DNA from: Methanolinea sp.
GTDB taxonomy: Archaea > Halobacteriota > Methanomicrobia > Methanomicrobiales > Methanospirillaceae
Direction: 5' to 3'
Length of the DNA: 64,000 nucleotides
Assembly (NCBI GenBank): GCA_018262855.1
Contig: JADFDO010000001.1
Span: 1 to 64,000 of the forward strand
The notes beneath the pieces were generated by a model. That model was not told the DNA's origin and did not search any database. It saw nothing but the letters and a program-made list of their open reading frames with translations. This document shows, in pieces, positions 1-64,000 of this stretch; the first letter of the stretch is position 1, and every line of letters begins with the position of its first letter. Position numbers and translations under genes: made by a program.

Positions 1-195
1 AGTTCGGCAGTGGCATCTGCGGTATCGCAGGTAAGGAGCTGAAGATGCGGGCAGGTCACATCCCCGGATGTCCGGTTCATGCAAAATTCGTCCTTTCAAC
101 CAGGAGAACATCCAGAATGATGTGGTGATAAATCCCACCCGCGTGGCATGGTCGTGGGGCTTCGTATCCCTGCCAGGAGCGAGGGATTGCCAGCC
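1..195. other. Left-edge segment, possible gene fragments
   Basis: This short edge piece lies beyond the stop of the AI-2E-family gene. Two readings stay open across the left boundary. A plus-strand frame runs from base 3 to a TGA near base 127 and contains a GxGICGIAG-like start and CPVHAK. A minus-strand frame begins with an ATG at 80 and runs out of the window. I cannot recognise a family in either, so no gene is called. A flanking sequence would settle which one, if any, is coding. Confidence 0.25.
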
Positions 196-1308
196 TCACT
201 GCTCCTCCTTCCCGAAAAGGTGATCCACACCGAGAAGCACGTTTACCCATTCGAGATCGTCACTGCACTGCATTAAGATAAGGACAAGGAGGGTGAGAGG
301 CACTGCAAAGACCATCCCCGCGATGCCGAGCAGCCAGCCCCAGAATATGACCGAGATGATGACAAGGAGAGCTGGAATCTCGAGCTTCCTGGCCGCAAAA
401 TAGGAGAAGACCGGGTTCTCCACGACAAGATTCAGGATACATACCACCGCGATCACCGCAACCGCTCCCCACACCCCGAACTGGAGCCATGCAAAGAAGA
501 TCGCGGGGATTGCAGCGATGATCAGCCCGATATAGGGAATAAAGGAGAGGACAAAGGTCAATACCCCCCAGAGCAGGGCAGCATGGACTCCCATGACATA
601 GAGGACACCTCCAAAGAGGACCCCATGGACAAGGTTTGTCTCGGTCCTGACGACCACAAAGTCGATCATGAACCGGCTCATCCGCGAAAGGCGGGCGACC
701 TTCTCGTTGCTGAATGCCGGCAGGCGGGCAAGCCGTTCCGGGACACGCGGCGCCTCGAGTAGCATGAAGAACGTCGTGACTGCAATGAAGAAGAGGTAGA
801 GAATGAGGTCCGAGAGCGTCATGGTAAAGGAGACGATTGTCCCGACAATAGACGAGAGATCAGGGATTGACGACAGGATATCAACAGGAATGCCGGTATT
901 TTTCACTATGCCGGATATCCCCGCAAGCTTCACATCCAGTTCCGCCTGGTACCCCGGAAGATCGCTCATGAGAACACCGAACGAGTACACCGAGATTCCG
1001 ATGAGCACCAGGATCGCTGCTATGGCGAGAAGAGTGAGGAGGATGACCGAGAGAAGATCGGGGACTCCCCTTCTCTTCAGCCACTCAAGCGCAGGATACG
1101 CAATCAGGGTCAGGATGAGGGAGACGATGATGATGGTAAAAACATATGCAGTAAACCTGATTCCGATGATCACGAGAAAGAGAAACCCGGCGAGAACAAG
1201 GGCCCGGGCACTTCCCGACCAATCTCCTGGCAGCATAAGAGAACCTATCTCGCTCTTCCGTCTCAAAGGTTTCCTGTGTACGAAGTCGCTCTGGTGGGGA
1301 TACTGCAT
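196..1308 (-). CDS. AI-2E family transporter (PerM/UPF0118-type membrane protein)
   Basis: The 370-residue product is a polytopic membrane protein with about seven or eight hydrophobic helices. Its layout is typical of the AI-2E/PerM (UPF0118) family: an N-terminal helix pair (about residues 36-75), a central soluble stretch (about 115-150), and a C-terminal bundle with the family-like stretch around TFVLSFIPYIGLIIAAIPAI. Family members export small molecules or ions; the substrate here cannot be inferred. The start at 1308 has an alternative at the MLPGDW methionine (residue 25), just before the first helix. The gene stands alone, divergent from the lipase-like gene at 1533. Confidence 0.85.
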   Translation of the reverse strand: MQYPHQSDFVHRKPLRRKSEIGSLMLPGDWSGSARALVLAGFLFLVIIGIRFTAYVFTIIIVSLILTLIAYPALEWLKRRGVPDLLSVILLTLLAIAAILVLIGISVYSFGVLMSDLPGYQAELDVKLAGISGIVKNTGIPVDILSSIPDLSSIVGTIVSFTMTLSDLILYLFFIAVTTFFMLLEAPRVPERLARLPAFSNEKVARLSRMSRFMIDFVVVRTETNLVHGVLFGGVLYVMGVHAALLWGVLTFVLSFIPYIGLIIAAIPAIFFAWLQFGVWGAVAVIAVVCILNLVVENPVFSYFAARKLEIPALLVIISVIFWGWLLGIAGMVFAVPLTLLVLILMQCSDDLEWVNVLLGVDHLFGKEEQ

Positions 1309-1532
1309 GAAGGCGTTATTTCCTCATCTCCCGGGTCACAGTCCTGATCCTTCTTTCGATACTGGTAGTTCTTTTCACCCCTGCGGCACTCTTCTTCAAT
1401 TGGTTGAGCAGAATCATGGATAGCCCGATCTGGAATACTATGCAGACCAGGTGGCCCTGCTCCAGTTGACCCAATGCGGATAGATACACAGGTCACAAAA
1501 ATTTTCGTCACCGACAGCGAACTATTCTGTTC

Positions 1533-2393
1533 GTGATCAGCGGGCACAACCCGGTTGTTCTTGTACATGGATGGAAAAGCCACCCAGGGGTATGGGACCA
1601 GCTTGCAGGGGCACTTGAGGAGCGATCGATTCCCTTTTGGAATTTTGATCACTCGATGATGAAGGGGGATGGAGTTCCTGAAATTGCCCAATCCCTGCAT
1701 CAATTCATCCTGGAGAAGCGGGTGGAGTCTGGATTTTCAGGACCCGTCGACATGGTCTGTCATTCTATGGGCACAGGGATCGCACGGTATCTCGTGGAAG
1801 TGCGCGATGGAAAGACCCGTCTGGAGAAGGTTCGCCTGCTCATCGGTCTTGGTCCGCCAAACAATGGTTCGAGCCTCGCAGAGATCTTCTTTGATCCCGA
1901 ATACGGCCCCCGCGTTCTCCTCCGGCTCGGCGGGATCTTTGTTCCCCGGAGGTTCAATCCTGCGGATGACATCATTGTCCGGCAGTTCCGGCCCGAAAGT
2001 GTGGTGATGCAGGCTATAAAGTCAGCAGGGCTGAGGGACGATATCTCGTACAGGCTGATTCTGACCGAGAACCGGGATGCAATCCCTGAATTTTTCCCGG
2101 CATTCCGCGGTAAAACCGTGGTTTTTTCAGGCGGTACATGGATAGGCACCTACGAGGGTGACGGGATCGTTCCCCACGAGGACTCCTGGTTGTGCGGTGC
2201 GGGGTATGACATCCTGCCGGAGGACCCTCGATCACTCATACAACACTCGCCTGAACTCTACTGCCATCTGCATCTCCCGCGGAATCCCGAAGTAATAAGG
2301 AAGATCGTGGAATATCTTAGTGTTCCAGATTCACAGCCGGAGAACGTCTGCCAGTACAATGCCAGGAATCATTCACCAGAAAGGACCACATGA
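1533..2393 (+). CDS. Alpha/beta hydrolase, lipase-like
   Basis: This 286-residue protein has an alpha/beta-hydrolase N-terminal half: a VLVHGW oxyanion-hole motif at residues 9-14 and a nucleophile elbow CHSMGTG with Ser78 as the likely catalytic serine. The following GLGPPNNGS stretch resembles the region after the nucleophile in bacterial triacylglycerol lipases and PGAP1-like esterases. No signal peptide is visible, so it is probably cytoplasmic and the substrate (lipid or other ester) is unknown. The start is a GTG at 1533. Shifting to another start would remove the first beta strand, so I keep it. The gene is followed by a repeat-bearing intergenic region. Confidence 0.8.
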   Translation: MISGHNPVVLVHGWKSHPGVWDQLAGALEERSIPFWNFDHSMMKGDGVPEIAQSLHQFILEKRVESGFSGPVDMVCHSMGTGIARYLVEVRDGKTRLEKVRLLIGLGPPNNGSSLAEIFFDPEYGPRVLLRLGGIFVPRRFNPADDIIVRQFRPESVVMQAIKSAGLRDDISYRLILTENRDAIPEFFPAFRGKTVVFSGGTWIGTYEGDGIVPHEDSWLCGAGYDILPEDPRSLIQHSPELYCHLHLPRNPEVIRKIVEYLSVPDSQPENVCQYNARNHSPERTT

Positions 2394-2704
2394 TTCCCCA
2401 GTGATACACCCATGAACAAAGATCATGGCGGACCCATTTTTCATAGGAACCGCACATGATCGATGAGAAGTCGGGCAAAAAAATGAGAATGGCGAAGCCA
2501 TTTTCCTGAGAAATCGCATTCGCGTTTTCGTTGCTCATGCTTATACCTCGATAGGAATCATGTGATTTGATTTGAAAATGGTTTCCCGGCACTATCCCGA
2601 TCGCGCCCGCACGTTCCACGGGACAAACCAGAACGTGCATGAGCCGGCCGACCAGCGATTGCTTCGCAAGGTTTAAGCCAGTTTATTCGATCTTTTCCTG
2701 TACC
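2394..2704. other. Intergenic region carrying repeat copy A
   Basis: About 310 bases separate the lipase-like gene from the next gene. It holds one copy of a 75-bp dispersed repeat (2439-2513) with a strong hairpin. Open frames here are short and look like chance readings through the repeat. No RNA gene was recognised. Confidence 0.6.
2439..2513. repeat. Dispersed 75-bp repeat with hairpin, copy A
   Basis: This segment aligns without gaps to 11672-11746; I count about 63 of 75 identical positions. The best conserved part is a hairpin with a 9-bp stem including one G-T pair (arms 2485-2493 and 2497-2505, loop GAA), identical in both copies. Both copies sit in intergenic sequence. It may be a small mobile or regulatory element, or a shared terminator-like hairpin. 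Confidence 0.75.
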
Positions 2705-3235
2705 ATGGTTGACGAAACACTTCCCAAGCAAGAGGTAAACACCGGGCCTCCTGCAGTTGAAAAACCAAAGAAGACCCAGTCGCGTCTCATCATTGCCGGG
2801 ATTATCATCGCAATCCTGGCAATTGTGCTCCTTGCGTTCTTCACTCTCTCCGTGCATCCCGATCTCCCTCCTGAAAACGGAGTTCCGTATCCCTATACGA
2901 TGACCTACTGGATCCTGTTGCCGGAAGGAAAGCTGATCCAGATTGCAGATACCCCTATCATTGCGCTGACTGCAGGAAATGAGATGATTTTGAAGATTGG
3001 CGAAAAGACTGAAAAGTTCGTCGTAGGGGACACAAAAACCATCACGGAGCGGAAAGCGGAGTTCCGGGTGCTTGGAATACCCCTTCTGTCGACAAACTAC
3101 CTGATCGATGCCACCTACCGCGGCCCGGTGAACAACAATGCCGAGTTCTCACTCATCGTCAGGACGTCAAAGCAGGTCCCGTCATTCCTGATCGAACGGA
3201 TTCTCCCGGCTGAAATTCAGGCAACGCCAGCCTGA
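2705..3235 (+). CDS. Hypothetical single-pass membrane protein
   Basis: I do not recognise this family. From the ATG at 2705 the product is 176 residues: a charged proline/lysine-rich N-terminus, one transmembrane helix (about residues 28-50, rich in I, A and L), and a roughly 125-residue beta-rich outer domain. That domain has alternating hydrophobic residues and no cysteines, as in a small beta-sandwich. The topology suggests a membrane-anchored extracytoplasmic domain. The open frame extends upstream to 2639, but that part lacks hydrophobic or conserved character and I treat it as non-coding. Confidence 0.6.
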   Translation: MVDETLPKQEVNTGPPAVEKPKKTQSRLIIAGIIIAILAIVLLAFFTLSVHPDLPPENGVPYPYTMTYWILLPEGKLIQIADTPIIALTAGNEMILKIGEKTEKFVVGDTKTITERKAEFRVLGIPLLSTNYLIDATYRGPVNNNAEFSLIVRTSKQVPSFLIERILPAEIQATPA

Positions 3236-3483
3236 AAACTCCATTTTCCATACCGTTTCTTTTAAACTTGTGATCACGGATCCTCCTGTATTCAGCGGGG
3301 ATTTGTGAACCAGACAGAGATATTGCCGGCTCGATTGAAAAAGTAAAATTCCGGTCAATCCTTTTGAAAAGGAGGCTCTAGCACTTTCTTTTCCAGTGCA
3401 AGTGTGCCGGGTGCCGTTTCCCCCCAACAACATTCTTATACCAATGGAAAGGAGTTATGGGATATAGGGTAACGGAGGTTCTC

Positions 3484-3795
3484 ATGGGTTTTTTACAGGA
3501 AGGTGAAAGAATTATCCTGCAGGACAGTGCAAAGTCGGATTTTTTCGGCAAGGGCACGCTGTACCTTACCAATGCGAGAATGGTATTCGAAGTAGTGAGC
3601 GGGGGATTCCTCTCGAAATCAACCGAAATAAAAATTGATCAGCCAATCCGGTCAATGAAAGCGCTGTCAGTTTCAGGCAGGAAGGGTCTCCAGATCCATT
3701 TCGAGGGCAACATGGAACCGACGACGTTGTACGTCGACAACCCGGAAAAGTGGGAAGCCTCCATCAGGACGATCATGGCCGTCAGCGGAAGTTGA
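3484..3795 (+). CDS. GRAM/PH-like domain protein
   Basis: The 103-residue product reads as a single small domain: an opening FLQEGERIIL segment, then GKGTLYLTNARMVFE, then short strands separated by glycine turns. The phrase LYLTNARMVFE is characteristic of GRAM and bacterial PH-like domains, which often bind membranes or act as adaptors. The start at 3484 is chosen because a GGAGGT ribosome-binding sequence lies a few bases upstream; an in-frame ATG at 3457 lacks one. A six-T run at 3817-3822 behind the stop is a plausible terminator shared with the convergent Fic gene. No specific role can be given. Confidence 0.65.
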   Translation: MGFLQEGERIILQDSAKSDFFGKGTLYLTNARMVFEVVSGGFLSKSTEIKIDQPIRSMKALSVSGRKGLQIHFEGNMEPTTLYVDNPEKWEASIRTIMAVSGS

Positions 3796-3816
3796 AACTT
3801 TCCAGGGAAATTTACC

Positions 3817-3822
3817 TTTTTT
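3817..3822 (+). terminator. T-run terminator candidate
   Basis: A run of six T residues follows the stop of the GRAM-like gene by about 20 bases. Archaeal RNA polymerase terminates at short T-tracts, so this is a reasonable end for the plus-strand transcript. Confidence 0.4.
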
Positions 3823-3940
3823 CATGCGGTATTGAAGATGTATCGGCAAGAGATTTGGGCCGCAGCCTGATCTGAACTCATCGCGATTGCAATCTGAATT
3901 CCTGCGGGATCTCAATATGTGCGGAGCGAAGGTGCCCTTT

Positions 3941-5290
3941 TTAATCCAAACCGCTTTTCTTCCGGGTCGATTGATTCCAGAGATTCGACTTCTCATTGAA
4001 GATGTACAGGTATTCCCTCCCCCGCTTCTCCTGCATGATGTATCCCAGGGACGCGAGGTGCATGAGATCGGTCCGCGCCGTCTGGTAGACCGTGTTATAC
4101 GTATGCATGACCTGGCGTATGGTGAAGTATTCATCCGAGTGCTCCATCATCTCCCGGAGGATGTTCGCCTGCCTCGGATTGATCTCCTTGATTTTCCTGA
4201 TAAGTGCCTTTGTTGTGCCCTGCACTTCCTGCTGCTTCTCAAGGAACTTCAGGAGATCTGCCAGGGCCTCGGTGATGCATGACAGGTTATACTGCAGGAA
4301 ATATGTCACATCAGACCCATCGTATTCCGTGTGGAGATATGCCAGCGCATACTTCTTCTTCGATCGCAGGATGATCCGGGAGATGGGCATGTACTCGAAG
4401 AGCCAGTAGCCCCGCGAGAGCACGTACCAGTAGAAGATGCTCCGGGCCGTCCGACCATTGCCATCGTTGAACGGGTGGATATACCCGATGAGATAGTGCA
4501 GGATGATGCCCCTGATGACCGGGTGGATGAAGGTATCAGCGTCCGGTTCACTCACCGTATCCTCGTGGTTCGCGAATGCACAGAGATCCGCGATATATCC
4601 TTCAATCTCGAAGAAATCCGGTGGTGTGTGATAGACCACGCCGGTCGCTGAATCGGCAACGACGATCTCGTTCGTGGTCCTGAAGTGCCCGACATGCTCC
4701 TCATCGAGTGTCCCCTTCGTGACGATCCGGTGCACATCGAGGATCAATTCAGGGGTGAGGGGTTCGTCCTTCTTTTCACGAATGAACCGCATCGCATCGT
4801 AGTTGTTGAGGACCATGCGTTCGGAGTCATTTTTCGGCTTCTTTCCCTTCCGCAGCATCTCCTTTGCTGCCTTGCGGGTGGTGGCAGCCCCTTCCAGGAT
4901 ACTCGATGCAATGGCCTCCTCCATAAGCGAGTTGACGATGTAAGATTCTTCGAGGGTAATTGCCTTGTTATGAATGCGCAATGTCCCGGAGAGATACCTG
5001 TCAATGGTATGGAGGCTTTTCACGATCTCGGGGATGAAAGAGTAGGTCAGCGGAAGGCGTGTGAATGGAACATGTTCGAACCGTAATATCCGGAGAAGCT
5101 TCATCATCGCCCAGGCGATCTTTCTTCGTTCCGGATCGGGGATCCGGTACTTCAGTTCATCCCAGAACAAATAGCGGCGGTTGTATTCAGCTACTTCCTT
5201 CTGGAGCTCCGGGTCTCCTGCGAACCAGGCATTCTCCGAAAGAAGCACCTTATTCCAATCAGAAGGAGGCTTTTCCGGAAGTGTCCGCAT
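3941..5290 (-). CDS. Fic family protein (predicted AMP/NMP transferase)
   Basis: The 449-residue protein carries a full Fic core motif, HPFNDGNGR, starting at His272, the catalytic residue of Fic enzymes that transfer nucleotide monophosphates to target proteins. An inhibitory-helix motif of the (S/T)xxxE(G/N) type is present upstream (Ser129, Glu133, Gly134). That is the class II arrangement, in which the glutamate blocks ATP binding until relieved. The last 70 or so residues (around INPRQANILREMM and TIRQVMHTYNTVYQTAR) look like a winged helix DNA-binding domain, so the protein may control its own gene. The upstream region is AT-rich and full of repeated TTAGTAG-like motifs. Domain order matches many solitary prokaryotic Fic proteins of about this length. 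Confidence 0.92.
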   Translation of the reverse strand: MRTLPEKPPSDWNKVLLSENAWFAGDPELQKEVAEYNRRYLFWDELKYRIPDPERRKIAWAMMKLLRILRFEHVPFTRLPLTYSFIPEIVKSLHTIDRYLSGTLRIHNKAITLEESYIVNSLMEEAIASSILEGAATTRKAAKEMLRKGKKPKNDSERMVLNNYDAMRFIREKKDEPLTPELILDVHRIVTKGTLDEEHVGHFRTTNEIVVADSATGVVYHTPPDFFEIEGYIADLCAFANHEDTVSEPDADTFIHPVIRGIILHYLIGYIHPFNDGNGRTARSIFYWYVLSRGYWLFEYMPISRIILRSKKKYALAYLHTEYDGSDVTYFLQYNLSCITEALADLLKFLEKQQEVQGTTKALIRKIKEINPRQANILREMMEHSDEYFTIRQVMHTYNTVYQTARTDLMHLASLGYIMQEKRGREYLYIFNEKSNLWNQSTRKKSGLD

Positions 5291-5635
5291 AGAATGTTCC
5301 TTGCCAAATACTAATTTAGGATATTTTAGTAGTTATTAGTTTTCCTAATTATTGGAAATTTCTTCACCTGATGACCTACTAAATCTCACTTCATTAGTAG
5401 TTTTTAGTTGTTGAAAAAAGAGATGATGCGATCCTGTTAAAAAGCAAGAACTGTAATTTTTTTCGCCGATGATAGTATCTTTTGGAGTCAAATGATTACC
5501 TATTCCACTCATTCGCTCGATCTCTTCCGCTTCTCAACCGTCAATTCACTCTCTTTCTTTTCTGAGGGAAATGAGAAGATCCACGCAGCATAAGGGGGTA
5601 AAAAATCCCATCATGAACGTTTAAATAAAAAGCAT
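5291..5635. other. AT-rich intergenic region upstream of the Fic gene
   Basis: This region separates the Fic gene from the tRNA gene. It is clearly more AT-rich than its surroundings. The half nearest the Fic gene carries direct and inverted copies of TTAGTAG-like motifs (see the regulatory feature). The half nearest the tRNA gene holds a T-rich stretch on the minus strand that could end the tRNA transcript. I see no coding region. Confidence 0.6.
5308..5410. promoter_or_regulatory. Repeated TTAGTAG/CTACTAA motifs, candidate operator of the Fic gene
   Basis: Two direct repeats, TTAGTAGTT-A-TTAGTT and TTAGTAGTT-T-TTAGTT, lie at 5326-5342 and 5394-5410. An inverted CTACTAA lies near 5377-5383 and related TACTAAT and CTAATTATT motifs occur close to the start codon. 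Clustering in the 120 bases before a gene whose product has a C-terminal winged helix suggests autoregulation. That link is inference. Confidence 0.4.
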
Positions 5636-5719
5636 GCGAGGGATGGGATTCGAACCCACGAACACCTTCGTGACCGGATCTTAAGTCCGGCTCTTTTGGC
5701 CTGGCTTAGATACCCTCGC
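5636..5719 (-). tRNA. tRNA-Leu (anticodon TAA)
   Basis: The minus strand folds into a class II tRNA of 84 bases. The seven-base acceptor arms GCGAGGG and the segment complementary to it are at 5713-5719 and 5636-5642. The anticodon loop CTTAAGA is closed by a CCGGA/TCCGG stem, giving anticodon TAA. A long variable arm and a TTCGAAT T-loop are present. The CCA end is not encoded and there is no intron. A TATA-like element sits about 27 bases upstream and T-rich sequence follows the 3' end. Confidence 0.95.
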
Positions 5720-5743
5720 CTGCTGAAATATCTCTATCCAATC

Positions 5744-5752
5744 CCTTATAGA
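5744..5752 (-). promoter_or_regulatory. TATA-box for tRNA-Leu
   Basis: On the minus strand CTATAAG lies about 27 bases before the first base of the mature tRNA, the usual archaeal TATA-to-start distance. Confidence 0.55.
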
Positions 5753-5887
5753 TGATTGGAAAAACCACCCTCCCGATCCGGATTATGAACCCGGAATAAT
5801 CATCCTAAAAGCCTTCGAGGGACCCCTGGTAATACCCTTTTCTTTCCAAATCCCGAAATAGGATGAACGCCATACCAGAACATTCCA

Positions 5888-6574
5888 ATGAGCAGGTATT
5901 CTTTATCGGGAAACCTCAGGGATGCGGCTTTTCAGAGGGGTGCCGATCTCTTCGGTATCGCAGATGCCTCCTGTTTTCTCAACCCCGGATACCAGGGAAA
6001 CAGGCCGCAGGAGATCATGCCTGAGGTTTCCTCAGTCATACTCCTAGGCGTCTCGATCCCGCGGGGAGCCTTCGCGACGCTTCCTCGTGGGAGGGGAGAA
6101 TATACCAATACCCTGATGGCCGGGACTGCCACGCTGCGCATTATCGCATTTTCTCTTGCCCGACAGGTGGAGAGGGAGGGATACCACGCGACTATCGTCC
6201 CAACCGAGGGGAGCGAGTTCGGGTACTGGTACGCAGACCGTGAAACACTCATGGCCGATCTCTCCCTCAAGTATGCCGCCTACCATGCAGGTCTCGGCTT
6301 ATTCGGCATGCATCACCTGCTGATCCACCCTGATTATGGTGCGAGAATAAGGATGACGGGCATCCTTACCGATGCGCCTCTTGAGGCAGGGAAGGCCAAT
6401 CCCGGTGGATTCCTTCATCCCCGCTGCGCAGAATGTAAAAAATGCGTGGATGCCTGCCCGGCGCACGCAATTTCACCCGATGGAACCATTGACAGGAGGG
6501 CCTGTGCCAATTACATGTTCAGCGAACTCGGCGGCCTTCGGTGTGGCATGTGCATCAAGGTATGCCCTCTTTAA
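5888..6574 (+). CDS. QueG-like double [4Fe-4S] protein
   Basis: The 228-residue protein ends with a two-cluster ferredoxin module: CxxCxxCxxxCP at residues 180-191 and CxxCxxxCP at 219-227, the last cysteines being at the extreme C-terminus. The preceding part, notably AGLGLFGMHHLL and RMTGILTDAPL (about 134-166), resembles the cobalamin-binding half of epoxyqueuosine reductase QueG. It lacks QueG's HEAT-like C-terminal extension. Methanogens carry several such stand-alone QueG/reductive-dehalogenase-like proteins of unknown function, so I would not call this a queuosine enzyme. It is monocistronic, with a T-run terminator right after the stop. Confidence 0.75.
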   Translation: MSRYSLSGNLRDAAFQRGADLFGIADASCFLNPGYQGNRPQEIMPEVSSVILLGVSIPRGAFATLPRGRGEYTNTLMAGTATLRIIAFSLARQVEREGYHATIVPTEGSEFGYWYADRETLMADLSLKYAAYHAGLGLFGMHHLLIHPDYGARIRMTGILTDAPLEAGKANPGGFLHPRCAECKKCVDACPAHAISPDGTIDRRACANYMFSELGGLRCGMCIKVCPL

Positions 6575-6596
6575 GTGATCCTATAAAAAGCCCTTT

Positions 6597-6606
6597 CGTT
6601 TTTTTC
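6597..6606 (+). terminator. T-run terminator
   Basis: A seven-T tract follows the stop codon of the QueG-like gene by about 25 bases and is a likely archaeal terminator. Confidence 0.45.
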
Positions 6607-6738
6607 CCCCGAAAATCCACCCGTGTTTTTCTATTGGCATAGCGGCGCGAACATCAGTCATTGGCAGTTCCTGTGAAAATCGCACTCCCTGTGTTGATTG
6701 GCTACAACACATATTTCTTAAAAGAGTGTCAGGAGGGA

Positions 6739-7314
6739 TTAGTCCTCAACGATCGTGGCATCGATGTATTCGGGCACTCTCTTTTTTTCCTGCCTCCAGA
6801 GAAAGAACGCTCCCACGAGAGATACCAATCCGGCAACGATCACAAAGACACCGAGAAGGCGGATGATCAGGTGCGAGGGGAACCCGCCCTGGATGAATGA
6901 CGAGATGCCCAGCAGTGCAAGCACGATCCCGCCGACTGCGAGGAGAATTTTCCGGGGAACGCTCTCTTTTTGGACAATTCCGGTCCATGCCATCCCGAGC
7001 CCTGCTATGATCAGGATTATTCCTGCAATGACGGAGACAAAACCCGCGATCAGATCCGGCTTCCAGAATGCCAGGACACCGACAACCAGGAAAAAAAGGC
7101 CTATGATGAGGAGAACAGGTGTCAGCGGGCCGCTGCCCCGTGAGAAAAACGCCGCTGCAGCGAGAAGAACAAGCGCAATGATGAGTACAATGATTCCGAA
7201 GAAATAGATCAGGAGCCTTAAGGAGAGGGCAGGTTCAAGGAAAAGGATCAACCCTGCGATGACGCCGATTAACCCGGCTGCCAGAGTATACTTCCACGAT
7301 TGTGTCGTGGTCAT
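6739..7314 (-). CDS. DUF308/HdeD-like membrane protein
   Basis: From the methionine at 7314 the product is 191 residues with six closely spaced hydrophobic helices, each about 20 residues and rich in G, A, I and L, and a charged tail. This matches the DUF308 (HdeD acid-resistance) family: repeated two-helix units with glycine-rich GLIGVIAGLILF-type turns. Enterobacterial HdeD is linked to acid stress; for archaea no function is established. An earlier methionine at 7332 is also possible. Neither has a clear ribosome binding site. Confidence 0.75.
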   Translation of the reverse strand: MTTTQSWKYTLAAGLIGVIAGLILFLEPALSLRLLIYFFGIIVLIIALVLLAAAAFFSRGSGPLTPVLLIIGLFFLVVGVLAFWKPDLIAGFVSVIAGIILIIAGLGMAWTGIVQKESVPRKILLAVGGIVLALLGISSFIQGGFPSHLIIRLLGVFVIVAGLVSLVGAFFLWRQEKKRVPEYIDATIVED

Positions 7315-7576
7315 ATCGCTATATGCGGCCATTTGTACATGTCTTGGATCCAATCCCCGAAAAAAGAATCTGTGACTGTTGATCTGAGAATACATTTCTT
7401 TTAATTCCTCACGGGTATGACGTTCCCTGTTTTGGTTCTCCGGGTTTCAATAACTCCAGGATTTGGATTTGAAAGGCATACGGTCCTATCCAGAGTGCGA
7501 TCGTTTCAATTAAAGTACTCCAAACAAGACTTATCGTGTCCGGCAATGCACGTATGTGAGAAGGGTAGAGCTGGTC

Positions 7577-8644
7577 ATGTTTGCCATTCGTTTTTACAGG
7601 ATGTACGACATTGGGGATGAGATCGATCTCTCCTCGCTGGAGCAAGGCCTTGCCCGGAGCATGCCCACCACCCGGTCACGGTTCACACGGGTCAAACCTA
7701 CGTCTATCACCATCAAAGAACCTCCGCTTCTCATCCGGTTACAGAGTGCCGAGGTGGAAACTCCCAGAGGATCTCTCCCACTTTCAGGCATGGCAAGGAT
7801 CTACGATTTCGGGGCGATCAGTATCTGTCTTTACCTTGAGGATATGGAGGCTCCTTCCCTGGCGCTTGAAAATATTGCTCTGTATTTTACGGATCAGGAG
7901 CGACTCGCAGGTCATTTTGATCGTGCGCTCTCGGAATTGCGCTCTATCCTTGCCGTCCACCTGGGTGAACGTCCCCTTGATCCTGAATTCTACGATGATT
8001 ATACCATTTTTCTTACCGATCGCCAGGATAAGGATCTGGATCCGGTCTCAGTCCTGCTGGGCGAGAGGGCTGAGTTCTCGCAGGAGATCAGGACAGATAT
8101 CCTGCGCCACACATACAGTTACTATGTGGATGAGAAAGCGATCCTTTCATGGAACGGTGCTCTTCTCGTATCCCCTGAACCTCCTCTCGACCTCATCGAA
8201 CTTATAGAGTTTGCATCGGTGCAGGTTCTCGAACTGCGTTTTTATGACCGCCAGCTCTCCCGCCAGATGGAAAAGATGTACGATGATATCGAGAATGCAG
8301 ACCGGCAGTGGTGGATATCGAGGATCTTCAAGTACCAGGACCTTATGAAGATTCTTATGAGCGAACAGGCAGAGGTCTCGGAGATCATCGAAGAGATCAA
8401 CAATTTCATCAAGGTCACCGAGGATGTCTATTACGCAAGGGTATATGCTGCGGTCCTCAAGGTATTACGCAGTAACCAGTGGACAGACAGCGTCAATAGA
8501 AAGATCGCGACAATACGGGAGACCTACAGGATGCTTTCCGAGGAAGTGAATGTGCAGCATGCCCACTTCCTTGAGTGGATCGTCATCCTCCTTATCGCAT
8601 TCGAGATCCTTATCTTTGTCCTGCCAATCCCGGGGCATTCTTAA
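7577..8644 (+). CDS. RMD1/DUF155 family protein
   Basis: The roughly 355-residue protein has the RMD1 (DUF155) layout: an N-terminal mixed alpha/beta part, a middle region with YDFGAISICL, a long helical region with DRQWWISRIFKYQ and VTEDVYYARVYAAVLKVLR, and a C-terminal hydrophobic helix LEWIVILLIAFEILIFVLP that probably anchors it to the membrane. The family occurs in bacteria, archaea and fungal mitochondria and has no agreed biochemical activity. I place the start at the ATG at 7577; an in-frame GTG lies at 7556. It is a single gene with no evident operon partner. Confidence 0.75.
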   Translation: MFAIRFYRMYDIGDEIDLSSLEQGLARSMPTTRSRFTRVKPTSITIKEPPLLIRLQSAEVETPRGSLPLSGMARIYDFGAISICLYLEDMEAPSLALENIALYFTDQERLAGHFDRALSELRSILAVHLGERPLDPEFYDDYTIFLTDRQDKDLDPVSVLLGERAEFSQEIRTDILRHTYSYYVDEKAILSWNGALLVSPEPPLDLIELIEFASVQVLELRFYDRQLSRQMEKMYDDIENADRQWWISRIFKYQDLMKILMSEQAEVSEIIEEINNFIKVTEDVYYARVYAAVLKVLRSNQWTDSVNRKIATIRETYRMLSEEVNVQHAHFLEWIVILLIAFEILIFVLPIPGHS

Positions 8645-8741
8645 CATGAATTTTTGATATCAGAACCTTGTTCGCTATTACAGATGACCAGTTCCGATAA
8701 CGTTCCTTTTATTATTTCTTCTGCCTCACCGGTATGATATT

Positions 8742-9080
8742 GTGGCCCCAGCACGCTGCATCAACAAACTGAAGGCAAAGATCCTCCTCAAGGATACCAC
8801 GATCGGAAAGGTTGAGGAATATGTCAGGGGTGCCTGCTCCGAATGGTACGATATCCCGCCAAATTTTGAATTCAGGGGGATAACCATTTTAATCCCGAAA
8901 TCCATGCCCATGGGATTTAAAAGGAAGAAAAACAAGATCCTGATGCCTTTTGTAAAACCATGCTTCGGTCCAATGCTTGTCGAAATCGATGCACAGGACG
9001 GGGATTTCGAATCATTGAAGAAGAGGTTGGCATCTGCCGGGACAGGGGCAGCGGTGTCAGGCAGCCAATATTCCGACTGA
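8742..9080 (+). CDS. Hypothetical basic protein
   Basis: I do not recognise this 112-residue product. It is soluble, with a basic, proline-rich middle (IPKSMPMGFKRKKNKILMPF) flanked by two alpha/beta segments, and a glycine/alanine-rich tail. The start is a GTG at 8742, with a TATA-like TTTTATTATTT about 35 bases upstream. A minus-strand open frame of similar size covers the same bases, but its residue pattern looks like a shadow. Confidence that this is a gene is moderate. Confidence 0.5.
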   Translation: MAPARCINKLKAKILLKDTTIGKVEEYVRGACSEWYDIPPNFEFRGITILIPKSMPMGFKRKKNKILMPFVKPCFGPMLVEIDAQDGDFESLKKRLASAGTGAAVSGSQYSD

Positions 9081-9165
9081 ATACAGATCTCCCCTTTTGT
9101 CATCAAAAATTCCCGGGAAGGACCATGTTATGGTGTGGTCCATGGACTCCCCGGGTTCCCGGTTT

Positions 9166-9750
9166 TCATTTACTCTCCATCTTTTTCAGGAGGTATGCCA
9201 TATTTGATCCAAGATTTTTCATCGTCTCGATACCTTCTGTATCATTCCGGACGTCGCCGGGATTCATCCCGATTCCGAGATTCCAGTAACTTGAACCAAC
9301 GGTATACATCCCGCTGATCCCGAAAAAGTGGTTGATGGTATCAAAAACATGCACAGCACCTGCTCTCCTCTCAGCGGCTACTGCTGCTCCTGCCTTTCTC
9401 GCAAGGAGGCCGCCATTTGCCATCACCACAAAGCCTGCCCGGTCGATGAGTGCTTTTGTCTCGGTGGAAACATCGGCAAAATAGGTCGGTGACCCGATCA
9501 GGATACCATCTGCTGCAATCATCTTTTTGATGCAATTATTGATAATATCGTCATCAAATATGCACCGTTTATCCTGGTTCACGAAGCATTTTCCGCAGGC
9601 AGTGCACCCGTGCACTTTCGTACCTCCCACCTGGACCAGCTCGGTTTTTATCCCCTCTTTCTTCAGAACATCCAGAACCTGCCGGAGGAGATACTCCGTG
9701 TTTCCCCCTTTCCTGGGGCTTCCGTTGAACGCAACCACTCTCATGTTCAT
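9166..9750 (-). CDS. NAD(P)H-dependent flavoprotein of the FMN reductase/iron-sulfur flavoprotein type
   Basis: The 194-residue product begins with a flavodoxin-like beta strand and phosphate loop, AFNGSPRKGGNT, that binds FMN. It has a CTACGKC segment around residue 50, a second FMN loop IGSPTYFADVS, and a GGLLARKAGAA region. This is the family of NADPH-dependent FMN reductases and iron-sulfur flavoproteins common in methanogens. The Cys-x2-Cys-x2-Cys spacing hints at a cluster or redox thiols, but the full four-cysteine set of characterised iron-sulfur flavoproteins is not evident. The start is taken at 9750 (MNMRVVAFNGS); the upstream extension is not family-like. Confidence 0.8.
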   Translation of the reverse strand: MNMRVVAFNGSPRKGGNTEYLLRQVLDVLKKEGIKTELVQVGGTKVHGCTACGKCFVNQDKRCIFDDDIINNCIKKMIAADGILIGSPTYFADVSTETKALIDRAGFVVMANGGLLARKAGAAVAAERRAGAVHVFDTINHFFGISGMYTVGSSYWNLGIGMNPGDVRNDTEGIETMKNLGSNMAYLLKKMESK

Positions 9751-9881
9751 GAGGTAGCCGGTTGATCCCATGAAGTATGCGGGTCCCTCCCATTTCCATA
9801 AAACCCATTCCAGTGAACCGAGATATGTTTCCAAAGGAACAGGTCAAGGTTTCCTCCAGGTGGGCTTTCCGGGTCCACCAA

Positions 9882-10424
9882 TCAATGTTTTGACCAGAAA
9901 TATACAGAGATGGCGATGATGGTTGCTGCGGTACCGAGCCCATACGCGAGGATATCGTACCCGCTCACCCACGTCAGGGCTTCTCCAAGGAAGAGAACTG
10001 CGAGCGCGATAACCACAAGGCCAAGGAGCTTTTCCTTGAGGTCATCGAGATCGCTAATCTTCAACCATCCCGGCAGAGGCGCCTTCGAGATAAAGAGTTC
10101 GAAAAAACCGAGGGCAATGATATAAAACACCGTAGCAACGAGAAACAGGTCGATGATCTCGATTGAATATGCCATTACGTGCTTCATGCTCTGGACATCA
10201 GCCGAGAAATGCATGGCCGAGTGCGAGACACTAAAGATTGTGACGAGAAAACCATAGATGAATAATGTGACCGAGAGTATGAGTGCCCCCATGACGGCAA
10301 GGAAAATAATCACCTTTGTGGAGGGACCGATAAGGAATCGGCTGCGCGGCTTCTGGCCGGGGTTCTCTTCGCGGTGAACTTCATGTCCCGTCGTTGAGGC
10401 TGGTTTCTCTTCCAAAGGGATCAC
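9882..10424 (-). CDS. UPF0114/YqhA-like membrane protein
   Basis: The last 150 residues match the UPF0114 (YqhA) pattern: a first membrane helix, a loop, two more helices, and the signature FFELFISKAPLPGWLKISDLDDLKEK split across a helix-loop. Four transmembrane helices are visible. I use a GTG at 10424 as the start, giving 180 residues, because the longer open frame would run through the neighbouring YkgJ-type gene. Function is unknown; the family is widespread in bacteria and archaea. Confidence 0.75.
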   Translation of the reverse strand: MIPLEEKPASTTGHEVHREENPGQKPRSRFLIGPSTKVIIFLAVMGALILSVTLFIYGFLVTIFSVSHSAMHFSADVQSMKHVMAYSIEIIDLFLVATVFYIIALGFFELFISKAPLPGWLKISDLDDLKEKLLGLVVIALAVLFLGEALTWVSGYDILAYGLGTAATIIAISVYFWSKH

Positions 10425-10599
10425 GCAACTCTTCTTGTCCCTATGAAATCTGATTAGTAATTGAAGATAAAGCCACTGGAGATTGAGCAGGAATTGGAAT
10501 CCCGAAGTGTTTCGGATGCCGCATGGATTCCGGAAATATCCGGCCTGATAAAAACCCCGATCATACGGAAAATTCCAAGATCCGACAAGAAAATCCCCA

Positions 10600-11082
10600 T
10601 CAGACCATGACAGTACATCCGTGCTCCCTGAAGAACCGTATGACCTTCTCATCCCATTCTTCCCGGCTGGATGAATCCAGGGTATCTCTGAATGCTTCCC
10701 ATGCATGACGGAGGCTCTCCTCCTCGAGACAGACATGGCGATCATCCATGACCCTGGCAACCCTCCTGCCCTGCGTATCGACAACGAGGATTCTCCAGCA
10801 TTGGTATTCCCTGCAGATATCGGGCCTTGTCTGATGAACGGTGCAAAAGGCCATCTTTCTATCCTTGTCCCACCGCACAAACGGGCATGGATTCAGAGAC
10901 CCGGGAGGGATTGAGTTGGAAAGAAAAAAATCCCGCATGTTCGGCGCCACGCCGACCTGGATGGTATCGCCGGTATATTCATTCCTGAAAAGGTACCGCA
11001 ACTCTCCCAGTTCTTCAACGATCGAAAAGACCTGTCCCATCACGCTGCAGCATTCACCGCACTGCTGGCAGAAGTAGGACAT
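10600..11082 (-). CDS. YkgJ-type cysteine-cluster protein
   Basis: From the ATG at 11082 the product is 160 residues and opens with CxxCxxCC (CQQCGECC), the hallmark of the YkgJ (CxxCxxCC) family. It is followed by CPFVRWD, CTVHQTRPDICREYQC and a C-terminal helical tail. The cysteines are thought to bind zinc or an iron-sulfur cluster; function is not established. The second member of the family in this window is at 34828-35226. Upstream open-frame sequence lacks family features. The gene is divergent from the PspC gene. Confidence 0.8.
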   Translation of the reverse strand: MSYFCQQCGECCSVMGQVFSIVEELGELRYLFRNEYTGDTIQVGVAPNMRDFFLSNSIPPGSLNPCPFVRWDKDRKMAFCTVHQTRPDICREYQCWRILVVDTQGRRVARVMDDRHVCLEEESLRHAWEAFRDTLDSSSREEWDEKVIRFFREHGCTVMV

Positions 11083-11173
11083 AGATCTGAATGCGATCTC
11101 CTGGGATATGCAGGTTTGGAAACAGATGACCCAGGTGCCAACATTTTTCCCGCAGCATGACAGTGTACAGTCC

Positions 11174-11395
11174 ATGAAACAGCTGATGAGGATCAGGGAA
11201 GGCAAGATACTTGGAGGAGTCTGCGGAGGCATTGGGAAGTATTTTGATATTGATCCGGTCCTCATCCGGATCCTCTGGGTTGTGCTCACCTGTTTGTCAG
11301 TCGGGATCGGGGTGATCGTCTACATCGCGGCATGGATCCTGATGCCGGAGGAGACTGAAAATATTACTGAACCACCTGCTATCACTGGAGAGTGA
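11174..11395 (+). CDS. PspC domain protein
   Basis: This 73-residue protein is a nearly complete PspC domain: a basic start, GGVCGGIGKYFDIDPVLIR, then one long hydrophobic helix and a short acidic tail. PspC domains act in membrane-stress signalling in bacteria; archaeal copies are stand-alone and unstudied. The ATG at 11174 fits the family start. It is monocistronic and lies next to the repeat-bearing intergenic region. Confidence 0.85.
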   Translation: MKQLMRIREGKILGGVCGGIGKYFDIDPVLIRILWVVLTCLSVGIGVIVYIAAWILMPEETENITEPPAITGE

Positions 11396-11754
11396 TTGAT
11401 TTGGGTCCCGGTCAATCGAACATACAGAATTGAGTGTCCTCCCAGCGATCTTTATTCCGGACAGTCGCTGGAAAATCCCATCAATTCCGGAAGAAATACC
11501 TCTTTACTCAAGAGGACACCCCACTGATGATTCATGGAATTCCGTTGACATTCTGCACAGATGACCTGCTTTCCGGAATCCTGCTGTGAATAACCAAAGA
11601 CCCCCGCTATAGAAAAATTACATGATCCTCATCGACATATGAGGAAAAATTATGAACATCGCAGATGCGAATTTCCTATAAACCTCACATGACCGATGAG
11701 AGGCCGGTAAAAAGCATGAGAATGGCGAAGCCATTTTCATGAGAAAAACAAGGT
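11396..11754. other. Intergenic region carrying repeat copy B
   Basis: About 360 bases lie between the convergent PspC and FmdE genes. It holds the second copy of the 75-bp dispersed repeat (11672-11746), ending only nine bases before the FmdE stop codon. I found no coding region or RNA gene in the rest. Confidence 0.6.
11672..11746. repeat. Dispersed 75-bp repeat with hairpin, copy B
   Basis: The gapless partner of 2439-2513. The conserved hairpin has arms 11718-11726 and 11730-11738 around a GAA loop. Lying directly downstream of the FmdE gene on the minus strand, it could act as a terminator for the ABC importer operon. Confidence 0.75.
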
Positions 11755-12393
11755 TTATTGGACCTTCCGCTGTGTTGCTTCTGCACACGGGATGCACAGC
11801 CGCGAACCATCAATGACGCGGGTTTTGGCATCGGCAACCGACTCCCCGCAGCGGGCGCATGTGACAGACTTAAAAATCCTGGCTTTCCGGGGCGGTTTCT
11901 CCCGGATCTCATTGATCGTCAGGATTTCATGTTCAGGGGCGGTAAGGATTCTTTCCAGTGTCGCCTGCTTCAGCATATTGAATCTGGCATGTTCGCGTGA
12001 GTCAGCAGTCCCGGAAAAGACTTTGTTCCGGAGTGTATCCATCTCGGACTGGTCCGGCATAGTCCCCCGGGACACAACGATGCGTATTGCCCGCCTGCCC
12101 TCGCGGGAGAAGAAGGAGAACGCATGTTTTCCATAGTCATGGATGACGAGGTTGCCCTTCCCCGCAGTGCATCCGGTCACCATCTGGATGGCGTCCACGC
12201 CGCATGCATCGGTCTCCGCAACGCAGACAAGTTCCTCGTCGTAAGGCCTTGCGACCCCGAGCGATCTCATCGCGGCCGTCGCGACGCGGTAGCCGGTCGC
12301 GAGCCCAGGGCATGCATGGCCATGAAACGCGACGCATGCTTCGAACGAGGGATAATGTTGATGGAAAGAAGTTCTTTCTCCAGTCTCGCACAT
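11755..12393 (-). CDS. FmdE family protein with C-terminal zinc ribbon
   Basis: The 212-residue protein has an FmdE domain: FHGHACPGLATGYRVA near the start (His and Cys metal ligands), ETDACGVDAIQMVTGCTAGKGNL, and the DYGKHAFSFFSR region. It ends in a zinc ribbon with CxxC...CxxC (CARCGE and CIPC). FmdE was named from the molybdenum formylmethanofuran dehydrogenase operon but is not a catalytic subunit; a molybdenum/tungsten cofactor link is often proposed. Here it is the last gene behind an ABC importer, 32 bases after the ATPase stop, which suggests a role in metal or cofactor handling. The start at 12393 has a GGTGAG ribosome binding site; a TTG overlapping the ATPase stop is a weaker alternative. 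Confidence 0.85.
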   Translation of the reverse strand: MCETGERTSFHQHYPSFEACVAFHGHACPGLATGYRVATAAMRSLGVARPYDEELVCVAETDACGVDAIQMVTGCTAGKGNLVIHDYGKHAFSFFSREGRRAIRIVVSRGTMPDQSEMDTLRNKVFSGTADSREHARFNMLKQATLERILTAPEHEILTINEIREKPPRKARIFKSVTCARCGESVADAKTRVIDGSRLCIPCAEATQRKVQ

Positions 12394-12425
12394 GATAGTC
12401 TCACCGTTTTGTTCCGGATCGGATA

Positions 12426-13205
12426 TCAATCATTCATAAGTTCACAGGCCTGTTCCGCAGGCACCACACATCGAATCCCGGCAAGGCTCCCGATGACGAC
12501 CGGGAGGCCGTAGACTTCTTCGATCACCCCGGGGTTCACCACATCATGCCCTCCATGAGAGAAGATCTTTCCACCCTTGAGAAAAATGAAACGGTCAGCG
12601 AACCGAAGCGCCTGGTTGAGGTCGTGCATGGTCATCACCGCCGCAATGTGGTGTTCCCGGACGATGCGGGTGATGATCGAGAGGATACTGACCTGGTTCT
12701 TCAGGTCAAGGTTGCTCGTCGGTTCGTCAAGCAGGAGGACTTTTGGTTCCTGGACGAGGGCACGTGCGATCGCAATCTTCTGGAGCTCGCCACCACTCAT
12801 CTCGTCGAGAAATGAGAGCCGGAGGTTGTCCATTGAGAGCCTCCGGAAGACCGCGTCGACAATCCTCAGGTCTTTTTCGGAGATGTCCCATCCTATATAC
12901 GGTTTTCTCCCCAGCAGTACCGCGTCGAATGCTGTCAACCGACCGGTCTCCACCCGCTGGGGGACATAGCCAACTTTTCGTGCGATCTCGATCATGTCGA
13001 GCCGCAGCAGGTCATTGCCGTCAAGAAGGACTGCGCCTCCGCGGGGCGTGAGGATCCGGTTAAGGCACTTGAGGAGCGTGGTCTTTCCGACACCATTCGG
13101 CCCTAGGATCGCAACAACCTCGCCTTCATTGATGGAGAATGCGATCTCATTGAGCACAACTCTGTTCCGGTACAGGAACCGGAGTTCATCAACTGAGAGA
13201 ATCAT
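12426..13205 (-). CDS. ABC transporter ATP-binding protein, FecE/BtuD-type
   Basis: The 259-residue protein is a complete ABC ATPase: Walker A GPNGVGKTT, Q-loop GYVPQR, signature MSGGELQK, Walker B VLLLDEP and the switch histidine in MTMHDLNQ. It is closest in style to FecE/FepC/BtuD ATPases of iron-siderophore and cobalamin importers. Its start codon overlaps the permease stop by four bases (ATGA), indicating translational coupling. The long upstream extension of the open frame lies inside the permease gene and is not used. Confidence 0.95.
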   Translation of the reverse strand: MILSVDELRFLYRNRVVLNEIAFSINEGEVVAILGPNGVGKTTLLKCLNRILTPRGGAVLLDGNDLLRLDMIEIARKVGYVPQRVETGRLTAFDAVLLGRKPYIGWDISEKDLRIVDAVFRRLSMDNLRLSFLDEMSGGELQKIAIARALVQEPKVLLLDEPTSNLDLKNQVSILSIITRIVREHHIAAVMTMHDLNQALRFADRFIFLKGGKIFSHGGHDVVNPGVIEEVYGLPVVIGSLAGIRCVVPAEQACELMND

Positions 13206-14272
13206 CTTTTGTACCCCCTGATAAGGAGAAAGAGAAATACGGGCGCTCCCATGAACGCTGTCAGGACAGCGACCGGGAGGACATACGGAGCAACGATGAG
13301 TCTTGCCACCGTGTCCGAAGCAAGCAGCAGGATGCCGCCCATGACACATGAGCCCGGGATGAGGTATCGCTGGTCATCGCCGATGATCCTCCTCACCATG
13401 TGGGGGCAGACCAGTCCCACGAAACCGATGACACCGAGGAACGCGACGATAACTGCCGAGACCAGTGCTGCAACAACCATCCCGACAAGGCGAACCTTCT
13501 CCACGTTCACCCCGAGTCCTTTTGCGGTCTCGTCACCTGCATCAATCGCGTTGTAATTCCAGCGGTTCCCGATGAAGAACAACGAAGCCGCCGCAACAAC
13601 AACCGCCATGAGGGCCAGTTCCGGCCAGTTCGCGCGTGAAACATCCCCGAATGTCCAGAAGACCACGGCGGCAAGTTGTGCATCGTTCGAGAAGTACTGG
13701 AGGAACATGGTTCCAGCCGTAAAAAGCGACGACAGTGCGACGCCAGCAAGCACCATCACTTCTGGTGAAGCCCCGCGTATACGTGAAATGAAGAGAATCA
13801 CCCCTGTGGCAAGAAGGCAGAAGCAGAACGCCATGATGGTCGTTATGTAAGGATTGTTGATCGTCACAGCATCGGCAACCCTCGACTGCATAGTCCCTGT
13901 CCCGAGTACAATGACCGAGACCGCGGCCCCGAAAGCCCCTGCATTGGAGATCCCGAGGGTAAAGGGTGAACCAAGTGGATTTCTCAGTATCGACTGCATG
14001 GCGATTCCGGCTACCGCTAGCCCGGTACCTGCAACAATGGCCGAGAGCGCCTGGGGAAGACGGATGTTCCAGATAATCGCATCCCACTTGTCCGAGACAT
14101 TCTGGCCAAGGAGAGTCTGGATCACCTCATTGATGGGGATGGTCACTGCCCCGACCGATATCGAACACACAAGGAGGACAAAGATGAGGAGGATGCCTCC
14201 CAGGATCCAGAAGACCTTCCGGCGGACATACCCGAGATAATCCGCAGGGACTTCACCGTCAGCAAAATGCAT
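13202..14272 (-). CDS. ABC transporter permease, FecCD family
   Basis: This 356-residue polytopic membrane protein has about ten helices and hallmark FecCD motifs: RLPQALSAIVAGTGLAVAG, QSILRNPLGSPFTLGISNAGAFGA and GFVGLVCPHMVRRIIG (the coupling-helix region). It forms the transmembrane channel for the cargo delivered by the binding protein at 14322. It lies 49 bases downstream of that gene and overlaps the ATPase gene by four bases. Cargo may be a ferric chelate, a corrinoid or an oxyanion; sequence alone does not decide. Confidence 0.95.
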   Translation of the reverse strand: MHFADGEVPADYLGYVRRKVFWILGGILLIFVLLVCSISVGAVTIPINEVIQTLLGQNVSDKWDAIIWNIRLPQALSAIVAGTGLAVAGIAMQSILRNPLGSPFTLGISNAGAFGAAVSVIVLGTGTMQSRVADAVTINNPYITTIMAFCFCLLATGVILFISRIRGASPEVMVLAGVALSSLFTAGTMFLQYFSNDAQLAAVVFWTFGDVSRANWPELALMAVVVAAASLFFIGNRWNYNAIDAGDETAKGLGVNVEKVRLVGMVVAALVSAVIVAFLGVIGFVGLVCPHMVRRIIGDDQRYLIPGSCVMGGILLLASDTVARLIVAPYVLPVAVLTAFMGAPVFLFLLIRGYKR

Positions 14273-14321
14273 GACTCTTCACTTCCCTCCCCGAGGATTG
14301 CCCATTTCGTTCATTGCCCTG

Positions 14322-15485
14322 TCATATCTGGATTTTTGAGAACCCTTGGTCCCCGTACTGGCCGTTCAACTCCGCAAAGACCGGCTTTCCTACAAAGAAT
14401 GTATAAATTTCGTCAGCTTTTCTGGCGGGATCGATATCTGCGAACCTGTCAGGGTAAAGGACCGTTCCCACATAGTAGGCATTCGCGAGCACCGACTCGT
14501 AGTTGGTATTGTAGAAGTTATAGGGGAGCACGCCGTAGATCCGCCCTTCCTTCACTGCCGAGAGGCCCTGGAGGGCAGGATCTGTTTTCAACTCTCCCAC
14601 GGCACCCTCGTTATCCATCTGCAGAGTTCCTACATCGATGAAGATGTACTCGGGATTCCAGTCAACTAGAGCTTCCTTTGCGATATCAGCGTGCGCTGTT
14701 CCCATCCCGGATGCAACATTCCTCGCGTGGACCCAGAGGAATGGCGAGTAGGCGGGTTCGGTCGATATTATGCCATGGGCGCCTGCTGAACTCACACCAC
14801 CCACATAGGCAGTCTTCTGCTGGCTTGCAGGAATATCCCTTGTGCGTCGCTCGAGATCTTGCAGCGTATCTTCGATGTAGGCAATCACCTCTTCTGCCCT
14901 GGCCTCGTTCGAAAGCGCCTTGCCCATGACACGGAGCCCGCTATACATCTCGGCCTTCTCGGCATCATTACGGAGCGATCCGTAGGGGAATGCGACCACA
15001 GGAATGTTGGTCCTGCCCTGCAGCGTGTCTGCTTCAGCTGCATTCGTGGCATACGCGGTACCTGTCGAGCCCGTTTTGAAAATGGCCTGCGGGCCGATGG
15101 CAATAATCTTCTCCGGGTCGTCCTTGCCTCGGAATTCCCCTATGAGGGGAAGCGGCTTGAATGTTGAACCATGGACGAGAGCATACGGTCTTCCCTCGAT
15201 CTTCTGATCCTTCTTCTCGATATCGTCAACACCGGTGACCAGATCCTGACCCTGCAGGTATACCAGGTACCGCAGGCATCCGGACCCTGAACAGACCACA
15301 CTCTGCAGCGGGGAGGGTACTGTCACGGTCCGTCCAAAGCCATCGGTGAGAGCGACCGTCCCTCCCTTTGACGAGGCATCCTTACTGTGTTCCACGGCCG
15401 GAGCACTGTTGGTCACGCACCCCGCAAATGCAAGCATCGCACAGAAAATAAGCACTATTACGAATGTAACCGGGAATTTTTTCAT
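14322..15485 (-). CDS. ABC transporter substrate-binding lipoprotein (FecB/BtuF-like)
   Basis: This 387-residue protein begins with a lipoprotein signal: lysines, a hydrophobic core and a lipobox ending AGC at residue 23. It continues with the class III binding-protein fold, starting GFGRTVTVPSPLQSVV and including IIAIGPQAIF and ALSNEARAEEVIAYIEDTL. It would capture cargo outside the membrane for the FecCD permease. It heads the operon binding protein-permease-ATPase-FmdE. Palindromic AT-rich elements lie 18-50 bases before its start codon, suggesting regulation of the whole operon. The exact cargo is open: iron chelate, cobalamin, or molybdate/tungstate given the FmdE partner. Confidence 0.9.
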   Translation of the reverse strand: MKKFPVTFVIVLIFCAMLAFAGCVTNSAPAVEHSKDASSKGGTVALTDGFGRTVTVPSPLQSVVCSGSGCLRYLVYLQGQDLVTGVDDIEKKDQKIEGRPYALVHGSTFKPLPLIGEFRGKDDPEKIIAIGPQAIFKTGSTGTAYATNAAEADTLQGRTNIPVVAFPYGSLRNDAEKAEMYSGLRVMGKALSNEARAEEVIAYIEDTLQDLERRTRDIPASQQKTAYVGGVSSAGAHGIISTEPAYSPFLWVHARNVASGMGTAHADIAKEALVDWNPEYIFIDVGTLQMDNEGAVGELKTDPALQGLSAVKEGRIYGVLPYNFYNTNYESVLANAYYVGTVLYPDRFADIDPARKADEIYTFFVGKPVFAELNGQYGDQGFSKIQI

Positions 15486-15502
15486 ACTTTTAAGTTATTT
15501 TG

Positions 15503-15535
15503 TTATATTATTTCAATATAATGAAAAATTTTTCA
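15503..15535 (-). promoter_or_regulatory. Two adjacent palindromes upstream of the ABC importer operon
   Basis: A perfect inverted repeat TTATATT-N5-AATATAA occupies 15503-15521. Directly next to it is the 14-base palindrome TGAAAAATTTTTCA at 15522-15535. Both fall between the start codon of the binding-protein gene (15485) and the AT-rich promoter zone at about 15545-15600. This is where an archaeal repressor, such as a DtxR/MDR-type metal regulator, would block transcription. The regulator identity is inference. Confidence 0.5.
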
Positions 15536-15713
15536 TATTTTAAGCTTATAATTTTTTAAATTTTTAAAATTTTTAGAGAAGAATTAAAATTTTTTATTGA
15601 AATATATTACAGAAAGAGGCTTTCAGGGACTATCTATCTGCACGGAGGAAGCACCTGCATAACATGAAAACAGAGATTGTATGTATCTTGAACACCACAC
15701 TCTTTTCAACCCT

Positions 15714-16607
15714 ATGGCTCCGCTGAAGGCATATGCAGATCTCATGAGACTGCATTTCTTCTTTGCCTGGCCTCTTCTCTTCTGTTCCGGATATCTCCTG
15801 GCCACTGCCATGTATGGTTCGTTTTCCTGGCCATCCCTCATAAGAGTCCTGCTCATAGGACTCCTTGGATTTGAAGGAGGTCTTGTGCTGAATGATTATA
15901 TCGACCGGGAGTATGACAGGAAGGATACAGAGTTTGGCAGGCTCACAAAGTACTGGAGGGTATTCGGCACCCGGCCAATCCCATCAGGGCTTATCTCACC
16001 CAAGAGCGCCCTTCTCATCTTTCTTCTCCTTGCGTTCAGCGCTCTGATTCTCATTGCTACACTCCCGTATCCCCATTCCCTCTACGTGGCACTAATCATG
16101 GTCTACTGCTATGCAGTAGAAGCATTTTACCAGGTCAAAAAGAGGCACCAGTCGTTTCCCCTGGCCCAGCTTGTCGGAAGAACCGATTTTGCCCTCTTCC
16201 CTGTTGCAGGATACCTCTCTGCAGGATTTCCCGACCAGACGGCGCTCCTCTATTTCCTGTTCTTCTACCCGTTTGCAATAGCCCACCTTGGCATTAATGA
16301 TCTGGCAGATATCACCAACGACCGTGCACGGGGATTGCAGACGATATCCATATTGTATGGAATTTCCGGTACAGTTCGCTGGATTGTCCTGTTTTTCATC
16401 ATCCACGTATTTTTTGCCTGTATATTTCTCATGCGGCTGGGAATAATTGCCCGGATAGGTATCCCAATCGGCCTTATACTTCTCCTGTTCGCCACGGTAT
16501 CACTCTGGCGGGACTCCTCTCCGGAGAGGGCCCTCACAGTGCTTCCGCTCTTTCATATCTCCATGCTCTTCTATGCAGGGTCCCTTGTACTTGATGTGCT
16601 CTGGTGA
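15714..16607 (+). CDS. UbiA family prenyltransferase
   Basis: The roughly 297-residue membrane protein has both aspartate-rich motifs of UbiA prenyltransferases: NDYIDREYD in the first loop and NDLADITND in the second, which bind magnesium and the prenyl diphosphate. Eight or nine hydrophobic helices fit the fold. UbiA members in archaea include digeranylgeranylglyceryl phosphate synthase, but this could equally prenylate a quinone-like or other acceptor. The start at 15714 matches the family N-terminus (LKAYADLMR); an ATG at 15681 is possible. Confidence 0.85.
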   Translation: MAPLKAYADLMRLHFFFAWPLLFCSGYLLATAMYGSFSWPSLIRVLLIGLLGFEGGLVLNDYIDREYDRKDTEFGRLTKYWRVFGTRPIPSGLISPKSALLIFLLLAFSALILIATLPYPHSLYVALIMVYCYAVEAFYQVKKRHQSFPLAQLVGRTDFALFPVAGYLSAGFPDQTALLYFLFFYPFAIAHLGINDLADITNDRARGLQTISILYGISGTVRWIVLFFIIHVFFACIFLMRLGIIARIGIPIGLILLLFATVSLWRDSSPERALTVLPLFHISMLFYAGSLVLDVLW

Positions 16608-16630
16608 GGCTGAAGTTCCGCATCTGCAGA

Positions 16631-16640
16631 TTTTATATCC
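16631..16640 (+). promoter_or_regulatory. TATA-box, likely leaderless transcript
   Basis: TTTTATATCC lies about 27 bases before the ATG at 16663. With normal archaeal spacing transcription would start at or next to the start codon, giving a leaderless mRNA. Confidence 0.45.
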
Positions 16641-16662
16641 GGCGGCGTGATACCGTCATCAT

Positions 16663-16977
16663 ATGCCTGACATCGAGCAGTTAATCCGATCAGCAGGACT
16701 CGAAGGCTGGATCCTCCAAGGACGGCGATATCCCCATCCCCTCCCTGAAGGACTCAGGAACTATTATTGTTATACCAGGGATGGCGGGCATTCCCTTCTC
16801 GTCGTCCTGGAAAAAGAATACCGGTATGGGGAATCCCCTGAACGATACGTTGTTCCAGCACCGATCAGGATGGTGCTCAGGTCGGGATACCGGGAGAAAG
16901 ACGGCTACCTTTGGTCTGATCTGCCCTACACAAATGATCTTGGTCTCCAGGTCAGGGATGAGGATATCGAGTTTTAA
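16663..16977 (+). CDS. Hypothetical protein
   Basis: I do not recognise this 104-residue soluble protein. It has a conserved-looking aromatic-rich centre (NYYCYTRDGGHSLLVVLEKEY) and an acidic C-terminus, with no cysteine pairs, signal peptide or membrane helix. A clear TATA-box with leaderless spacing supports it as a real gene. It sits alone between the UbiA gene and the MBL hydrolase gene, on the same strand. Confidence 0.6.
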   Translation: MPDIEQLIRSAGLEGWILQGRRYPHPLPEGLRNYYCYTRDGGHSLLVVLEKEYRYGESPERYVVPAPIRMVLRSGYREKDGYLWSDLPYTNDLGLQVRDEDIEF

Positions 16978-17105
16978 CAAAACGAGGGATCCCTCTGCCC
17001 TGATCGGGGGATACTCTATGGAGGTGTTATCGAACATCTGGCAATTCCATGCTCCCCTCTTCACAGGCAGACATGTTTCGAAATCCCTTGAGATCCTAGG
17101 CAATG

Positions 17106-17114
17106 TTTTTATAT
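17106..17114 (+). promoter_or_regulatory. TATA-box for the MBL hydrolase gene
   Basis: TTTTTATAT lies about 40 bases before the GTG start at 17150, followed by a G-rich ribosome binding site. Confidence 0.4.
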
Positions 17115-17149
17115 CATCCTGACAATCATCAGCGCAGGGGGGATGTTAG

Positions 17150-17836
17150 GTGACGGATGATGAGCTGCCGGTCGAAGTCATCCCGATTCGTCTCGGTCCG
17201 ACGGGCAGAGCCTACCTCGTACGACAGCATGGAGTCATACTGGTTGACACGGGTACTCCGGGAAGCGAAGCAACTATCATACAAAGGATGAAAGAGTCCG
17301 GGATCTCTCCTTCAGATATCAGGCTTATTCTCCTCACGCATGGCCACGCGGACCATGCCGGATCGGCACGCACGCTACGGGATCTCACAGGGGCTCCTGT
17401 AGCCATTCACAGGGATGATGCTCCCCTTGTCCGGTCCGGCAACCAGGGACCACTGGTCCCAACCGGGATTCCTGGCATGATCCTGGGAAAATACTTTTCC
17501 GCGAAGAAGAGATCGCTCTTTCCTCCAGTCGATCCTGACATCCTCATAGGTGATTCTTTTGGTCTCCATGAATACGGGATCAGGGGGGAGGTGATACCGA
17601 CTCCCGGTCATACCCGAGGTTCAGTCTCCTTGCTCCTCACGAATGGCGATGTCATCGTTGGGGACCTCATAATGCCCTCTATTCCCGGCGGAACGCCGGC
17701 TCCTCCATTCTGGGCAGAGGATCTCTCCCAGCTGATTGAGAGTGTGCGAAAAGTGGTTGCATTCCAGGATGGGAAGATCTATACGGGTCATGGCGGCCCG
17801 TTTACCGCAAATCAGGTGAGGCAACACCTGCTGTAG
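17150..17836 (+). CDS. MBL-fold metallo-hydrolase
   Basis: The 228-residue protein has the metallo-beta-lactamase fold metal motif THGHADHAG (HxHxDH), a later PGHTRGSVSLLL histidine, and the DLIMP and YTGHGG metal/fold residues. This is the glyoxalase II-like branch; family members hydrolyse thioesters or phosphodiesters or form redox modules. The GTG start at 17150 has a strong GGGGGGATG-type ribosome binding sequence and a TATA-box upstream. No partner genes define a substrate. Confidence 0.9.
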   Translation: MTDDELPVEVIPIRLGPTGRAYLVRQHGVILVDTGTPGSEATIIQRMKESGISPSDIRLILLTHGHADHAGSARTLRDLTGAPVAIHRDDAPLVRSGNQGPLVPTGIPGMILGKYFSAKKRSLFPPVDPDILIGDSFGLHEYGIRGEVIPTPGHTRGSVSLLLTNGDVIVGDLIMPSIPGGTPAPPFWAEDLSQLIESVRKVVAFQDGKIYTGHGGPFTANQVRQHLL

Positions 17837-18000
17837 GGGTAAAAAACCATCCGGGGATCCTGTGTGGAAAGACCCCCTGCCATGCAGTGGCGAGAATCTT
17901 AAGCATGGCGTATCCCGTGCGGCGATCCAGACTCCCGCAGATGACGAAAAAATTTTGCTGCTCCCTGACAGAACTTATCAATACCAGTGCTGGTGTATTC

Positions 18001-19512
18001 ATGAACGATTCAGGCCGATTGAGATTTCTTGCAGGTGCGTGGATGGTCCTCCTCCTGTGTTCCATCCTTACAGGTTGCCTGCAGCAGCCGTCCCCCGGAT
18101 CCTCGCCAACCCAAGCTGATATCGTCACTGCAACTTCCCGGTGCAGCGGAGGAGATATCCTCTTCATGACCGAGGAACTCTACCCCTTCAGCTATCAAAA
18201 TGAAGATGGAGTTATCGAAGGCCGCTCCGTTGAAGTGGTAAGGGAACTGCAGAAACGCCTCAATTGCAGTGCCCGGATTGAGATTCATCCATGGAATACC
18301 TCCTATGAAACAACGCTCCGGACTCCAGGCTCTGCACTCTTTTCAACCGTGAGATCGCCTGAAAGAGAGGCACAGTTTGAATGGGTTGGCCCTATCGCCT
18401 CCCTCGAATACGTGCTTTATTCCCTGAGTGATCGCGGCATTGCACTCCGGAGCCTCGAGGCCGCCAGGACCGCAGGGGAGATCGCAGTGGTTGAAGGGGA
18501 TGCCCGCCATGATTTTCTCATCAGGAACAACTTCACCAATATCAGGACATACTCATCTGACGAAGACTGCATAGGAGCTCTTCTCAACCGCACGGTCATC
18601 CTTTTCCTCGGTTCTTCCGCAACTACTCCGGAAACGCTCCGGAAAAAATCAATCCCTGATGGAACGATCGAACCGGTCTATACCCTCCTTCGGTCTGATC
18701 TCTACCTTGCATTCAACCGGGAGACTTCACCTGCAGTCGTTCAGTTATACCAGGACACTCTCGATGCGATGAAGGCTGACGGAACCTATTCTCGGATCAC
18801 TGGCTCTTCCGGGATAGGGAAGCCTTCACCTGAAGGGCAGGCATCCGGGAGTGATCCAGAGGTAGATACTGCACTCTCCGCCCTCAACGCCCTTTCCCAC
18901 GCCAGGATGCATGGAATATTTGCGGCCATGAAGCCACTCTCGCTGACAGCAGATCTGAAATCCGGGGATTGGGGGCGAGTCCGGCCCCTTCTTATCAGTC
19001 TCGAGGATGAGTATCCTGAAGCCCGGTTCTGGTATGCCAACCCCGATGGGTCGTACTATACCACGGTCGACAATCTCACCAGCGCCAACCTGAAAGACCG
19101 AGCATACTTCCCGGGCGTACTGGCAGGAAACATATCGATCGGTTCTATTGTCGTCAGCAAATCGACCGGAAAATACACAGCAATCATCGCGATCCCTGTA
19201 TTCTCGGATGGTCGAGTGGAAGGAATACTCGGCACTTCGGTCTATTGCGAAACCCTTGAACAGATCCTGGAACGCGAGATACCCCTTTCAAAAGGTTATT
19301 ATTTCTTCATCCTTGACAGCAGAGGGGATCCGGTACTCGATTCCCTCCCTGGAGAGATCTTCTCACTTGAAGAGTCATCCGCTGCCCGTGCCACCATGTA
19401 CAGCAGGGAAGAAGGGCGGATAGGCTACGTTCATAATGGTTCTCCCCACCTTGCAAAATTCAGGACATCAAACCTCACAGGATGGAAAATGGCCATCGGG
19501 TGGAGGGAATGA
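18001..19512 (+). CDS. Lipoprotein with solute-binding (SBP_bac_3-like) and Cache domains
   Basis: From the ATG at 18001 the product is about 503 residues. It begins with a signal peptide and lipobox (LTGC), then a family 3 solute-binding-like domain (about 45-260) with the opening ILFMTEELYPFSYQNEDGVIEGRSVEVV. The last part (about 300-503) is a Cache/PDC sensor domain, with FWYANPDGSYYTT and a DRAYF motif. It has no cytoplasmic signalling domain, so any signal must pass through another membrane protein. A similar output-less Cache lipoprotein lies at 31213. Function is inferred as extracytoplasmic ligand sensing. Confidence 0.8.
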   Translation: MNDSGRLRFLAGAWMVLLLCSILTGCLQQPSPGSSPTQADIVTATSRCSGGDILFMTEELYPFSYQNEDGVIEGRSVEVVRELQKRLNCSARIEIHPWNTSYETTLRTPGSALFSTVRSPEREAQFEWVGPIASLEYVLYSLSDRGIALRSLEAARTAGEIAVVEGDARHDFLIRNNFTNIRTYSSDEDCIGALLNRTVILFLGSSATTPETLRKKSIPDGTIEPVYTLLRSDLYLAFNRETSPAVVQLYQDTLDAMKADGTYSRITGSSGIGKPSPEGQASGSDPEVDTALSALNALSHARMHGIFAAMKPLSLTADLKSGDWGRVRPLLISLEDEYPEARFWYANPDGSYYTTVDNLTSANLKDRAYFPGVLAGNISIGSIVVSKSTGKYTAIIAIPVFSDGRVEGILGTSVYCETLEQILEREIPLSKGYYFFILDSRGDPVLDSLPGEIFSLEESSAARATMYSREEGRIGYVHNGSPHLAKFRTSNLTGWKMAIGWRE

Positions 19513-19567
19513 GAAGGTCATCCGGATTGTATTTCCCGGGTTCGTAAAAAAATGGAGGGCAGGATTA

Positions 19568-20053
19568 TCAGGTTCCCTCATCCCCAAGTGCTTCCCTGCT
19601 CCGCATCCGGTAAAGAGCCATCGGGTCCATTGCTTCGAAGGTATCATCTCCGGTGCGCATGATCACCGTACCTATCCCTGAGTTCACGATCATCTTTGAA
19701 CAGAGGAAACAGGGCCAGATACGGGTCAGACCTTCAGTCTCGACATCAAAACCTGCGAGGTAGAGCGTGCATCCCCGTGCGAGCTTTCCGGCCTGGAGGA
19801 GCGCATTCATCTCTGCATGGACGCTCCGGCACCGCTCGTAGTTGGATCCAGAGGGAATGTGATGATCCTTCCTCCAGCATCTCCCGATCTCGGTACAGTC
19901 TATCTGTTTCCGGGGTGCTCCGGTATACCCCGTAGAGACGATCGTGTTATACTCATCAACAATTATTGCCCCGAAATTTCGCCGGAGGCATGTGCCCTGG
20001 TGTGCGCAGCGCAACGCAAGGTCAAGGAAATACTGGTGCCTGTTGGTCCGCAT
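19568..20053 (-). CDS. Deoxycytidylate (dCMP) deaminase
   Basis: The 161-residue protein matches ComEB-type dCMP deaminase: a HAE zinc/catalytic motif (SVHAEMNAL) with the glutamate proton shuttle, and a second zinc motif PCFLC. The N-terminal YFLDLALRCAHQGTCLRRNFGAIIVD is typical. It converts dCMP to dUMP for dTTP synthesis. The enzyme dCTP deaminase is also encoded in the window (32329). The start at 20053 fits the family length. Confidence 0.92.
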   Translation of the reverse strand: MRTNRHQYFLDLALRCAHQGTCLRRNFGAIIVDEYNTIVSTGYTGAPRKQIDCTEIGRCWRKDHHIPSGSNYERCRSVHAEMNALLQAGKLARGCTLYLAGFDVETEGLTRIWPCFLCSKMIVNSGIGTVIMRTGDDTFEAMDPMALYRMRSREALGDEGT

Positions 20054-20145
20054 CCATTAGGATCTATTCAGGAAACCTGGCATTAATGTACCTGTTTGTA
20101 TGCGAAAATATCCCGGGATGATTGGGAAGATTCATACATATACTT

Positions 20146-20469
20146 CTATGGTCCTGTCAAAGTGGGAAGGATCTCCATTGCCGGCCCGGAAAGCCTGCCT
20201 TTCTTTCCTAGCACTTCTGACATGCTGATCTTCACAGCCTGCCCCGTCAGTATGTGGCTGTCATCGAGGATATCGAGTCCACCTTCAATAAAATCGTTGA
20301 GGGAGAGTGGGACAGAGGCCTGATCCCACGACGGGGTGTGTGAGATGGGATAGAGAAGGAGGTCTTCGCCCAATGTGGCGATCACCACCGCAGGGCGGAT
20401 TTTCGCCATCCCTCTTTCACTGATCCGGATCCTCGCGAGGATCACATCGCCTTTGCGATACCGTGACAT
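20146..20469 (-). CDS. MazF/PemK-like toxin-family protein
   Basis: The 107-residue protein opens with the MazF/PemK phrase RKGDVILARI followed by KIRPAVVIAT, the core of the SH3-like endoribonuclease fold. It ends shortly after the conserved region. No antitoxin-like small gene is evident in the 126 bases upstream or in the downstream gap, so it is either orphan or acts as a non-toxin family member. Key catalytic residues cannot be judged without a structure-based alignment. Confidence 0.7.
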   Translation of the reverse strand: MSRYRKGDVILARIRISERGMAKIRPAVVIATLGEDLLLYPISHTPSWDQASVPLSLNDFIEGGLDILDDSHILTGQAVKISMSEVLGKKGRLSGPAMEILPTLTGP

Positions 20470-20595
20470 AAGAACTGGCCTTCAAGTGATGAACGAATCC
20501 GGTATACCCCGTTTATTGAATATCAATTGGTTCATCTTTTTCAGGAGCACCAGGCATTCATGAGACCATGAAGAGGATGGAAATGCCATCATCTG

Positions 20596-21888
20596 CTACG
20601 CTGAATATTCATGGTAGTTTTCACGAATCTCATCCTCAGTAAGGCCACGATTGTAAAGGGCAAAGGATCCGATATCTCCTGAATAATAGAACGGGTAGCT
20701 CGTGGATGCCTGCTTCCCCATAGTAAGTGGATATTGGTTATCCTTCAGACGGACATCAGGTATCTGCGATGTGGAGGTGATCTTACTGTTCCCAGGAACA
20801 TTGGACTTGTAATAGGAGAAGGATTGGGAAACCCCATTGACGAAGATTTTCGGCTCTCCGTCTTCCACGACAAGGTTTACATATTGCCAGTTCCCGGATG
20901 TCACCGCGGTAGTATCTGTCATGATATGGTAATGGGTATTGGTCACCATGTCATCCCACTCAAAGTATACCCTGTCACCGATAAGGTAGAGATCATAATT
21001 TTTATCTTCAGTAACACCGCTGTTAGTAGATGTTTGTAAACCCTTTCCAATCACCTGTTTCCAGTATCCAGAATTCAGATAATTCGAGGGTAATCCTATA
21101 TTCTGGGGTTTAAGCCAGAGAGAGATGGTGAGATCCCCGGTGTATTTGAGTGTCGGATCATCGGCATACTCGAGCCAGTCATTCCCATTGAAGGAGAGGT
21201 AACTCATGTTCATGGGAGCCCCGGTAAATCCAGCAACCGGATCGCCTTTCTTGGTATATGTTAGAGGGGTACAATCCGTCCGCCACACATCTCCCCCGGC
21301 AGTTCCTCCTGCGAGGGCATACGAAGTCGTCCCTTCGGTGATCTCTGCCCGATCATCGCTTGAGATGAGGAGGTTCGCTTCCGTGTCGATAAGCTGGATC
21401 ACCCATGTTCCAAGGGTAAATGGTTTTAATTTACCTTCGGGCATGAAATCCGATACGATGTAATCGCAGTGTGATGAGTATCCTGTGGAGTTCGGATAGA
21501 TATACAGAGTCCGGCCTTCAAGCGGACCACCCGATAAAAAAGGAGTCGGGTAGAGATTTCGCCCATCGGGAGTGATAACCTTGATCAGCACCTCTTTTCC
21601 CTGTATGTGAGCCTTCTGGCCTGCGAAATGAAACGGTTCTGCTTCCCTGATGGTGAACCCGACCACCTGCATGGAAAGCCCTCCGGGCTGGATAATCTCC
21701 TCAGCGCTCGCCTCGCTTGCAATATAGACAGTAGTGTGCAGCATCGAGGGAAAAACCATGAACACTGACCAGAGGACCAGAGCAACACCAATTACAAGCA
21801 CGACCATGAGGATAGTGCTCACAGTGGCACTCACTGCCGTATCTGCCGGGTTTTTTCCGAAGTCCACGAACCACACTCTCCACATCAT
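20596..21888 (-). CDS. Archaeal pilin-like N-terminus fused to a LamG/concanavalin-like domain
   Basis: The 430-residue product starts with a class III-type signal region: a short charged leader, then VSATVSTILMVVLVIGVALVLWSVF, the hydrophobic alpha helix of archaeal type IV pilin-like proteins. The middle is beta-rich. The C-terminal 190 residues read as a LamG domain (LSFNGNDWLEYAD, LTISLWLKPQ, IFVNGV, IGSFALYNRGLTEDEI). It is therefore a candidate surface adhesin assembled by a pilus-like system. No pilus ATPase or platform gene is in the window. It is divergent from a small membrane-protein gene at 21973. Confidence 0.75.
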   Translation of the reverse strand: MMWRVWFVDFGKNPADTAVSATVSTILMVVLVIGVALVLWSVFMVFPSMLHTTVYIASEASAEEIIQPGGLSMQVVGFTIREAEPFHFAGQKAHIQGKEVLIKVITPDGRNLYPTPFLSGGPLEGRTLYIYPNSTGYSSHCDYIVSDFMPEGKLKPFTLGTWVIQLIDTEANLLISSDDRAEITEGTTSYALAGGTAGGDVWRTDCTPLTYTKKGDPVAGFTGAPMNMSYLSFNGNDWLEYADDPTLKYTGDLTISLWLKPQNIGLPSNYLNSGYWKQVIGKGLQTSTNSGVTEDKNYDLYLIGDRVYFEWDDMVTNTHYHIMTDTTAVTSGNWQYVNLVVEDGEPKIFVNGVSQSFSYYKSNVPGNSKITSTSQIPDVRLKDNQYPLTMGKQASTSYPFYYSGDIGSFALYNRGLTEDEIRENYHEYSA

Positions 21889-21972
21889 GTGTTCTGCAGG
21901 CGGGAAAAGGATTGTGAATTATTATGAGAAAAAGGGAAGAATAGATAGACTGCATTCAGGGGATTTGTTATC

Positions 21973-22278
21973 ATGAAATATTTCCGAATCTGCCACATTT
22001 TTCTTGTCAGTCTGATTTTCTCTCTTCTTGTCCAGGGAGCAATTGCAGTGGTTCCTCCCGGAGCACCGACACTCGTCATTCCATCACCTTCCGGCAATGC
22101 TGGGTTAGGGCACACGAATGCTCCGGCACTACCGGATGTTCCGGACCCAGTAATGCCAAACATCCCGCTGTGGGTGCTTATCCTTGGCATAGTCCTCATT
22201 GCAGGGGCAGCCGCTGGTCTCCTCCTCTTGCGACGCCCGGCAGAATACGTACCCAGGTCAAAACGTCTTCAGAAGTGA
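21973..22278 (+). CDS. Small secreted, C-terminally anchored protein
   Basis: I do not recognise this 101-residue protein. It has an N-terminal signal peptide, a proline-rich outer segment (residues about 28-60) and a single C-terminal membrane helix followed by a basic tail. This gives an outside-facing short domain tethered by the C-terminus. It is divergent from the pilin-LamG gene 84 bases away and could share its regulation or surface complex, but that is guesswork. Confidence 0.55.
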   Translation: MKYFRICHIFLVSLIFSLLVQGAIAVVPPGAPTLVIPSPSGNAGLGHTNAPALPDVPDPVMPNIPLWVLILGIVLIAGAAAGLLLLRRPAEYVPRSKRLQK

Positions 22279-22356
22279 TGATCGGCTTTCATTCCAGGGC
22301 AAGATAAGGGGGATTAAAAAAATGGTACCATTTCCCATAGCAATCGCGGTGTGCAG

Positions 22357-23346
22357 ATGACACATTCACTCAAAGGATGGGTTGAGGTGAGGGGCAGGAG
22401 ACTTCCTCCTGAAGAAGCCATTGCAAGATTCCGGGCAGGCCCGATGGCAGCATCCGAGTTCGGGGGGGAATTCTTCATTCGCTACGGCGATTGCTCGGCA
22501 AGGGATGCCCTGGGAATCGTCCCGGGTGACACACCCCCTGGAAAAATTGTCTGCGGGGACGAGATCCTCAGTAGTGTTGATCCCCTGACTGAATCTTCAG
22601 ATCTGGATGCTGCAATCATTGAATCAGTTCATCTCAGGAGCGACCATGGTGTTGTCGCGCTTTCAGGGGGTGTCGATTCCACGCTCATTGCAGCCCTTGC
22701 AGGTCTCCCCTGCATCTCTGTCGGTATATCGGGCTCGCCCGATCTTGGGAATGCTGAACGGGCTGCCCGCTGCCTTGGTCTTGACTGGGCCTTCGCACTC
22801 ATACGAGCTGACGAGATAGAGGATACGATCCGGGAGGTGCTCGGCACGATCCCCCGCATCACCCCGGTCGATGTCGCGATCGCCACGACCCAGTACTTCA
22901 TTGCAAGAACAGCGCGGGAGAAGGGTCATACAAGGGTCATCTCAGGCCAGGGCGCCGATGAACTCTTCGGGGGCTATTCACGATACTCAACGGCAAAGGA
23001 TATCGAATCAGAACTTGCACGGGATTTCCTGTCGCTCCGGGGCCAGGCGGATCGAGACCAGTCAGTTGCCGCATTGCACGGAGTCCTCCTCTCGATGCCA
23101 TACCTCGATCTGCGGGTGGTCAGGGTTGCTAAGTCTATCCCGGCTTCCAGGAAAGTCCGCGGGCCACTCCGAAAGATTGCCTTAAGGGAGGTTGCGGAGC
23201 AGCATATTCCGAAGGATCTTGCCTGGGCTGATAAGAAGGCGATGCAGTACGGGAGCGGCATATGGAAGGAGATCCGCCGCCTCGCAAAGAAGAGAGGATT
23301 TTCGGAGGTATCGGGATACCTTTCTGCGTTGTGCGGGGAGACCTGA
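22357..23346 (+). CDS. Asparagine-synthase-like ATP pyrophosphatase
   Basis: The 329-residue protein contains the PP-loop SGGVDST and the late motif SGQGADELFGGYSRY, which define the C-terminal synthetase domain of asparagine synthetase B and related beta-lactam-synthetase-type enzymes. The N-terminal 80 residues do not contain the catalytic Cys2 or the glutaminase fold, so it probably uses free ammonia or another amine, or takes a different substrate. It precedes the gatCAB genes by about 400 bases on the same strand. A GTG start at 22351 is also possible. I do not assign an exact reaction. Confidence 0.75.
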   Translation: MTHSLKGWVEVRGRRLPPEEAIARFRAGPMAASEFGGEFFIRYGDCSARDALGIVPGDTPPGKIVCGDEILSSVDPLTESSDLDAAIIESVHLRSDHGVVALSGGVDSTLIAALAGLPCISVGISGSPDLGNAERAARCLGLDWAFALIRADEIEDTIREVLGTIPRITPVDVAIATTQYFIARTAREKGHTRVISGQGADELFGGYSRYSTAKDIESELARDFLSLRGQADRDQSVAALHGVLLSMPYLDLRVVRVAKSIPASRKVRGPLRKIALREVAEQHIPKDLAWADKKAMQYGSGIWKEIRRLAKKRGFSEVSGYLSALCGET

Positions 23347-23765
23347 CCGAATCGCCGGGGCATGCTGCCTATGATCCCCTGCAGGGAAGGGGATATCAGT
23401 AAGGTTCCCTGTGTGACCCACAAAAAACGTAAAGACCGAGCGGGAACGATCTTGAGACTGGAACCCTGTACTGCCGGATCAAGAAGGGGCATTGCCGGAC
23501 CCCGCACATTCTCTGTACTATAAAGAGCACCCGGCGCAGTTTCCCTGCGCGGGTCCTGTCATTGAACCTAAATAACCAGGTAGGGTCGCCTCACTGCAAA
23601 GCCACCTGAAGAGCCGTAATCCGGCATCAGAATTCAAAAAACAAGGATAACAAGAGGTAATCAATGAACAGCACTCTCCGGGACAGGATACAATGGTTAT
23701 TAAAAACTGTATCAAAGGTACATAGCTTACTTGGAGAAAAGATACCTGCAGGGAGACAGAAAGGG
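23347..23765. other. Intergenic region before gatC
   Basis: About 420 bases without a convincing gene. TATA-like stretches occur near 23519 (ACTATAAAG) and 23697 (TATTAAAAAC); the latter would place a transcript start about 40 bases before the gatC start. An open frame from 23664 would extend GatC by 34 residues, with its own AGAGGT-like ribosome binding site, but that extension is not family-like. Confidence 0.5.
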
Positions 23766-24035
23766 ATGATCACCGAGAAAGATACCGAGCATATCGCACA
23801 ACTTGCTGATATTGCCATCCATAAAGAAGAACTCGCCGCGTTCACGTCGCGGTTCAACGAGATCCTTGAATATTTCGACCTCCTCGACCAGGTCGACATG
23901 GTGGAGAATGCAGAGAACAAGGAATGCAACGTGCTGCGCGAAGATGAGATTGTCCCCTCCCTCTCCCAGGACAAGGTCCTGTCAAACGTTCGCGAACAGG
24001 AAGACGGGTTCTTCAAGGCCCCGCGGGTGATGTGA
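23766..24035 (+). CDS. gatC: Aspartyl/glutamyl-tRNA amidotransferase subunit C
   Basis: The 89-residue product is GatC: an N-terminal helix [16 protein letters not shown], then helical [19 protein letters not shown], then the extended tail ending [16 protein letters not shown] that wraps GatA and GatB. It belongs to the GatCAB complex, which amidates Asp-tRNA(Asn) and/or Glu-tRNA(Gln). The start at 23766 has a purine-rich AAAGGG sequence before it. Its stop overlaps the GatA GTG start. Confidence 0.9.
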
Positions 24036-25339
24036 TTCCTGTGCCTTCAATCGAGTTCCATCCCGATGACAGGTACTTTGCCTTTCTGCGAACAGTCTCA
24101 ACTCCCGAGTGCGGGCAGGGAAGGCTTGCTGGGATCCCTGTTGCGGTCAAGGATAACATCTCGACAGCCGGGATCGAGACCACCTGTGCCTCCCGTATCC
24201 TTGCAGGCTATATACCCCCCTACGATGCCACGGTCGTGGAACATCTCAGGCGCGAGGGGGCTGCAATCGTGGGAAAGACCAACATGGACGAGTTTGGGAT
24301 GGGCACCACCACCGAAAACTCCGCGTTCGGCCCCACCAAGAATCCCGCCGATACATCCCGCGTCCCGGGAGGTTCATCCGGCGGGAGTGCGGCGGCCATC
24401 GCCGGGGGTCTTGTCCCCATGGCGCTCGGGACCGATACCGGGGGATCCATCAGGTGCCCGGCTGCATTTTGCGGTATAGTGGGATTGAAGCCAACCTATG
24501 GCCGTGTCTCGCGGTACGGGCTCATTGCCTATGCAAATTCCCTCGAACAGATCGGTCCCATGGCGGGCAACGTCACTGACGTAAATCGCCTGATGGAAGT
24601 AATTGCCGGGTACGATTCTCGGGATTCAACATCCCTCAACCAGGCCTACCTGCACACACCGGATCCCGAGATTCGTGGTGTGAAGATCGGAGTGCCCGAA
24701 GAATTCTTCGGCGAGGGCGTGGATCCCAGGGTGGCATCGGTGGTATGGGACGCAATCTCCATGCTGGAGAGAAAGGGGGCAGAGATCGTGACCTGCAGGA
24801 TGCCGAGCATGGCCTATGCTCTTGCAGCATACTATGTGACCTGTACGTGCGAAGCAAGCTCGAACCTCGCACGCTTCGACGGTGTGCGATACGGTGACCC
24901 TGCAGACACCAGGAAGACATGGCATGAGTCATTCCAGGAACGAAGGAGAGAGGGTTTCGGAGAGGAAGTACGACGGAGGATCATGCTCGGGACATTTGCC
25001 CTTTCTTCGGGCTACTATGGGAAATACTACGCAAAGGCGCAGGCGGCACGGCACCACGTGAGGGCGGATTTCGCACGCCTCTTCCGGGATGTCGATGTAC
25101 TGGCCGGACCGACGATGCCCACGGTCGCATTCAGGTTCGGTGAAAAGAGTGACCCGCTCTCGATGTACCTCTCTGACATACTCACGGTGCCTGCCAACCT
25201 CGCCGGTGTCCCTGCCATTTCAGTCCCCTGCGGGAAGGTCGGAAACCTGCCTGTCGGCCTGCAGATTACCGGGCGATGGCGCGAGGATGAACGGGTGGTC
25301 GATGTCGCGTATGCGTACGAACAGGGGAGGTCAGCATGA
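24032..25339 (+). CDS. gatA: Aspartyl/glutamyl-tRNA amidotransferase subunit A
   Basis: The 435-residue amidase-signature enzyme releases ammonia from glutamine for the GatCAB complex. The Ser-cisSer-Lys triad is visible as Lys40 (in VAVKDN), Ser115 (in GGSSGGSA) and Ser139 (in DTGGSIR), with the family spacing. The start is a GTG overlapping the gatC stop (GTGA). Its stop overlaps the gatB start (ATGA), so the three genes are translationally coupled. Confidence 0.97.
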
Positions 25340-26775
25340 CCGTCATCATAGGTCTCGAGATCCACTGCCAGCTCGATACAGCCACAAAGCTCTTCTGCGG
25401 GTGCTCGACAGATTACCGGGATGATCACCCGAACTCCCACACCTGCCCGGTCTGCCTGGGTCTTCCAGGCTCCCTCCCCAAGACAAACAAGAAGGCGGTA
25501 GAATATGCACTCCGTGTCGCCAAAGCACTACACTGCGAGGTCCCGGAGGAGTCGGAGTTCTCGAGAAAGAATTACTTCTACCCTGACCTGAACAAGGGTT
25601 TCCAGATCACCCAGTACGACCGGCCCCTTGCGGTCTGCGGGCACCTTGACATCGAGGGCGACGATGGTCCAAAGAGGGTTCGCATCACCAGGGTGCACAT
25701 GGAGGAAGACCCGGGCCGACTTGTCCATAAAGGTGGAGCGGACCGGCCCAGGTATACGCTTGTTGACTATAACAGGGCAGGAATCCCCCTCATCGAGATT
25801 GTCACCGAGCCGGACCTCCGCTCACCCAGGGAGGCAAGGAAGTTCCTGAACAAGATGAGGGCAACCCTCGAATACCTGGGTGTCTTTGACAGTGAGAAAG
25901 AGGGATCGCTCAGGGTCGATGCAAACATCTCGATCCAGGGGAGCGAACGGGTGGAGATCAAGAATATCACCTCATACAAGGGAGTGGAAAAAGCTCTCAC
26001 GTTCGAAGTGACCCGGCAGAGGAATTCGATCCGCAGGGGCCAGAAGATCGTCCGCGAAACGCGCCACTTTGTCGAGACCAGGGGGGTTACCACATCGTCC
26101 CGGAGCAAGGAGATGGAGCAGGACTACCGGTATTTCCCCGAGCCCGATCTTAAACCACTGCGGGTGAAGGACTGGGCTGAGGCAATCGTGATCCCGGAAC
26201 TCCCCGATGCACGGAAACAGCGGTTCATCCAGGATTATCAACTCTCCCCTACCCATGCGGCAACTCTCACCGGGGACTGGCAGATTGCGGAGTTTTATGA
26301 AACCCTCCCTGTAGAGATGAGAGCTTCGACCGGCACGGCAACATGGGTTGCAGACACCCTCCTTGGCGAATTGAACTACCGAGATATGGCGATACGCCAC
26401 GTCCCACTCGAACATTTTAAGGAACTACTCATCATCCGGGAGTCCGGAGGTATTACGGACAGGGGCGCAGTGGAAGTGTTGAGAACCCTCCTTGACCAGG
26501 TAAAAGAGAAAGGTGGTTGTGAAGCCCCCGCAGAATGCATCAAACGGCTGGGCCTTGGTGTTATCACGACACCAGAGCAGGGAAGTGAGGATCCTGTCAC
26601 GTCAGCTGCGCGGGATGCAATCACGGAGAATCCACAGGCAGTCGACGATTACCGGAAAGGAAGAAAAGAGGCGCTGAACTTCCTCGTCGGGCAGGTGATG
26701 AAGAAGACAAGAGGGTGCGCAAAACCTGCCGATGTGAACCGTGTGCTTACCGGTCTCCTCTCAGGAAAGGAGTGA
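25336..26775 (+). CDS. gatB: Aspartyl/glutamyl-tRNA amidotransferase subunit B
   Basis: The 479-residue GatB activates the misacylated tRNA and transfers ammonia. It has the GatB opening [18 protein letters not shown] with the zinc cysteines (CGC...CPVCLGLPG), the ATP-binding catalytic cradle, and a helical plus YqeY-like C-terminal tail ending [17 protein letters not shown]. The four-base overlap with gatA and immediate proximity of topA indicate one operon. Which of Asn or Gln it serves depends on whether AsnRS exists elsewhere. Confidence 0.97.
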
Positions 26776-26782
26776 GGATCCG

Positions 26783-29623
26783 ATGCACCTGATAGTGACC
26801 GAGAAGAACATCTCTGCAAGGAGGATCTCGGGCATGCTCGCCGGAAAGGAGAAAGTACACGAGATCAGGGACGGTGGAATATCAAGCTACCAGTTCGACG
26901 GGACCGTGGTGATGGGTCTGAAGGGTCACGTTGTCGAGATCGATTTTGTGGAAGGGTATTCCAACTGGCGGAGCGAATCCCGGACCCCCCGAAGCCTGAT
27001 CGATGCACCCACCACCAAGGTTCCCACGGAAAAGAAGATCGTCTCCCTCATCCAGAGACTTGCACGGAAAGCGGACCGGGTCACGATAGCGACCGATTTT
27101 GATACCGAGGGAGAACTGATCGGTAAGGAAGCCTATGAGCTTGTCAGAAGTGCAAACCCTGTCGTGGCGGTGGACCGGGCCCGGTTCTCAGCAATCACCC
27201 CAGATGAGATCAGGCACGCTTTTTCGAATACAACAGATCTTGACTTTGCCCTTGCAGCGGCCGGTGAAGCCCGGCAGGTTATCGATCTCATGTGGGGAGC
27301 ATCCCTGACCAGGTTCATCTCCCTTGCAGCAAAGAGGGGCGGGGCCAATATCCTCTCAGTCGGGAGAGTACAGAGCCCAACACTTGCCATGATCGTTGAT
27401 CGCGAGAGAGAGATAGACGCATTCACTCCAGAAAAGTACTGGCAGCTGCACCTGACGACCGAGAAGCATGGACAGGAGATGGAAGCACGCCACACCACCT
27501 CCCGGTTCACCGATCTGGCTGAAGCACAGTCAGCTCGTGACCTTACCTTACCTCCGCTTATCGTCACCGAGATAAAGGAAGGCGCAAAAGTCGACCGGGC
27601 TCCCTCACCATTCGATACCACCTCGTTCATCGTGGCCGCTGCAAGGCTTGGGTTCTCTGCTGCCAGTGCAATGCGCCTCGCCGAAGATCTCTATATGAAC
27701 GGATTCATCTCCTATCCAAGGACGGATAATACCGTGTATCCGGTATCGCTCGACCTGAACTCCATCCTCTCGGCAATAAGGCCGACTGTATTCCGGCCTG
27801 ACGTGGAATGGGTGATCTCCAACCGAAGATCAGTCCCCACACGGGGTAAAAAGACGAGCACGGATCACCCTCCCATTCACCCGACAGGCCCGGCGAGGAG
27901 AGAGGACCTTGGAGAGGAACGGTGGAAGATCTACGAGCTGGTGGTGCGCAGGTTCCTCGCAACCCTCTCCCCGGATGCCAGGTGGAAGACCATGAAGGTG
28001 CTCCTCGCCGCAGGGAAAGAACCATACACCATCACCGGCGGCCAGATCCTGGAACCCGGCTGGCGGAAAGTATACCCATTCAGCGCCGCGACGGAATATA
28101 TCATCCCAGTGCTCGCCCCGGGTGAAACACTCCCGCTCCTTGCCGTCAGGATGGACGAGAAGGAGACGCAAGCCCCGCCCCGTTTCACCCAGAGCCGGCT
28201 TATCCAGAGGATGGAGGAACTCGGACTCGGCACCAAGAGTACGCGCCACGAGGTGATAGCAAAACTGGTCTCCCGGAAGTATGTTGAGGGGAATCCCCTG
28301 CGTCCGACACTCGTCGGGAGGGCGGTCATCGAGAGCCTGGAGCACCACGCTGATACGATCACCCACCCGGACATGACCCAGACCCTGGAAGCGCACATGC
28401 AGCTCATCAAGCAAAAGGCACGATCCCGGGACGACGTGATCGGGGAATCGCGGGGGATGCTCCACCAGGTCTTCGACCAGCTCGAGGCTCACCGTCACGA
28501 GATTGGGGAGGAGATCATGGACCAGACCGCGGAAGAGCTTACCCTTGGCCCATGCCCTGTCTGCGGTCATGATATCCGTATCAGGCACCTCAGGAACCAG
28601 ACACAGTTTATCGGGTGCACCCATTATCCCGAGTGCACATTCAATATCGGGCTCCCCATGACCATGTGGGGATTCGCGGTACGGACGGACGAAATCTGCC
28701 CGATCCATTCACTCCACTCGGTACGCCTTGTCAGGAAGGGAGCGAAACCCTGGGACATTGGTTGCCCCCTCTGCCATCACATCACCTCACACAGGGAGAC
28801 ACTGTTCCTGCTGCCTTCTATGTCAGATGCCCTCCACCGGAAATTGGTTGCTGCCCACCTCTATACCGTGTATGACGTGGTCAATTCCAGGCCAGAAGAC
28901 CTTGCTTCCGTCCTTGACCTCCCCCCTGAGGATGTCAGGAAGTTGCAGGACCAGGGACGCCAGGCCCAGGATCTCTTAAGGCGCCGCTCTGACTGCCGGA
29001 AGTTTGTGAGATCGATTCTTCCTCCCCGGCGCGGGAGAAGCCCTGCGAGTGTCATAAAGAAACTGCATGAAGCCGGAATCAACGACATCGAGAGCCTTGG
29101 CCTCGTGAACCGTGCTGTCCTCAAAGATGCAGGTATCGGCGACAGGGAAGCTGAGAACCTTCAGGTTGAAGCAAAGAAGATATCGGGTGAGCGCCGCCTC
29201 AAAGAGATGGGAATACCCCCTGTAACCTTAAAAAAATACCTGGATGCGGGATTCACGCGGCCTGAGGATCTTCTCGGTGTCCATACCCTGTACATCGCAT
29301 TGAAGAGTAGTGTTTCTCCGGATACGGTATTCCGGCATGTCGAGGCAGTTGCCAGGGCACTTGGACGCCCGATCCCTGCCAGGGTCACAAAAGCCCAGTA
29401 TGAGAAAGGAAAATCTGAACTCCTTAGCATAAAGGGTATAACCGAGTCAGCCATTGAACAATTACTCATGGCAGGGGTGTATAACGTCGAGACACTTAAC
29501 GAGATGGATCCATCGCTGATCGCAGCCCGTGCAGGTCTGCCTAAAGACAGGATCCTGAAGTTGAGGGAGGCAGCACCCCTCAAAAAGAAGAAGAAACAGA
29601 GCGACGATATCATAATTATATGA
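26783..29623 (+). CDS. topA: DNA topoisomerase I (type IA) with extended C-terminus
   Basis: The 946-residue enzyme relaxes negatively supercoiled DNA. The TOPRIM motifs are IVTEKNISA (N-terminus) and DFDTEGELIG. The catalytic tyrosine is Tyr311 in ISYPRTDN. Zinc-ribbon cysteines follow around residues 590-670 (CPVCGH...CTHYPEC, then CPIH...CPLC). The final 260 residues contain several helix-hairpin-helix-like repeats (YDVVNSRPEDLASVLDL, INDIESLGLVNRAVL, YNVETLNEMDPSL) and end in lysine- and isoleucine-rich runs. Start at 26783 has an AGGAGTGAGG ribosome binding site; it lies eight bases after gatB. Confidence 0.95.
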   Translation: MHLIVTEKNISARRISGMLAGKEKVHEIRDGGISSYQFDGTVVMGLKGHVVEIDFVEGYSNWRSESRTPRSLIDAPTTKVPTEKKIVSLIQRLARKADRVTIATDFDTEGELIGKEAYELVRSANPVVAVDRARFSAITPDEIRHAFSNTTDLDFALAAAGEARQVIDLMWGASLTRFISLAAKRGGANILSVGRVQSPTLAMIVDREREIDAFTPEKYWQLHLTTEKHGQEMEARHTTSRFTDLAEAQSARDLTLPPLIVTEIKEGAKVDRAPSPFDTTSFIVAAARLGFSAASAMRLAEDLYMNGFISYPRTDNTVYPVSLDLNSILSAIRPTVFRPDVEWVISNRRSVPTRGKKTSTDHPPIHPTGPARREDLGEERWKIYELVVRRFLATLSPDARWKTMKVLLAAGKEPYTITGGQILEPGWRKVYPFSAATEYIIPVLAPGETLPLLAVRMDEKETQAPPRFTQSRLIQRMEELGLGTKSTRHEVIAKLVSRKYVEGNPLRPTLVGRAVIESLEHHADTITHPDMTQTLEAHMQLIKQKARSRDDVIGESRGMLHQVFDQLEAHRHEIGEEIMDQTAEELTLGPCPVCGHDIRIRHLRNQTQFIGCTHYPECTFNIGLPMTMWGFAVRTDEICPIHSLHSVRLVRKGAKPWDIGCPLCHHITSHRETLFLLPSMSDALHRKLVAAHLYTVYDVVNSRPEDLASVLDLPPEDVRKLQDQGRQAQDLLRRRSDCRKFVRSILPPRRGRSPASVIKKLHEAGINDIESLGLVNRAVLKDAGIGDREAENLQVEAKKISGERRLKEMGIPPVTLKKYLDAGFTRPEDLLGVHTLYIALKSSVSPDTVFRHVEAVARALGRPIPARVTKAQYEKGKSELLSIKGITESAIEQLLMAGVYNVETLNEMDPSLIAARAGLPKDRILKLREAAPLKKKKKQSDDIIII

Positions 29624-29635
29624 GGGAGATGGCCG

Positions 29636-30322
29636 ATGCATATCAATTGGAAGAGCTGGAACCACGTGACCAAACTTGACCCCGACAAGCACCTGACCCC
29701 TGATGGCATCACCGGTGTGGTGACCAGCGGGACGGATGCACTGATGCTCTCGGGTACCTTAAATGTCACTCGCGAGAACATGCAGGAACTCCTGCGGCAG
29801 GTGGCCCGATACGGTCTCCCGCTTGTGGTTGAGCCTGCCGGGCCTGAGGCCGTGATTGCTGAAGGAATCGACTTCCTTTTCGTTCCGAGTGTCCTGAACA
29901 GCCAGGACGTGAGATGGATCATCGGAAAGCACCAGCAGTGGGCGTTGCAGCAGGATGTAATGTGGGACAGGGTAGTCCCCGAAGCGTACATCGTACTCAA
30001 TCCCGATTCCTCGGTCGGGAAGGTCACCCGGTCAACCTGTTCCCTCGCACCTGCAGAAGTTGCTGCATATGCCACTGTTGCTGAGAACTATTTCCGGTTC
30101 CCTATCGTCTACATCGAGTACAGCGGCAAGTACGGAGATCCCGAAGTAGTGCGGTCCGTGTCCGAATCACTCGGAAATGCCGTCCTGTATTACGGCGGCG
30201 GGATCAATTCCGCCGAACGGGCGTCCGAGATGGCGCGATACGCAGATACCATCGTTGTAGGGAATGCTGTGTATGACCAGGGGATCGATGTACTGAAGGC
30301 AACGGTGAACGCTGTCCAGTAG
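29636..30322 (+). CDS. Geranylgeranylglyceryl phosphate synthase
   Basis: The 228-residue TIM-barrel enzyme forms the first ether bond of archaeal lipids, joining geranylgeranyl diphosphate to glycerol-1-phosphate. Its features fit the PcrB/GGGPS family: KLDPDK near the start, a GTDALMLSGT turn, and the late YIEYSGKYGD and YYGGGINSAERA loops that bind the glycerol phosphate. It sits 13 bases after topA on the same strand, continuing the gatCAB-topA operon. The start ATG at 29636 follows a GGGAGATGG-like site. Confidence 0.93.
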   Translation: MHINWKSWNHVTKLDPDKHLTPDGITGVVTSGTDALMLSGTLNVTRENMQELLRQVARYGLPLVVEPAGPEAVIAEGIDFLFVPSVLNSQDVRWIIGKHQQWALQQDVMWDRVVPEAYIVLNPDSSVGKVTRSTCSLAPAEVAAYATVAENYFRFPIVYIEYSGKYGDPEVVRSVSESLGNAVLYYGGGINSAERASEMARYADTIVVGNAVYDQGIDVLKATVNAVQ

Positions 30323-30329
30323 GCCGGTG

Positions 30330-31079
30330 ATGCCTGACATCTCTTTTGTCCTGGTCGAACCGCTCTATGAGGGGAACGTTGGGTTCGCGGCAAGGGCGAT
30401 TAAGAATTTCGGGTTTTCCCGCCTGGTCCTCGTAAATCCCTGTAAGCTCGGCGATGATGCGATCGCGAGAGCCGGCCATGCCCGTGATGTGCTTGAAGCC
30501 GCCGAGAAAAAGATCCTGGAGGAGATCTTTTCCGACAGTGATATGATCATCGCCACCACCGGTGAGGTGAGCAAGTCCATCTGCAACCCGATGAGAATGC
30601 CCTATTACTCCCCTCGCGAACTCCGGGATCTTGTGGGCGGCCTCCAGGGGAAGATATCCATCCTGTTCGGCCGGGAGAACTGGGGTTTGAACAACCGCGA
30701 GGTCAGGCGTTCCGATGTCATCTGCACCATTCCGACCTCCCCCGAATATCCGATTCTCAACCTCTCCCACGCGGTTGCCGTGATGGCCTACGAACTGGCC
30801 GGCCTTCCCAGGGGCGATTATCTCCTTGCCGGAAGGGAGCAGATGGAGCACCTCTATCGGCACATCGACCAGTACCTGACCCTTATCAACCATCCTGATT
30901 TCAAGAGGGATGTCACCATGCTGATGATGAGGCGTATCTTCGGGAGGGCCAACCTGACCGCCCGCGAGGCGAGCACGCTGCACGGGCTCATGCGGCGTTC
31001 CGAGTGGCACATCGATCCTGCGACGAAGGACAGGAACCTGGGCCCTGAAAGCCCTGATCAGGATCTGGCAAAAGAATGA
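30330..31079 (+). CDS. TrmJ-like SPOUT RNA methyltransferase
   Basis: The 249-residue protein has the SpoU/TrmJ signature: VLVEPLYEGNVGFAARAIKNFGF at the start, the ILFGRENWGLNN loop, and a C-terminal knot region with SPEYPILNLSHAVAV. TrmJ enzymes 2'-O-methylate position 32 of tRNA. Archaeal homologues act on cytidine 32. It is seven bases after the GGGP synthase stop, part of the same gene run. A GTG two codons earlier is an equally possible start. Confidence 0.85.
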   Translation: MPDISFVLVEPLYEGNVGFAARAIKNFGFSRLVLVNPCKLGDDAIARAGHARDVLEAAEKKILEEIFSDSDMIIATTGEVSKSICNPMRMPYYSPRELRDLVGGLQGKISILFGRENWGLNNREVRRSDVICTIPTSPEYPILNLSHAVAVMAYELAGLPRGDYLLAGREQMEHLYRHIDQYLTLINHPDFKRDVTMLMMRRIFGRANLTAREASTLHGLMRRSEWHIDPATKDRNLGPESPDQDLAKE

Positions 31080-31212
31080 CAGGGAACCTTTCCTTACCTT
31101 ACCTCCACAGTGAAACGGAATACGCACGGATCCCTCGTGAAATCCATGCCTGCCCTCGTTGAGCTGGTGAAAAATCGTGGATTTTATGGTGGTTCCGCTC
31201 AAAGGGATCTCC

Positions 31213-32187
31213 ATGGATCAGAGGGTTTTTCATGTTCCAGCCTGCCTCCTCATCGGCATGATGGTACTCGTATCCGGGTGCAGTCATCCCGCGCAGGAAT
31301 CGGGACTCCCTTCCTCCATGACACCCGGCGACTTGGCGCTGTTTGTTCAGGAAGCCGCAGCATTTGCGGCGAATTCGGGAAAAGAAGCATCTCTCCGCGA
31401 GTTTAACCGTGACTCAGGGTCTTTCACCCGCGGAAACCTGTACATCTACGCGTATGATAATCAGGGGACTCTCCTCGCGCATCCCTACCAGAAAGAGAGT
31501 ATCGGGTTGAACCGGCTGAACTGGACCGATACCCGCGGGCTTCCCGTGATCCGGATCGGAGCCCACGTGGCCGAGAATGGCGGGGGGTTCATCACCTACC
31601 TGTACCCTTCACCCGAAAAAGGAGGCATCAATGAATCATCACGCGATTCCTATGTCGTAAAGATAGGCTACGTATACCCTGCCGGGGACGACTGGTGGAT
31701 AGGGTCAGGGATATACCTGGATGACCTTGAAGAAGGGAGCCCCGGGGCAGTCCGGGACGCGGTACCTAGAATGACCTCGCTTGTGAAGCAGGGTGCGGCC
31801 TTCGGGCGCGAACACAGTCCTGCCGAGGCATTTGCGGAGATCTCGAACAGGTCAGGGATGTTCGTTGACAGTGACGCACACTACCTTTATGCATATACGT
31901 ACAACGGCACACTCCTTGCACATCCCCATCTTCCCAACCTTATCGGAACAAGCCTGATCGAGCGGCAGGATCCGTTCGGGATGAAGAATATCAGGGCCCT
32001 TTCAGAAACCGCACGGACCGGCGGCGGGTACATCGTCTTCGTATGGCCTAACCCTGATAGGGGGAACCGCCAGGAGTTGAAGATCGGGTATGTCCTCCCT
32101 GTGGATGAGAACTGGTGGCTGGGCTCTGGGGTATATCTGCACGAGGTGACAGGCATAGATACCTCATTCCCGGTCCCGACACGATAA
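31213..32187 (+). CDS. Lipoprotein with two tandem Cache domains
   Basis: From 31213 the product is 324 residues, starting with a lipoprotein signal whose lipobox ends SGC. It contains two related segments, roughly residues 40-180 and 190-320, each with NLYIYAYDNQGTLLAHPYQ / YLYAYTYNGTLLAHPHLP, a GGGFI(T/V) strand, and a closing IGYVxPxxDxWWxGSG motif. This is two sCache-type ligand-binding domains in tandem. There is no transmembrane or cytoplasmic output domain. An AAAGGGATCT ribosome binding site precedes the chosen start. It probably senses or binds small molecules outside the cell. Confidence 0.85.
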   Translation: MDQRVFHVPACLLIGMMVLVSGCSHPAQESGLPSSMTPGDLALFVQEAAAFAANSGKEASLREFNRDSGSFTRGNLYIYAYDNQGTLLAHPYQKESIGLNRLNWTDTRGLPVIRIGAHVAENGGGFITYLYPSPEKGGINESSRDSYVVKIGYVYPAGDDWWIGSGIYLDDLEEGSPGAVRDAVPRMTSLVKQGAAFGREHSPAEAFAEISNRSGMFVDSDAHYLYAYTYNGTLLAHPHLPNLIGTSLIERQDPFGMKNIRALSETARTGGGYIVFVWPNPDRGNRQELKIGYVLPVDENWWLGSGVYLHEVTGIDTSFPVPTR

Positions 32188-32328
32188 AACCGGAACGGCC
32201 CCGCATCCTTTTCCACTGAATTTTTCAATTGCTCGATAGAGAAGATCACATAGCCGCGAATGTGGATCAACTGCAGGATCAGGGTGCTCAGGAAGCCCTA
32301 ATATTCATCGGGATCCAATCCTTCTCAC

Positions 32329-32886
32329 ATGATTCTCGTGGACTGGCAGATCCTGGACCGGGTCCAGCGGGGTTTTATCATCGTGGAGCCCTTCGACCCG
32401 GGGCTCATCCAGCCAAATTCCCTTGACATCCGCCTCGGGAACCATTTCATCTGGTACGAGCGGAGCGATGGGATAATCGACCCCTATCACCAGGAGACAA
32501 TCACTTCAGGTACTTCTGAAATCCACGCTGATTCGATTGTCCTTGAACCAGGGCAGTTCATGCTTGCCGAGACCAACGAGGTGATTGGCCTTCCTGACAA
32601 TATTGTCGCAAGTATAGAGGGGAAGAGCAGCATCGCAAGGCTGGGCGTTGAGCTGCATCAGACCGGAGGATGGATTGACGCCGGGTTCCGTGGTTCGATC
32701 ACCCTCGAGATGTGCAACGTGAACCAGAGACCTGTCCGGATGTACGCCGGGATGCCGATAGGACAGCTGGTTTTTTACTCGACCGAGCGAGCGCTCCTCC
32801 CGTACGATCGAAAGAAAGACGCGAAATACATGGACCAGCGACAGGCGACCCTCTCCCGGTACCACCGGAACCTGCAGGAATTCTGA
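32329..32886 (+). CDS. dcd: dCTP deaminase
   Basis: The 185-residue trimeric dUTPase-fold enzyme deaminates dCTP to dUTP. It shows the GKSSIARLG motif, the [19 protein letters not shown] strand with the catalytic glutamate region, and the C-terminal phosphate-cap tail (SRYHRN). Some archaeal relatives also hydrolyse dUTP to dUMP; the sequence alone does not decide. The start codon at 32329 gives a family-typical length. Confidence 0.93.
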
Positions 32887-32891
32887 ATGGG

Positions 32892-32897
32892 TATATA
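32892..32897 (+). promoter_or_regulatory. TATA-box for thrS
   Basis: TATATA lies about 55 bases before the thrS start. With usual spacing this gives a leader of about 30 bases. Confidence 0.4.
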
Positions 32898-32950
32898 CAC
32901 CATGAAACTACAATTATCTGGGATGATCTGACCGTACATGGAGTTTCACC

Positions 32951-34780
32951 ATGCGACTTCTCTTGATACACTCTGATTTTATTGAATTCGAGGCCAAGAA
33001 AAAGACGGGAATGGCTGAAGAAGGCCAGCCGCTGAAAGGTTTTACCGAAGAGGCGCTCACCGTCTTCTGTGCCGTTGAGGCAGCTGACGAGGACGATATA
33101 CCCGGGGTCGTCGAACTCGCCGGAGAGGAGATCTCCAAGACTGCTGACCAGCTCTCCGTCGAAAACATCGTCATCTATCCTTATGCCCACCTCTCGAGCG
33201 ACCTGGCAAGGCCGGACGCTGCGGTCGGGGCTCTGAAGATGCTCGAGCACCTCCTTGTCGAGATAGGGTTTGAGGTCACCCGGGCTCCTTTCGGGTGGTA
33301 CAAGTCCTTCCGCATATCCTGCAAGGGTCACCCCCTGTCAGAACTCTCGAAGACAATTCTCCCTCCCGAGGGAGGGAAGAAGGCAGAGAAGAAAGAGGTC
33401 ACCCACGAGTTCTTTGTCCTCACTCCTGACGGGACGCGGCATGAGCCGAAACACTATATTGACGACTCACCCTTCGGCTGCCTCCTTAAGAAGGAACTCG
33501 GGGAACCCACTGAGGGTGGCGGAGAACCAATCCACGTCGAACTGATGCGAAGCAAGGAGCTCGTCGACTACGAGCCGGTTTCAGATGTAGGCCATCTCAG
33601 GTGGATGCCCAAGGGGAAGCTCGTCCGCGATCTCCTGGCCGACTATGTCCTCCAGAAGGTCCTGCCCTACGGAGCTACCCCTGTCGAAACCCCTGTGATG
33701 TATGACCTTGCTGACCGGGCAATCTACGAGCACGCTGACAAGTTCGGCGAACGCCAGTACCGGTTCAAGAGCGGCACGAGGAGCATGATGCTCCGGTTCG
33801 CCGCATGCTTCGGGATGTTCTCGATCATGCGGGACATGCACATCTCCCCGAACACGCTCCCGATGAAGATGTACGAGCTCTCCACCTACTCGTTCCGCCA
33901 CGAGCAAAAGGGCGAGGTCATCGGGCTGAAAAGGCTCCGTGCCTTCACCATGCCGGACATGCACTCGCTCTGCACTGACATGCCAGAAGCCCTCCAGTGT
34001 TTTGAGGAGCAGCTTGTGATGGGGTGGGAGACCGGCAAGGACTTCGGGACCGAACTCGTCGGCGTGATCCGGTGTACCCGTGATTTCTACGACGAACACA
34101 AGGACTGGGTTGCAAAGATGGTCCGGGTCTCCGGGTGCCCGATGCTGATCGAGATCCTCTCCGACCGTGTCCATTACTGGGTTGCGAAGGTCGACCTCGC
34201 AGCAATCGACGGCCAGGGACGCCCTATAGAGAATCCGACCGTCCAGATCGACGTGGAGAGCTCGCTCCGGTTCGATATCAAGTATCACCTTGACGGGAAA
34301 GAAGTCCACCCGCCTATCCTCCACTGCTCACCGACAGGATCGGTCGAGCGGGTCATCTGTGCTATCCTTGAGAGCACCGCAAGGCAAAACATTCCGAGGC
34401 TCCCCACCTGGCTCTCCCCTGTCCAGGTAAGGGTCATCCCTGTTGCCGAGCGGCACCTCTCGTTCGCCGAGAAGATCGCATCCGACCTGAACCTTGCGAA
34501 GATTCGTGCGGACCTTGACGACCGTGACGAGAGCGTCGGCAAGAAGGTCCGCGAAGCGGGGATGGACTGGGTGCCCTATGTTGTAGTCGTCGGCGATACC
34601 GAGGTTGAGAGTGGGAGGCTGACAGTGACAATCAGGTCAAAGTCGGATCCCAAGAAACCCTTCAAGGAGCTGTTCACACTTCCGGATCTCATCACCCTGG
34701 TTCAGGCCGACTGCGGGACAAAACCGTCGAGACCACTTTATACGCCAATGAAACTCTCGAAGAAAGCCCGGTATATCTGA
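32951..34780 (+). CDS. thrS: Threonyl-tRNA synthetase, archaeal type
   Basis: The 609-residue enzyme has an archaeal-type N-terminal editing domain (about residues 1-140, [18 protein letters not shown] opening), similar to D-aminoacyl-tRNA deacylase. The class II catalytic core (about 200-480) shows motif 2 ([25 protein letters not shown]) and motif 3 ([13 protein letters not shown]). The C-terminal anticodon-binding domain follows (about 490-609). It charges tRNA-Thr and edits mischarged Ser. This type is specific to archaea and a few relatives. Confidence 0.97.
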
Positions 34781-34827
34781 TCCGGATCAATACTCTTTTT
34801 TCCAGGGATGGTACAGGGATTCTTACT

Positions 34828-35226
34828 GTGATCCCGGAACAGATCTGCAGGCAATGCGGACACTGCTGCGAGAGGTGGGGTTGGGGCCAGAAGGGCGAGG
34901 TGAAAGACCTTGTGCCATGGATACAACAGGATCGACACGATATCCTGCAGCATGTGACGGTCTACCTTGATGGGAAGATGAGGATCAGTGGCACGGGTGT
35001 TACCCCTGGCAATATCAGTCGCATCACCAGGGTAAGGTTCTGGCAGGATCCTTCCGGAAAACCGCTCCGTTATTGCCCTTTTTTGGGAAGAACTGGAGAT
35101 GGAAAGGCCTTATGCCAGATCCATGACATACGTCCGGCTGTGTGCAGGGAATACGCTCCATGGAAATGCGGCGATGGGGATTATCAGAATGTCCGGTGCC
35201 TGGCATGCCGTGAGAGGACTCCCTGA
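34828..35226 (+). CDS. YkgJ-type cysteine-cluster protein
   Basis: The 132-residue protein opens with CRQCGHCC, the CxxCxxCC pattern of the YkgJ family, followed by CPFLGR, CQIHDIRPAVCREYAPWKC and CLAC near the end. It probably coordinates metal through cysteines. The start is a GTG at 34828, 48 bases after thrS, with no apparent mechanism link. A paralogue lies at 10600-11082. Confidence 0.8.
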   Translation: MIPEQICRQCGHCCERWGWGQKGEVKDLVPWIQQDRHDILQHVTVYLDGKMRISGTGVTPGNISRITRVRFWQDPSGKPLRYCPFLGRTGDGKALCQIHDIRPAVCREYAPWKCGDGDYQNVRCLACRERTP

Positions 35227-35792
35227 ACTCTGCTTCCGGGTACAAAAAATCTTGCCGGGTGCAATTCGCCGAGGCTAAATTTTAAAAGAGGTGTCGTCAC
35301 GGATCAGCAAATCCCCCGCGCAGCAGAGATTCCCCATCTCAACAAATGCTCCGTTTCCAAATAGAAGATTCCCCGAGGCCCCACAGGGAATGGTTCCTGC
35401 CCTTACTGTGACCGGGCTCCCGGATGAGATCCATACAGGTGTCGCACATTCTTGATTCGACAGTGCTTCTGCTTGAGTGTGGTGCCTCCTGACTGATACC
35501 TGCGGAATACAGTCCTTGTCGACTGCCATGCAGCGAGATGGATGAATCTGTTCATGCGGGAGGCGCCGATTAGCTGCCCATATACTGATTTCACCGAATA
35601 TGACCTCCCTGTCCTGCAACTTACAGATTCGAGCCCTCCAAAAAAGGCCGCCTATGCCGATTTGGGCATTGTCAGATGATAAGTGCTCTGGTACCAGATC
35701 ACTGTCCAGTGGTTCGCCAGGGCAATAAAGCCATGATAGCGAACTGCCGTATCACGAGGGAAGGCCATGATTCCTTCTTCTCTTTGTTCCTC
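35227..35792. other. Intergenic region, about 570 bases
   Basis: No convincing gene lies here. A minus-strand frame at 35275-35619 (114 codons) is open but has no recognisable family, signal or ribosome binding site, and its codon-level look is ambiguous; I do not call it. No tRNA or other structured RNA was recognised. Confidence 0.5.
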
Positions 35793-36857
35793 TCAGTCCC
35801 TGCCATAATGGAGGGTGAAGAGCGTCATGTATTCATCCGCATACGCGGATGAGTCACAGCGGCACGAGAACTCCGGGCAGAGGACATCCCTAAAGAGGGA
35901 GTGCCACTGACCCCGCAACATATGGTAATCCAGGCGGGTTCCCCTCCGTTGAGTCAGGAGCGAGACGATCTCTGCCATCATGAAGGAGTCAACACAATCG
36001 ATTGCAAGGTCAACGGGCGCATCGTGGGTGAAGATGAAGTCAATGATGCGGCTGTATGACTGGTACACGGAGAGGGCAAGATCAGGCGAGAAGAGCTCAG
36101 GTGTATCGTTGTGTGCATCCATCTCAAAGAGAATGAGATGATCGATCCAGAGTTTCAACCGGGATAGGTGGACCTTTTTAACCTCAACCGGCATGTGGTG
36201 GTAGGCAAGCGAGCTGACCGCGATATCATAATGATGGTCTATTGAATGGGAACAGTTCTGTATCCTGGAATTTTTTACATTGACTGTTGTTTCCGGGAAT
36301 GCTGAACCTACCGTCGTTCGGGCGAGATCCGCCATCGCCGCGGACTGGTCGATGAGGAGAACCTCGCTAAAACGCGGGACCTTCCCGGTTTCGACGAGGT
36401 GGGAAAGAAGTGCCACCGTGAGCGCCCCATCCCCGCATCCAATATCCATGAACCGGGCAGGATGGTCAAACTCCGGGAGGGAGTGCCCGCACTGCCGTAT
36501 GAACTGGTGACGCGCTTCTTTCATGGCGGGAACGCCTGCAAAATGGATAAACGGCCGGGGATCCTGGAAAGGCATTGCCGGCATTTCGAGCCGGCCCCCG
36601 TGACGCTCGAGGAACCCGAGGAGGTATCCACAGCCAAAAAGCCCGTCCTCCTCCACAAGGGTCCCGCTCTCAAGCCATCGGGCACCCAGGTCGCCTCTTC
36701 CCTTCGCTGCAAGGAGTGTGGCGATATAGAAGTGAAACGCAGGCACGAGGTTCTTTCTTATCTCTGCATCGCAGTATCCTGTTGACAGTTCGTCCCGGAA
36801 GACCTCCCCGGCATATCCCGCCCAGTCCCTCTTCTCTTCTTCTGAAAGAAAAAGCAT
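35793..36857 (-). CDS. Class I SAM-dependent methyltransferase
   Basis: The 354-residue protein has an N-terminal helical region (about 1-115) and a class I methyltransferase core with motif I MDIGCGDGALTVAL, a following acidic strand VLLIDQSAAM, and post-motif AVSSLAYHHMP. Its substrate is not apparent. The start at 36857 is divergent from the CBS protein gene, 146 bases apart. Confidence 0.85.
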   Translation of the reverse strand: MLFLSEEEKRDWAGYAGEVFRDELSTGYCDAEIRKNLVPAFHFYIATLLAAKGRGDLGARWLESGTLVEEDGLFGCGYLLGFLERHGGRLEMPAMPFQDPRPFIHFAGVPAMKEARHQFIRQCGHSLPEFDHPARFMDIGCGDGALTVALLSHLVETGKVPRFSEVLLIDQSAAMADLARTTVGSAFPETTVNVKNSRIQNCSHSIDHHYDIAVSSLAYHHMPVEVKKVHLSRLKLWIDHLILFEMDAHNDTPELFSPDLALSVYQSYSRIIDFIFTHDAPVDLAIDCVDSFMMAEIVSLLTQRRGTRLDYHMLRGQWHSLFRDVLCPEFSCRCDSSAYADEYMTLFTLHYGRD

Positions 36858-37003
36858 GATCCCTCTGCTTCTGGAATATTGCGGGACGTATCGAAAAGAG
36901 TATGGGACAACTCGGTACCGGCATCTTAAGCGAACACGGGAGTAACACTACCGGCACAAACTATTTGTCACTAGAAGCTCTCTCTGTCAATTGGGCGATC
37001 TGA

Positions 37004-37828
37004 ATGGTTGCACCAGAGAAACACGGGATAGAATTCCAGAGTGTCGTCGACCGTGCCTACCATGAATTCAAGAGGCACCGGAAAGTCGAGGATATCATGA
37101 GCCAGGAGGTGGCTGTCACCACCCCTCAGGCTTCAATGGCCGAAGCCGCCAGAACAATGGGAGAGCGTCGAATTGGGAGCCTTGTTGTCGTTCAATACGG
37201 AACGCCAATCGCGATAGTCACCGAACGAGACCTGCTCTCAAAGGTTCTCGCCGGGGGGATGGATCTTGAAGAGACAAAAGTCGCCGATGTCATGTCCTAC
37301 CCGCTCATCAAGATATGTCCCGACCTTGTGATTCGTGAAGCCGCGAGAACGATGATCAGGAAGAAAGGGCGCCTTGCCGTCTTCAAATGCGGCCTTTTAT
37401 GCGGTGTTATCACGGCATCCGATCTGATCCGCGAGATGCCTGATGCACCGGAAACCTCGATGGTCGTCGACGACTTCATGACAAAAGAGTTAGTCACTGT
37501 CGAGGATGACCAGAAGATCGAGGATGTTGCGAAGATCATGGGTAAGAAGCGAATCGGGAGCGTGATTGTGACGGAGAAGGGCACTCCCCGCGGTATTTTC
37601 ACCGAACGCGATCTCCTCTCGACGATGATCGCCAAGGGGGTATCGCTCGATGTCCCTGCCGGCGAGGTCTGCTCGCCTATGCTTGTGACTGCCCCCGCGG
37701 GGATCAGCATCCACGAGGCCGCAACAGTGATGGCCGCGAAACACATACGACGGCTGCCATTGATGAAAAAGAAGAATATTACGGGGATCATCACCGCGAG
37801 GGACCTCGTAGAGGCCTACGCACGGTAG
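37004..37828 (+). CDS. Four-CBS-domain protein
   Basis: The 274-residue protein is made of two CBS-domain pairs (four CBS motifs), with repeats such as VEDIMSQEVAVTTPQASMAEAARTM and VDDFMTKELVTVEDDQKIEDVAKIM, each followed by RIGSLVVV(Q)YGTPIAIVTERDLL-like strands. CBS pairs bind adenosyl nucleotides and usually regulate a partner enzyme or channel. No catalytic domain is attached. It stands alone, divergent from the methyltransferase gene. Confidence 0.9.
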   Translation: MVAPEKHGIEFQSVVDRAYHEFKRHRKVEDIMSQEVAVTTPQASMAEAARTMGERRIGSLVVVQYGTPIAIVTERDLLSKVLAGGMDLEETKVADVMSYPLIKICPDLVIREAARTMIRKKGRLAVFKCGLLCGVITASDLIREMPDAPETSMVVDDFMTKELVTVEDDQKIEDVAKIMGKKRIGSVIVTEKGTPRGIFTERDLLSTMIAKGVSLDVPAGEVCSPMLVTAPAGISIHEAATVMAAKHIRRLPLMKKKNITGIITARDLVEAYAR

Positions 37829-37916
37829 AACCGGGTAATTCGGGGAATAATGACTGGAAAAGGAGACCTTCCCTGACGGAAAATGTCCTGGTGATGCAGG
37901 GATAATGCCCCTGCTG

Positions 37917-38375
37917 CTATCCCTGTTCCCGTCCCCGGTCCTTTTCCATCAACATCTGTGTGATGATGGAACAAAGCGCAGGATCTTCTTCTGGATCGGA
38001 AAGCGTCATCTTCAACCCTGCCAGTGAGATGTCGGAACGCGTGGCAGCAAGTGCCATGGCTGCACCCGTGCGTATCTCATAAAGCTCCTTTTTAGCGGAG
38101 AGACACTTGAGAAGGGCAGGAACCGCCCTGCCACTTCGAATCTTTCCGAGCGCATCCACTGCACAATGCCGGACCCTGGGATCCGCATCGCTGCAGCACC
38201 CGATGAGAGCATCGACTGCCCTTGGATCACCACTCTCTCCAAGCGATGATATCGCGAAGAGCCTGTCCTCCACCTTTACTCCGCTCCCTGTATCGTCGAT
38301 CAGCTGATAGATCCTCCCGACTCTCGGCATTTCGCTGAACCACCGATCCCCCGACCCTTCAACACTCAACGGCAT
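37917..38375 (-). CDS. HEAT-repeat protein
   Basis: From the ATG at 38375 (GGTGAT just upstream) the 152-residue product consists of about three HEAT/PBS-lyase-type repeats: LGESGDPRAVDALIGCC, LGKIRSGRAVPALLKCL and AAMALAATRSDISLAGLKM. Such repeats mediate protein binding. An N-terminal unique segment precedes them. Role unknown. Confidence 0.7.
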   Translation of the reverse strand: MPLSVEGSGDRWFSEMPRVGRIYQLIDDTGSGVKVEDRLFAISSLGESGDPRAVDALIGCCSDADPRVRHCAVDALGKIRSGRAVPALLKCLSAKKELYEIRTGAAMALAATRSDISLAGLKMTLSDPEEDPALCSIITQMLMEKDRGREQG

Positions 38376-38687
38376 ATGATCACCATCATGAGAAAATCCA
38401 GACACCGACCATGCAGCTCCCCCGGAAGAGACCCGCATCATCGGGTTACGTAATACGGGTGCCGCTTACCAGTGGCACCATACAGTACCTTCCCGAATCC
38501 TGAAAGAGTGACCTGGACTGGTTGGTACATTCTTCCACACTATTGCAGTCTTATTATAAAAATCTATCCCGGGCTCAATCCTCTCAAGTTCGGGTTCTTT
38601 TCTCTGTGAGCGGTACTGGCACTGAGCGATGAACATTTTCACACCACACCCATCAGGTATTTTCCAGGAAATGCATCTCTTTTCTTT
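38376..38687. other. Intergenic region between divergent genes
   Basis: About 310 bases between the HEAT-repeat and DUF3795 genes. A TATA-like TTATTATAAA at about 38551 sits 130 bases before the DUF3795 start. No gene was seen. Confidence 0.45.
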
Positions 38688-39128
38688 ATGGATGAAGAAG
38701 CGGTGGTCTGCTATTGCGGGCTCTGTTGCCTTGATTGTCACGGCCATACCCAGAAAATTCCGGACCTGGCAAAAGACCTGAGAAAAGAACTGCGAAATGT
38801 TCATTACGACAAATTTGCGAAGACGATCTCGGAGTTACCCTTCGGAGGAGCGTTCAAAAATTACCAGGAGTGCTACGATGCCCTGGGGTTGATGATGAAG
38901 TTCCGGTGCACCAAGGGCTGCAGGAACGGGGGAGGCCCGCCTTTCTGCAAGATCCGGAAATGCTGCCAGGATAAGGGCTACCAGGGATGCTGGGAGTGCG
39001 AGATCTATGAGACGTGTGAAAATCACGATTTCCTTCGCGCGAACCACGGTGAAGCGCACAAGAAAAACCTGGCACTTCTCAAAAAGAATGGTATCAAAAA
39101 TTTCGTGCACGGAAAGAGGTACTGGTGA
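38688..39128 (+). CDS. DUF3795 cysteine-rich protein
   Basis: The 146-residue protein has a DUF3795-like opening VCYCGLCCLDCHGH, then a helical part, then a second cysteine group (CTKGCRNGGGPPFCKIRKCC, CWECEIYETC). The spacing suggests zinc or Fe-S binding. Function of the family is not known. The start at 38688 follows directly on a T-rich TATA-like stretch. Confidence 0.8.
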   Translation: MDEEAVVCYCGLCCLDCHGHTQKIPDLAKDLRKELRNVHYDKFAKTISELPFGGAFKNYQECYDALGLMMKFRCTKGCRNGGGPPFCKIRKCCQDKGYQGCWECEIYETCENHDFLRANHGEAHKKNLALLKKNGIKNFVHGKRYW

Positions 39129-39435
39129 GGCTCATTCTGATGGGGGTAATATTGAAACACCTGCATCCGGGCTAGGATACTCTTACACTCTGAAGGAAAT
39201 AACCCCTGTCAGAATTGTGCCGATCGATTCGAACCATCGATCCCATGTAAGATCCGGGCTGCAAGGTGAGATCATGATCCTGTCTGATACCTGTATACCT
39301 TGGAATTTCAGGGATGCTGGAATTTTTTAAAACAGCCTTATTTTTCTCAATTTTATGGAAGGGCTGGCAGTCCGCAAGGGCCAGGACCGGACCTAACCGT
39401 AACCTCAATCTGTTTCCATAACCCTATTTACTCCC
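39129..39435. other. Intergenic region before msrA
   Basis: About 300 bases with no gene. It contains a perfect 7-bp stem hairpin GATCGAT/ATCGATC at 39222-39242 whose loop plus stem resembles a tRNA T-arm on the minus strand, but no acceptor or anticodon arm could be built around it. A T-run near 39326-39355 may end transcripts. Confidence 0.5.
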
Positions 39436-39942
39436 ATGGATGATGAACGGGACCTTGAGCAGGCAACTTTCGCAGCCGGTTGTTTCTGGGGGGTTGAAGC
39501 TGAGTTCCGGAGAGTGAAAGGTGTCATGAAAACCTTCGTGGGATATACTGGCGGGGATGTATCCAATCCAACGTATGAACGGGTTTGTTCAGGAACAACC
39601 GGTCATGCGGAGGCCGTCAGGGTTGTATATGATCCAAAGAAGGTGACATACGATCAGCTCCTTGACATATTCTGGGAGATCCATGATCCCACCCAGGTCG
39701 ATAGGCAGGGACCGGATATCGGTACTAATTACCGCTCCGCCATTTTTTACCATTCCCAAGAACAAAAGAAGCAGGCGGAATCATCGAAGGATCGTCTCCA
39801 GAAGTCAGGAAAATTCGGAAAAAAGCCCATCGTAACCGAGATCAGCCCTGCAACGGATTTCTGGACTGCGGAAGAATACCACCAGCATTATTATGAAAAA
39901 TGCGGATCCGGGTATTGCACATCGCAGAAGTACTGGGAATGA
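39436..39942 (+). CDS. msrA: Peptide-methionine (S)-S-oxide reductase
   Basis: The 168-residue enzyme repairs methionine-S-sulfoxide. The catalytic [10 protein letters not shown] motif begins the protein, with the active-site cysteine at residue 16. Further family motifs are [23 protein letters not shown], and the [12 protein letters not shown] tail. A C-terminal CGSGYC could provide the recycling cysteines. A methionine-R-reductase is not in the window. Confidence 0.95.
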
Positions 39943-40094
39943 TATTGACAGTCAGGATTCTATTTGGCCCCGAACATAGTTTCAGATAAATCCTTATCTT
40001 TTTACTATCGATTCGCACTATGATTCCCCGATTCTTCGGATTCTTTTACACTGCGATCCGACATTTTTCATCATAAGAGAAAAAGAAAGGTTGG

Positions 40095-41798
40095 TCACCC
40101 TGAACTTTTCTTCATCCGGTAACCTCCCCTTGGAATCCTGATCTCAAATTGCACCCCTTTGCCAAATATCCCTGTCTCGATGATGGTAATCCCTGTTATC
40201 GCGAGGATCTGGGCTGTAAGCACCATGCCAAAACCCTTCTGCCCGGCATGCACCGGATCGAAAAGGGTCTTTTTTTTCGAATCCGGTATACCGGCACCAT
40301 CATCCTGATAGAGGATCTCCAGCCCCTCTCCGGTCTCCCGGGCTGATATCCTGATGGCTGTTACGTGATCTCCCCCATGTTTGAGGGTATTATCGATCAG
40401 GTTGTAGAAGACCTTCTCGAACAGCGGATCAGCAAAGATCTCATAGTTCGTATCCTTGATGTCGATGGTAATCCTTTCAACCGGGAGTCCCCCTTTTGCT
40501 TTAATTAGATTCTCTTCGAGATCCTGCCATATCGCAGCCTTCACACCCATATCCTGATAATCCTTCGTGAAACCGATCTGACGTTCGATGGTATTTGCAG
40601 CCTGAACAGCCCGGCTGAGACAATTGTCTAATTTCTCTGGATTGCTGCGATGATCGTGGGACAATTCAAGAAAACCTTTTAGGGCAAGCAACTGGTTGAG
40701 GATATCGTGCCGGGTGATGCTATTCAGAAGGTTTAATTTTATATTTGCCTTGAACAACGCTTCTTCTGTCTTTTTTCGTTCAGTAATATCTTCGAAGATG
40801 CTGATAGCCCCATATACCTTCCCCTCGTCATTGAGAAGTGGTTCGCCCAGCATCCTGAGTATGGAATGTTTTTCAGAGAGTACAGAAGTATATTCTCCCT
40901 CGAAATACCCTTGTTTCCCCCTCAGCATCTCCTGGACAGCAGCACGGAGCCCTGGATTCATCAGCTCTGAAAGAGTGCTGAATCCTATCAGTTTTTCAAC
41001 AGAAACACCCATGAAATCGGCAAATTTCCTGTTCACAGCGAGGATAATCCCCTCTCTGTCTATCTGGACGATCCCGAGAGGCGAAGAATTGAAAATGAGC
41101 CTGTACCTCTCCTCGCTTGCCTGGATAGCTCTCCTTGATTCATCGAGTATATCTGTCTCCCTCTGTTTCTGTTCGGAGATGTAGAGGAATGTCATGACTA
41201 AAAACAGAAAGAGCAGGGTTCCCAGCAATACAGGAGCAGCGGCAAGAAAGAGAGAGAGATACCAGTACCGGGCGTCAAGATCCATACCGTAGACACCTAT
41301 CAGTTTACCGGTGTCCGGGTCCAGGAGGGGGATCATGGCACTTACCCATGTCCCCCACCGGTCAGAATCCGGACCTCCGGTCAATTCCTTTTGAAATGCA
41401 AAGGAATTTATCACGACTTCTGTTGCTTCCCCGTACTCCTGTCCCGGTGGAGAATAGTCCTCTGATTTAGGGGGTTCCGAATCGACAAAAAAGAAGATGG
41501 TTCCATCATCCCTCTGACCCATGATGTATGCAAACCTGACCTTTTCATCAGAGGCGGTAATTCCTTCCATCAGTCTCTTCAATGCGAGATATTCGGGAGA
41601 GGTGAGGTCGGCATCCGAGCCTTGAAGGGCCTGGACCTGTGCTGGAGGAATACCGTTTGCAGCGATTTTCGCTTTTACGAAAAGATCATGCCGCAGCCTG
41701 CCATCCTCTTCATACAGGGACCATGCGGTAAGCATCACGCCTCCTGCGAAAATGATGATAAGTAATAGCTTCAACCAGCGCCGGAGATCCCTGAACAT
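40095..41798 (-). CDS. Membrane PAS sensor histidine kinase
   Basis: From the ATG at 41798 the product is about 567 residues. Two membrane helices flank an extracellular sensor region (about 30-185); then a PAS domain (about 225-345), an H-box with the methanogen-type RHDILNQL sequence, and a HATPase domain with N-box DNTLKHG and G1 box DDGAGIPD, ending GFGMVLTAQIL. It is predicted to autophosphorylate on that histidine. No response regulator lies in the window. A related kinase-like gene is at 42839-44662. Confidence 0.9.
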   Translation of the reverse strand: MFRDLRRWLKLLLIIIFAGGVMLTAWSLYEEDGRLRHDLFVKAKIAANGIPPAQVQALQGSDADLTSPEYLALKRLMEGITASDEKVRFAYIMGQRDDGTIFFFVDSEPPKSEDYSPPGQEYGEATEVVINSFAFQKELTGGPDSDRWGTWVSAMIPLLDPDTGKLIGVYGMDLDARYWYLSLFLAAAPVLLGTLLFLFLVMTFLYISEQKQRETDILDESRRAIQASEERYRLIFNSSPLGIVQIDREGIILAVNRKFADFMGVSVEKLIGFSTLSELMNPGLRAAVQEMLRGKQGYFEGEYTSVLSEKHSILRMLGEPLLNDEGKVYGAISIFEDITERKKTEEALFKANIKLNLLNSITRHDILNQLLALKGFLELSHDHRSNPEKLDNCLSRAVQAANTIERQIGFTKDYQDMGVKAAIWQDLEENLIKAKGGLPVERITIDIKDTNYEIFADPLFEKVFYNLIDNTLKHGGDHVTAIRISARETGEGLEILYQDDGAGIPDSKKKTLFDPVHAGQKGFGMVLTAQILAITGITIIETGIFGKGVQFEIRIPRGGYRMKKSSG

Positions 41799-42098
41799 GG
41801 CAAGCGATTCCGTGATAGTGACTTCCCAACAAACTTTATAAAATTCTATCGGTTTCGCGGTTTTTTTAAATCCGATAGTGATACCTTTTTTTGCTACCTG
41901 CAATCCTGCATTACTCCCACAATTCGTATACATAGCTCAATCCCGATACCAAGAGCGGTGATCAGACTTCAATCTCATCAACTTCAGCAGTGTATGGAAG
42001 AGGACTACCGGAAGATGCAAGGGAAATATTCCTTGAATGAACAGGGAGAATAAGTCATAAAGGAAGATCAACTCACTTTAAGGTAAGGAGAAAAAGCC

Positions 42099-42584
42099 AT
42101 GGAACTTTGCATCATCTATCATTCGTATTCCGGCATCACAAGGAAGATGGCCGGAAAGATCAGGGACTCGTGTGGAGGGGATCTTATCGAGGTCGTCCCA
42201 CTGCAGAAATACAACACGCTCACTGCATACACCATGGGCTGCATGCGTGCACGGAACCAGGAATGCGATCCGATCACCCCTGATGCGATCGATGTATCCC
42301 ATTATGATCTCATTGTCCTGGGAACTCCTGTGTGGATGTACAAACCAACCCCTGCAGCAAATGCCGCGGTGGCGGCACTCTCCGGATGCAGTGGGAAAAA
42401 GGCGGTGGTGTTTGCCACATGTGGAGGAAAACCGGGTGACACGATCCCGCTCCTTAAAAAGGCCCTGGTGGAAAAGGGAATCGACGTTGTCGGGGATATT
42501 GTCTTTACAAAGGCGGATGTGGACAACCCGGAAAAGATTCAAAAGTTGCTATCCCTGGTAAGTTCTGCCGGAGGGCTCCGGTAG
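42099..42584 (+). CDS. Flavodoxin-like protein
   Basis: The 161-residue protein has the flavodoxin fold: phosphate loop HSYSGITRKMA, a central VLGTPVWMYKPTPA FMN loop and a FATCGGKPGDT third loop. It binds FMN and likely acts as an electron carrier or regulatory oxidoreductase. A strong ribosome binding site (AAGGAG) precedes the ATG. It stands between two divergently placed sensor-kinase genes, with no evident link. Confidence 0.88.
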   Translation: MELCIIYHSYSGITRKMAGKIRDSCGGDLIEVVPLQKYNTLTAYTMGCMRARNQECDPITPDAIDVSHYDLIVLGTPVWMYKPTPAANAAVAALSGCSGKKAVVFATCGGKPGDTIPLLKKALVEKGIDVVGDIVFTKADVDNPEKIQKLLSLVSSAGGLR

Positions 42585-42838
42585 CACAATCAGCGAAAAC
42601 TGGAAAGAGTGATGGGACTGGCCTCTCTCCCTTTTTCGTCTGGTTACTGGGTTCTGGAGATACGGTCAACCAGGGAGGGAAAGAGTGGTATCGGGCCTGT
42701 TGTATCGTCATTATATCGGGAAAAGCGGGGCCTTTTTCTGCTGCAGTCTCCCAAAAGGTGCGTCACCGTAACCAGGAGAATCCCCCGTGTTACTTCCTCC
42801 ATTTCCGGGACAGTTGCCTATAGTAGGTGCGAAATAGT

Positions 42839-44662
42839 TCAACGTGGTGCCCTCATCATCGGTTGAACGTTTGCACCTTCGAGCTGTCCCCCCGCAAACG
42901 CAAACCGCTCCCTTATCGTGGGAGGCAGCTCATCCTCCCTGATAGGCACAAACCCATACCTGCCATAGAAACCCGTGAGGTTCAGCACCGAGTGCATATA
43001 GAGCGGTTCGTGGCCGCATGCCTCGGTGAGGGCCTTCATGGTCAGGTGAGCATACCCGTGACCCCGGTGCTCTACCGGGGTGAAGACTGCATCGACCTCG
43101 AGGCCATCCGGATGCCGACGGCATCTTGCAAGTGAGACTGCAACTCCCGCTGCACATGCCGCAAAGATACGATCAGTGAGAGGATCACCGCGGGTCTGGT
43201 GATAATCCACCCACAAACCATTCGCGACAGGGAACTCCGCGGAGAGGAGTTCGCGGCAGAATGGTGGCATATCCCGCAGGGAAGGATCGGGTGATGGGGA
43301 AGGGAAGGGTGGCGCATCGTCCCCGGTTCCTTCCACCCTCCAGTTTCCTTCGGGGATTCGGATCACGAACCGCGCACCCTTCCCCGGTTCCCCGGTCTCA
43401 GAGATCGTCATACCCGTAACTGATACGATCTGGCGGCAGATGAAGAGGCCGAGCCCCGCATGCCGGCCGGAATCATATTCAAATATTGTCTCTTTCTTCT
43501 CTTCAGGGATGCCTACTCCGTCGTCCTCGATGATCAGTTCGAGGGCTCCGGGTTTCTCGCTATAGGATACAATGATGTTCCTGATCGTCGATCCGTGGCG
43601 GATGGAATTCTCCATGATGTGGGCGATTACGTCAAGGAAGAGTGGATCAGCGTACACCTGAAGCCGCTCTGTCCACATCCTCAACGAGATATCCTTTGCA
43701 GAACCAGCAATGTCCCCGTAATGCAGTGCGTCCTGCACTGCGATCCATATCGGAGGAGAGGACCCGAGATCCTGGTAAGACTCGGTGAGGAACAGCTGGC
43801 GTGCAAGGTTCCAGACCTTCTCGCGGATTGTGTTCAGAAACGCCAGAGTCCTGGAATCAGTAAAGTCGGCCGTGGCAGCATCGAGAGTCTCCACAATGTC
43901 ATCAACAGTCCTGTTCAGGTGATCCGAGGATATCCTGGAGAGTAGGTTTAATTTGGTATTGGCGGTCAGAAGTGCATCCTCTGCATTTACTCTCCTCGTA
44001 ATGTCCACAAAGGTGATGACAGCCCGTCCCCCAGGAATTGCTGCAATGGAGATAAGGATATGCTGGATCTTACCGCTGGCGGTGATAAGCACCGTTTCTT
44101 CTGCGTAGATCTTTCCTTCCTCTGCAAGGCGTGAGAAGAGTGCATGCTCGGTATCCTCTCCCATGAAGGTGGAAAGGGGCACCCCCTTCAATTCCGGGAC
44201 TTTCCGCTCGAGAAGGGCCGCAGCATTCCAGTTCATTTCTTCAACGATTCTCTTTCCGTCCTCAAGTTTGACAAGGATGCTCCCTGCTTCAGAGTTGTCA
44301 AACAGGCCGCGATACAGTTCCTCCTGGCTGCGAAGACGAATGGAGAGAGTTGCGATGAGCCAGCCTATGAACACAAGCACTGCAACCCGGATGAGTGCTT
44401 CAACTATCACATTGCCGTTTCCAGTCGAGAAGAGGATGACGAGTGCAAGATAGACTGCCCCAATCCCAGCCGTGAATGCCAGGCCTTGCCTGGGATAACG
44501 GTATGTACCGATCACGACGGGAATATAGAGGAGATGGGGGAATGCGACATAGATCCCACCCATAAGAGCAAGGGCGTTGAGTACAAGTGCTCCGGCGGTC
44601 GTCCCGGCAAGGGCGGCATTCCAAAGCCTTGCATCGCCCTTGAAGAGCGAGGAGATGTTCAT
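42839..44662 (-). CDS. PAS histidine-kinase-like protein fused to a GNAT acetyltransferase
   Basis: From the ATG at 44662 (GGTGAA ribosome site) the product is about 607 residues. Order: four membrane helices (about 15-105); PAS domain (about 115-235); a dimerisation/H-box region in which the usual RHDI is SDHL; HATPase with NSIRHG, DDGVGIPE and GLGLFICRQ (about 330-460); and finally a GNAT domain (about 480-600) with FTPVEHRGHGYAHLTM, the acetyl-CoA pyrophosphate loop, and NLTGFYGRYGF. Histidine kinase-acetyltransferase fusion is unusual. It may couple PAS sensing to acetylation of a target or small molecule. Confidence 0.8.
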   Translation of the reverse strand: MNISSLFKGDARLWNAALAGTTAGALVLNALALMGGIYVAFPHLLYIPVVIGTYRYPRQGLAFTAGIGAVYLALVILFSTGNGNVIVEALIRVAVLVFIGWLIATLSIRLRSQEELYRGLFDNSEAGSILVKLEDGKRIVEEMNWNAAALLERKVPELKGVPLSTFMGEDTEHALFSRLAEEGKIYAEETVLITASGKIQHILISIAAIPGGRAVITFVDITRRVNAEDALLTANTKLNLLSRISSDHLNRTVDDIVETLDAATADFTDSRTLAFLNTIREKVWNLARQLFLTESYQDLGSSPPIWIAVQDALHYGDIAGSAKDISLRMWTERLQVYADPLFLDVIAHIMENSIRHGSTIRNIIVSYSEKPGALELIIEDDGVGIPEEKKETIFEYDSGRHAGLGLFICRQIVSVTGMTISETGEPGKGARFVIRIPEGNWRVEGTGDDAPPFPSPSPDPSLRDMPPFCRELLSAEFPVANGLWVDYHQTRGDPLTDRIFAACAAGVAVSLARCRRHPDGLEVDAVFTPVEHRGHGYAHLTMKALTEACGHEPLYMHSVLNLTGFYGRYGFVPIREDELPPTIRERFAFAGGQLEGANVQPMMRAPR

Positions 44663-45074
44663 CGGATATTCACCCGGCACCCCTGGTACCACGCTCCGGA
44701 TCGCAAAGGGGATCCTGGTCCGGGCCGAGAATGGTCGCAGTGCATGCAACGCGAGCAGATTCCACCGACCACCAGCATATCAGAAAATCAGATGGGGGAG
44801 TATTAGTATCTGTCCTTTTTTTCTGGCAGGTGTAGGCTCCCGCGATTCGATCCCGTAGGAAATAGAGTATGGAATCAGAAACAATCTGAATTAGATCTGA
44901 ACGGAAGAATTGTTCTTTTCCTGCTGTTCCCGATCCCGGAAGAGGTGTCTCCACTGTTCCGTGTCAACGGGCACCCTCGTACTGTGAGCCGTCAAAGGGA
45001 ATCGGGTCATGGATCTCCCGGGACCGAGTATCCAACCGGCGATCTTTTTTCCTTCGGAATCAGAGTGATAGTGG
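44663..45074. other. Divergent promoter region
   Basis: About 410 bases between the HK-GNAT gene and the phosphatase gene, which are divergent. It has a seven-T tract near 44815. No gene or clear regulatory repeat seen. Confidence 0.4.
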
Positions 45075-47216
45075 ATGGGTAAAGAAGGATCAGTACGGCG
45101 GAACTTCCGGGTATCTGTAAAGACGAAGATCCTTCTCGTATTCCTCCTTCTCTCAGTAAGTGCACTGCTAATTACAGGAATCCTCGCGTTTATACAAATA
45201 GGAGAGGTGAGCAGGTATGCCCTCGAGAGCAGCGGCACCCTGGGAGACCGGGCCGTGGAAGACAGTACAGCTGCCATGGAAAAGGATGCCAGGGAATCTC
45301 TCCTCAGGCTGGCAAGGGACCAGGCATATATCAGCAACATCATCTTCGACCGGGTATCCGGCGAGATCGAGATGATGGCAAGTTATGCTGCCTCTATCCA
45401 GCAGGATCCCTCCCGGGTGCGGGAGATGCGTTTCTATCTTCAGGACGAGGAACCTCCGGATCGTACCCTGACCACGGTTCTCTTCCTTGCACCCGGTGTC
45501 GAGAAGGATATCCCTGTCGATGAACGTAATGCTGCCGGAATGATGACTGATATCTTTTTCCCGCTCTATGCTGCCGACAGGAACCTCGCGGCAGTCTATG
45601 TTGGCACTGACAGCGGGATGTCGTTTATCTACCCCTGGTTCACCGGGATGGATGCCTCATTTGATCCAAGGCTCCGGGGCTGGTTCGCCAACGCAAGGCA
45701 GACAGGCAACCTCACCTGGTCAGAGCCCTATGTCGATCTCCTGGGACACGGGCTGATGATGACCTGCTCCAAACCGGTCCATAATCCCACCCGGGACTGG
45801 TTCTGGGTCATCGGAGCGGATGTGACCATAGAAACCATCAACCGTAACATCATCGGCACCCAGGTGGGCAACTCGGGCTATGCGATGCTGATAGACCAGC
45901 ATGGGAATGTGATTACCCGCCCCGGACTTACTTCAGGCGATATGCGGTGGGATGAGTCCTTCGTGACCGAGAACCTGCTCCAGAGCAGCAACCAGGATCT
46001 CGTCCGTGTAGCGGGGGAGATGATTTCGGGGAAGGAGGGTGTGGTAACGGTCCGGTTTGAGGGAGGTGATCGTTTCATTGCATTTGCCCCGGTAAAGAGT
46101 GTAAACTGGAGCGTAGGAGTAGTCATGCCGGTCGACGAGGTCATTGCCCCTGCACTCTCCACGCGTGCGAGCATTATCGGTGCATCTGATGAGACCGCCG
46201 CCCATATCACGGGGCAGCAGGAGATATTGCGAACCGTATTCACCCTTGCATTCCTGATCCTCCTCACTGTCGTAGTGATCCTCTCCCTGATATTCTCGAG
46301 ATACCTGACAAGACCACTCGAGGAACTGAAAAAGGGATCCGAGGCCATCGGGCATGGTGACCTTGATTACCTCGTTGATGTTCATACCGGTGATGAGTTC
46401 GAGGATCTCGGAATATCATTCAACCGGATGGCCTCAGATTTGAAAGAACATATCAGGACGCTGCGGCTTACCACGGCCGAAAAAGAGCGGATACAGAAGG
46501 AGCTTGAGATCGCAAAGGGGATCCAGCAGAGTTTCCTCCCCGAATCGGCACCGAGTATCCCCGGGATCGACCTGGAAGGATTCAATCTTCCCGCCGCCGA
46601 GGTGGGTGGAGATTTCTACGATTTTATCCCTGTCGGAAGCACAAGCTGGGGGCTTGTAATTGCGGACGTGTCGGGGAAAGGCGTTCCGGCCGCCCTCTTC
46701 ATGGCACTCTCCAGAACCCTGATCAGGGCCAGCGCTGCAAGGAATCCTGATCCTGTCATCTCCATACGCGAAGCAAACCACTCCATATACCTGGACTCGA
46801 AAACCAGCATGTTTGTGACTCTCTTTTATGCGATACTCGATATTCGCGAGCGTTCACTTACATTCGTGAACGCGGGGCATAATCCGCCCCTGCTCCTCCA
46901 TTCAGGCAGCAATGGTATCAGCCTCCTGAAGGCCAGGGGTATTGCGCTCGGCGTGATCGATGAAGTGGAGCTGGAACCGGTCGAGGTAAGGCTGGACCAT
47001 GGTGATATCGTTGTCCTCTACACGGACGGAGTAACGGAGGCTACGAATGAAGAGGACCAAGAATACGGAATCGAAAGGCTCTCGTCGATACTCAGTAAAA
47101 CACGGAATCTCCCGGCGAAGGAGATCATCTCTTCAGTCGTTAGCGACATAAGCCAGTTCGCCGGTACACGACCTCAGTTCGACGATATCACGCTCATGGT
47201 GCTAAAAGTGGAGTGA
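45075..47216 (+). CDS. Cache-HAMP-SpoIIE PP2C phosphatase (RsbU-like)
   Basis: The 713-residue membrane protein has a signal/TM helix (about 20-42), a large extracellular dCache domain (about 50-370), a second TM, a HAMP domain (about 405-460; RYLTRPLEELKKGSEAIG) and a C-terminal SpoIIE-type PP2C phosphatase (about 475-713) with GGDFYDF, DVSGKGVPAALFM, YTDGVTEATN and DDITLMV metal-ligand motifs. It resembles RsbU/PhoP-switch phosphatases that dephosphorylate STAS-domain proteins. A STAS protein is at 57083. Archaea lack sigma factors, so the target pathway is unknown. Confidence 0.92.
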   Translation: MGKEGSVRRNFRVSVKTKILLVFLLLSVSALLITGILAFIQIGEVSRYALESSGTLGDRAVEDSTAAMEKDARESLLRLARDQAYISNIIFDRVSGEIEMMASYAASIQQDPSRVREMRFYLQDEEPPDRTLTTVLFLAPGVEKDIPVDERNAAGMMTDIFFPLYAADRNLAAVYVGTDSGMSFIYPWFTGMDASFDPRLRGWFANARQTGNLTWSEPYVDLLGHGLMMTCSKPVHNPTRDWFWVIGADVTIETINRNIIGTQVGNSGYAMLIDQHGNVITRPGLTSGDMRWDESFVTENLLQSSNQDLVRVAGEMISGKEGVVTVRFEGGDRFIAFAPVKSVNWSVGVVMPVDEVIAPALSTRASIIGASDETAAHITGQQEILRTVFTLAFLILLTVVVILSLIFSRYLTRPLEELKKGSEAIGHGDLDYLVDVHTGDEFEDLGISFNRMASDLKEHIRTLRLTTAEKERIQKELEIAKGIQQSFLPESAPSIPGIDLEGFNLPAAEVGGDFYDFIPVGSTSWGLVIADVSGKGVPAALFMALSRTLIRASAARNPDPVISIREANHSIYLDSKTSMFVTLFYAILDIRERSLTFVNAGHNPPLLLHSGSNGISLLKARGIALGVIDEVELEPVEVRLDHGDIVVLYTDGVTEATNEEDQEYGIERLSSILSKTRNLPAKEIISSVVSDISQFAGTRPQFDDITLMVLKVE

Positions 47217-47249
47217 AATCAGGTTCAACCAATGTATTCACAGAAGAAT

Positions 47250-47879
47250 TTATGAGTCCGCATGTTTTAAACCGTTACAATTTTTTTTCCTGACCGGGGT
47301 GCTGTGAACTGACTCCATCCTGTCGATAGTATCGATATCAAGAGAAATAAGATACTCCAAGGATACTGGGGTGTATCCTGTACATTCGCAGCACACATTG
47401 ATCGTCCTCTGGTCACCGTTGATGAATGGATAGCGCGGGATCTTGTTATGGGTATGCCCGTGGATTATCCATCCATCCCATGAAAGGGGGGCATCCCGGG
47501 GATCGTGGACAAGGTAGAACCGGTGTCCTCCGTATGAGAGGGTTGAATGCTGTCGTGCCCTGAGGAAGATCGAATCATGATTTCCCCGGATGAAGATCTT
47601 CCTCCCGTTCAATTGCCGTATCCACCTTCCCGGGCCACCCCGGATACTAAAATCACCGAGGTGATAGACTGTATCGTGTTCCCCTACGACGCTGTTCCAT
47701 CGTTTCACGAGGTCGCTGTTCATCTGGTGAAGGGAATTAAATGGCCGATGGCAATGACGGAGAATCCTGGCATGATTGAGGTGCAGGTCAGATATTAGGA
47801 AAATATTTTCCTTTTTTTCAGAGAAAAGGGATAAAAAATGTTCAAGCCAGGAATGAATCCAATGTATTGCGATCCGCAT
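47250..47879 (-). CDS. Calcineurin-like metallophosphoesterase
   Basis: The 209-residue protein has the metallophosphoesterase ligand set: DLHLNH, GDFS, RGNHD, and a final HGHTHN. It probably hydrolyses phosphoester bonds with two metal ions; substrate unknown. The N-terminal 25 residues contain a hydrophobic helix, possibly a leader. It is convergent with the phosphatase gene and divergent from the P-type ATPase. Confidence 0.85.
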   Translation of the reverse strand: MRIAIHWIHSWLEHFLSLFSEKKENIFLISDLHLNHARILRHCHRPFNSLHQMNSDLVKRWNSVVGEHDTVYHLGDFSIRGGPGRWIRQLNGRKIFIRGNHDSIFLRARQHSTLSYGGHRFYLVHDPRDAPLSWDGWIIHGHTHNKIPRYPFINGDQRTINVCCECTGYTPVSLEYLISLDIDTIDRMESVHSTPVRKKNCNGLKHADS

Positions 47880-47926
47880 ACCTCATGATCCCTGACATTG
47901 TTTGTTGTTGCAATAATAAGAAGAAT

Positions 47927-47935
47927 CCTTTAAAT
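47927..47935 (+). promoter_or_regulatory. TATA-box for the P-type ATPase gene
   Basis: CCTTTAAAT lies about 100 bases before the chosen start and suits an archaeal TATA-box. The resulting leader would be about 70 bases, with the AGGAAGGATGT ribosome binding site at its end. Confidence 0.4.
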
Positions 47936-48030
47936 GCTAAAGCTACCCCCAATTAGAACGATTCCAACAGCACAAATTTGTGGATACCCTCAAATACTCA
48001 TCGAGATTGTATTATTCACAGGAAGGATGT

Positions 48031-50718
48031 ATGCAGGTATCGGGCCTCTCACGCGATGAGATTTTCTCTGAATTACACACGCATGAACAGGGCCTTTCAT
48101 TCGACGAAGTTCGCACAAGGCTTGCACAATATGGGATGAACGTCGTTGAAACCTGTGAAAAGAAGAAGTACGTCCGAATGTACTTTTCCAGGTACACTCA
48201 ATTTTTTGCCGTTCTACTAGAACTCGCCGCACTTCTCTCATTTATTGCACACTGGTTTGATCCTGGTCAGGGGTATGATGTGCTGGGATACGCAATATTT
48301 GGTGCTGTTATCGTCAACGCATCCTTTGCATTCTGGCAGGAATACAAGGCAGACAGGACGATGGAAGCACTGCGGAAGCTGATGCCCTCATACGTTAGAG
48401 TAAGACGGGGTGGAGAACCCCGGAAAGTCTCTGTGGGTAATCTTGTTCCGGGCGACATTGTTATTGTTGAGGAAGGAGACAGGATTGCGGCAGATGGGGT
48501 TCTGATAGAGTCAAATTCTCTCTATATCAACACGTCGGCCTTAAACGGGGAATCAATTCCCGTACTCCGGAAGGCAGGTCCCGTAATAGAGACAGATCCT
48601 TTCCAGGCAGAAAACCTGGTGTTTGCCGGCACAACGGTAACATCAGGTAATGGCGTGGCCGTCATCCATACAACCGGAAAAAATACCGAATTTGGTAAAA
48701 TCGCAGTTCTCACGAGCGATATCAAGAGGCGGCTCACACCGATGCAACACGAGATTATCCGGATCACTCGCATCCTGACAATTATCGCCCTGGTAATTGG
48801 GGGGATTTTTTTTATTCTCGGTTATTTTTCCGGCAAGGGCATGCTCGTCGCTGCTATCTTTGCTCTATCACTCATTGTTGCAAACGTTCCGGAAGGTATG
48901 CTCCCCACAATCACGCTTTCACTCTCGCTTGCCAGCCAGAATATGGCCAGGAGAAATGCACTTATAAAAAATCTCGATTCAGTCCAGACGCTGGGAAGCG
49001 CGACAGTCATTCTGACTGATAAAACAGGGACCATTACAAGGAACGAGATGACAATCAGGGAGATCTTCCTTACCAGCGGGGAAGAAATTCACGTCTCCGG
49101 AGAAGGATATCGTCAGCTCGGGGAGTTCCGGATCATGGGTGGATCGGAAAATTCCCGGAAAAGACTGGAATTTCTCCTGTCTGCGGGATCACTCAACTGC
49201 CATGCGAAAATGACGTCGGAATCCCTCTTCGGTGATCCCACCGAGCTTGCCCTCGTTGCAGCGTCCTGCAAAGCCGGAATTCCAGACACTGCCCCGATCA
49301 AAATCAAGGAATACCCTTTTACCAGCGATCGCCAGATGATGTCAACAGTTCTGGAAAAGGACGGCAAGGCGGTCCTGTTCTCGAAAGGTGCACCGGAGAA
49401 GTTGCTTACTAAGTCCTCTTTTTACCTGGATAGTTCGGACCAATTCAGTATCCTTGATCCAGAGACGATGAGACGTATGCTGGAGAAGGCCGAACAATAT
49501 GAACGACAGGCCTACAGGGTTCTTGCCATCGCATTCCGTGATGGCGACGGGGAGATGGATCTGGTACTGCTGGGGCTTGTTGCGATGATGGATTTGCCAC
49601 GTGAAGGAGTGCATGAATCAGTTCAAAAGTGCCGGAATGCGGGGATAAGGGTAATTATCTGTACCGGGGATAACCCTTTGACAGCTGAGGCTGTTTCTGA
49701 AAAGATAGGACTTCCTGTTGACCGTACCTGTACAGGGGATGAAATAGCCGGGCTCTCTGACGAAGATCTCTCTACAATCCTCAAAAGTGATTCAGTCCTT
49801 TTTGCACGGGTAAAATCTGGCCAAAAACTACGGATCGCAACACTCCTGCAGGATTCCGGTGAAGTTGTGGCGATGACCGGTGACGGGGTGAACGATGCTC
49901 CTGCCCTGAGGAAGGCTGACATTGGCATCGCCATGGGAGTCAGGGGTACGGAAGTAGCAAAAGAGGCAGCTGATATGATCCTGATTGACGATAATTTCTC
50001 ATCGATCGTTGCTGCAATCGAAGAGGGCCGTACGGTCTATTTCAATATCAAGAAGTTCGTTACCTATATCCTCTCTTCGAATATCCCGGAAATCGTCCCT
50101 TATATATTGCAATTTTTCCTCCGCATCCCCCTCCCGCTTTCAGTGATACAGATCCTCTCCATAGATCTCGGTTCTGACATGGTTCCCGGTCTTGCACTCG
50201 GAAGCGAGAGGCCTGAAAAGGATGTGATGAACCGGGCACCGGTTGGAAGGGACGAGAGGCTACTCGACCGGGAGGTGTTCAAGCGGGGATATTTCTTCCT
50301 TGGCATTATCGAAGGCGCAGCGGCAATGGCCGCGTTTCTTTTCTTCCTGTTCCTATCCGGGTGGAGTTACGGTGATCTCTCAATCTCTGGCACCACCTTG
50401 CACCTTCAGGCAATGACTATGACACTCCTTGGGGCGGTGACATGCCAGCTCGCCAATGTATATACCCTCCGGTCCTGGGAATTCTCTTCTCTTAAGAGGG
50501 GATTGTTCACGAATAAGCTGCTCCTGGCAGCCTATATGATCGAAGCGATCTGGATATTCGCTCTGCTCAATGTGCCTGCAGTCCAGATGATATTCAATAC
50601 CGCTCCGATACCTCCACTCTACCTCCTACTCCTGGTTCCCTTCCCGGTACTTCTATTTATAAGCCACGAAACCTACAAGAAAATCCTGTTGAAAAATAAC
50701 CCATATTCAACTTCATGA
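48031..50718 (+). CDS. P-type cation ATPase of the Na,K-ATPase-like (type IIC) branch
   Basis: From the ATG at 48031 (AGGAAGGATGT before it) the product is about 895 residues. Phosphorylation motif DKTGT begins at Asp330; the actuator loop reads NGES at 172-175 instead of TGES; the hinge GDGVNDAPAL and IIC/D hallmark stretches NVPEGMLPTITLSLSLA (TM4) and SNIPEIVPYILQFFL ... IPLPLSVIQILSIDLGSDMVPGLALGSE (TM5-6) resemble animal Na,K-ATPase alpha. It is probably a Na+ or other cation pump in the cytoplasmic membrane. It has no beta subunit nearby. Confidence 0.93.
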   Translation: MQVSGLSRDEIFSELHTHEQGLSFDEVRTRLAQYGMNVVETCEKKKYVRMYFSRYTQFFAVLLELAALLSFIAHWFDPGQGYDVLGYAIFGAVIVNASFAFWQEYKADRTMEALRKLMPSYVRVRRGGEPRKVSVGNLVPGDIVIVEEGDRIAADGVLIESNSLYINTSALNGESIPVLRKAGPVIETDPFQAENLVFAGTTVTSGNGVAVIHTTGKNTEFGKIAVLTSDIKRRLTPMQHEIIRITRILTIIALVIGGIFFILGYFSGKGMLVAAIFALSLIVANVPEGMLPTITLSLSLASQNMARRNALIKNLDSVQTLGSATVILTDKTGTITRNEMTIREIFLTSGEEIHVSGEGYRQLGEFRIMGGSENSRKRLEFLLSAGSLNCHAKMTSESLFGDPTELALVAASCKAGIPDTAPIKIKEYPFTSDRQMMSTVLEKDGKAVLFSKGAPEKLLTKSSFYLDSSDQFSILDPETMRRMLEKAEQYERQAYRVLAIAFRDGDGEMDLVLLGLVAMMDLPREGVHESVQKCRNAGIRVIICTGDNPLTAEAVSEKIGLPVDRTCTGDEIAGLSDEDLSTILKSDSVLFARVKSGQKLRIATLLQDSGEVVAMTGDGVNDAPALRKADIGIAMGVRGTEVAKEAADMILIDDNFSSIVAAIEEGRTVYFNIKKFVTYILSSNIPEIVPYILQFFLRIPLPLSVIQILSIDLGSDMVPGLALGSERPEKDVMNRAPVGRDERLLDREVFKRGYFFLGIIEGAAAMAAFLFFLFLSGWSYGDLSISGTTLHLQAMTMTLLGAVTCQLANVYTLRSWEFSSLKRGLFTNKLLLAAYMIEAIWIFALLNVPAVQMIFNTAPIPPLYLLLLVPFPVLLFISHETYKKILLKNNPYSTS

Positions 50719-50767
50719 CACAGACGGGGCTTGTGTCGTTCATAAAGGAATATTTTAACGGGAATTA

Positions 50768-51904
50768 TTATGAGGATACGTCGTTCTTTCCCCATTCAAT
50801 TCTCTTCTCCCTGACTGGCACTGAATAGTCATCAAACCACATTGCATCCGGATTCCGCTCAAATACCATGAATTTTCCGATATCCTCATACACGGCTGCC
50901 TGGTGGTACTTGAAGTATATATATTCATCATCAAGACCAACAATGGCGATCTTACCGGTCTTGTGTGACATTACGAAGTGTGGTCTCTTTGCAAGGCCTG
51001 AACAGTTCTTCTTAGCTTCCTCAAAAATTTGATAGGCTTCCTCAACCGGGAGTGCAAAATGGCGGTTTCCAAGTGTAGGTCGGCACTGGAACACATAATA
51101 TGGGGCGATACCAATAAAGGAAAGTTGCCTGAACAGCTCGGAGAGCACGCCCGGTTCATCGTTGACGCCCCTGATCAGAGGGGTCTGGTTGGCAAGAACA
51201 GCTCCCGCGTCCATGAGTAGGGCTGCGCCTTCCCTTGACTGAGGGGTGATCTCCCGCGGGTTGTTGAACTGGATCATAATGTATATCCTTTTCTCTTTCG
51301 TGCTGTATGTGCGGATCATCTCCAGTAATGAAGGATCATTGATAATCCGGTACGGGTTGTAGGCAGGAATTTTACTTCCGATACGCACAATCCGGACATG
51401 TTCAATTGACCTGATCTTTTGTATCACATCCGATAATCTCCTCGTCGAAAGAAAGAGCGGGTCTCCACCAGTGAGAAGGACATTCGTGATTTCAGGATGA
51501 TCACGGATATATGCAATATCTCCTGTGATATCCTTTGCAAGTTCTCTCCCTTTCTCCAAAAAAAGCCTTTTGCGAAAACAGAACCGGCAGAATCCGCCGC
51601 ACTGATCGGAAAGAAGCAGGAGAGCAGTCTGATCATATTTGTGCTGGAGACCGGGGGATATGGTATAATCTACCTCATGTGAAGCATCAAGCTCCCCCCA
51701 TGTCTCAAGTTCCGCGGGTGCTGGTATCACGATCCTGCGTATGGGATCGTCAGGATCATTCCAGTCGATGAGGGAAAGGTAGTAATCGTTGCTCCTGAAT
51801 GAAAATTTTTCTTCCACTGGAAGGAGGCGTTCTGTCTCCTCATGTGAGAGTCCCCGGACCTTCTTCAATGTATGAATATATTTTGGATTCTTCCCGCTGC
51901 TCAT
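50768..51904 (-). CDS. KamA-family radical SAM protein
   Basis: The 378-residue protein has a radical SAM cluster motif CGGFCRFC (CxxxCxxC) and fits the lysine 2,3-aminomutase (KamA/AblA) fold, including the later NNPREITPQSREGAALLMDAGAVLANQTPLIRGVND stretch. Methanogens use AblA to make beta-lysine as an osmolyte, but an AblB acetyltransferase is absent from the window, so the substrate is uncertain. It is divergent from a small coiled-coil gene. Confidence 0.85.
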   Translation of the reverse strand: MSSGKNPKYIHTLKKVRGLSHEETERLLPVEEKFSFRSNDYYLSLIDWNDPDDPIRRIVIPAPAELETWGELDASHEVDYTISPGLQHKYDQTALLLLSDQCGGFCRFCFRKRLFLEKGRELAKDITGDIAYIRDHPEITNVLLTGGDPLFLSTRRLSDVIQKIRSIEHVRIVRIGSKIPAYNPYRIINDPSLLEMIRTYSTKEKRIYIMIQFNNPREITPQSREGAALLMDAGAVLANQTPLIRGVNDEPGVLSELFRQLSFIGIAPYYVFQCRPTLGNRHFALPVEEAYQIFEEAKKNCSGLAKRPHFVMSHKTGKIAIVGLDDEYIYFKYHQAAVYEDIGKFMVFERNPDAMWFDDYSVPVREKRIEWGKNDVSS

Positions 51905-52006
51905 GGTAGATCATTCCCAAGCACTACCTTCCCTTCAACATTTTTAATGGTATTCCGTTCCAGCCGGTCGAAAGTATGAATATCCTTCCAAAAATACAAT
52001 TTGATA

Positions 52007-52420
52007 ATGAGTGATGAATCCGAACCAGTCAGGATAAGGAAAGATATCATCGCGACTCTTCGTAACACAATGAAGGATCAGGGTTATTCAAATCTGGAAA
52101 AATACGTCAATGACAACCTCACAGCATGTATAGCCTGCTACAGCCATACACAACCCACTCCTGCAGACCTGCACTATGAGGCCGAGATGCTCCGGCTCCG
52201 GATCAGTGATCTGGAACGCATCATAAGGAAAAAAGATGACGAGATCACTATATTGCTAAAACTCTGGGAACGCTGTACTGTGAACGGAGAACCTGCTCCG
52301 GAACTTGATATATCCCCCGAACTTGAAGACGAAATCGAGACGATTATCAGGGACTGGTACTATGATGTGGAACGTAAGGATCATTCTGGTACTGACGGAG
52401 TGAAGCGAAAAAAGGATTGA
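52007..52420 (+). CDS. Hypothetical coiled-coil protein
   Basis: I do not recognise this 137-residue protein. The N-terminal 45 residues could form a ribbon-helix-helix-like strand plus helices (PVRIRKDIIATLRNTMKDQGYSNLEKYV). A helical coiled-coil follows (EAEMLRLRISDLERIIRKKDDEITILLKL) and the tail is acidic then basic. The ATG at 52007 is preferred over a TTG at 52001. It might be a small DNA-binding or adaptor protein, but that is only suggestive. Confidence 0.55.
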   Translation: MSDESEPVRIRKDIIATLRNTMKDQGYSNLEKYVNDNLTACIACYSHTQPTPADLHYEAEMLRLRISDLERIIRKKDDEITILLKLWERCTVNGEPAPELDISPELEDEIETIIRDWYYDVERKDHSGTDGVKRKKD

Positions 52421-52613
52421 CATTTTTTATTGCAGGAAGCCTGATGTGCGTTGCTATACAGGATTCTTTTTCACCTGTATGAGCAATAATCCCACGTATA
52501 CGGTTAAATCCTGATTATTTCCGTACTGATTCATAAAGGGAACGCCTGATAAGTACAGAATTCCGGAAAGCACAATTTTCCCCTGCCCGTCTTCCGGGAC
52601 AGGTGGATCACCT

Positions 52614-53828
52614 TTATAAGTCCCTGGAGCATCCTGATTCGATCGCGGCTTTTTTGACTGCAATAGCGATCGCCCGCGTCACTTCCCTGTCGAGAATCGT
52701 GGGTAGGATATGCTCCCTGGTCGGATGCGGTATGTAATTGGCGAGGGCATGCGCAGCGGCAACCTTCATCTCATCGTTAATCCGGGCGGCAAAGGCATCG
52801 AGAGCCCCCCTGAACACCCCCGGGAATGCAAGGGCATTATTGATCTGGTTCGGGTAATCACTCCTGCCGGTTCCTACGAGCGCGGCCCCCGCCCGCCTTG
52901 CGGCATCCGGCATGATCTCAGGAACAGGGTTTGCCATGGCAAAGATGATCGGCTGGTCATTCATCCGCCGGACCATCTCTTCCGTCAGCACGCCCGGCCC
53001 CGAGACTCCGATGAAGACATCCGCACCCTCCATCGCGTCAGAGAGGGTCCCTGACCTCCCTGCCCGGTTGGTCTCATCAGCAAGGATGAATTTGTACTTA
53101 TTGCTGTAAAGGCCCTTCCGGGCACGATGGATGATTCCCTGGGTATCGCAGACGACGATATCCCGGACGCTCTGGCAGACATCAGGGTTATAACCGATGC
53201 AGCGGAGGAGCCGGGTGATTGCATACCCTGCTGCCCCCGCACCGCAGACGACAATATGGAGGTCTTCGAACTGCTTCTTCGTGGCACGGCAGGCATTGAG
53301 GAGCGCTGCAAGCACCGTGATAGCGGTACCGTGCTGGTCATCGTGCATCACAGGGATTCCGATATCCTGGAGTGCCTCCTCGATCTCAAAACAACGCGGG
53401 GCTGCGATGTCCTCGAGATTGATGCCGCCGAAGACCGGGGCGATGTTCCTGACCTGGTCAGGGAAGTCCGCATGAGCATCCTCGAAGCAGATGGGAAAGG
53501 CATCGATCCCTGCGAATTTTTTAAAGAGGATGGCTTTCCCTTCCATTACGGGGATGGCTGCATAGCCGCCAATGTTCCCGAGGCCAAGCACGGCTGAACC
53601 GTCCGTGACGATCGCTACGGAATTCCTCTTCAGGGTGTAACGGTATGCAAGGTTCCTGTCCTTCTGAATCGCCCTGCATACCTCTGCAACACCGGGGGTG
53701 TATGCCCTCGAGAGGTCACGACGGGTCTCGAGAGGCACCTTGGATCGGATCTCAAGCTTTCCGTGATACTGCTCGTGAAGTTGCAGGGCTTCCCGGTACA
53801 CTGCATTGCGATCCTCTTCCTGATCCAT
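52614..53828 (-). CDS. NAD(P)-dependent malic enzyme
   Basis: The 404-residue protein has the malic enzyme N-terminus (SRAYTPGVAEVCRAI), the catalytic core with the KRNSVAIVTDGSAVLGLGNIGG stretch, metal site FEDAHADF and DDQHGTA, and the NAD-binding VVCGAGAAGYAITRLL Rossmann loop. It converts malate to pyruvate plus CO2 with NAD(P)+. The start at 53828 has GGTGG before it; the upstream extension is not conserved. Confidence 0.92.
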   Translation of the reverse strand: MDQEEDRNAVYREALQLHEQYHGKLEIRSKVPLETRRDLSRAYTPGVAEVCRAIQKDRNLAYRYTLKRNSVAIVTDGSAVLGLGNIGGYAAIPVMEGKAILFKKFAGIDAFPICFEDAHADFPDQVRNIAPVFGGINLEDIAAPRCFEIEEALQDIGIPVMHDDQHGTAITVLAALLNACRATKKQFEDLHIVVCGAGAAGYAITRLLRCIGYNPDVCQSVRDIVVCDTQGIIHRARKGLYSNKYKFILADETNRAGRSGTLSDAMEGADVFIGVSGPGVLTEEMVRRMNDQPIIFAMANPVPEIMPDAARRAGAALVGTGRSDYPNQINNALAFPGVFRGALDAFAARINDEMKVAAAHALANYIPHPTREHILPTILDREVTRAIAIAVKKAAIESGCSRDL

Positions 53829-53945
53829 GATTCCACCTGGGCGGCTCATCATATAAAGCCCCGCGTTCCTGAAGGACCTGTTTCTGTACCTGGCAGGAGG
53901 AAATGGGAAAGCGGGCAATTATTATCTGGATCAACAGTGACCTGA

Positions 53946-54875
53946 ATGGCTATGGTCAGTCTCACCAACTATCACCCTTTTTTTCTGCTCATGCTGATGG
54001 GATCCTGTATCCTCCTTTCCGGTTGTTCGGCACCCGTGCCGGTCCCGGCGGAGTCACCCGGTCCACATACCGGGATATGCGGGAGATCGGTCCAGGCCAC
54101 GGTCACCAGGATCATGGATGGGGACACCCTGGCGGTGCGGTACCAGGACGGCAGGGAGGAGACGGTGCGCGTGCTCGGTATCGATACCCCCGAGACCGAG
54201 GACCATGGCAACTGGGGAAATGAGTTCACAGGGATCACTGATCCTTCATACCTGACCGAATGGGGATTGAAGGCAAGCGAGTACACCAGTTCACTTGCGA
54301 AGGGAAAGATAATCACCCTCACTGCCGACTGCCAGGCAGAGGATTATGACCAGTACGGGAGGCTCCTCTCATACGTGGAGATCGATGGAACGGACCTCGG
54401 AGCACATCTTGTAAAGCAGGGGTACGCGAGGGTATACACGGCACAGTCATTCGAGAAAAAGACCCAGTATCTCTCGCTCCAGTCAGACGCCCGCCAGTCC
54501 AAGGAAGGCTTATGGGGTGGGGCAGAGGCCCTGGACCACGTCTCCAGCGGACCGGTGACCATCAAGAAAGTCCAGTATGATCCACCCGGAGAAGACAGGG
54601 CGAACCTGAATGGAGAGTACATCATCCTTGCTTCGACAGAAACCGTTGACCTCTACGGCTGGACCATTTCAGACAACAGCGGCACCCTCTACACCTTCCG
54701 GCACGTCGTGATCACCCCTGAATCGACCATCACGCTCCATGTTGGGCAGGGTACTCCGACCACCACGGATCTCTACTGGAACCTTGATGAGCCGTTGCTC
54801 GGGAATTCCGCGGACTCCGTGACCCTCCGGGATTCCGACCGGACTGTTATCGCGACGTTCCAGTGGGGAAGTTGA
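53946..54875 (+). CDS. Lipoprotein with staphylococcal nuclease-like and lamin-tail domains
   Basis: The 309-residue protein has a lipoprotein signal (lipobox SGC at 25-27), then a thermonuclease (SNase) domain (about 48-190) with the RVLGIDTPE, YGRLLSYVEID and HLVKQGYARV motifs, then an immunoglobulin-like lamin-tail (LTD) domain (about 200-309) with GEYIILAS and GWTISDNSGTLYTF. It is a surface nuclease candidate that could feed on or degrade extracellular DNA. The start at 53946 has a second ATG at 53952. Confidence 0.85.
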   Translation: MAMVSLTNYHPFFLLMLMGSCILLSGCSAPVPVPAESPGPHTGICGRSVQATVTRIMDGDTLAVRYQDGREETVRVLGIDTPETEDHGNWGNEFTGITDPSYLTEWGLKASEYTSSLAKGKIITLTADCQAEDYDQYGRLLSYVEIDGTDLGAHLVKQGYARVYTAQSFEKKTQYLSLQSDARQSKEGLWGGAEALDHVSSGPVTIKKVQYDPPGEDRANLNGEYIILASTETVDLYGWTISDNSGTLYTFRHVVITPESTITLHVGQGTPTTTDLYWNLDEPLLGNSADSVTLRDSDRTVIATFQWGS

Positions 54876-55233
54876 TAAATCAGGTTTTTCTCATACAAAA
54901 AATTTTGAGTATAGTGACAATCTAGCCACCTACCTTTTTGTTAAACAGTGAATATAATCGCATTCCATTGAGTCAGGTTTCTATGTTGTTTTATGAATAT
55001 CAGATTGTAATTTTGTTTTCAAGGTTAATGTGAATAGAATTTGAATCGCCGCCGGGGCGCCCTTCGGGGGCGGCGAGGTCAATCGCAAATCAGATGTGGA
55101 ATCCAGGAATTGGACATTACTTGCCTGGATTTAAGTGAAGTGAATCACTATAATTTTTCACCGTGATTTGTTTGCGAGATTATGGATAAAAACACTTCTT
55201 TACCTAAAATAAATTTCATTTTTACAAATTTTC
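54876..55233. other. AT-rich intergenic region with a GC-rich hairpin
   Basis: About 360 bases of AT-rich sequence between the nuclease gene and the duplicated secreted protein. In its middle is an abrupt 29-base GC-rich hairpin (55047-55075). No protein gene was recognised. The combination of low-complexity AT sequence with one strong hairpin stands out from the surroundings. Confidence 0.5.
55047..55075. other. GC-rich hairpin in AT-rich DNA
   Basis: CGCCGCC pairs with GGCGGCG across a 15-base core that itself contains an alternative CGCCC/GGGCG stem around a TTCGG loop. It may be a structured RNA element, a terminator, or a repeat fragment. Without homologues the role is open. Confidence 0.45.
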
Positions 55234-55722
55234 TCAAATTGCAGTAAAAATAAGCCCTTGTTTTTCAACACAAACACACACACACGCTAGAACACGACCA
55301 TCATCTACTACTTCTCCGGAGTAGGGATCGAGATATAATATCGGCCCACAAGCATTAGAAACTGACACTACCGCCGTCCACACCCCATTAATTTCTATAC
55401 TGGCGGGTTTTACAGTCAATGGGCAACATGGATTCTCTAAACCATATGACTTTGCGATTTCAAGTGCCTCTTCATTACTGATTTTATCTTTGCTTATCCT
55501 TAAAGGAAAATTTGGGCGATTAAATTTGATTGAAGGAAACAGATTTGCGATATCAAGTGGTTCCTTATCACTGATTTTGTCTTTACTGAACCTTAAAGGA
55601 AAATCCGGGCGATTGGATTTGAATGAAGGAAACTGGAAGGCTGCCGATGCCGGGATCGCCAGAACCAGCATGAGGACAATGAAAGTGCTGAGTATTTTTA
55701 ATCCCGTATTCACAACTATCAA
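55234..55722 (-). CDS. Hypothetical secreted protein with internal duplication
   Basis: The 162-residue product has a signal peptide (about residues 8-28) and then two near-identical units: FPSFKSNRPDFPLRFSKDKISD... and FPSIKFNRPNFPLRISKDKISN..., matching a 93-base (31-codon) tandem duplication in the DNA (about 55451-55543 and 55544-55636). The rest has a PepSY-like end: WTAVVSVSNACGPILYLDPYSGEVVDDG. A short CA dinucleotide run encodes CVCVCV near the C-terminus. I do not recognise the family. Codon use is AT-rich relative to neighbours. Confidence 0.65.
   Translation of the reverse strand: MIVVNTGLKILSTFIVLMLVLAIPASAAFQFPSFKSNRPDFPLRFSKDKISDKEPLDIANLFPSIKFNRPNFPLRISKDKISNEEALEIAKSYGLENPCCPLTVKPASIEINGVWTAVVSVSNACGPILYLDPYSGEVVDDGRVLACVCVCVEKQGLIFTAI
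55451..55636 (-). repeat. 93-bp tandem duplication inside a secreted-protein gene
   Basis: Two units of 93 bases, beginning TTTGCGAT at 55451 and 55544 on the plus strand. Most bases match, and the reading frame is preserved. Confidence 0.75.
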
Positions 55723-55962
55723 CCTCCAATGCGACGTATCCAGGTCTGACCAGGCATAGGATATTCATCTACATATAATTATTGAACCTTTGAATTCGCT
55801 GATTGGGGGGGCAGTGCTCAAATCACCATATTGCCAGTGCTATCCCGTGGCGTCTAATTCAATCATCAGGCGGTATGGGGACCTCATCACTTGTCCTACA
55901 TACATCTCCCTGTAAAAAAATATCCGAAACGAAAAAGCCAATTTTTCACCACAATGGATCCT

Positions 55963-56946
55963 TCACAAAGGATCCTGCTCGCCAGGGGGTGAACCATCGC
56001 TCCTGTTTCCCGGCAGCCCGCAGGGACCGCTGCTTGGGACGATGGTAACCGAGCTCTTGGGGATTCTTGACTCGAGCGATGCCTTCATCCGGTCAATCGC
56101 GCCTTGGATCTCGCACATCCTGCGTTCTCCATCGAACTCAAGGAATATTTCGATATAGACGTTGCTCCCGCTTCTCCGGGACCGGACACCGTGAAATGCT
56201 TCGTACTCATCGAAGAATTCGGTGAGCTCCCTGAGTATTACGATCTGGAGTGACTCATCAAGGGTCCGATCGAGGAGATCCGGGAGCGAGGAGGAGATCA
56301 CCCGGTACCCGGTGAAGAAGAGGAACCCGACAATGATCATGGATGCAAAAGGATCGATATACACCGACCACCAGAAGTGGTGCAGCACGATCGAGAAGAT
56401 GAGCGCAAGAAGTACCGAGAGATCAGAGAATGCCTTGGTCCTAAAAAGCCTCCACTGTGATTCCATGATGGGGGAGTACTCCTTCCGGGCCAGGCGGTAA
56501 TTTTTCTGCCAGAGCCAGGTGTTCACCACGACACCGATGCTCATCATCACGAGAGCAAGCGCAACCCCGCTCAGCTGGAGCTCTTCGGGCTTGATGATGC
56601 GGGTAATCGCCGTATAAAAGACGAGTACCAGGGAGATCAGCATCACCGCACCGGTGATGATGCTTGTCAGGATCTCGAACTTTCCCATCCCATAATCGTA
56701 CGTCTCGCCGTGCCCGCGTGCGAGTTTCCGGATGGTGAGATACGCAAAGAACGTGGCAAGGAGCTCGTTTCCGCATTTCACCACGTCCGCAAACATGGTG
56801 ATGGAGCCGGCCAGGATGGCTGCGATGATATCGGGTATCCAGAGGAGGAAGTCGACGACTAAACTCGTGAATACAGTCTTCTCTTTCTTCGCGAGTGCTG
56901 CCGCATCCAGTGCGGGTCCCTCATCCGGTTCCGGGATATGGCTCAT
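55963..56946 (-). CDS. Cation diffusion facilitator family transporter, altered metal site
   Basis: The 327-residue protein has the CDF layout: six membrane helices, the RGHGETYDYGMGKFE loop, and a cytoplasmic C-terminal domain (about 240-327). The usual metal-site residues are changed: TM2 reads ADVVKCG (Asp54, with Cys58 where the second Asp is expected) and TM5 reads KAFSD (Lys171 in place of His, Asp175 kept). Zinc transport of the YiiP type is therefore doubtful; another cation or a non-transport role is possible. It ends close to a small AT-rich gap and stands alone. Confidence 0.85.
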   Translation of the reverse strand: MSHIPEPDEGPALDAAALAKKEKTVFTSLVVDFLLWIPDIIAAILAGSITMFADVVKCGNELLATFFAYLTIRKLARGHGETYDYGMGKFEILTSIITGAVMLISLVLVFYTAITRIIKPEELQLSGVALALVMMSIGVVVNTWLWQKNYRLARKEYSPIMESQWRLFRTKAFSDLSVLLALIFSIVLHHFWWSVYIDPFASMIIVGFLFFTGYRVISSSLPDLLDRTLDESLQIVILRELTEFFDEYEAFHGVRSRRSGSNVYIEIFLEFDGERRMCEIQGAIDRMKASLESRIPKSSVTIVPSSGPCGLPGNRSDGSPPGEQDPL

Positions 56947-57082
56947 CCAGTAATTTCCACTCTTCCACTAGATCCTGAAACTTCAAAATACCTGCAGATA
57001 TGAAAGCGGCGGCATTCCGACCCTCTCATCTCACTCCCCTGCCTCATTAGGAAGGATGGGGAAAGGTTGCCCGCTCCAGCTC

Positions 57083-57415
57083 TCACCATTGCAAGAGCGC
57101 GTCGTCAAGTGTTGGAGCGATCTTGAGGATCCTGTGAAACCCTGCAAGCTCGATTACATTCCGGACTACCTCAGAGAGCCCGCAGAGGATACACCGGCCA
57201 CCGCGTTTTTTCACGCTCTTTGCCATCGCAAGGAGAACCCGGAGACCGGCACTGTTGATGTACTGGAGATCTGTGAGATCAAGGATGAACTGCTGGTCGC
57301 TGCTCCCGAGTACCGTATCGATATCATGGCCGAATTTCTCGGCAGTAGCACCATCGATCCTGCCATTGATATGGACGATCTGCACTCCCTGCACCTTTTC
57401 ACAACGAAGTTCCAT
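57083..57415 (-). CDS. STAS domain protein (anti-anti-sigma-like)
   Basis: From the ATG at 57415 (GGAG upstream) the 110-residue product is a single STAS domain: VQIVHINGRIDG, QFILDLTDLQYINSAGLRVLLAMAKSVKKRGG, and VRNVIELAGF. The phospho-acceptor region reads NSAG: the serine phospho-site is kept but the preceding aspartate is asparagine. Bacterial STAS proteins of this type are switched by a kinase and a SpoIIE phosphatase. A SpoIIE phosphatase is encoded at 45075. Confidence 0.85.
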   Translation of the reverse strand: MELRCEKVQGVQIVHINGRIDGATAEKFGHDIDTVLGSSDQQFILDLTDLQYINSAGLRVLLAMAKSVKKRGGRCILCGLSEVVRNVIELAGFHRILKIAPTLDDALLQW

Positions 57416-57651
57416 ATCTCCGATTCCCGGCAGAATACCCACCGTATTTCGTTGTCCGTTTGCACCCCTAAAACGATAAATATTGGTCTTTGGGACCGGG
57501 CCTGTCAGCAGACACTCATCAGAGTCTCCGGGTGTCACGTTTCACGGCACGCGGCATGTTGCATGTGAGGCAGGGGGGCTGCACACCACCCCTGAAACAG
57601 GGGCGGTCACGCCTCAGGTTCCTTCTCGATGATCCTGGCGGGCGTATCCCC

Positions 57652-57711
57652 TTCATCGCATCGATTCCTCTGCCCTGTCCACCGCGAAGATGATCTCCTC
57701 CCACACCTTTT
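57652..57711 (-). repeat. Duplicate of the polB2 3' end (downstream copy)
   Basis: This 60-base segment matches 57787-57846, the end of the PolB2-type gene, with about three differences. On the minus strand it would read [17 protein letters not shown]-like sequence followed by a stop. It is a leftover from a duplication of the gene tail. Confidence 0.75.
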
Positions 57712-57742
57712 CCCGAGCGAGGGCTCCGCCCCTCGACCCTGG

Positions 57743-57760
57743 GGCGACCTCCCGGTCGCC
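57743..57760 (-). terminator. Hairpin downstream of the PolB2 operon
   Basis: GGCGACC-TCCC-GGTCGCC forms a perfect 7-bp stem hairpin starting about 28 bases after the polB2 stop codon. It is a reasonable transcript end, although typical archaeal terminators need only T-tracts. Confidence 0.4.
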
Positions 57761-57787
57761 TCCCTCTCTCTTGACTCCAGTCCCTTT

Positions 57788-59755
57788 TCATCGCATCGAC
57801 TCCTCTGCCCTGTCCACCGCGAAGATGATCTCCTCCCACGCCTTCTTGAGAATCTTTATGTAGTACCCGACATCGAAACGGGCAGCCTTCCAGTCGAGAT
57901 CGACTGCCCAGGAACGTGAATCGGTGACCACGTAACTCACCTCCATCCCCGGAGAGAGGGCAATTCCCTCTTCCCTGCAGGCCTCCACCGCCGAGGCCTC
58001 GGGGCACGCGTGACGGTAACGGAGAGTGCTGATCTGCCGGCTGACCGTCATCTCGCCTGGGCTGGCGCCGGGGAGTGCTTCCAGGGCCTGATGGTAATGG
58101 TCCCGAAGGGTATCACGGAGGGCCGCAATCTCCTGAAGGGTGCTGGCCCCCCTGAGGATATCCAGCAACTCCTGCTGCACATTCCGGACATAGGCAGGGG
58201 TGTCGCCGCGTCGGGCGGCGATCCCGCGAACCTTCAGGTTCCCGTCAGAGAGCCGCCCGTAGTAGCGGTTGTAAGCCCCCGTCCCGTCAGCCATCGGGAG
58301 GAAGACCAGCCAGTCGTACACGTCCACGACTGTATGGAGGCGGGTCTCCTTCTCCACCCTCTCCTTCAGGGCAGACACGGGACTCCCCTGTACCCAGAGG
58401 CAGTCCACGATGCCATGCAGGACGATAAAACCCATCCCCTCTGCGATGTCCCGCGTGCGGAGAAGGACTTCGCGTGCGCTTCCGGTGATCGCCTCGTGCA
58501 CCTCGATCCTCCCGAACTTGGCGTTCCGGTACCCGGTATACCCGAAGCACGTGACCAGCATCCACTTGAGGATCGAGTCCATGCCGGCATACCCGGGATC
58601 ATGGGCCTTCTTCCGCTTGGTCTCCATGCGAAGGGTGATCAGAGGGGCAAGAACCCCGGGGAGGAACCCCGCCTCACCTGGGCGATCCAGGGTCTCCGGG
58701 GAGAGGTTATCCCTTACAATGAGGGATGGGTACAGAGAAGTGAAATCGATCTCGTGCACCGCTGCATGGATCCCTGGCAGCGGCTGGAACATCATTCCCC
58801 CGCGGTCTGCAGCCTTCAGGGATGTAAACCTTCGGACCGCCTCGGGATCGCTCTTCCGCCAGGGAACCGCAATGCCCTGGCGCAATGCCTCGTAGACTTC
58901 GTATGACGAGATGAGGGTCCCTGAAGTGAACCTGGAGGTAAGGTTCGGGGGAAGGCCCGAAAGCCTGGCGCCAAGCAGGATCCCAGATAACCCGCTCTCC
59001 CTGAAATGGAAGCTCTGCCGGGTATCCACGAGCAGTCTGCCGTCAGGGATCAACGCCCCCACCCGGTACTCGGTCCTTCCATAGCTCCAGTATGACTTCG
59101 CCGAGAGGCGCCGGAACCTCCCGGTCCGGGAGAGACCAGTATCAAGCCCGTAGCCGTGGGCCGCTCCTACCAGCCGGGGCACCCACACATCAGCCTGGGA
59201 GAAGAGGATCACATCGGGATTGACTGATGCTACCAGCCCTCCAAGATCGGATAGGATGGTGTACTCGCTCCCGGCGAGAGTTTCCCGTCTCCCGTCAACC
59301 ACGAGCGAGAGAGAAGTGACAGGCCCTGGGGAGAACGGGTTGTCCTCAACTGCGATCTCCATTGCCCGGAGATCGTAGACGATGTCGGGTGAAAACCGCG
59401 ACTCCCCATCTCCGCCGCAGGGGACAATCCCCATTTCTGCCATCCAGCACTGGTCCGGTCTGAGATCGGCATTAAAGATCTGTGCCTCGTAGTGCGTCTG
59501 CTTCTCCACGAGGGCCGCCACTTCCCTGCCGGCATGCACCCGGTATCCCTCGACGGTCCCGTACACCGTGCGGATGGGCGACTCCTCCACCTGAAATAGG
59601 CTCTCCAGGCCCTCCAGGAGATCTCCGAAGGCATGGCGATCGGGGAGATGTACGAGGAATGACGGCGGAGCAGGGACGGTACGATGCGCCCCGTCCTTTC
59701 CCCTCTCCCATATCTCAACCTGGCCGTTGCGGGTGCAGGTGTCAAGGATCCACAT
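57788..59755 (-). CDS. PolB2-type B-family DNA polymerase with inactivated motifs
   Basis: The 655-residue protein aligns by eye with archaeal family B polymerases. Polymerase motif A is intact: [13 protein letters not shown]. Motif B is altered: [10 protein letters not shown] instead of KxxxNSxYG. Motif C is altered: HGIVDCLW instead of YGDTDS, so one of the two catalytic aspartates is lost. The exonuclease I site (expected DIE) reads DLR. This combination describes the PolB2 group, regarded as inactivated or unusual, with reports of lesion-bypass roles in some archaea. It is the last gene of a three-gene operon. Confidence 0.85.
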
Positions 59756-59984
59756 GCAGGGTATCCTCCCGGCCAGCTTTTGCCAACTCGATCACGACCG
59801 AGAAGAATGCGGCTTCGAGAGGATCGTCAAAGGCGTAGAAGCATTCGCTTGCGTGCCTCTTGGCCATCTCCACGACGCACTGTGCGCACTCGCGGTCCTC
59901 TCCGGGAAGGGTACGGGCGGCCCGCTCCCATCGTTCGGTGAGGATCCTGACCCCCATGCGGACGCTCATGAAACTCCGCCCCAT
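59742..59984 (-). CDS. Small conserved-looking protein in the PolB2 operon
   Basis: The 80-residue product reads as one helical domain with a CAQC pair and a C-terminal FFSVVIELAKAG helix. It overlaps the polymerase start by 14 bases and follows the RecA-like gene by one base (TGA-G-ATG), so it is almost certainly co-transcribed with both. I do not recognise the family. A small accessory subunit of the PolB2 module is a natural guess. Confidence 0.65.
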   Translation of the reverse strand: MGRSFMSVRMGVRILTERWERAARTLPGEDRECAQCVVEMAKRHASECFYAFDDPLEAAFFSVVIELAKAGREDTLHVDP

Positions 59985-59985
59985 C

Positions 59986-60516
59986 TCACATCCCCCCGAG
60001 GGTCTGCTGGCCCCGCGGGAGCCCTCCGGGGTAACGCTCCTTCCCCCTCACCCTGGCACGGGGTGCAGGCAGGCGTGCTGCGGGACTGGCAACGTAGAAG
60101 ACACGGTCTGCAAGCCGTGCCATATCGTTGAAGGATGGATCCGGGGACTCCGCATACAGCACCACGAGGGCACTCTGTCCCAGTTGCCGGAGGCTCTCCC
60201 CCACCTGCGAAGCCATATCTTCCCCGGCCCCCTCGTAGAGCGAGGGGTCGTGCTCTACGAAGACAATTGTATGGTAGGACTCCCGCAGAATCTGCAGGAA
60301 CTGGAACGCGGTGAACGCCCTCCTGACCTCGATGCTGACCGACCTGCGGTTGATCCCCGGGAGCACCCGTGAATAGTTCCCGCTCACAAAGAGGAAGAGG
60401 AACCGCCTGAGCACGGGGTTGTCGTTCAACCCCGCCAGCACCACCTCTTCAGGGGCCACAACAGCCGAGAAGGTTCCGCTCCGCAGTGTCACGGATGGGT
60501 GGAGGTCGAACTCCAT
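59986..60516 (-). CDS. RecA-like protein without a visible P-loop (PolB2 operon)
   Basis: From 60516 the product is 176 residues. The strand LQILRESYHTIVFVEHD and the following QLGQSALVVLYAE segment resemble the Walker B part of RecA/RadA-type ATPases, but no GxxxxGK(T/S) P-loop is present and the N-terminal strands are shortened. The protein is therefore probably a non-hydrolysing RecA-fold partner. It heads the operon containing the 80-residue gene and the inactivated polymerase. Identification of the RecA-fold is inference from pattern only. Confidence 0.55.
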   Translation of the reverse strand: MEFDLHPSVTLRSGTFSAVVAPEEVVLAGLNDNPVLRRFLFLFVSGNYSRVLPGINRRSVSIEVRRAFTAFQFLQILRESYHTIVFVEHDPSLYEGAGEDMASQVGESLRQLGQSALVVLYAESPDPSFNDMARLADRVFYVASPAARLPAPRARVRGKERYPGGLPRGQQTLGGM

Positions 60517-60791
60517 GCCTGCTACACTGGCATCCGGACTTGCATAATGGTGGGGAGCATGCGGAGCGAAAGTGGATGCTGGGGGTCCAGGGTCGAGGTT
60601 ATGTTGCCCTGCAGTGCAGAGAGGACCTGCCAATTTGAATCACGACCAGGCCCTGGATAATGGATAAATCATTCCTGAAACCGGTTTCCTGTGATGCAGT
60701 CATTATGACCGGGTGCAATGCAGATCCATCCCTCTTTCCAAGAAGGGGATCAAGGTGATGCATCAAACCCGGACTTGCAGAAAAAAAAGGG

Positions 60792-61616
60792 TCAGTCCCT
60801 TCGGTGAAGGGCCAGGCCGATGGCTGCCAGCAGCCCAGCACCGGGAATCCAAACTGGAAGAGGGGCTCTTGTCCTGGTGGTGGCTGGAACTGTGGCAGGC
60901 AGGGTAGTCTTTTCCTGTACCGGGGTTCCTGCCGGTTGCCGGGTGGCAGTGGTTACAGGAGGAGACCCGGTAAGATTTCCCTGAATAGCCGTGATTTTTG
61001 ACTCGGCCAGGGCATTCCCTGGTTCAAGTGCGAGTGCTTGCTGGTATGCAGCAAGAGCTCCCTGGGAATCTCCTGATGCTGCGATGGCATCTCCCTTCTC
61101 TACCCATACGCCTGGATACGCGGTCGGCTGCAGGGAAAGTGCCTTCTCAAAGAGAGGGATTGCCTGGGTGTAGTCCCCCTTGGCCGAGTAAGCGAGTGCT
61201 TTGCCGTGGTAGATGAGGTATCCGTACTCGGGGTAGATCTTCAAGGCTGTGTCATATGCAGCAATTGCTTCATCGTGACGGCCGAGCTCATAGAGTGCAA
61301 GACCCCGCCCGTACTGTGCTTTTGCATAGTTGGGGTTGAGGGCGATTGCCTGATCGAAGGCAGCAAGAGCTTCTTCGAACCGGTTGAGCTCATAGAGGGC
61401 AAGCCCCTTTCCACACCAGGCAGTTGCTGCCTTAGGTTCAAGGGCTATGGCCTGATCGTATTGAGCAATAGCTTCCTCATACTTCCCTTGGTCAGTGAGT
61501 TCGTCACCCTTCATCCAGTAGTCTCCAGCGCTGAGTGAGGAAACAGGTGCTGTAAGCAGGAGTAGAAGGGCAAAAATAAGAATAAGAGTCTGAGAGTGTT
61601 GTCGTGTCAGGTGCAT
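60792..61616 (-). CDS. TPR surface protein with C-terminal anchor
   Basis: The 274-residue protein has a signal peptide (about 8-30) and five or six TPR repeats (GKYEEAIAQYDQAIALEP, NRFEEALAAFDQAIALNP, GRHDEAIAAYDTALKIYP, ...). Then comes a Thr/Pro-rich linker, and a final PVWIPGAGLLAAIGLALHRRD segment: a PxxW/PG turn, one membrane helix and a basic end, resembling archaeal C-terminal sorting or anchoring signals. TPRs mediate protein binding at the cell surface. It stands alone. Confidence 0.85.
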   Translation of the reverse strand: MHLTRQHSQTLILIFALLLLLTAPVSSLSAGDYWMKGDELTDQGKYEEAIAQYDQAIALEPKAATAWCGKGLALYELNRFEEALAAFDQAIALNPNYAKAQYGRGLALYELGRHDEAIAAYDTALKIYPEYGYLIYHGKALAYSAKGDYTQAIPLFEKALSLQPTAYPGVWVEKGDAIAASGDSQGALAAYQQALALEPGNALAESKITAIQGNLTGSPPVTTATRQPAGTPVQEKTTLPATVPATTRTRAPLPVWIPGAGLLAAIGLALHRRD

Positions 61617-61822
61617 TGAGGTATCTCCTATAAAACTATCTGTGAATCAGAATCTCTACGGTTTGAGATAAATTTTATGTATTCCGTGTGTGCGGAGTGA
61701 ATGCGAGTTATTTGATACAGGAGAAACTGTGTGGGTATTTGCAGCAAGGTAGTATTTCACCAATTCTCTGCAATGTGATAAACCGGTGGTTTGAACACAT
61801 ACTACCATCATTGAATAAAGAG

Positions 61823-61993
61823 ATGGATCGCTTCAGATGCTCACAATGCGGTAAGGAATTCTATATCAAGACAGGCTGCTCATGCTGTGCACCTCAACCT
61901 GCTGCCAAACATACCTGCCCTGAATGTGGAGGGGTGCTCCACTGCATGTCAGCGCCGTATTTCGTATCCCATGACCGGTGGGAGATCGATTAG
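61823..61993 (+). CDS. Small zinc-ribbon protein
   Basis: From the ATG at 61823 the product is about 57 residues and almost entirely cysteine-ribbon: CSQCGKEFYIKTGCSCC and CPECGGVLHC. Archaea have many such stand-alone zinc ribbons. An open frame reaches back to a GTG at 61688, which would add 45 residues without cysteines; I prefer the shorter start. Confidence 0.55.
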   Translation: MDRFRCSQCGKEFYIKTGCSCCAPQPAAKHTCPECGGVLHCMSAPYFVSHDRWEID

Positions 61994-62356
61994 GAAGATT
62001 TCCCTTTACCAAGACCCCCCCTGCTGACAGCGCTCGCAGGTTGCGGGGCACTTCTGTTATTCTAAATGTTTGCGTTTATTTCAAGGTTCTGCCAGGATGA
62101 ATTGTTCTTTCTTACTGTCAGTATATCCAGGTAGTGTCAGATCCCGATAATCGGAATGGGTGCATTGAATAGAATTTTTTTAGCAAAAACTATTTACATA
62201 ATGTATTGTAAACTTAACAATATATATGGTTCTGGAAACATCCAGGTCATGGGATTTGAAGCGACGGGTTGATCCTGAAGAGACAGGTTCACCGGCACTT
62301 TATGCCCATCCGGGAAGCTGCCTGAACATATACCAAATAAGGAGGTAAATTCCACG
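61994..62356. other. Intergenic leader of the beta-helix gene
   Basis: About 360 bases. A TATA-like ACAATATATATGG near 62216 would start a transcript about 110 bases before the ATG at 62357. The leader contains three consecutive small hairpins (CTGG/CCAG at 62232-62245, CCTG/CAGG at 62274-62287, GGCA/TGCC at 62294-62306) and ends with AAGGAGGTAAAT. This could be a structured 5' leader; it matches no riboswitch I know. Confidence 0.45.
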
Positions 62357-64000
62357 ATGAGAAAAATTACCGTATTGCTCTGTGCATTTACACTGGTATG
62401 TGCCTTCACCGCATGCGTGGAGGGGGATACCACCACGGAGAATCAGGATATCACCTATATCGCCCTGGAGGGTGACTCGATCACCGTTGATGGCAGCGGT
62501 GCTGTTGTTGACGGGAGTACAATTACCATCACTTCGGCCGGAACCTACAGTGTATCAGGGTCTCTTGATGATGGGCAGATTCTTGTGGATACGACCGACG
62601 CAGACAATGTCAACATGATCTTAAATGGCGTGAACATTGCCTGTTCCACGACTGCACCGATCAATGTGCTGAATGCAGAAAAAGTGGTGATCACCCTCGC
62701 CGAAGGGACGAGGAATTCCGTAACAGACGGCACTTCCTATACCAATCTGGATGAGGATTCAGAACCCGATGCTGCAATCTTCAGCAGGGATGATCTTACA
62801 ATAAAAGGATCCGGAACGCTCACGATCGATGCCAATTATAACGATGGCATCACCAGCAAGGATGACCTGAAAATTACCGGGGGAAGCATCACGGTCCAGG
62901 CGGTCAATGATGGTATCAGGGGCAGGGATTCGGTTGAGATCAAGGGTGGATCTGTGACGATCAACGCGGCCGGAGACGGAATCCAGTCAAATAACGACGA
63001 GGATGCTGAGAAGGGATATATCTCAATCGAGGATGGCACGCTCACACTCGTCGCCGGGGCTGATGGCATCCAGGCGGAGAAAAGCCTCACAATCAGCGGC
63101 GGTGATATCAAGGTGACTTCAGGAACCGGGAGCGAATCCGACAGTGGAAAAGGCCTGAAGGCAGGAGTTGCTGTCACGATTACCGGAGGAGTGCTCAACA
63201 TCAACTCAGCTGATGATGCAATCCATTCGAATGACAGCATCGTCATTGATGGAGGGGATCTCACCCTTGCTTCCAGCGACGATGCTGTTCATGCAGATTC
63301 CAGCCTGGAGATCAATGGTGGGGACACTACCATTACACGGAGCTACGAGGGGCTTGACAGCGCAGCAATCACCCTGAACGGCGGGAATGTTCACCTTGTT
63401 GCAAGCGACGATGGTATAAACGCCGTTACGAAAGGATCCAGTTCCGAGATGATGGGCCGGCCAGGCCAGAACAACGGTGCAGCAACTGGTTCCAATACCC
63501 TCAATATCAACGGCGGGCACCTTGTTGTTGATGCAGGTGGCGATGGGCTCGATATCAGCGGGCCGATCACCATGACCGCAGGAACCGTGATAGTGAACGG
63601 TCCCACGAACAACGGCAACGGGCCGGTCGATTACCTGGGAAGTTTCACGATCTCCGGAGGGAATTTCCTGGCAGTAGGAAGCGCCGGCATGGCAATGGGA
63701 CCCAGCACATCATCAACTCAGAACTCGGTGATGTTCACGTATGCCGGGACCCAGGCAGCGGGCACCCTTATCCATATTGAATCCGTGGAAGGCGACGATA
63801 TCCTGACTTTTGCACCGGTAAAGGCATATCAGTCCGTCGTCTTCAGTTCACCCGAACTTCCGAGCGGTTCGGAGTACGCCGTATATTCCGGAGGCAGCTC
63901 GAGCGGAACATCAGCCGACGGCATATACTCGGGTGGAACATATACTCCAGGGACTGAAGTAACCAGGTTCACTGTCTCGGGAACGGTCACAACAGTCGGA
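62357..64000 (+). CDS. Secreted carbohydrate-binding/beta-helix protein (partial, runs off the window)
   Basis: The reading frame opens at an ATG with a strong AAGGAGGT site and stays open to the window edge (548 codons seen). After a signal peptide ending near a cysteine come repeated short units rich in D, G, I and T: ITVDGSGAVVDG, LTIKGSGTLTID, LKITGGSITVQA, VEIKGGSVTINAAGDGIQ, LTISGGDIKV. These are characteristic of the Cthe_2159/DUF4353-type beta-helix carbohydrate-binding domain, sometimes associated with polygalacturonic acid or calcium. It is probably a surface protein; the C-terminus is not visible. Confidence 0.85.
   Translation, partial: MRKITVLLCAFTLVCAFTACVEGDTTTENQDITYIALEGDSITVDGSGAVVDGSTITITSAGTYSVSGSLDDGQILVDTTDADNVNMILNGVNIACSTTAPINVLNAEKVVITLAEGTRNSVTDGTSYTNLDEDSEPDAAIFSRDDLTIKGSGTLTIDANYNDGITSKDDLKITGGSITVQAVNDGIRGRDSVEIKGGSVTINAAGDGIQSNNDEDAEKGYISIEDGTLTLVAGADGIQAEKSLTISGGDIKVTSGTGSESDSGKGLKAGVAVTITGGVLNINSADDAIHSNDSIVIDGGDLTLASSDDAVHADSSLEINGGDTTITRSYEGLDSAAITLNGGNVHLVASDDGINAVTKGSSSEMMGRPGQNNGAATGSNTLNINGGHLVVDAGGDGLDISGPITMTAGTVIVNGPTNNGNGPVDYLGSFTISGGNFLAVGSAGMAMGPSTSSTQNSVMFTYAGTQAAGTLIHIESVEGDDILTFAPVKAYQSVVFSSPELPSGSEYAVYSGGSSSGTSADGIYSGGTYTPGTEVTRFTVSGTVTTVG

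Follow-up and report, generated by a model that had tools for sequence, protein, structure and literature searches.

A predicted PolB2 mutasome operon in a Methanolinea-like methanogen shares a promoter box with radA and other repair genes

What does an archaeal B-family DNA polymerase with disrupted catalytic motifs do beside two small partner genes, and to which other genes of the cell is this group tied? We studied this for a three-gene locus in a 64,000-nucleotide stretch of DNA from Methanolinea sp. (the window), which an earlier note had read as a damage-tolerance module made of an inactivated PolB2 polymerase, a RecA-like protein lacking a P-loop and a small third protein. Our best reading, with a probability of roughly 0.83, is that this is the PolB2 mutasome operon of a Methanolinea-like methanogen, encoding a translesion polymerase complex that a damage regulon would control jointly with recombination genes. 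A damage-tolerance complex of this kind has been published before: the iRadA-PPB2-PolB2 operon is described as a predicted PolB2 mutasome (Makarova 2014, PMC4104785; Timinskas 2025, PMC11791011), and the latter includes AlphaFold models of a complex of PolB2, iRadA and three PPB2. Judged by the sequence criteria of the family, the window operon belongs to this already known kind of system. In our analysis, we established the gene set and its conserved order, the motifs retained and lost, the RecA fold of iRadA and a fixed promoter box common to radA and other recombination and repair genes. The box, missed by the earlier note, connects the operon with RadA and further repair genes independently of the polymerase.

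Among named organisms, the closest relatives of the genome are metagenome assemblies of Methanolinea. The three genes lie on the minus strand in the order iRadA-PPB2-PolB2 that is typical of the PolB2 mutasome. The first, iRadA (59986-60516), encodes 176 amino acids from the ATG at 60516 and has a RecA/Rad51 fold without a P-loop. It is followed by the gene for the small helical partner PPB2, or arCOG07300 (59742-59984, 80 amino acids; family described in PMC11791011), and by polB2 (57788-59755, 655 amino acids), a B-family polymerase of the PolB2 group. The open reading frames agree with the earlier note, including the 14-base overlap of PPB2 and polB2 and the one-base gap (59985) between iRadA and PPB2. 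Among 150 genomes of the order, PolB2 is present in 67; iRadA adjoins it in 63 of these (hypergeometric P = 3e-33 for co-presence) and a detectable PPB2 in 45, with the gene order kept in 29 of the 30 best loci. The three genes thus form a conserved unit, as had been proposed. PPB2 was not detected beside PolB2 in the remaining 22 of the 67 genomes, and it may be dispensable, lost or diverged beyond detection; in G037, G049, G025, G075, G041, G146 and others, iRadA adjoins PolB2 with no detectable PPB2 between or nearby. Genome G113, also of the family, has four iRadA-like and five PPB2-like matches plus a second, broken PolB2 with internal stops. The window also contains two repeats. About 58 bp of the polB2 3′ end are partially duplicated in direct orientation just downstream of the gene end (57652-57709, minus strand; the other copy at 57787-57844, an offset of 135 bp), and a 93-bp unit occurs in two tandem copies inside a predicted coding region at 55451-55633.

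The assignment of the polymerase to PolB2 is supported by a full-length match to NCBIfam NF004416 (881 bits) and by a motif alignment of 30 relatives, and the motif readings of the earlier note all proved accurate. Motif A, DFTSLYPS (residues 337-344), is intact with D337 present, and motif B has TC where Asn-Ser would be expected. Motif C reads HGIVDCLW, the HxxxD type, in which the first Asp is gone and the distal Asp451 is retained. The exonuclease catalytic motif is lost, with DLR at exo I. Across 30 homologues belonging to the order, the exo I stretch varies freely whereas motifs A, B and C hardly change, and every one of these proteins has the motif A Asp together with the His and the distal Asp of motif C. 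The D(K/R) motif, assigned with its preceding loop to iRadA/PPB2 contact in the mutasome family and D317-R318 in the window, likewise keeps its D and K/R in 30 of 30. The constancy of motifs A, B and C rules out a frame or sequencing accident and marks their changes as a fixed family signature, not recent decay.

Whether these changes abolish activity is a separate matter. PolB2 has been labelled ‘inactivated’ (Rogozin 2008, PMC2527604), and the earlier note used the same word. The motif losses are real, but the inactivity is doubtful, since the Dpo2 polymerase of Sulfolobus islandicus, whose motif C is also of the HxxxD type, is active, and since the motif residues of the window family are maintained rather than decaying. 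Dpo2 is an exonuclease-free extender polymerase that works past lesions, and its gene is damage-inducible (PMC8764526). By analogy with Dpo2, the label is probably wrong for the window PolB2 too. A catalytically dead scaffold subunit in a replication or repair complex, as suggested in Rogozin 2008, would be in keeping with the combined loss of the first motif C Asp, the motif B Asn-Ser and the exonuclease site (PMC2527604). We consider it improbable given the two aspartates and the histidine that all 30 homologues retain and the activity of the HxxxD enzyme in S. islandicus.

For iRadA, the alignment confirms that the P-loop (Walker A) is absent. An AlphaFold2 model built with 24 sequences (pLDDT 84.5, the last 30 residues having low confidence) matches RAD51-paralogue, DMC1, KaiC and RecA folds in the PDB by Foldseek, with E-values from 3.6e-5 to 3e-4, in agreement with the RecA-like partner of the earlier note. 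Comparison with the RadA profile by hhalign gave no signal (probability 0.2), so the description as RecA-like rests on fold and context. A sequence search of the PDB with iRadA returned chance matches only, and neither iRadA nor PPB2 had a match in Pfam or NCBIfam. PMC4104785 reports likewise that HHpred was needed to find the similarity of arCOG07763 to RadA. Some members of the mutasome family have a PCNA-binding motif in iRadA or PolB2. The iRadA C-terminus occupies the position of a PCNA-binding-like motif and reads QQTLGGM in the window, ending in Met without the final Phe, in comparison with QTTLEGF or QKTLEVF in relatives. PPB2 begins with an N-terminal arm, MGRSFMSVR, that contains Arg3 and Arg9 and is conserved in relatives; PMC11791011 describes this arm as MGRT with Arg3 and Arg9. 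The window genome also has a second PPB2-like gene away from PolB2, of 102 amino acids and without the MGRS arm (G000:C27:193770-194078; L053:5771-6079, minus strand).

Evidence independent of the polymerase comes from the promoter, which lies just outside the coordinates of the earlier note. On aligning the DNA upstream of iRadA, a single conserved block emerged with the pattern [C/T]ACTTTC[A/G]C-C[C/T]-C. In the window, this box is CACTTTCGCTCCGC (60561-60574, minus strand), the A of ACTTTC standing 57 nt before the iRadA start codon. A TATA-like TTAT (60544-60547, minus strand), recognized by position-specific conservation over 71 distinct promoters, is found 26 nt after the box start. The consensus over the 71 promoters is C-ACTTTC-R-C-c-C-C-n-C, then TTAT centred about 28 nt after the box start; its core columns are fixed by selection because the sites had already been chosen for matching A-N-TTTC-R-C. 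Counts free of this preselection place ACTTTCRC at -68 to -44 before iRadA in 57 of 60 named loci, including Methanothrix and Methanocrinis, and in 30 of 30 loci of the order (87 of 90 in two sets that partly overlap, some genomes being in both). From the background frequency in the remainder of these loci, 0.0009 would be expected per interval of this size. The box is also found before second iRadA genes (three of three) and, where the operon is split, upstream of PolB2 or PPB2-PolB2 loci that have no iRadA beside them. The arm-less solo PPB2 genes have it upstream in all nine cases (on another contig of the window genome and in eight other genomes of the family), and it stands in front of most other dispersed PPB2 genes.

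Beyond the mutasome genes, the box precedes radA in 23 of the 24 loci with a resolved start, including genomes without PolB2 (six further loci whose start the script did not resolve are left out of this count). For radA of the window genome, the distance to the start is 72 nt, which places the box within the 3′ end of the OB-fold gene that lies upstream. Searches with Pfam and NCBIfam in four genomes of the family identified RadA, RPA, Mre11, RuvC, an ORC1-type protein, an RNase H-like exonuclease and a DNA methylase behind the box. Exact sites were also found before RadA (two genomes), RPA, Hef and NrdJ in genomes that we take for haloarchaea from the character of their proteins. The accessory (third) Orc1/Cdc6 gene has the box upstream in each of 10 cases. 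The main Orc1 and Orc2 genes were rejected as carriers, with the box in 0 of 12 (Orc1 0 of 1, Orc2 0 of 11).

These gene lists bear on two other explanations. The complex could have a role in initiating replication or controlling origins, which was proposed from an arORC2 gene near PolB2 in many euryarchaea (PMC4104785), and the box on the accessory Orc1/Cdc6 gene would fit. We regard this role as very improbable: no Orc gene lies near the operon within the window, the box ties the operon to RadA, RPA, Mre11 and RuvC, and the main Orc1 and Orc2 genes are without it. The second explanation is that the box belongs to the general promoter architecture of these archaea, as an upstream element, and is not a damage switch. 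In its favour, the spacing to a TATA-like sequence is always the same, and some sites stand before transposon genes, before genes whose function is unknown or before no obvious gene. This too is unlikely, since there are only about five exact 15-mers per genome in the order, the named box genes belong mainly to recombination, repair and replication stress, the Orc1 and Orc2 promoters lack the box, and the matching Halobacterium motif came from UV-B-induced genes (PMC2556686). A damage-linked element, shared by the PolB2 operon and the recombination genes, is the reading that we prefer.

Genome-wide counts define how far the box can be followed. In 35 Methanomicrobiales genomes, the 15-mer occurs 179 times versus 25 for the reversed pattern, and it is enriched in three other families (17 versus 0 in f13, 21 versus 2 in f21 and 22 versus 8 in f23). 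No enrichment was found in f9 (45 versus 47) or f10 (20 versus 44), and the single f9 matches at NrdJ, RecJ and iRadA are therefore weak. In one f9 genome (G299), box-like sites precede TnpB-like transposon genes (L435, L436 and L437), which may be due to chance or to an element carrying its own promoter. The short core CACTTTCRC cannot be used alone, as it is not enriched in the window's own genome (36 versus 46 for the reversed pattern); the 13- and 15-mers of the box are enriched. Seven of the 12 exact 13-mers in that genome have a start codon 40-72 nt downstream, and not every site has a gene. Two related-looking families of small proteins without a Pfam or NCBIfam match occur repeatedly behind the box, in up to several copies per genome (L265:1567-1947 on own contig C20, L259:1001-1453 on own contig C2, L233, L223, L224 and others). 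For a box-associated family of 127 amino acids, the AF2 model is beta-rich (pLDDT 83) and a structure search gave no PDB match. Paralogous short Cys-rich (zinc-ribbon-like) open reading frames directly follow the box at G000:C5:46583 and G000:C26:176636. Taken across these genes, the shared box points to a coordinated response to DNA damage in methanogens. A literature search with the exact box sequence returned no match, and outside subscription journals we found no report linking the box to PolB2, PPB2, Mre11 or Orc in euryarchaea.

Damage-related elements with the same core are known from other archaea. Boubriak 2008 (PMC2556686) reported TTTCACTTTCA about 50 bases before the start of four UV-B-induced Halobacterium genes, including radA1, and noted similar ones at radA of other haloarchaea and of Methanospirillum. 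The box resembles this motif in its ACTTTC core and in lying about 50-60 nt before the start, upstream of TATA and at radA; in the window genome, the distances are 57 nt at iRadA, upstream of TATA, and 72 nt at radA. The full 11-mer TTTCACTTTCA is not present at the window site (CCACTTTCG), which reads ATCCACTTTCGC and agrees with it in the ACTTTC core only. In contrast to the Halobacterium motif, the window box has no 5′ TTT, has a conserved C-rich 3′ half (RC-CC-C) and extends to PolB2, PPB2, Mre11, RPA, RuvC and the accessory Orc. In Sulfolobus, the upsE promoter depends for its activity on ACTTTC upstream of the core promoter (Le 2017, PMC5817253), Orc1-2 binds ANTTTC (PMC9738581), and the element (DDRE) lies at -39 to -44 from the transcription start.

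This likeness raises the question of whether an Orc1/Cdc6-type protein regulates the box, as Orc1-2 does in Sulfolobus, with one damage element common to crenarchaea and euryarchaea. The ACTTTC core equals the hexamer of the Sulfolobus ups motif, on the same strand and upstream of the core promoter, and fits the ANTTTC bound by Orc1-2 (PMC5817253, PMC9738581); an Orc paralogue is among the genes carrying the element, with the box on the accessory Orc1/Cdc6 genes comparable to the element that orc1-2 of Sulfolobus carries itself. However, the six bases are all that is shared and are weak evidence of homology, and the spacing to TATA differs (about 26 nt here and, by our estimate, about ten less in Sulfolobus). 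The window's organism has just two Orc genes above the cut-off and no accessory Orc, so that this paralogue cannot regulate the box there and was rejected as its regulator in that organism. We thus treat an Orc-type regulator as a lead rather than a result, possible though less probable than its absence. A wider version would be an SOS-like regulon of Methanomicrobia and haloarchaea, in which the ACTTTC box stands over RadA, RPA, Mre11, RuvC/Hef, NrdJ, the PolB2 complex and the accessory Orc1/Cdc6, is the same ancient element that Orc1-2 reads in Sulfolobus, and is governed by an initiator paralogue instead of a LexA-like repressor; this we offer as a tentative conjecture.

Under the mutasome reading, DNA damage would raise transcription from the box promoters in this organism, and the polymerase complex and the RadA pathway would therefore be made together. 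PolB2, presumably active through D337 and D451 and without proofreading, would extend distorted primer ends past lesions. iRadA would dock on PolB2 through a loop that mimics the RadA-RadA contact, and a PPB2 trimer would bind with one N-terminal arm inserted in the cleft between PolB2 and iRadA. The arm-less PPB2 paralogue, behind the same box, may supply arm-less subunits to the trimer or compete for it. A fixed box common to the PolB2 operon and the main recombination genes provides a concrete list of candidate co-regulated genes, along with a short DNA probe with which to search for the regulator. It also connects methanogen PolB2 with damage on grounds other than the polymerase itself. 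Should an Orc1/Cdc6 protein turn out to be the regulator, a single damage switch would be common to crenarchaea and euryarchaea.

In comparison with the described PolB2 mutasome, the window operon has the same three genes in the same order, the HxxxD and D(K/R) motifs, a PPB2 arm with Arg3 and Arg9 and an iRadA without the P-loop. It differs in having MGRS rather than MGRT in PPB2, an iRadA PCNA-like motif that ends in Met, and a separate PPB2 paralogue without the arm at another place in the genome; the promoter box has no mention in the parts read of PMC11791011 and PMC4104785. The Dpo2 of S. islandicus and the window polymerase are both PolB2 proteins with an HxxxD motif C and a dead exonuclease, damage-inducible in Sulfolobus. 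The window protein differs in being euryarchaeal, and among known PolB2 the Dpo2 proteins of Sulfolobus are the smallest (PMC8764526). The Pol V mutasome of Escherichia coli (UmuD'2C-RecA) likewise combines a polymerase, a recombinase homologue and a small partner under damage control, a likeness drawn in PMC11791011, but it uses a Y-family polymerase, an active RecA and regulation by LexA.
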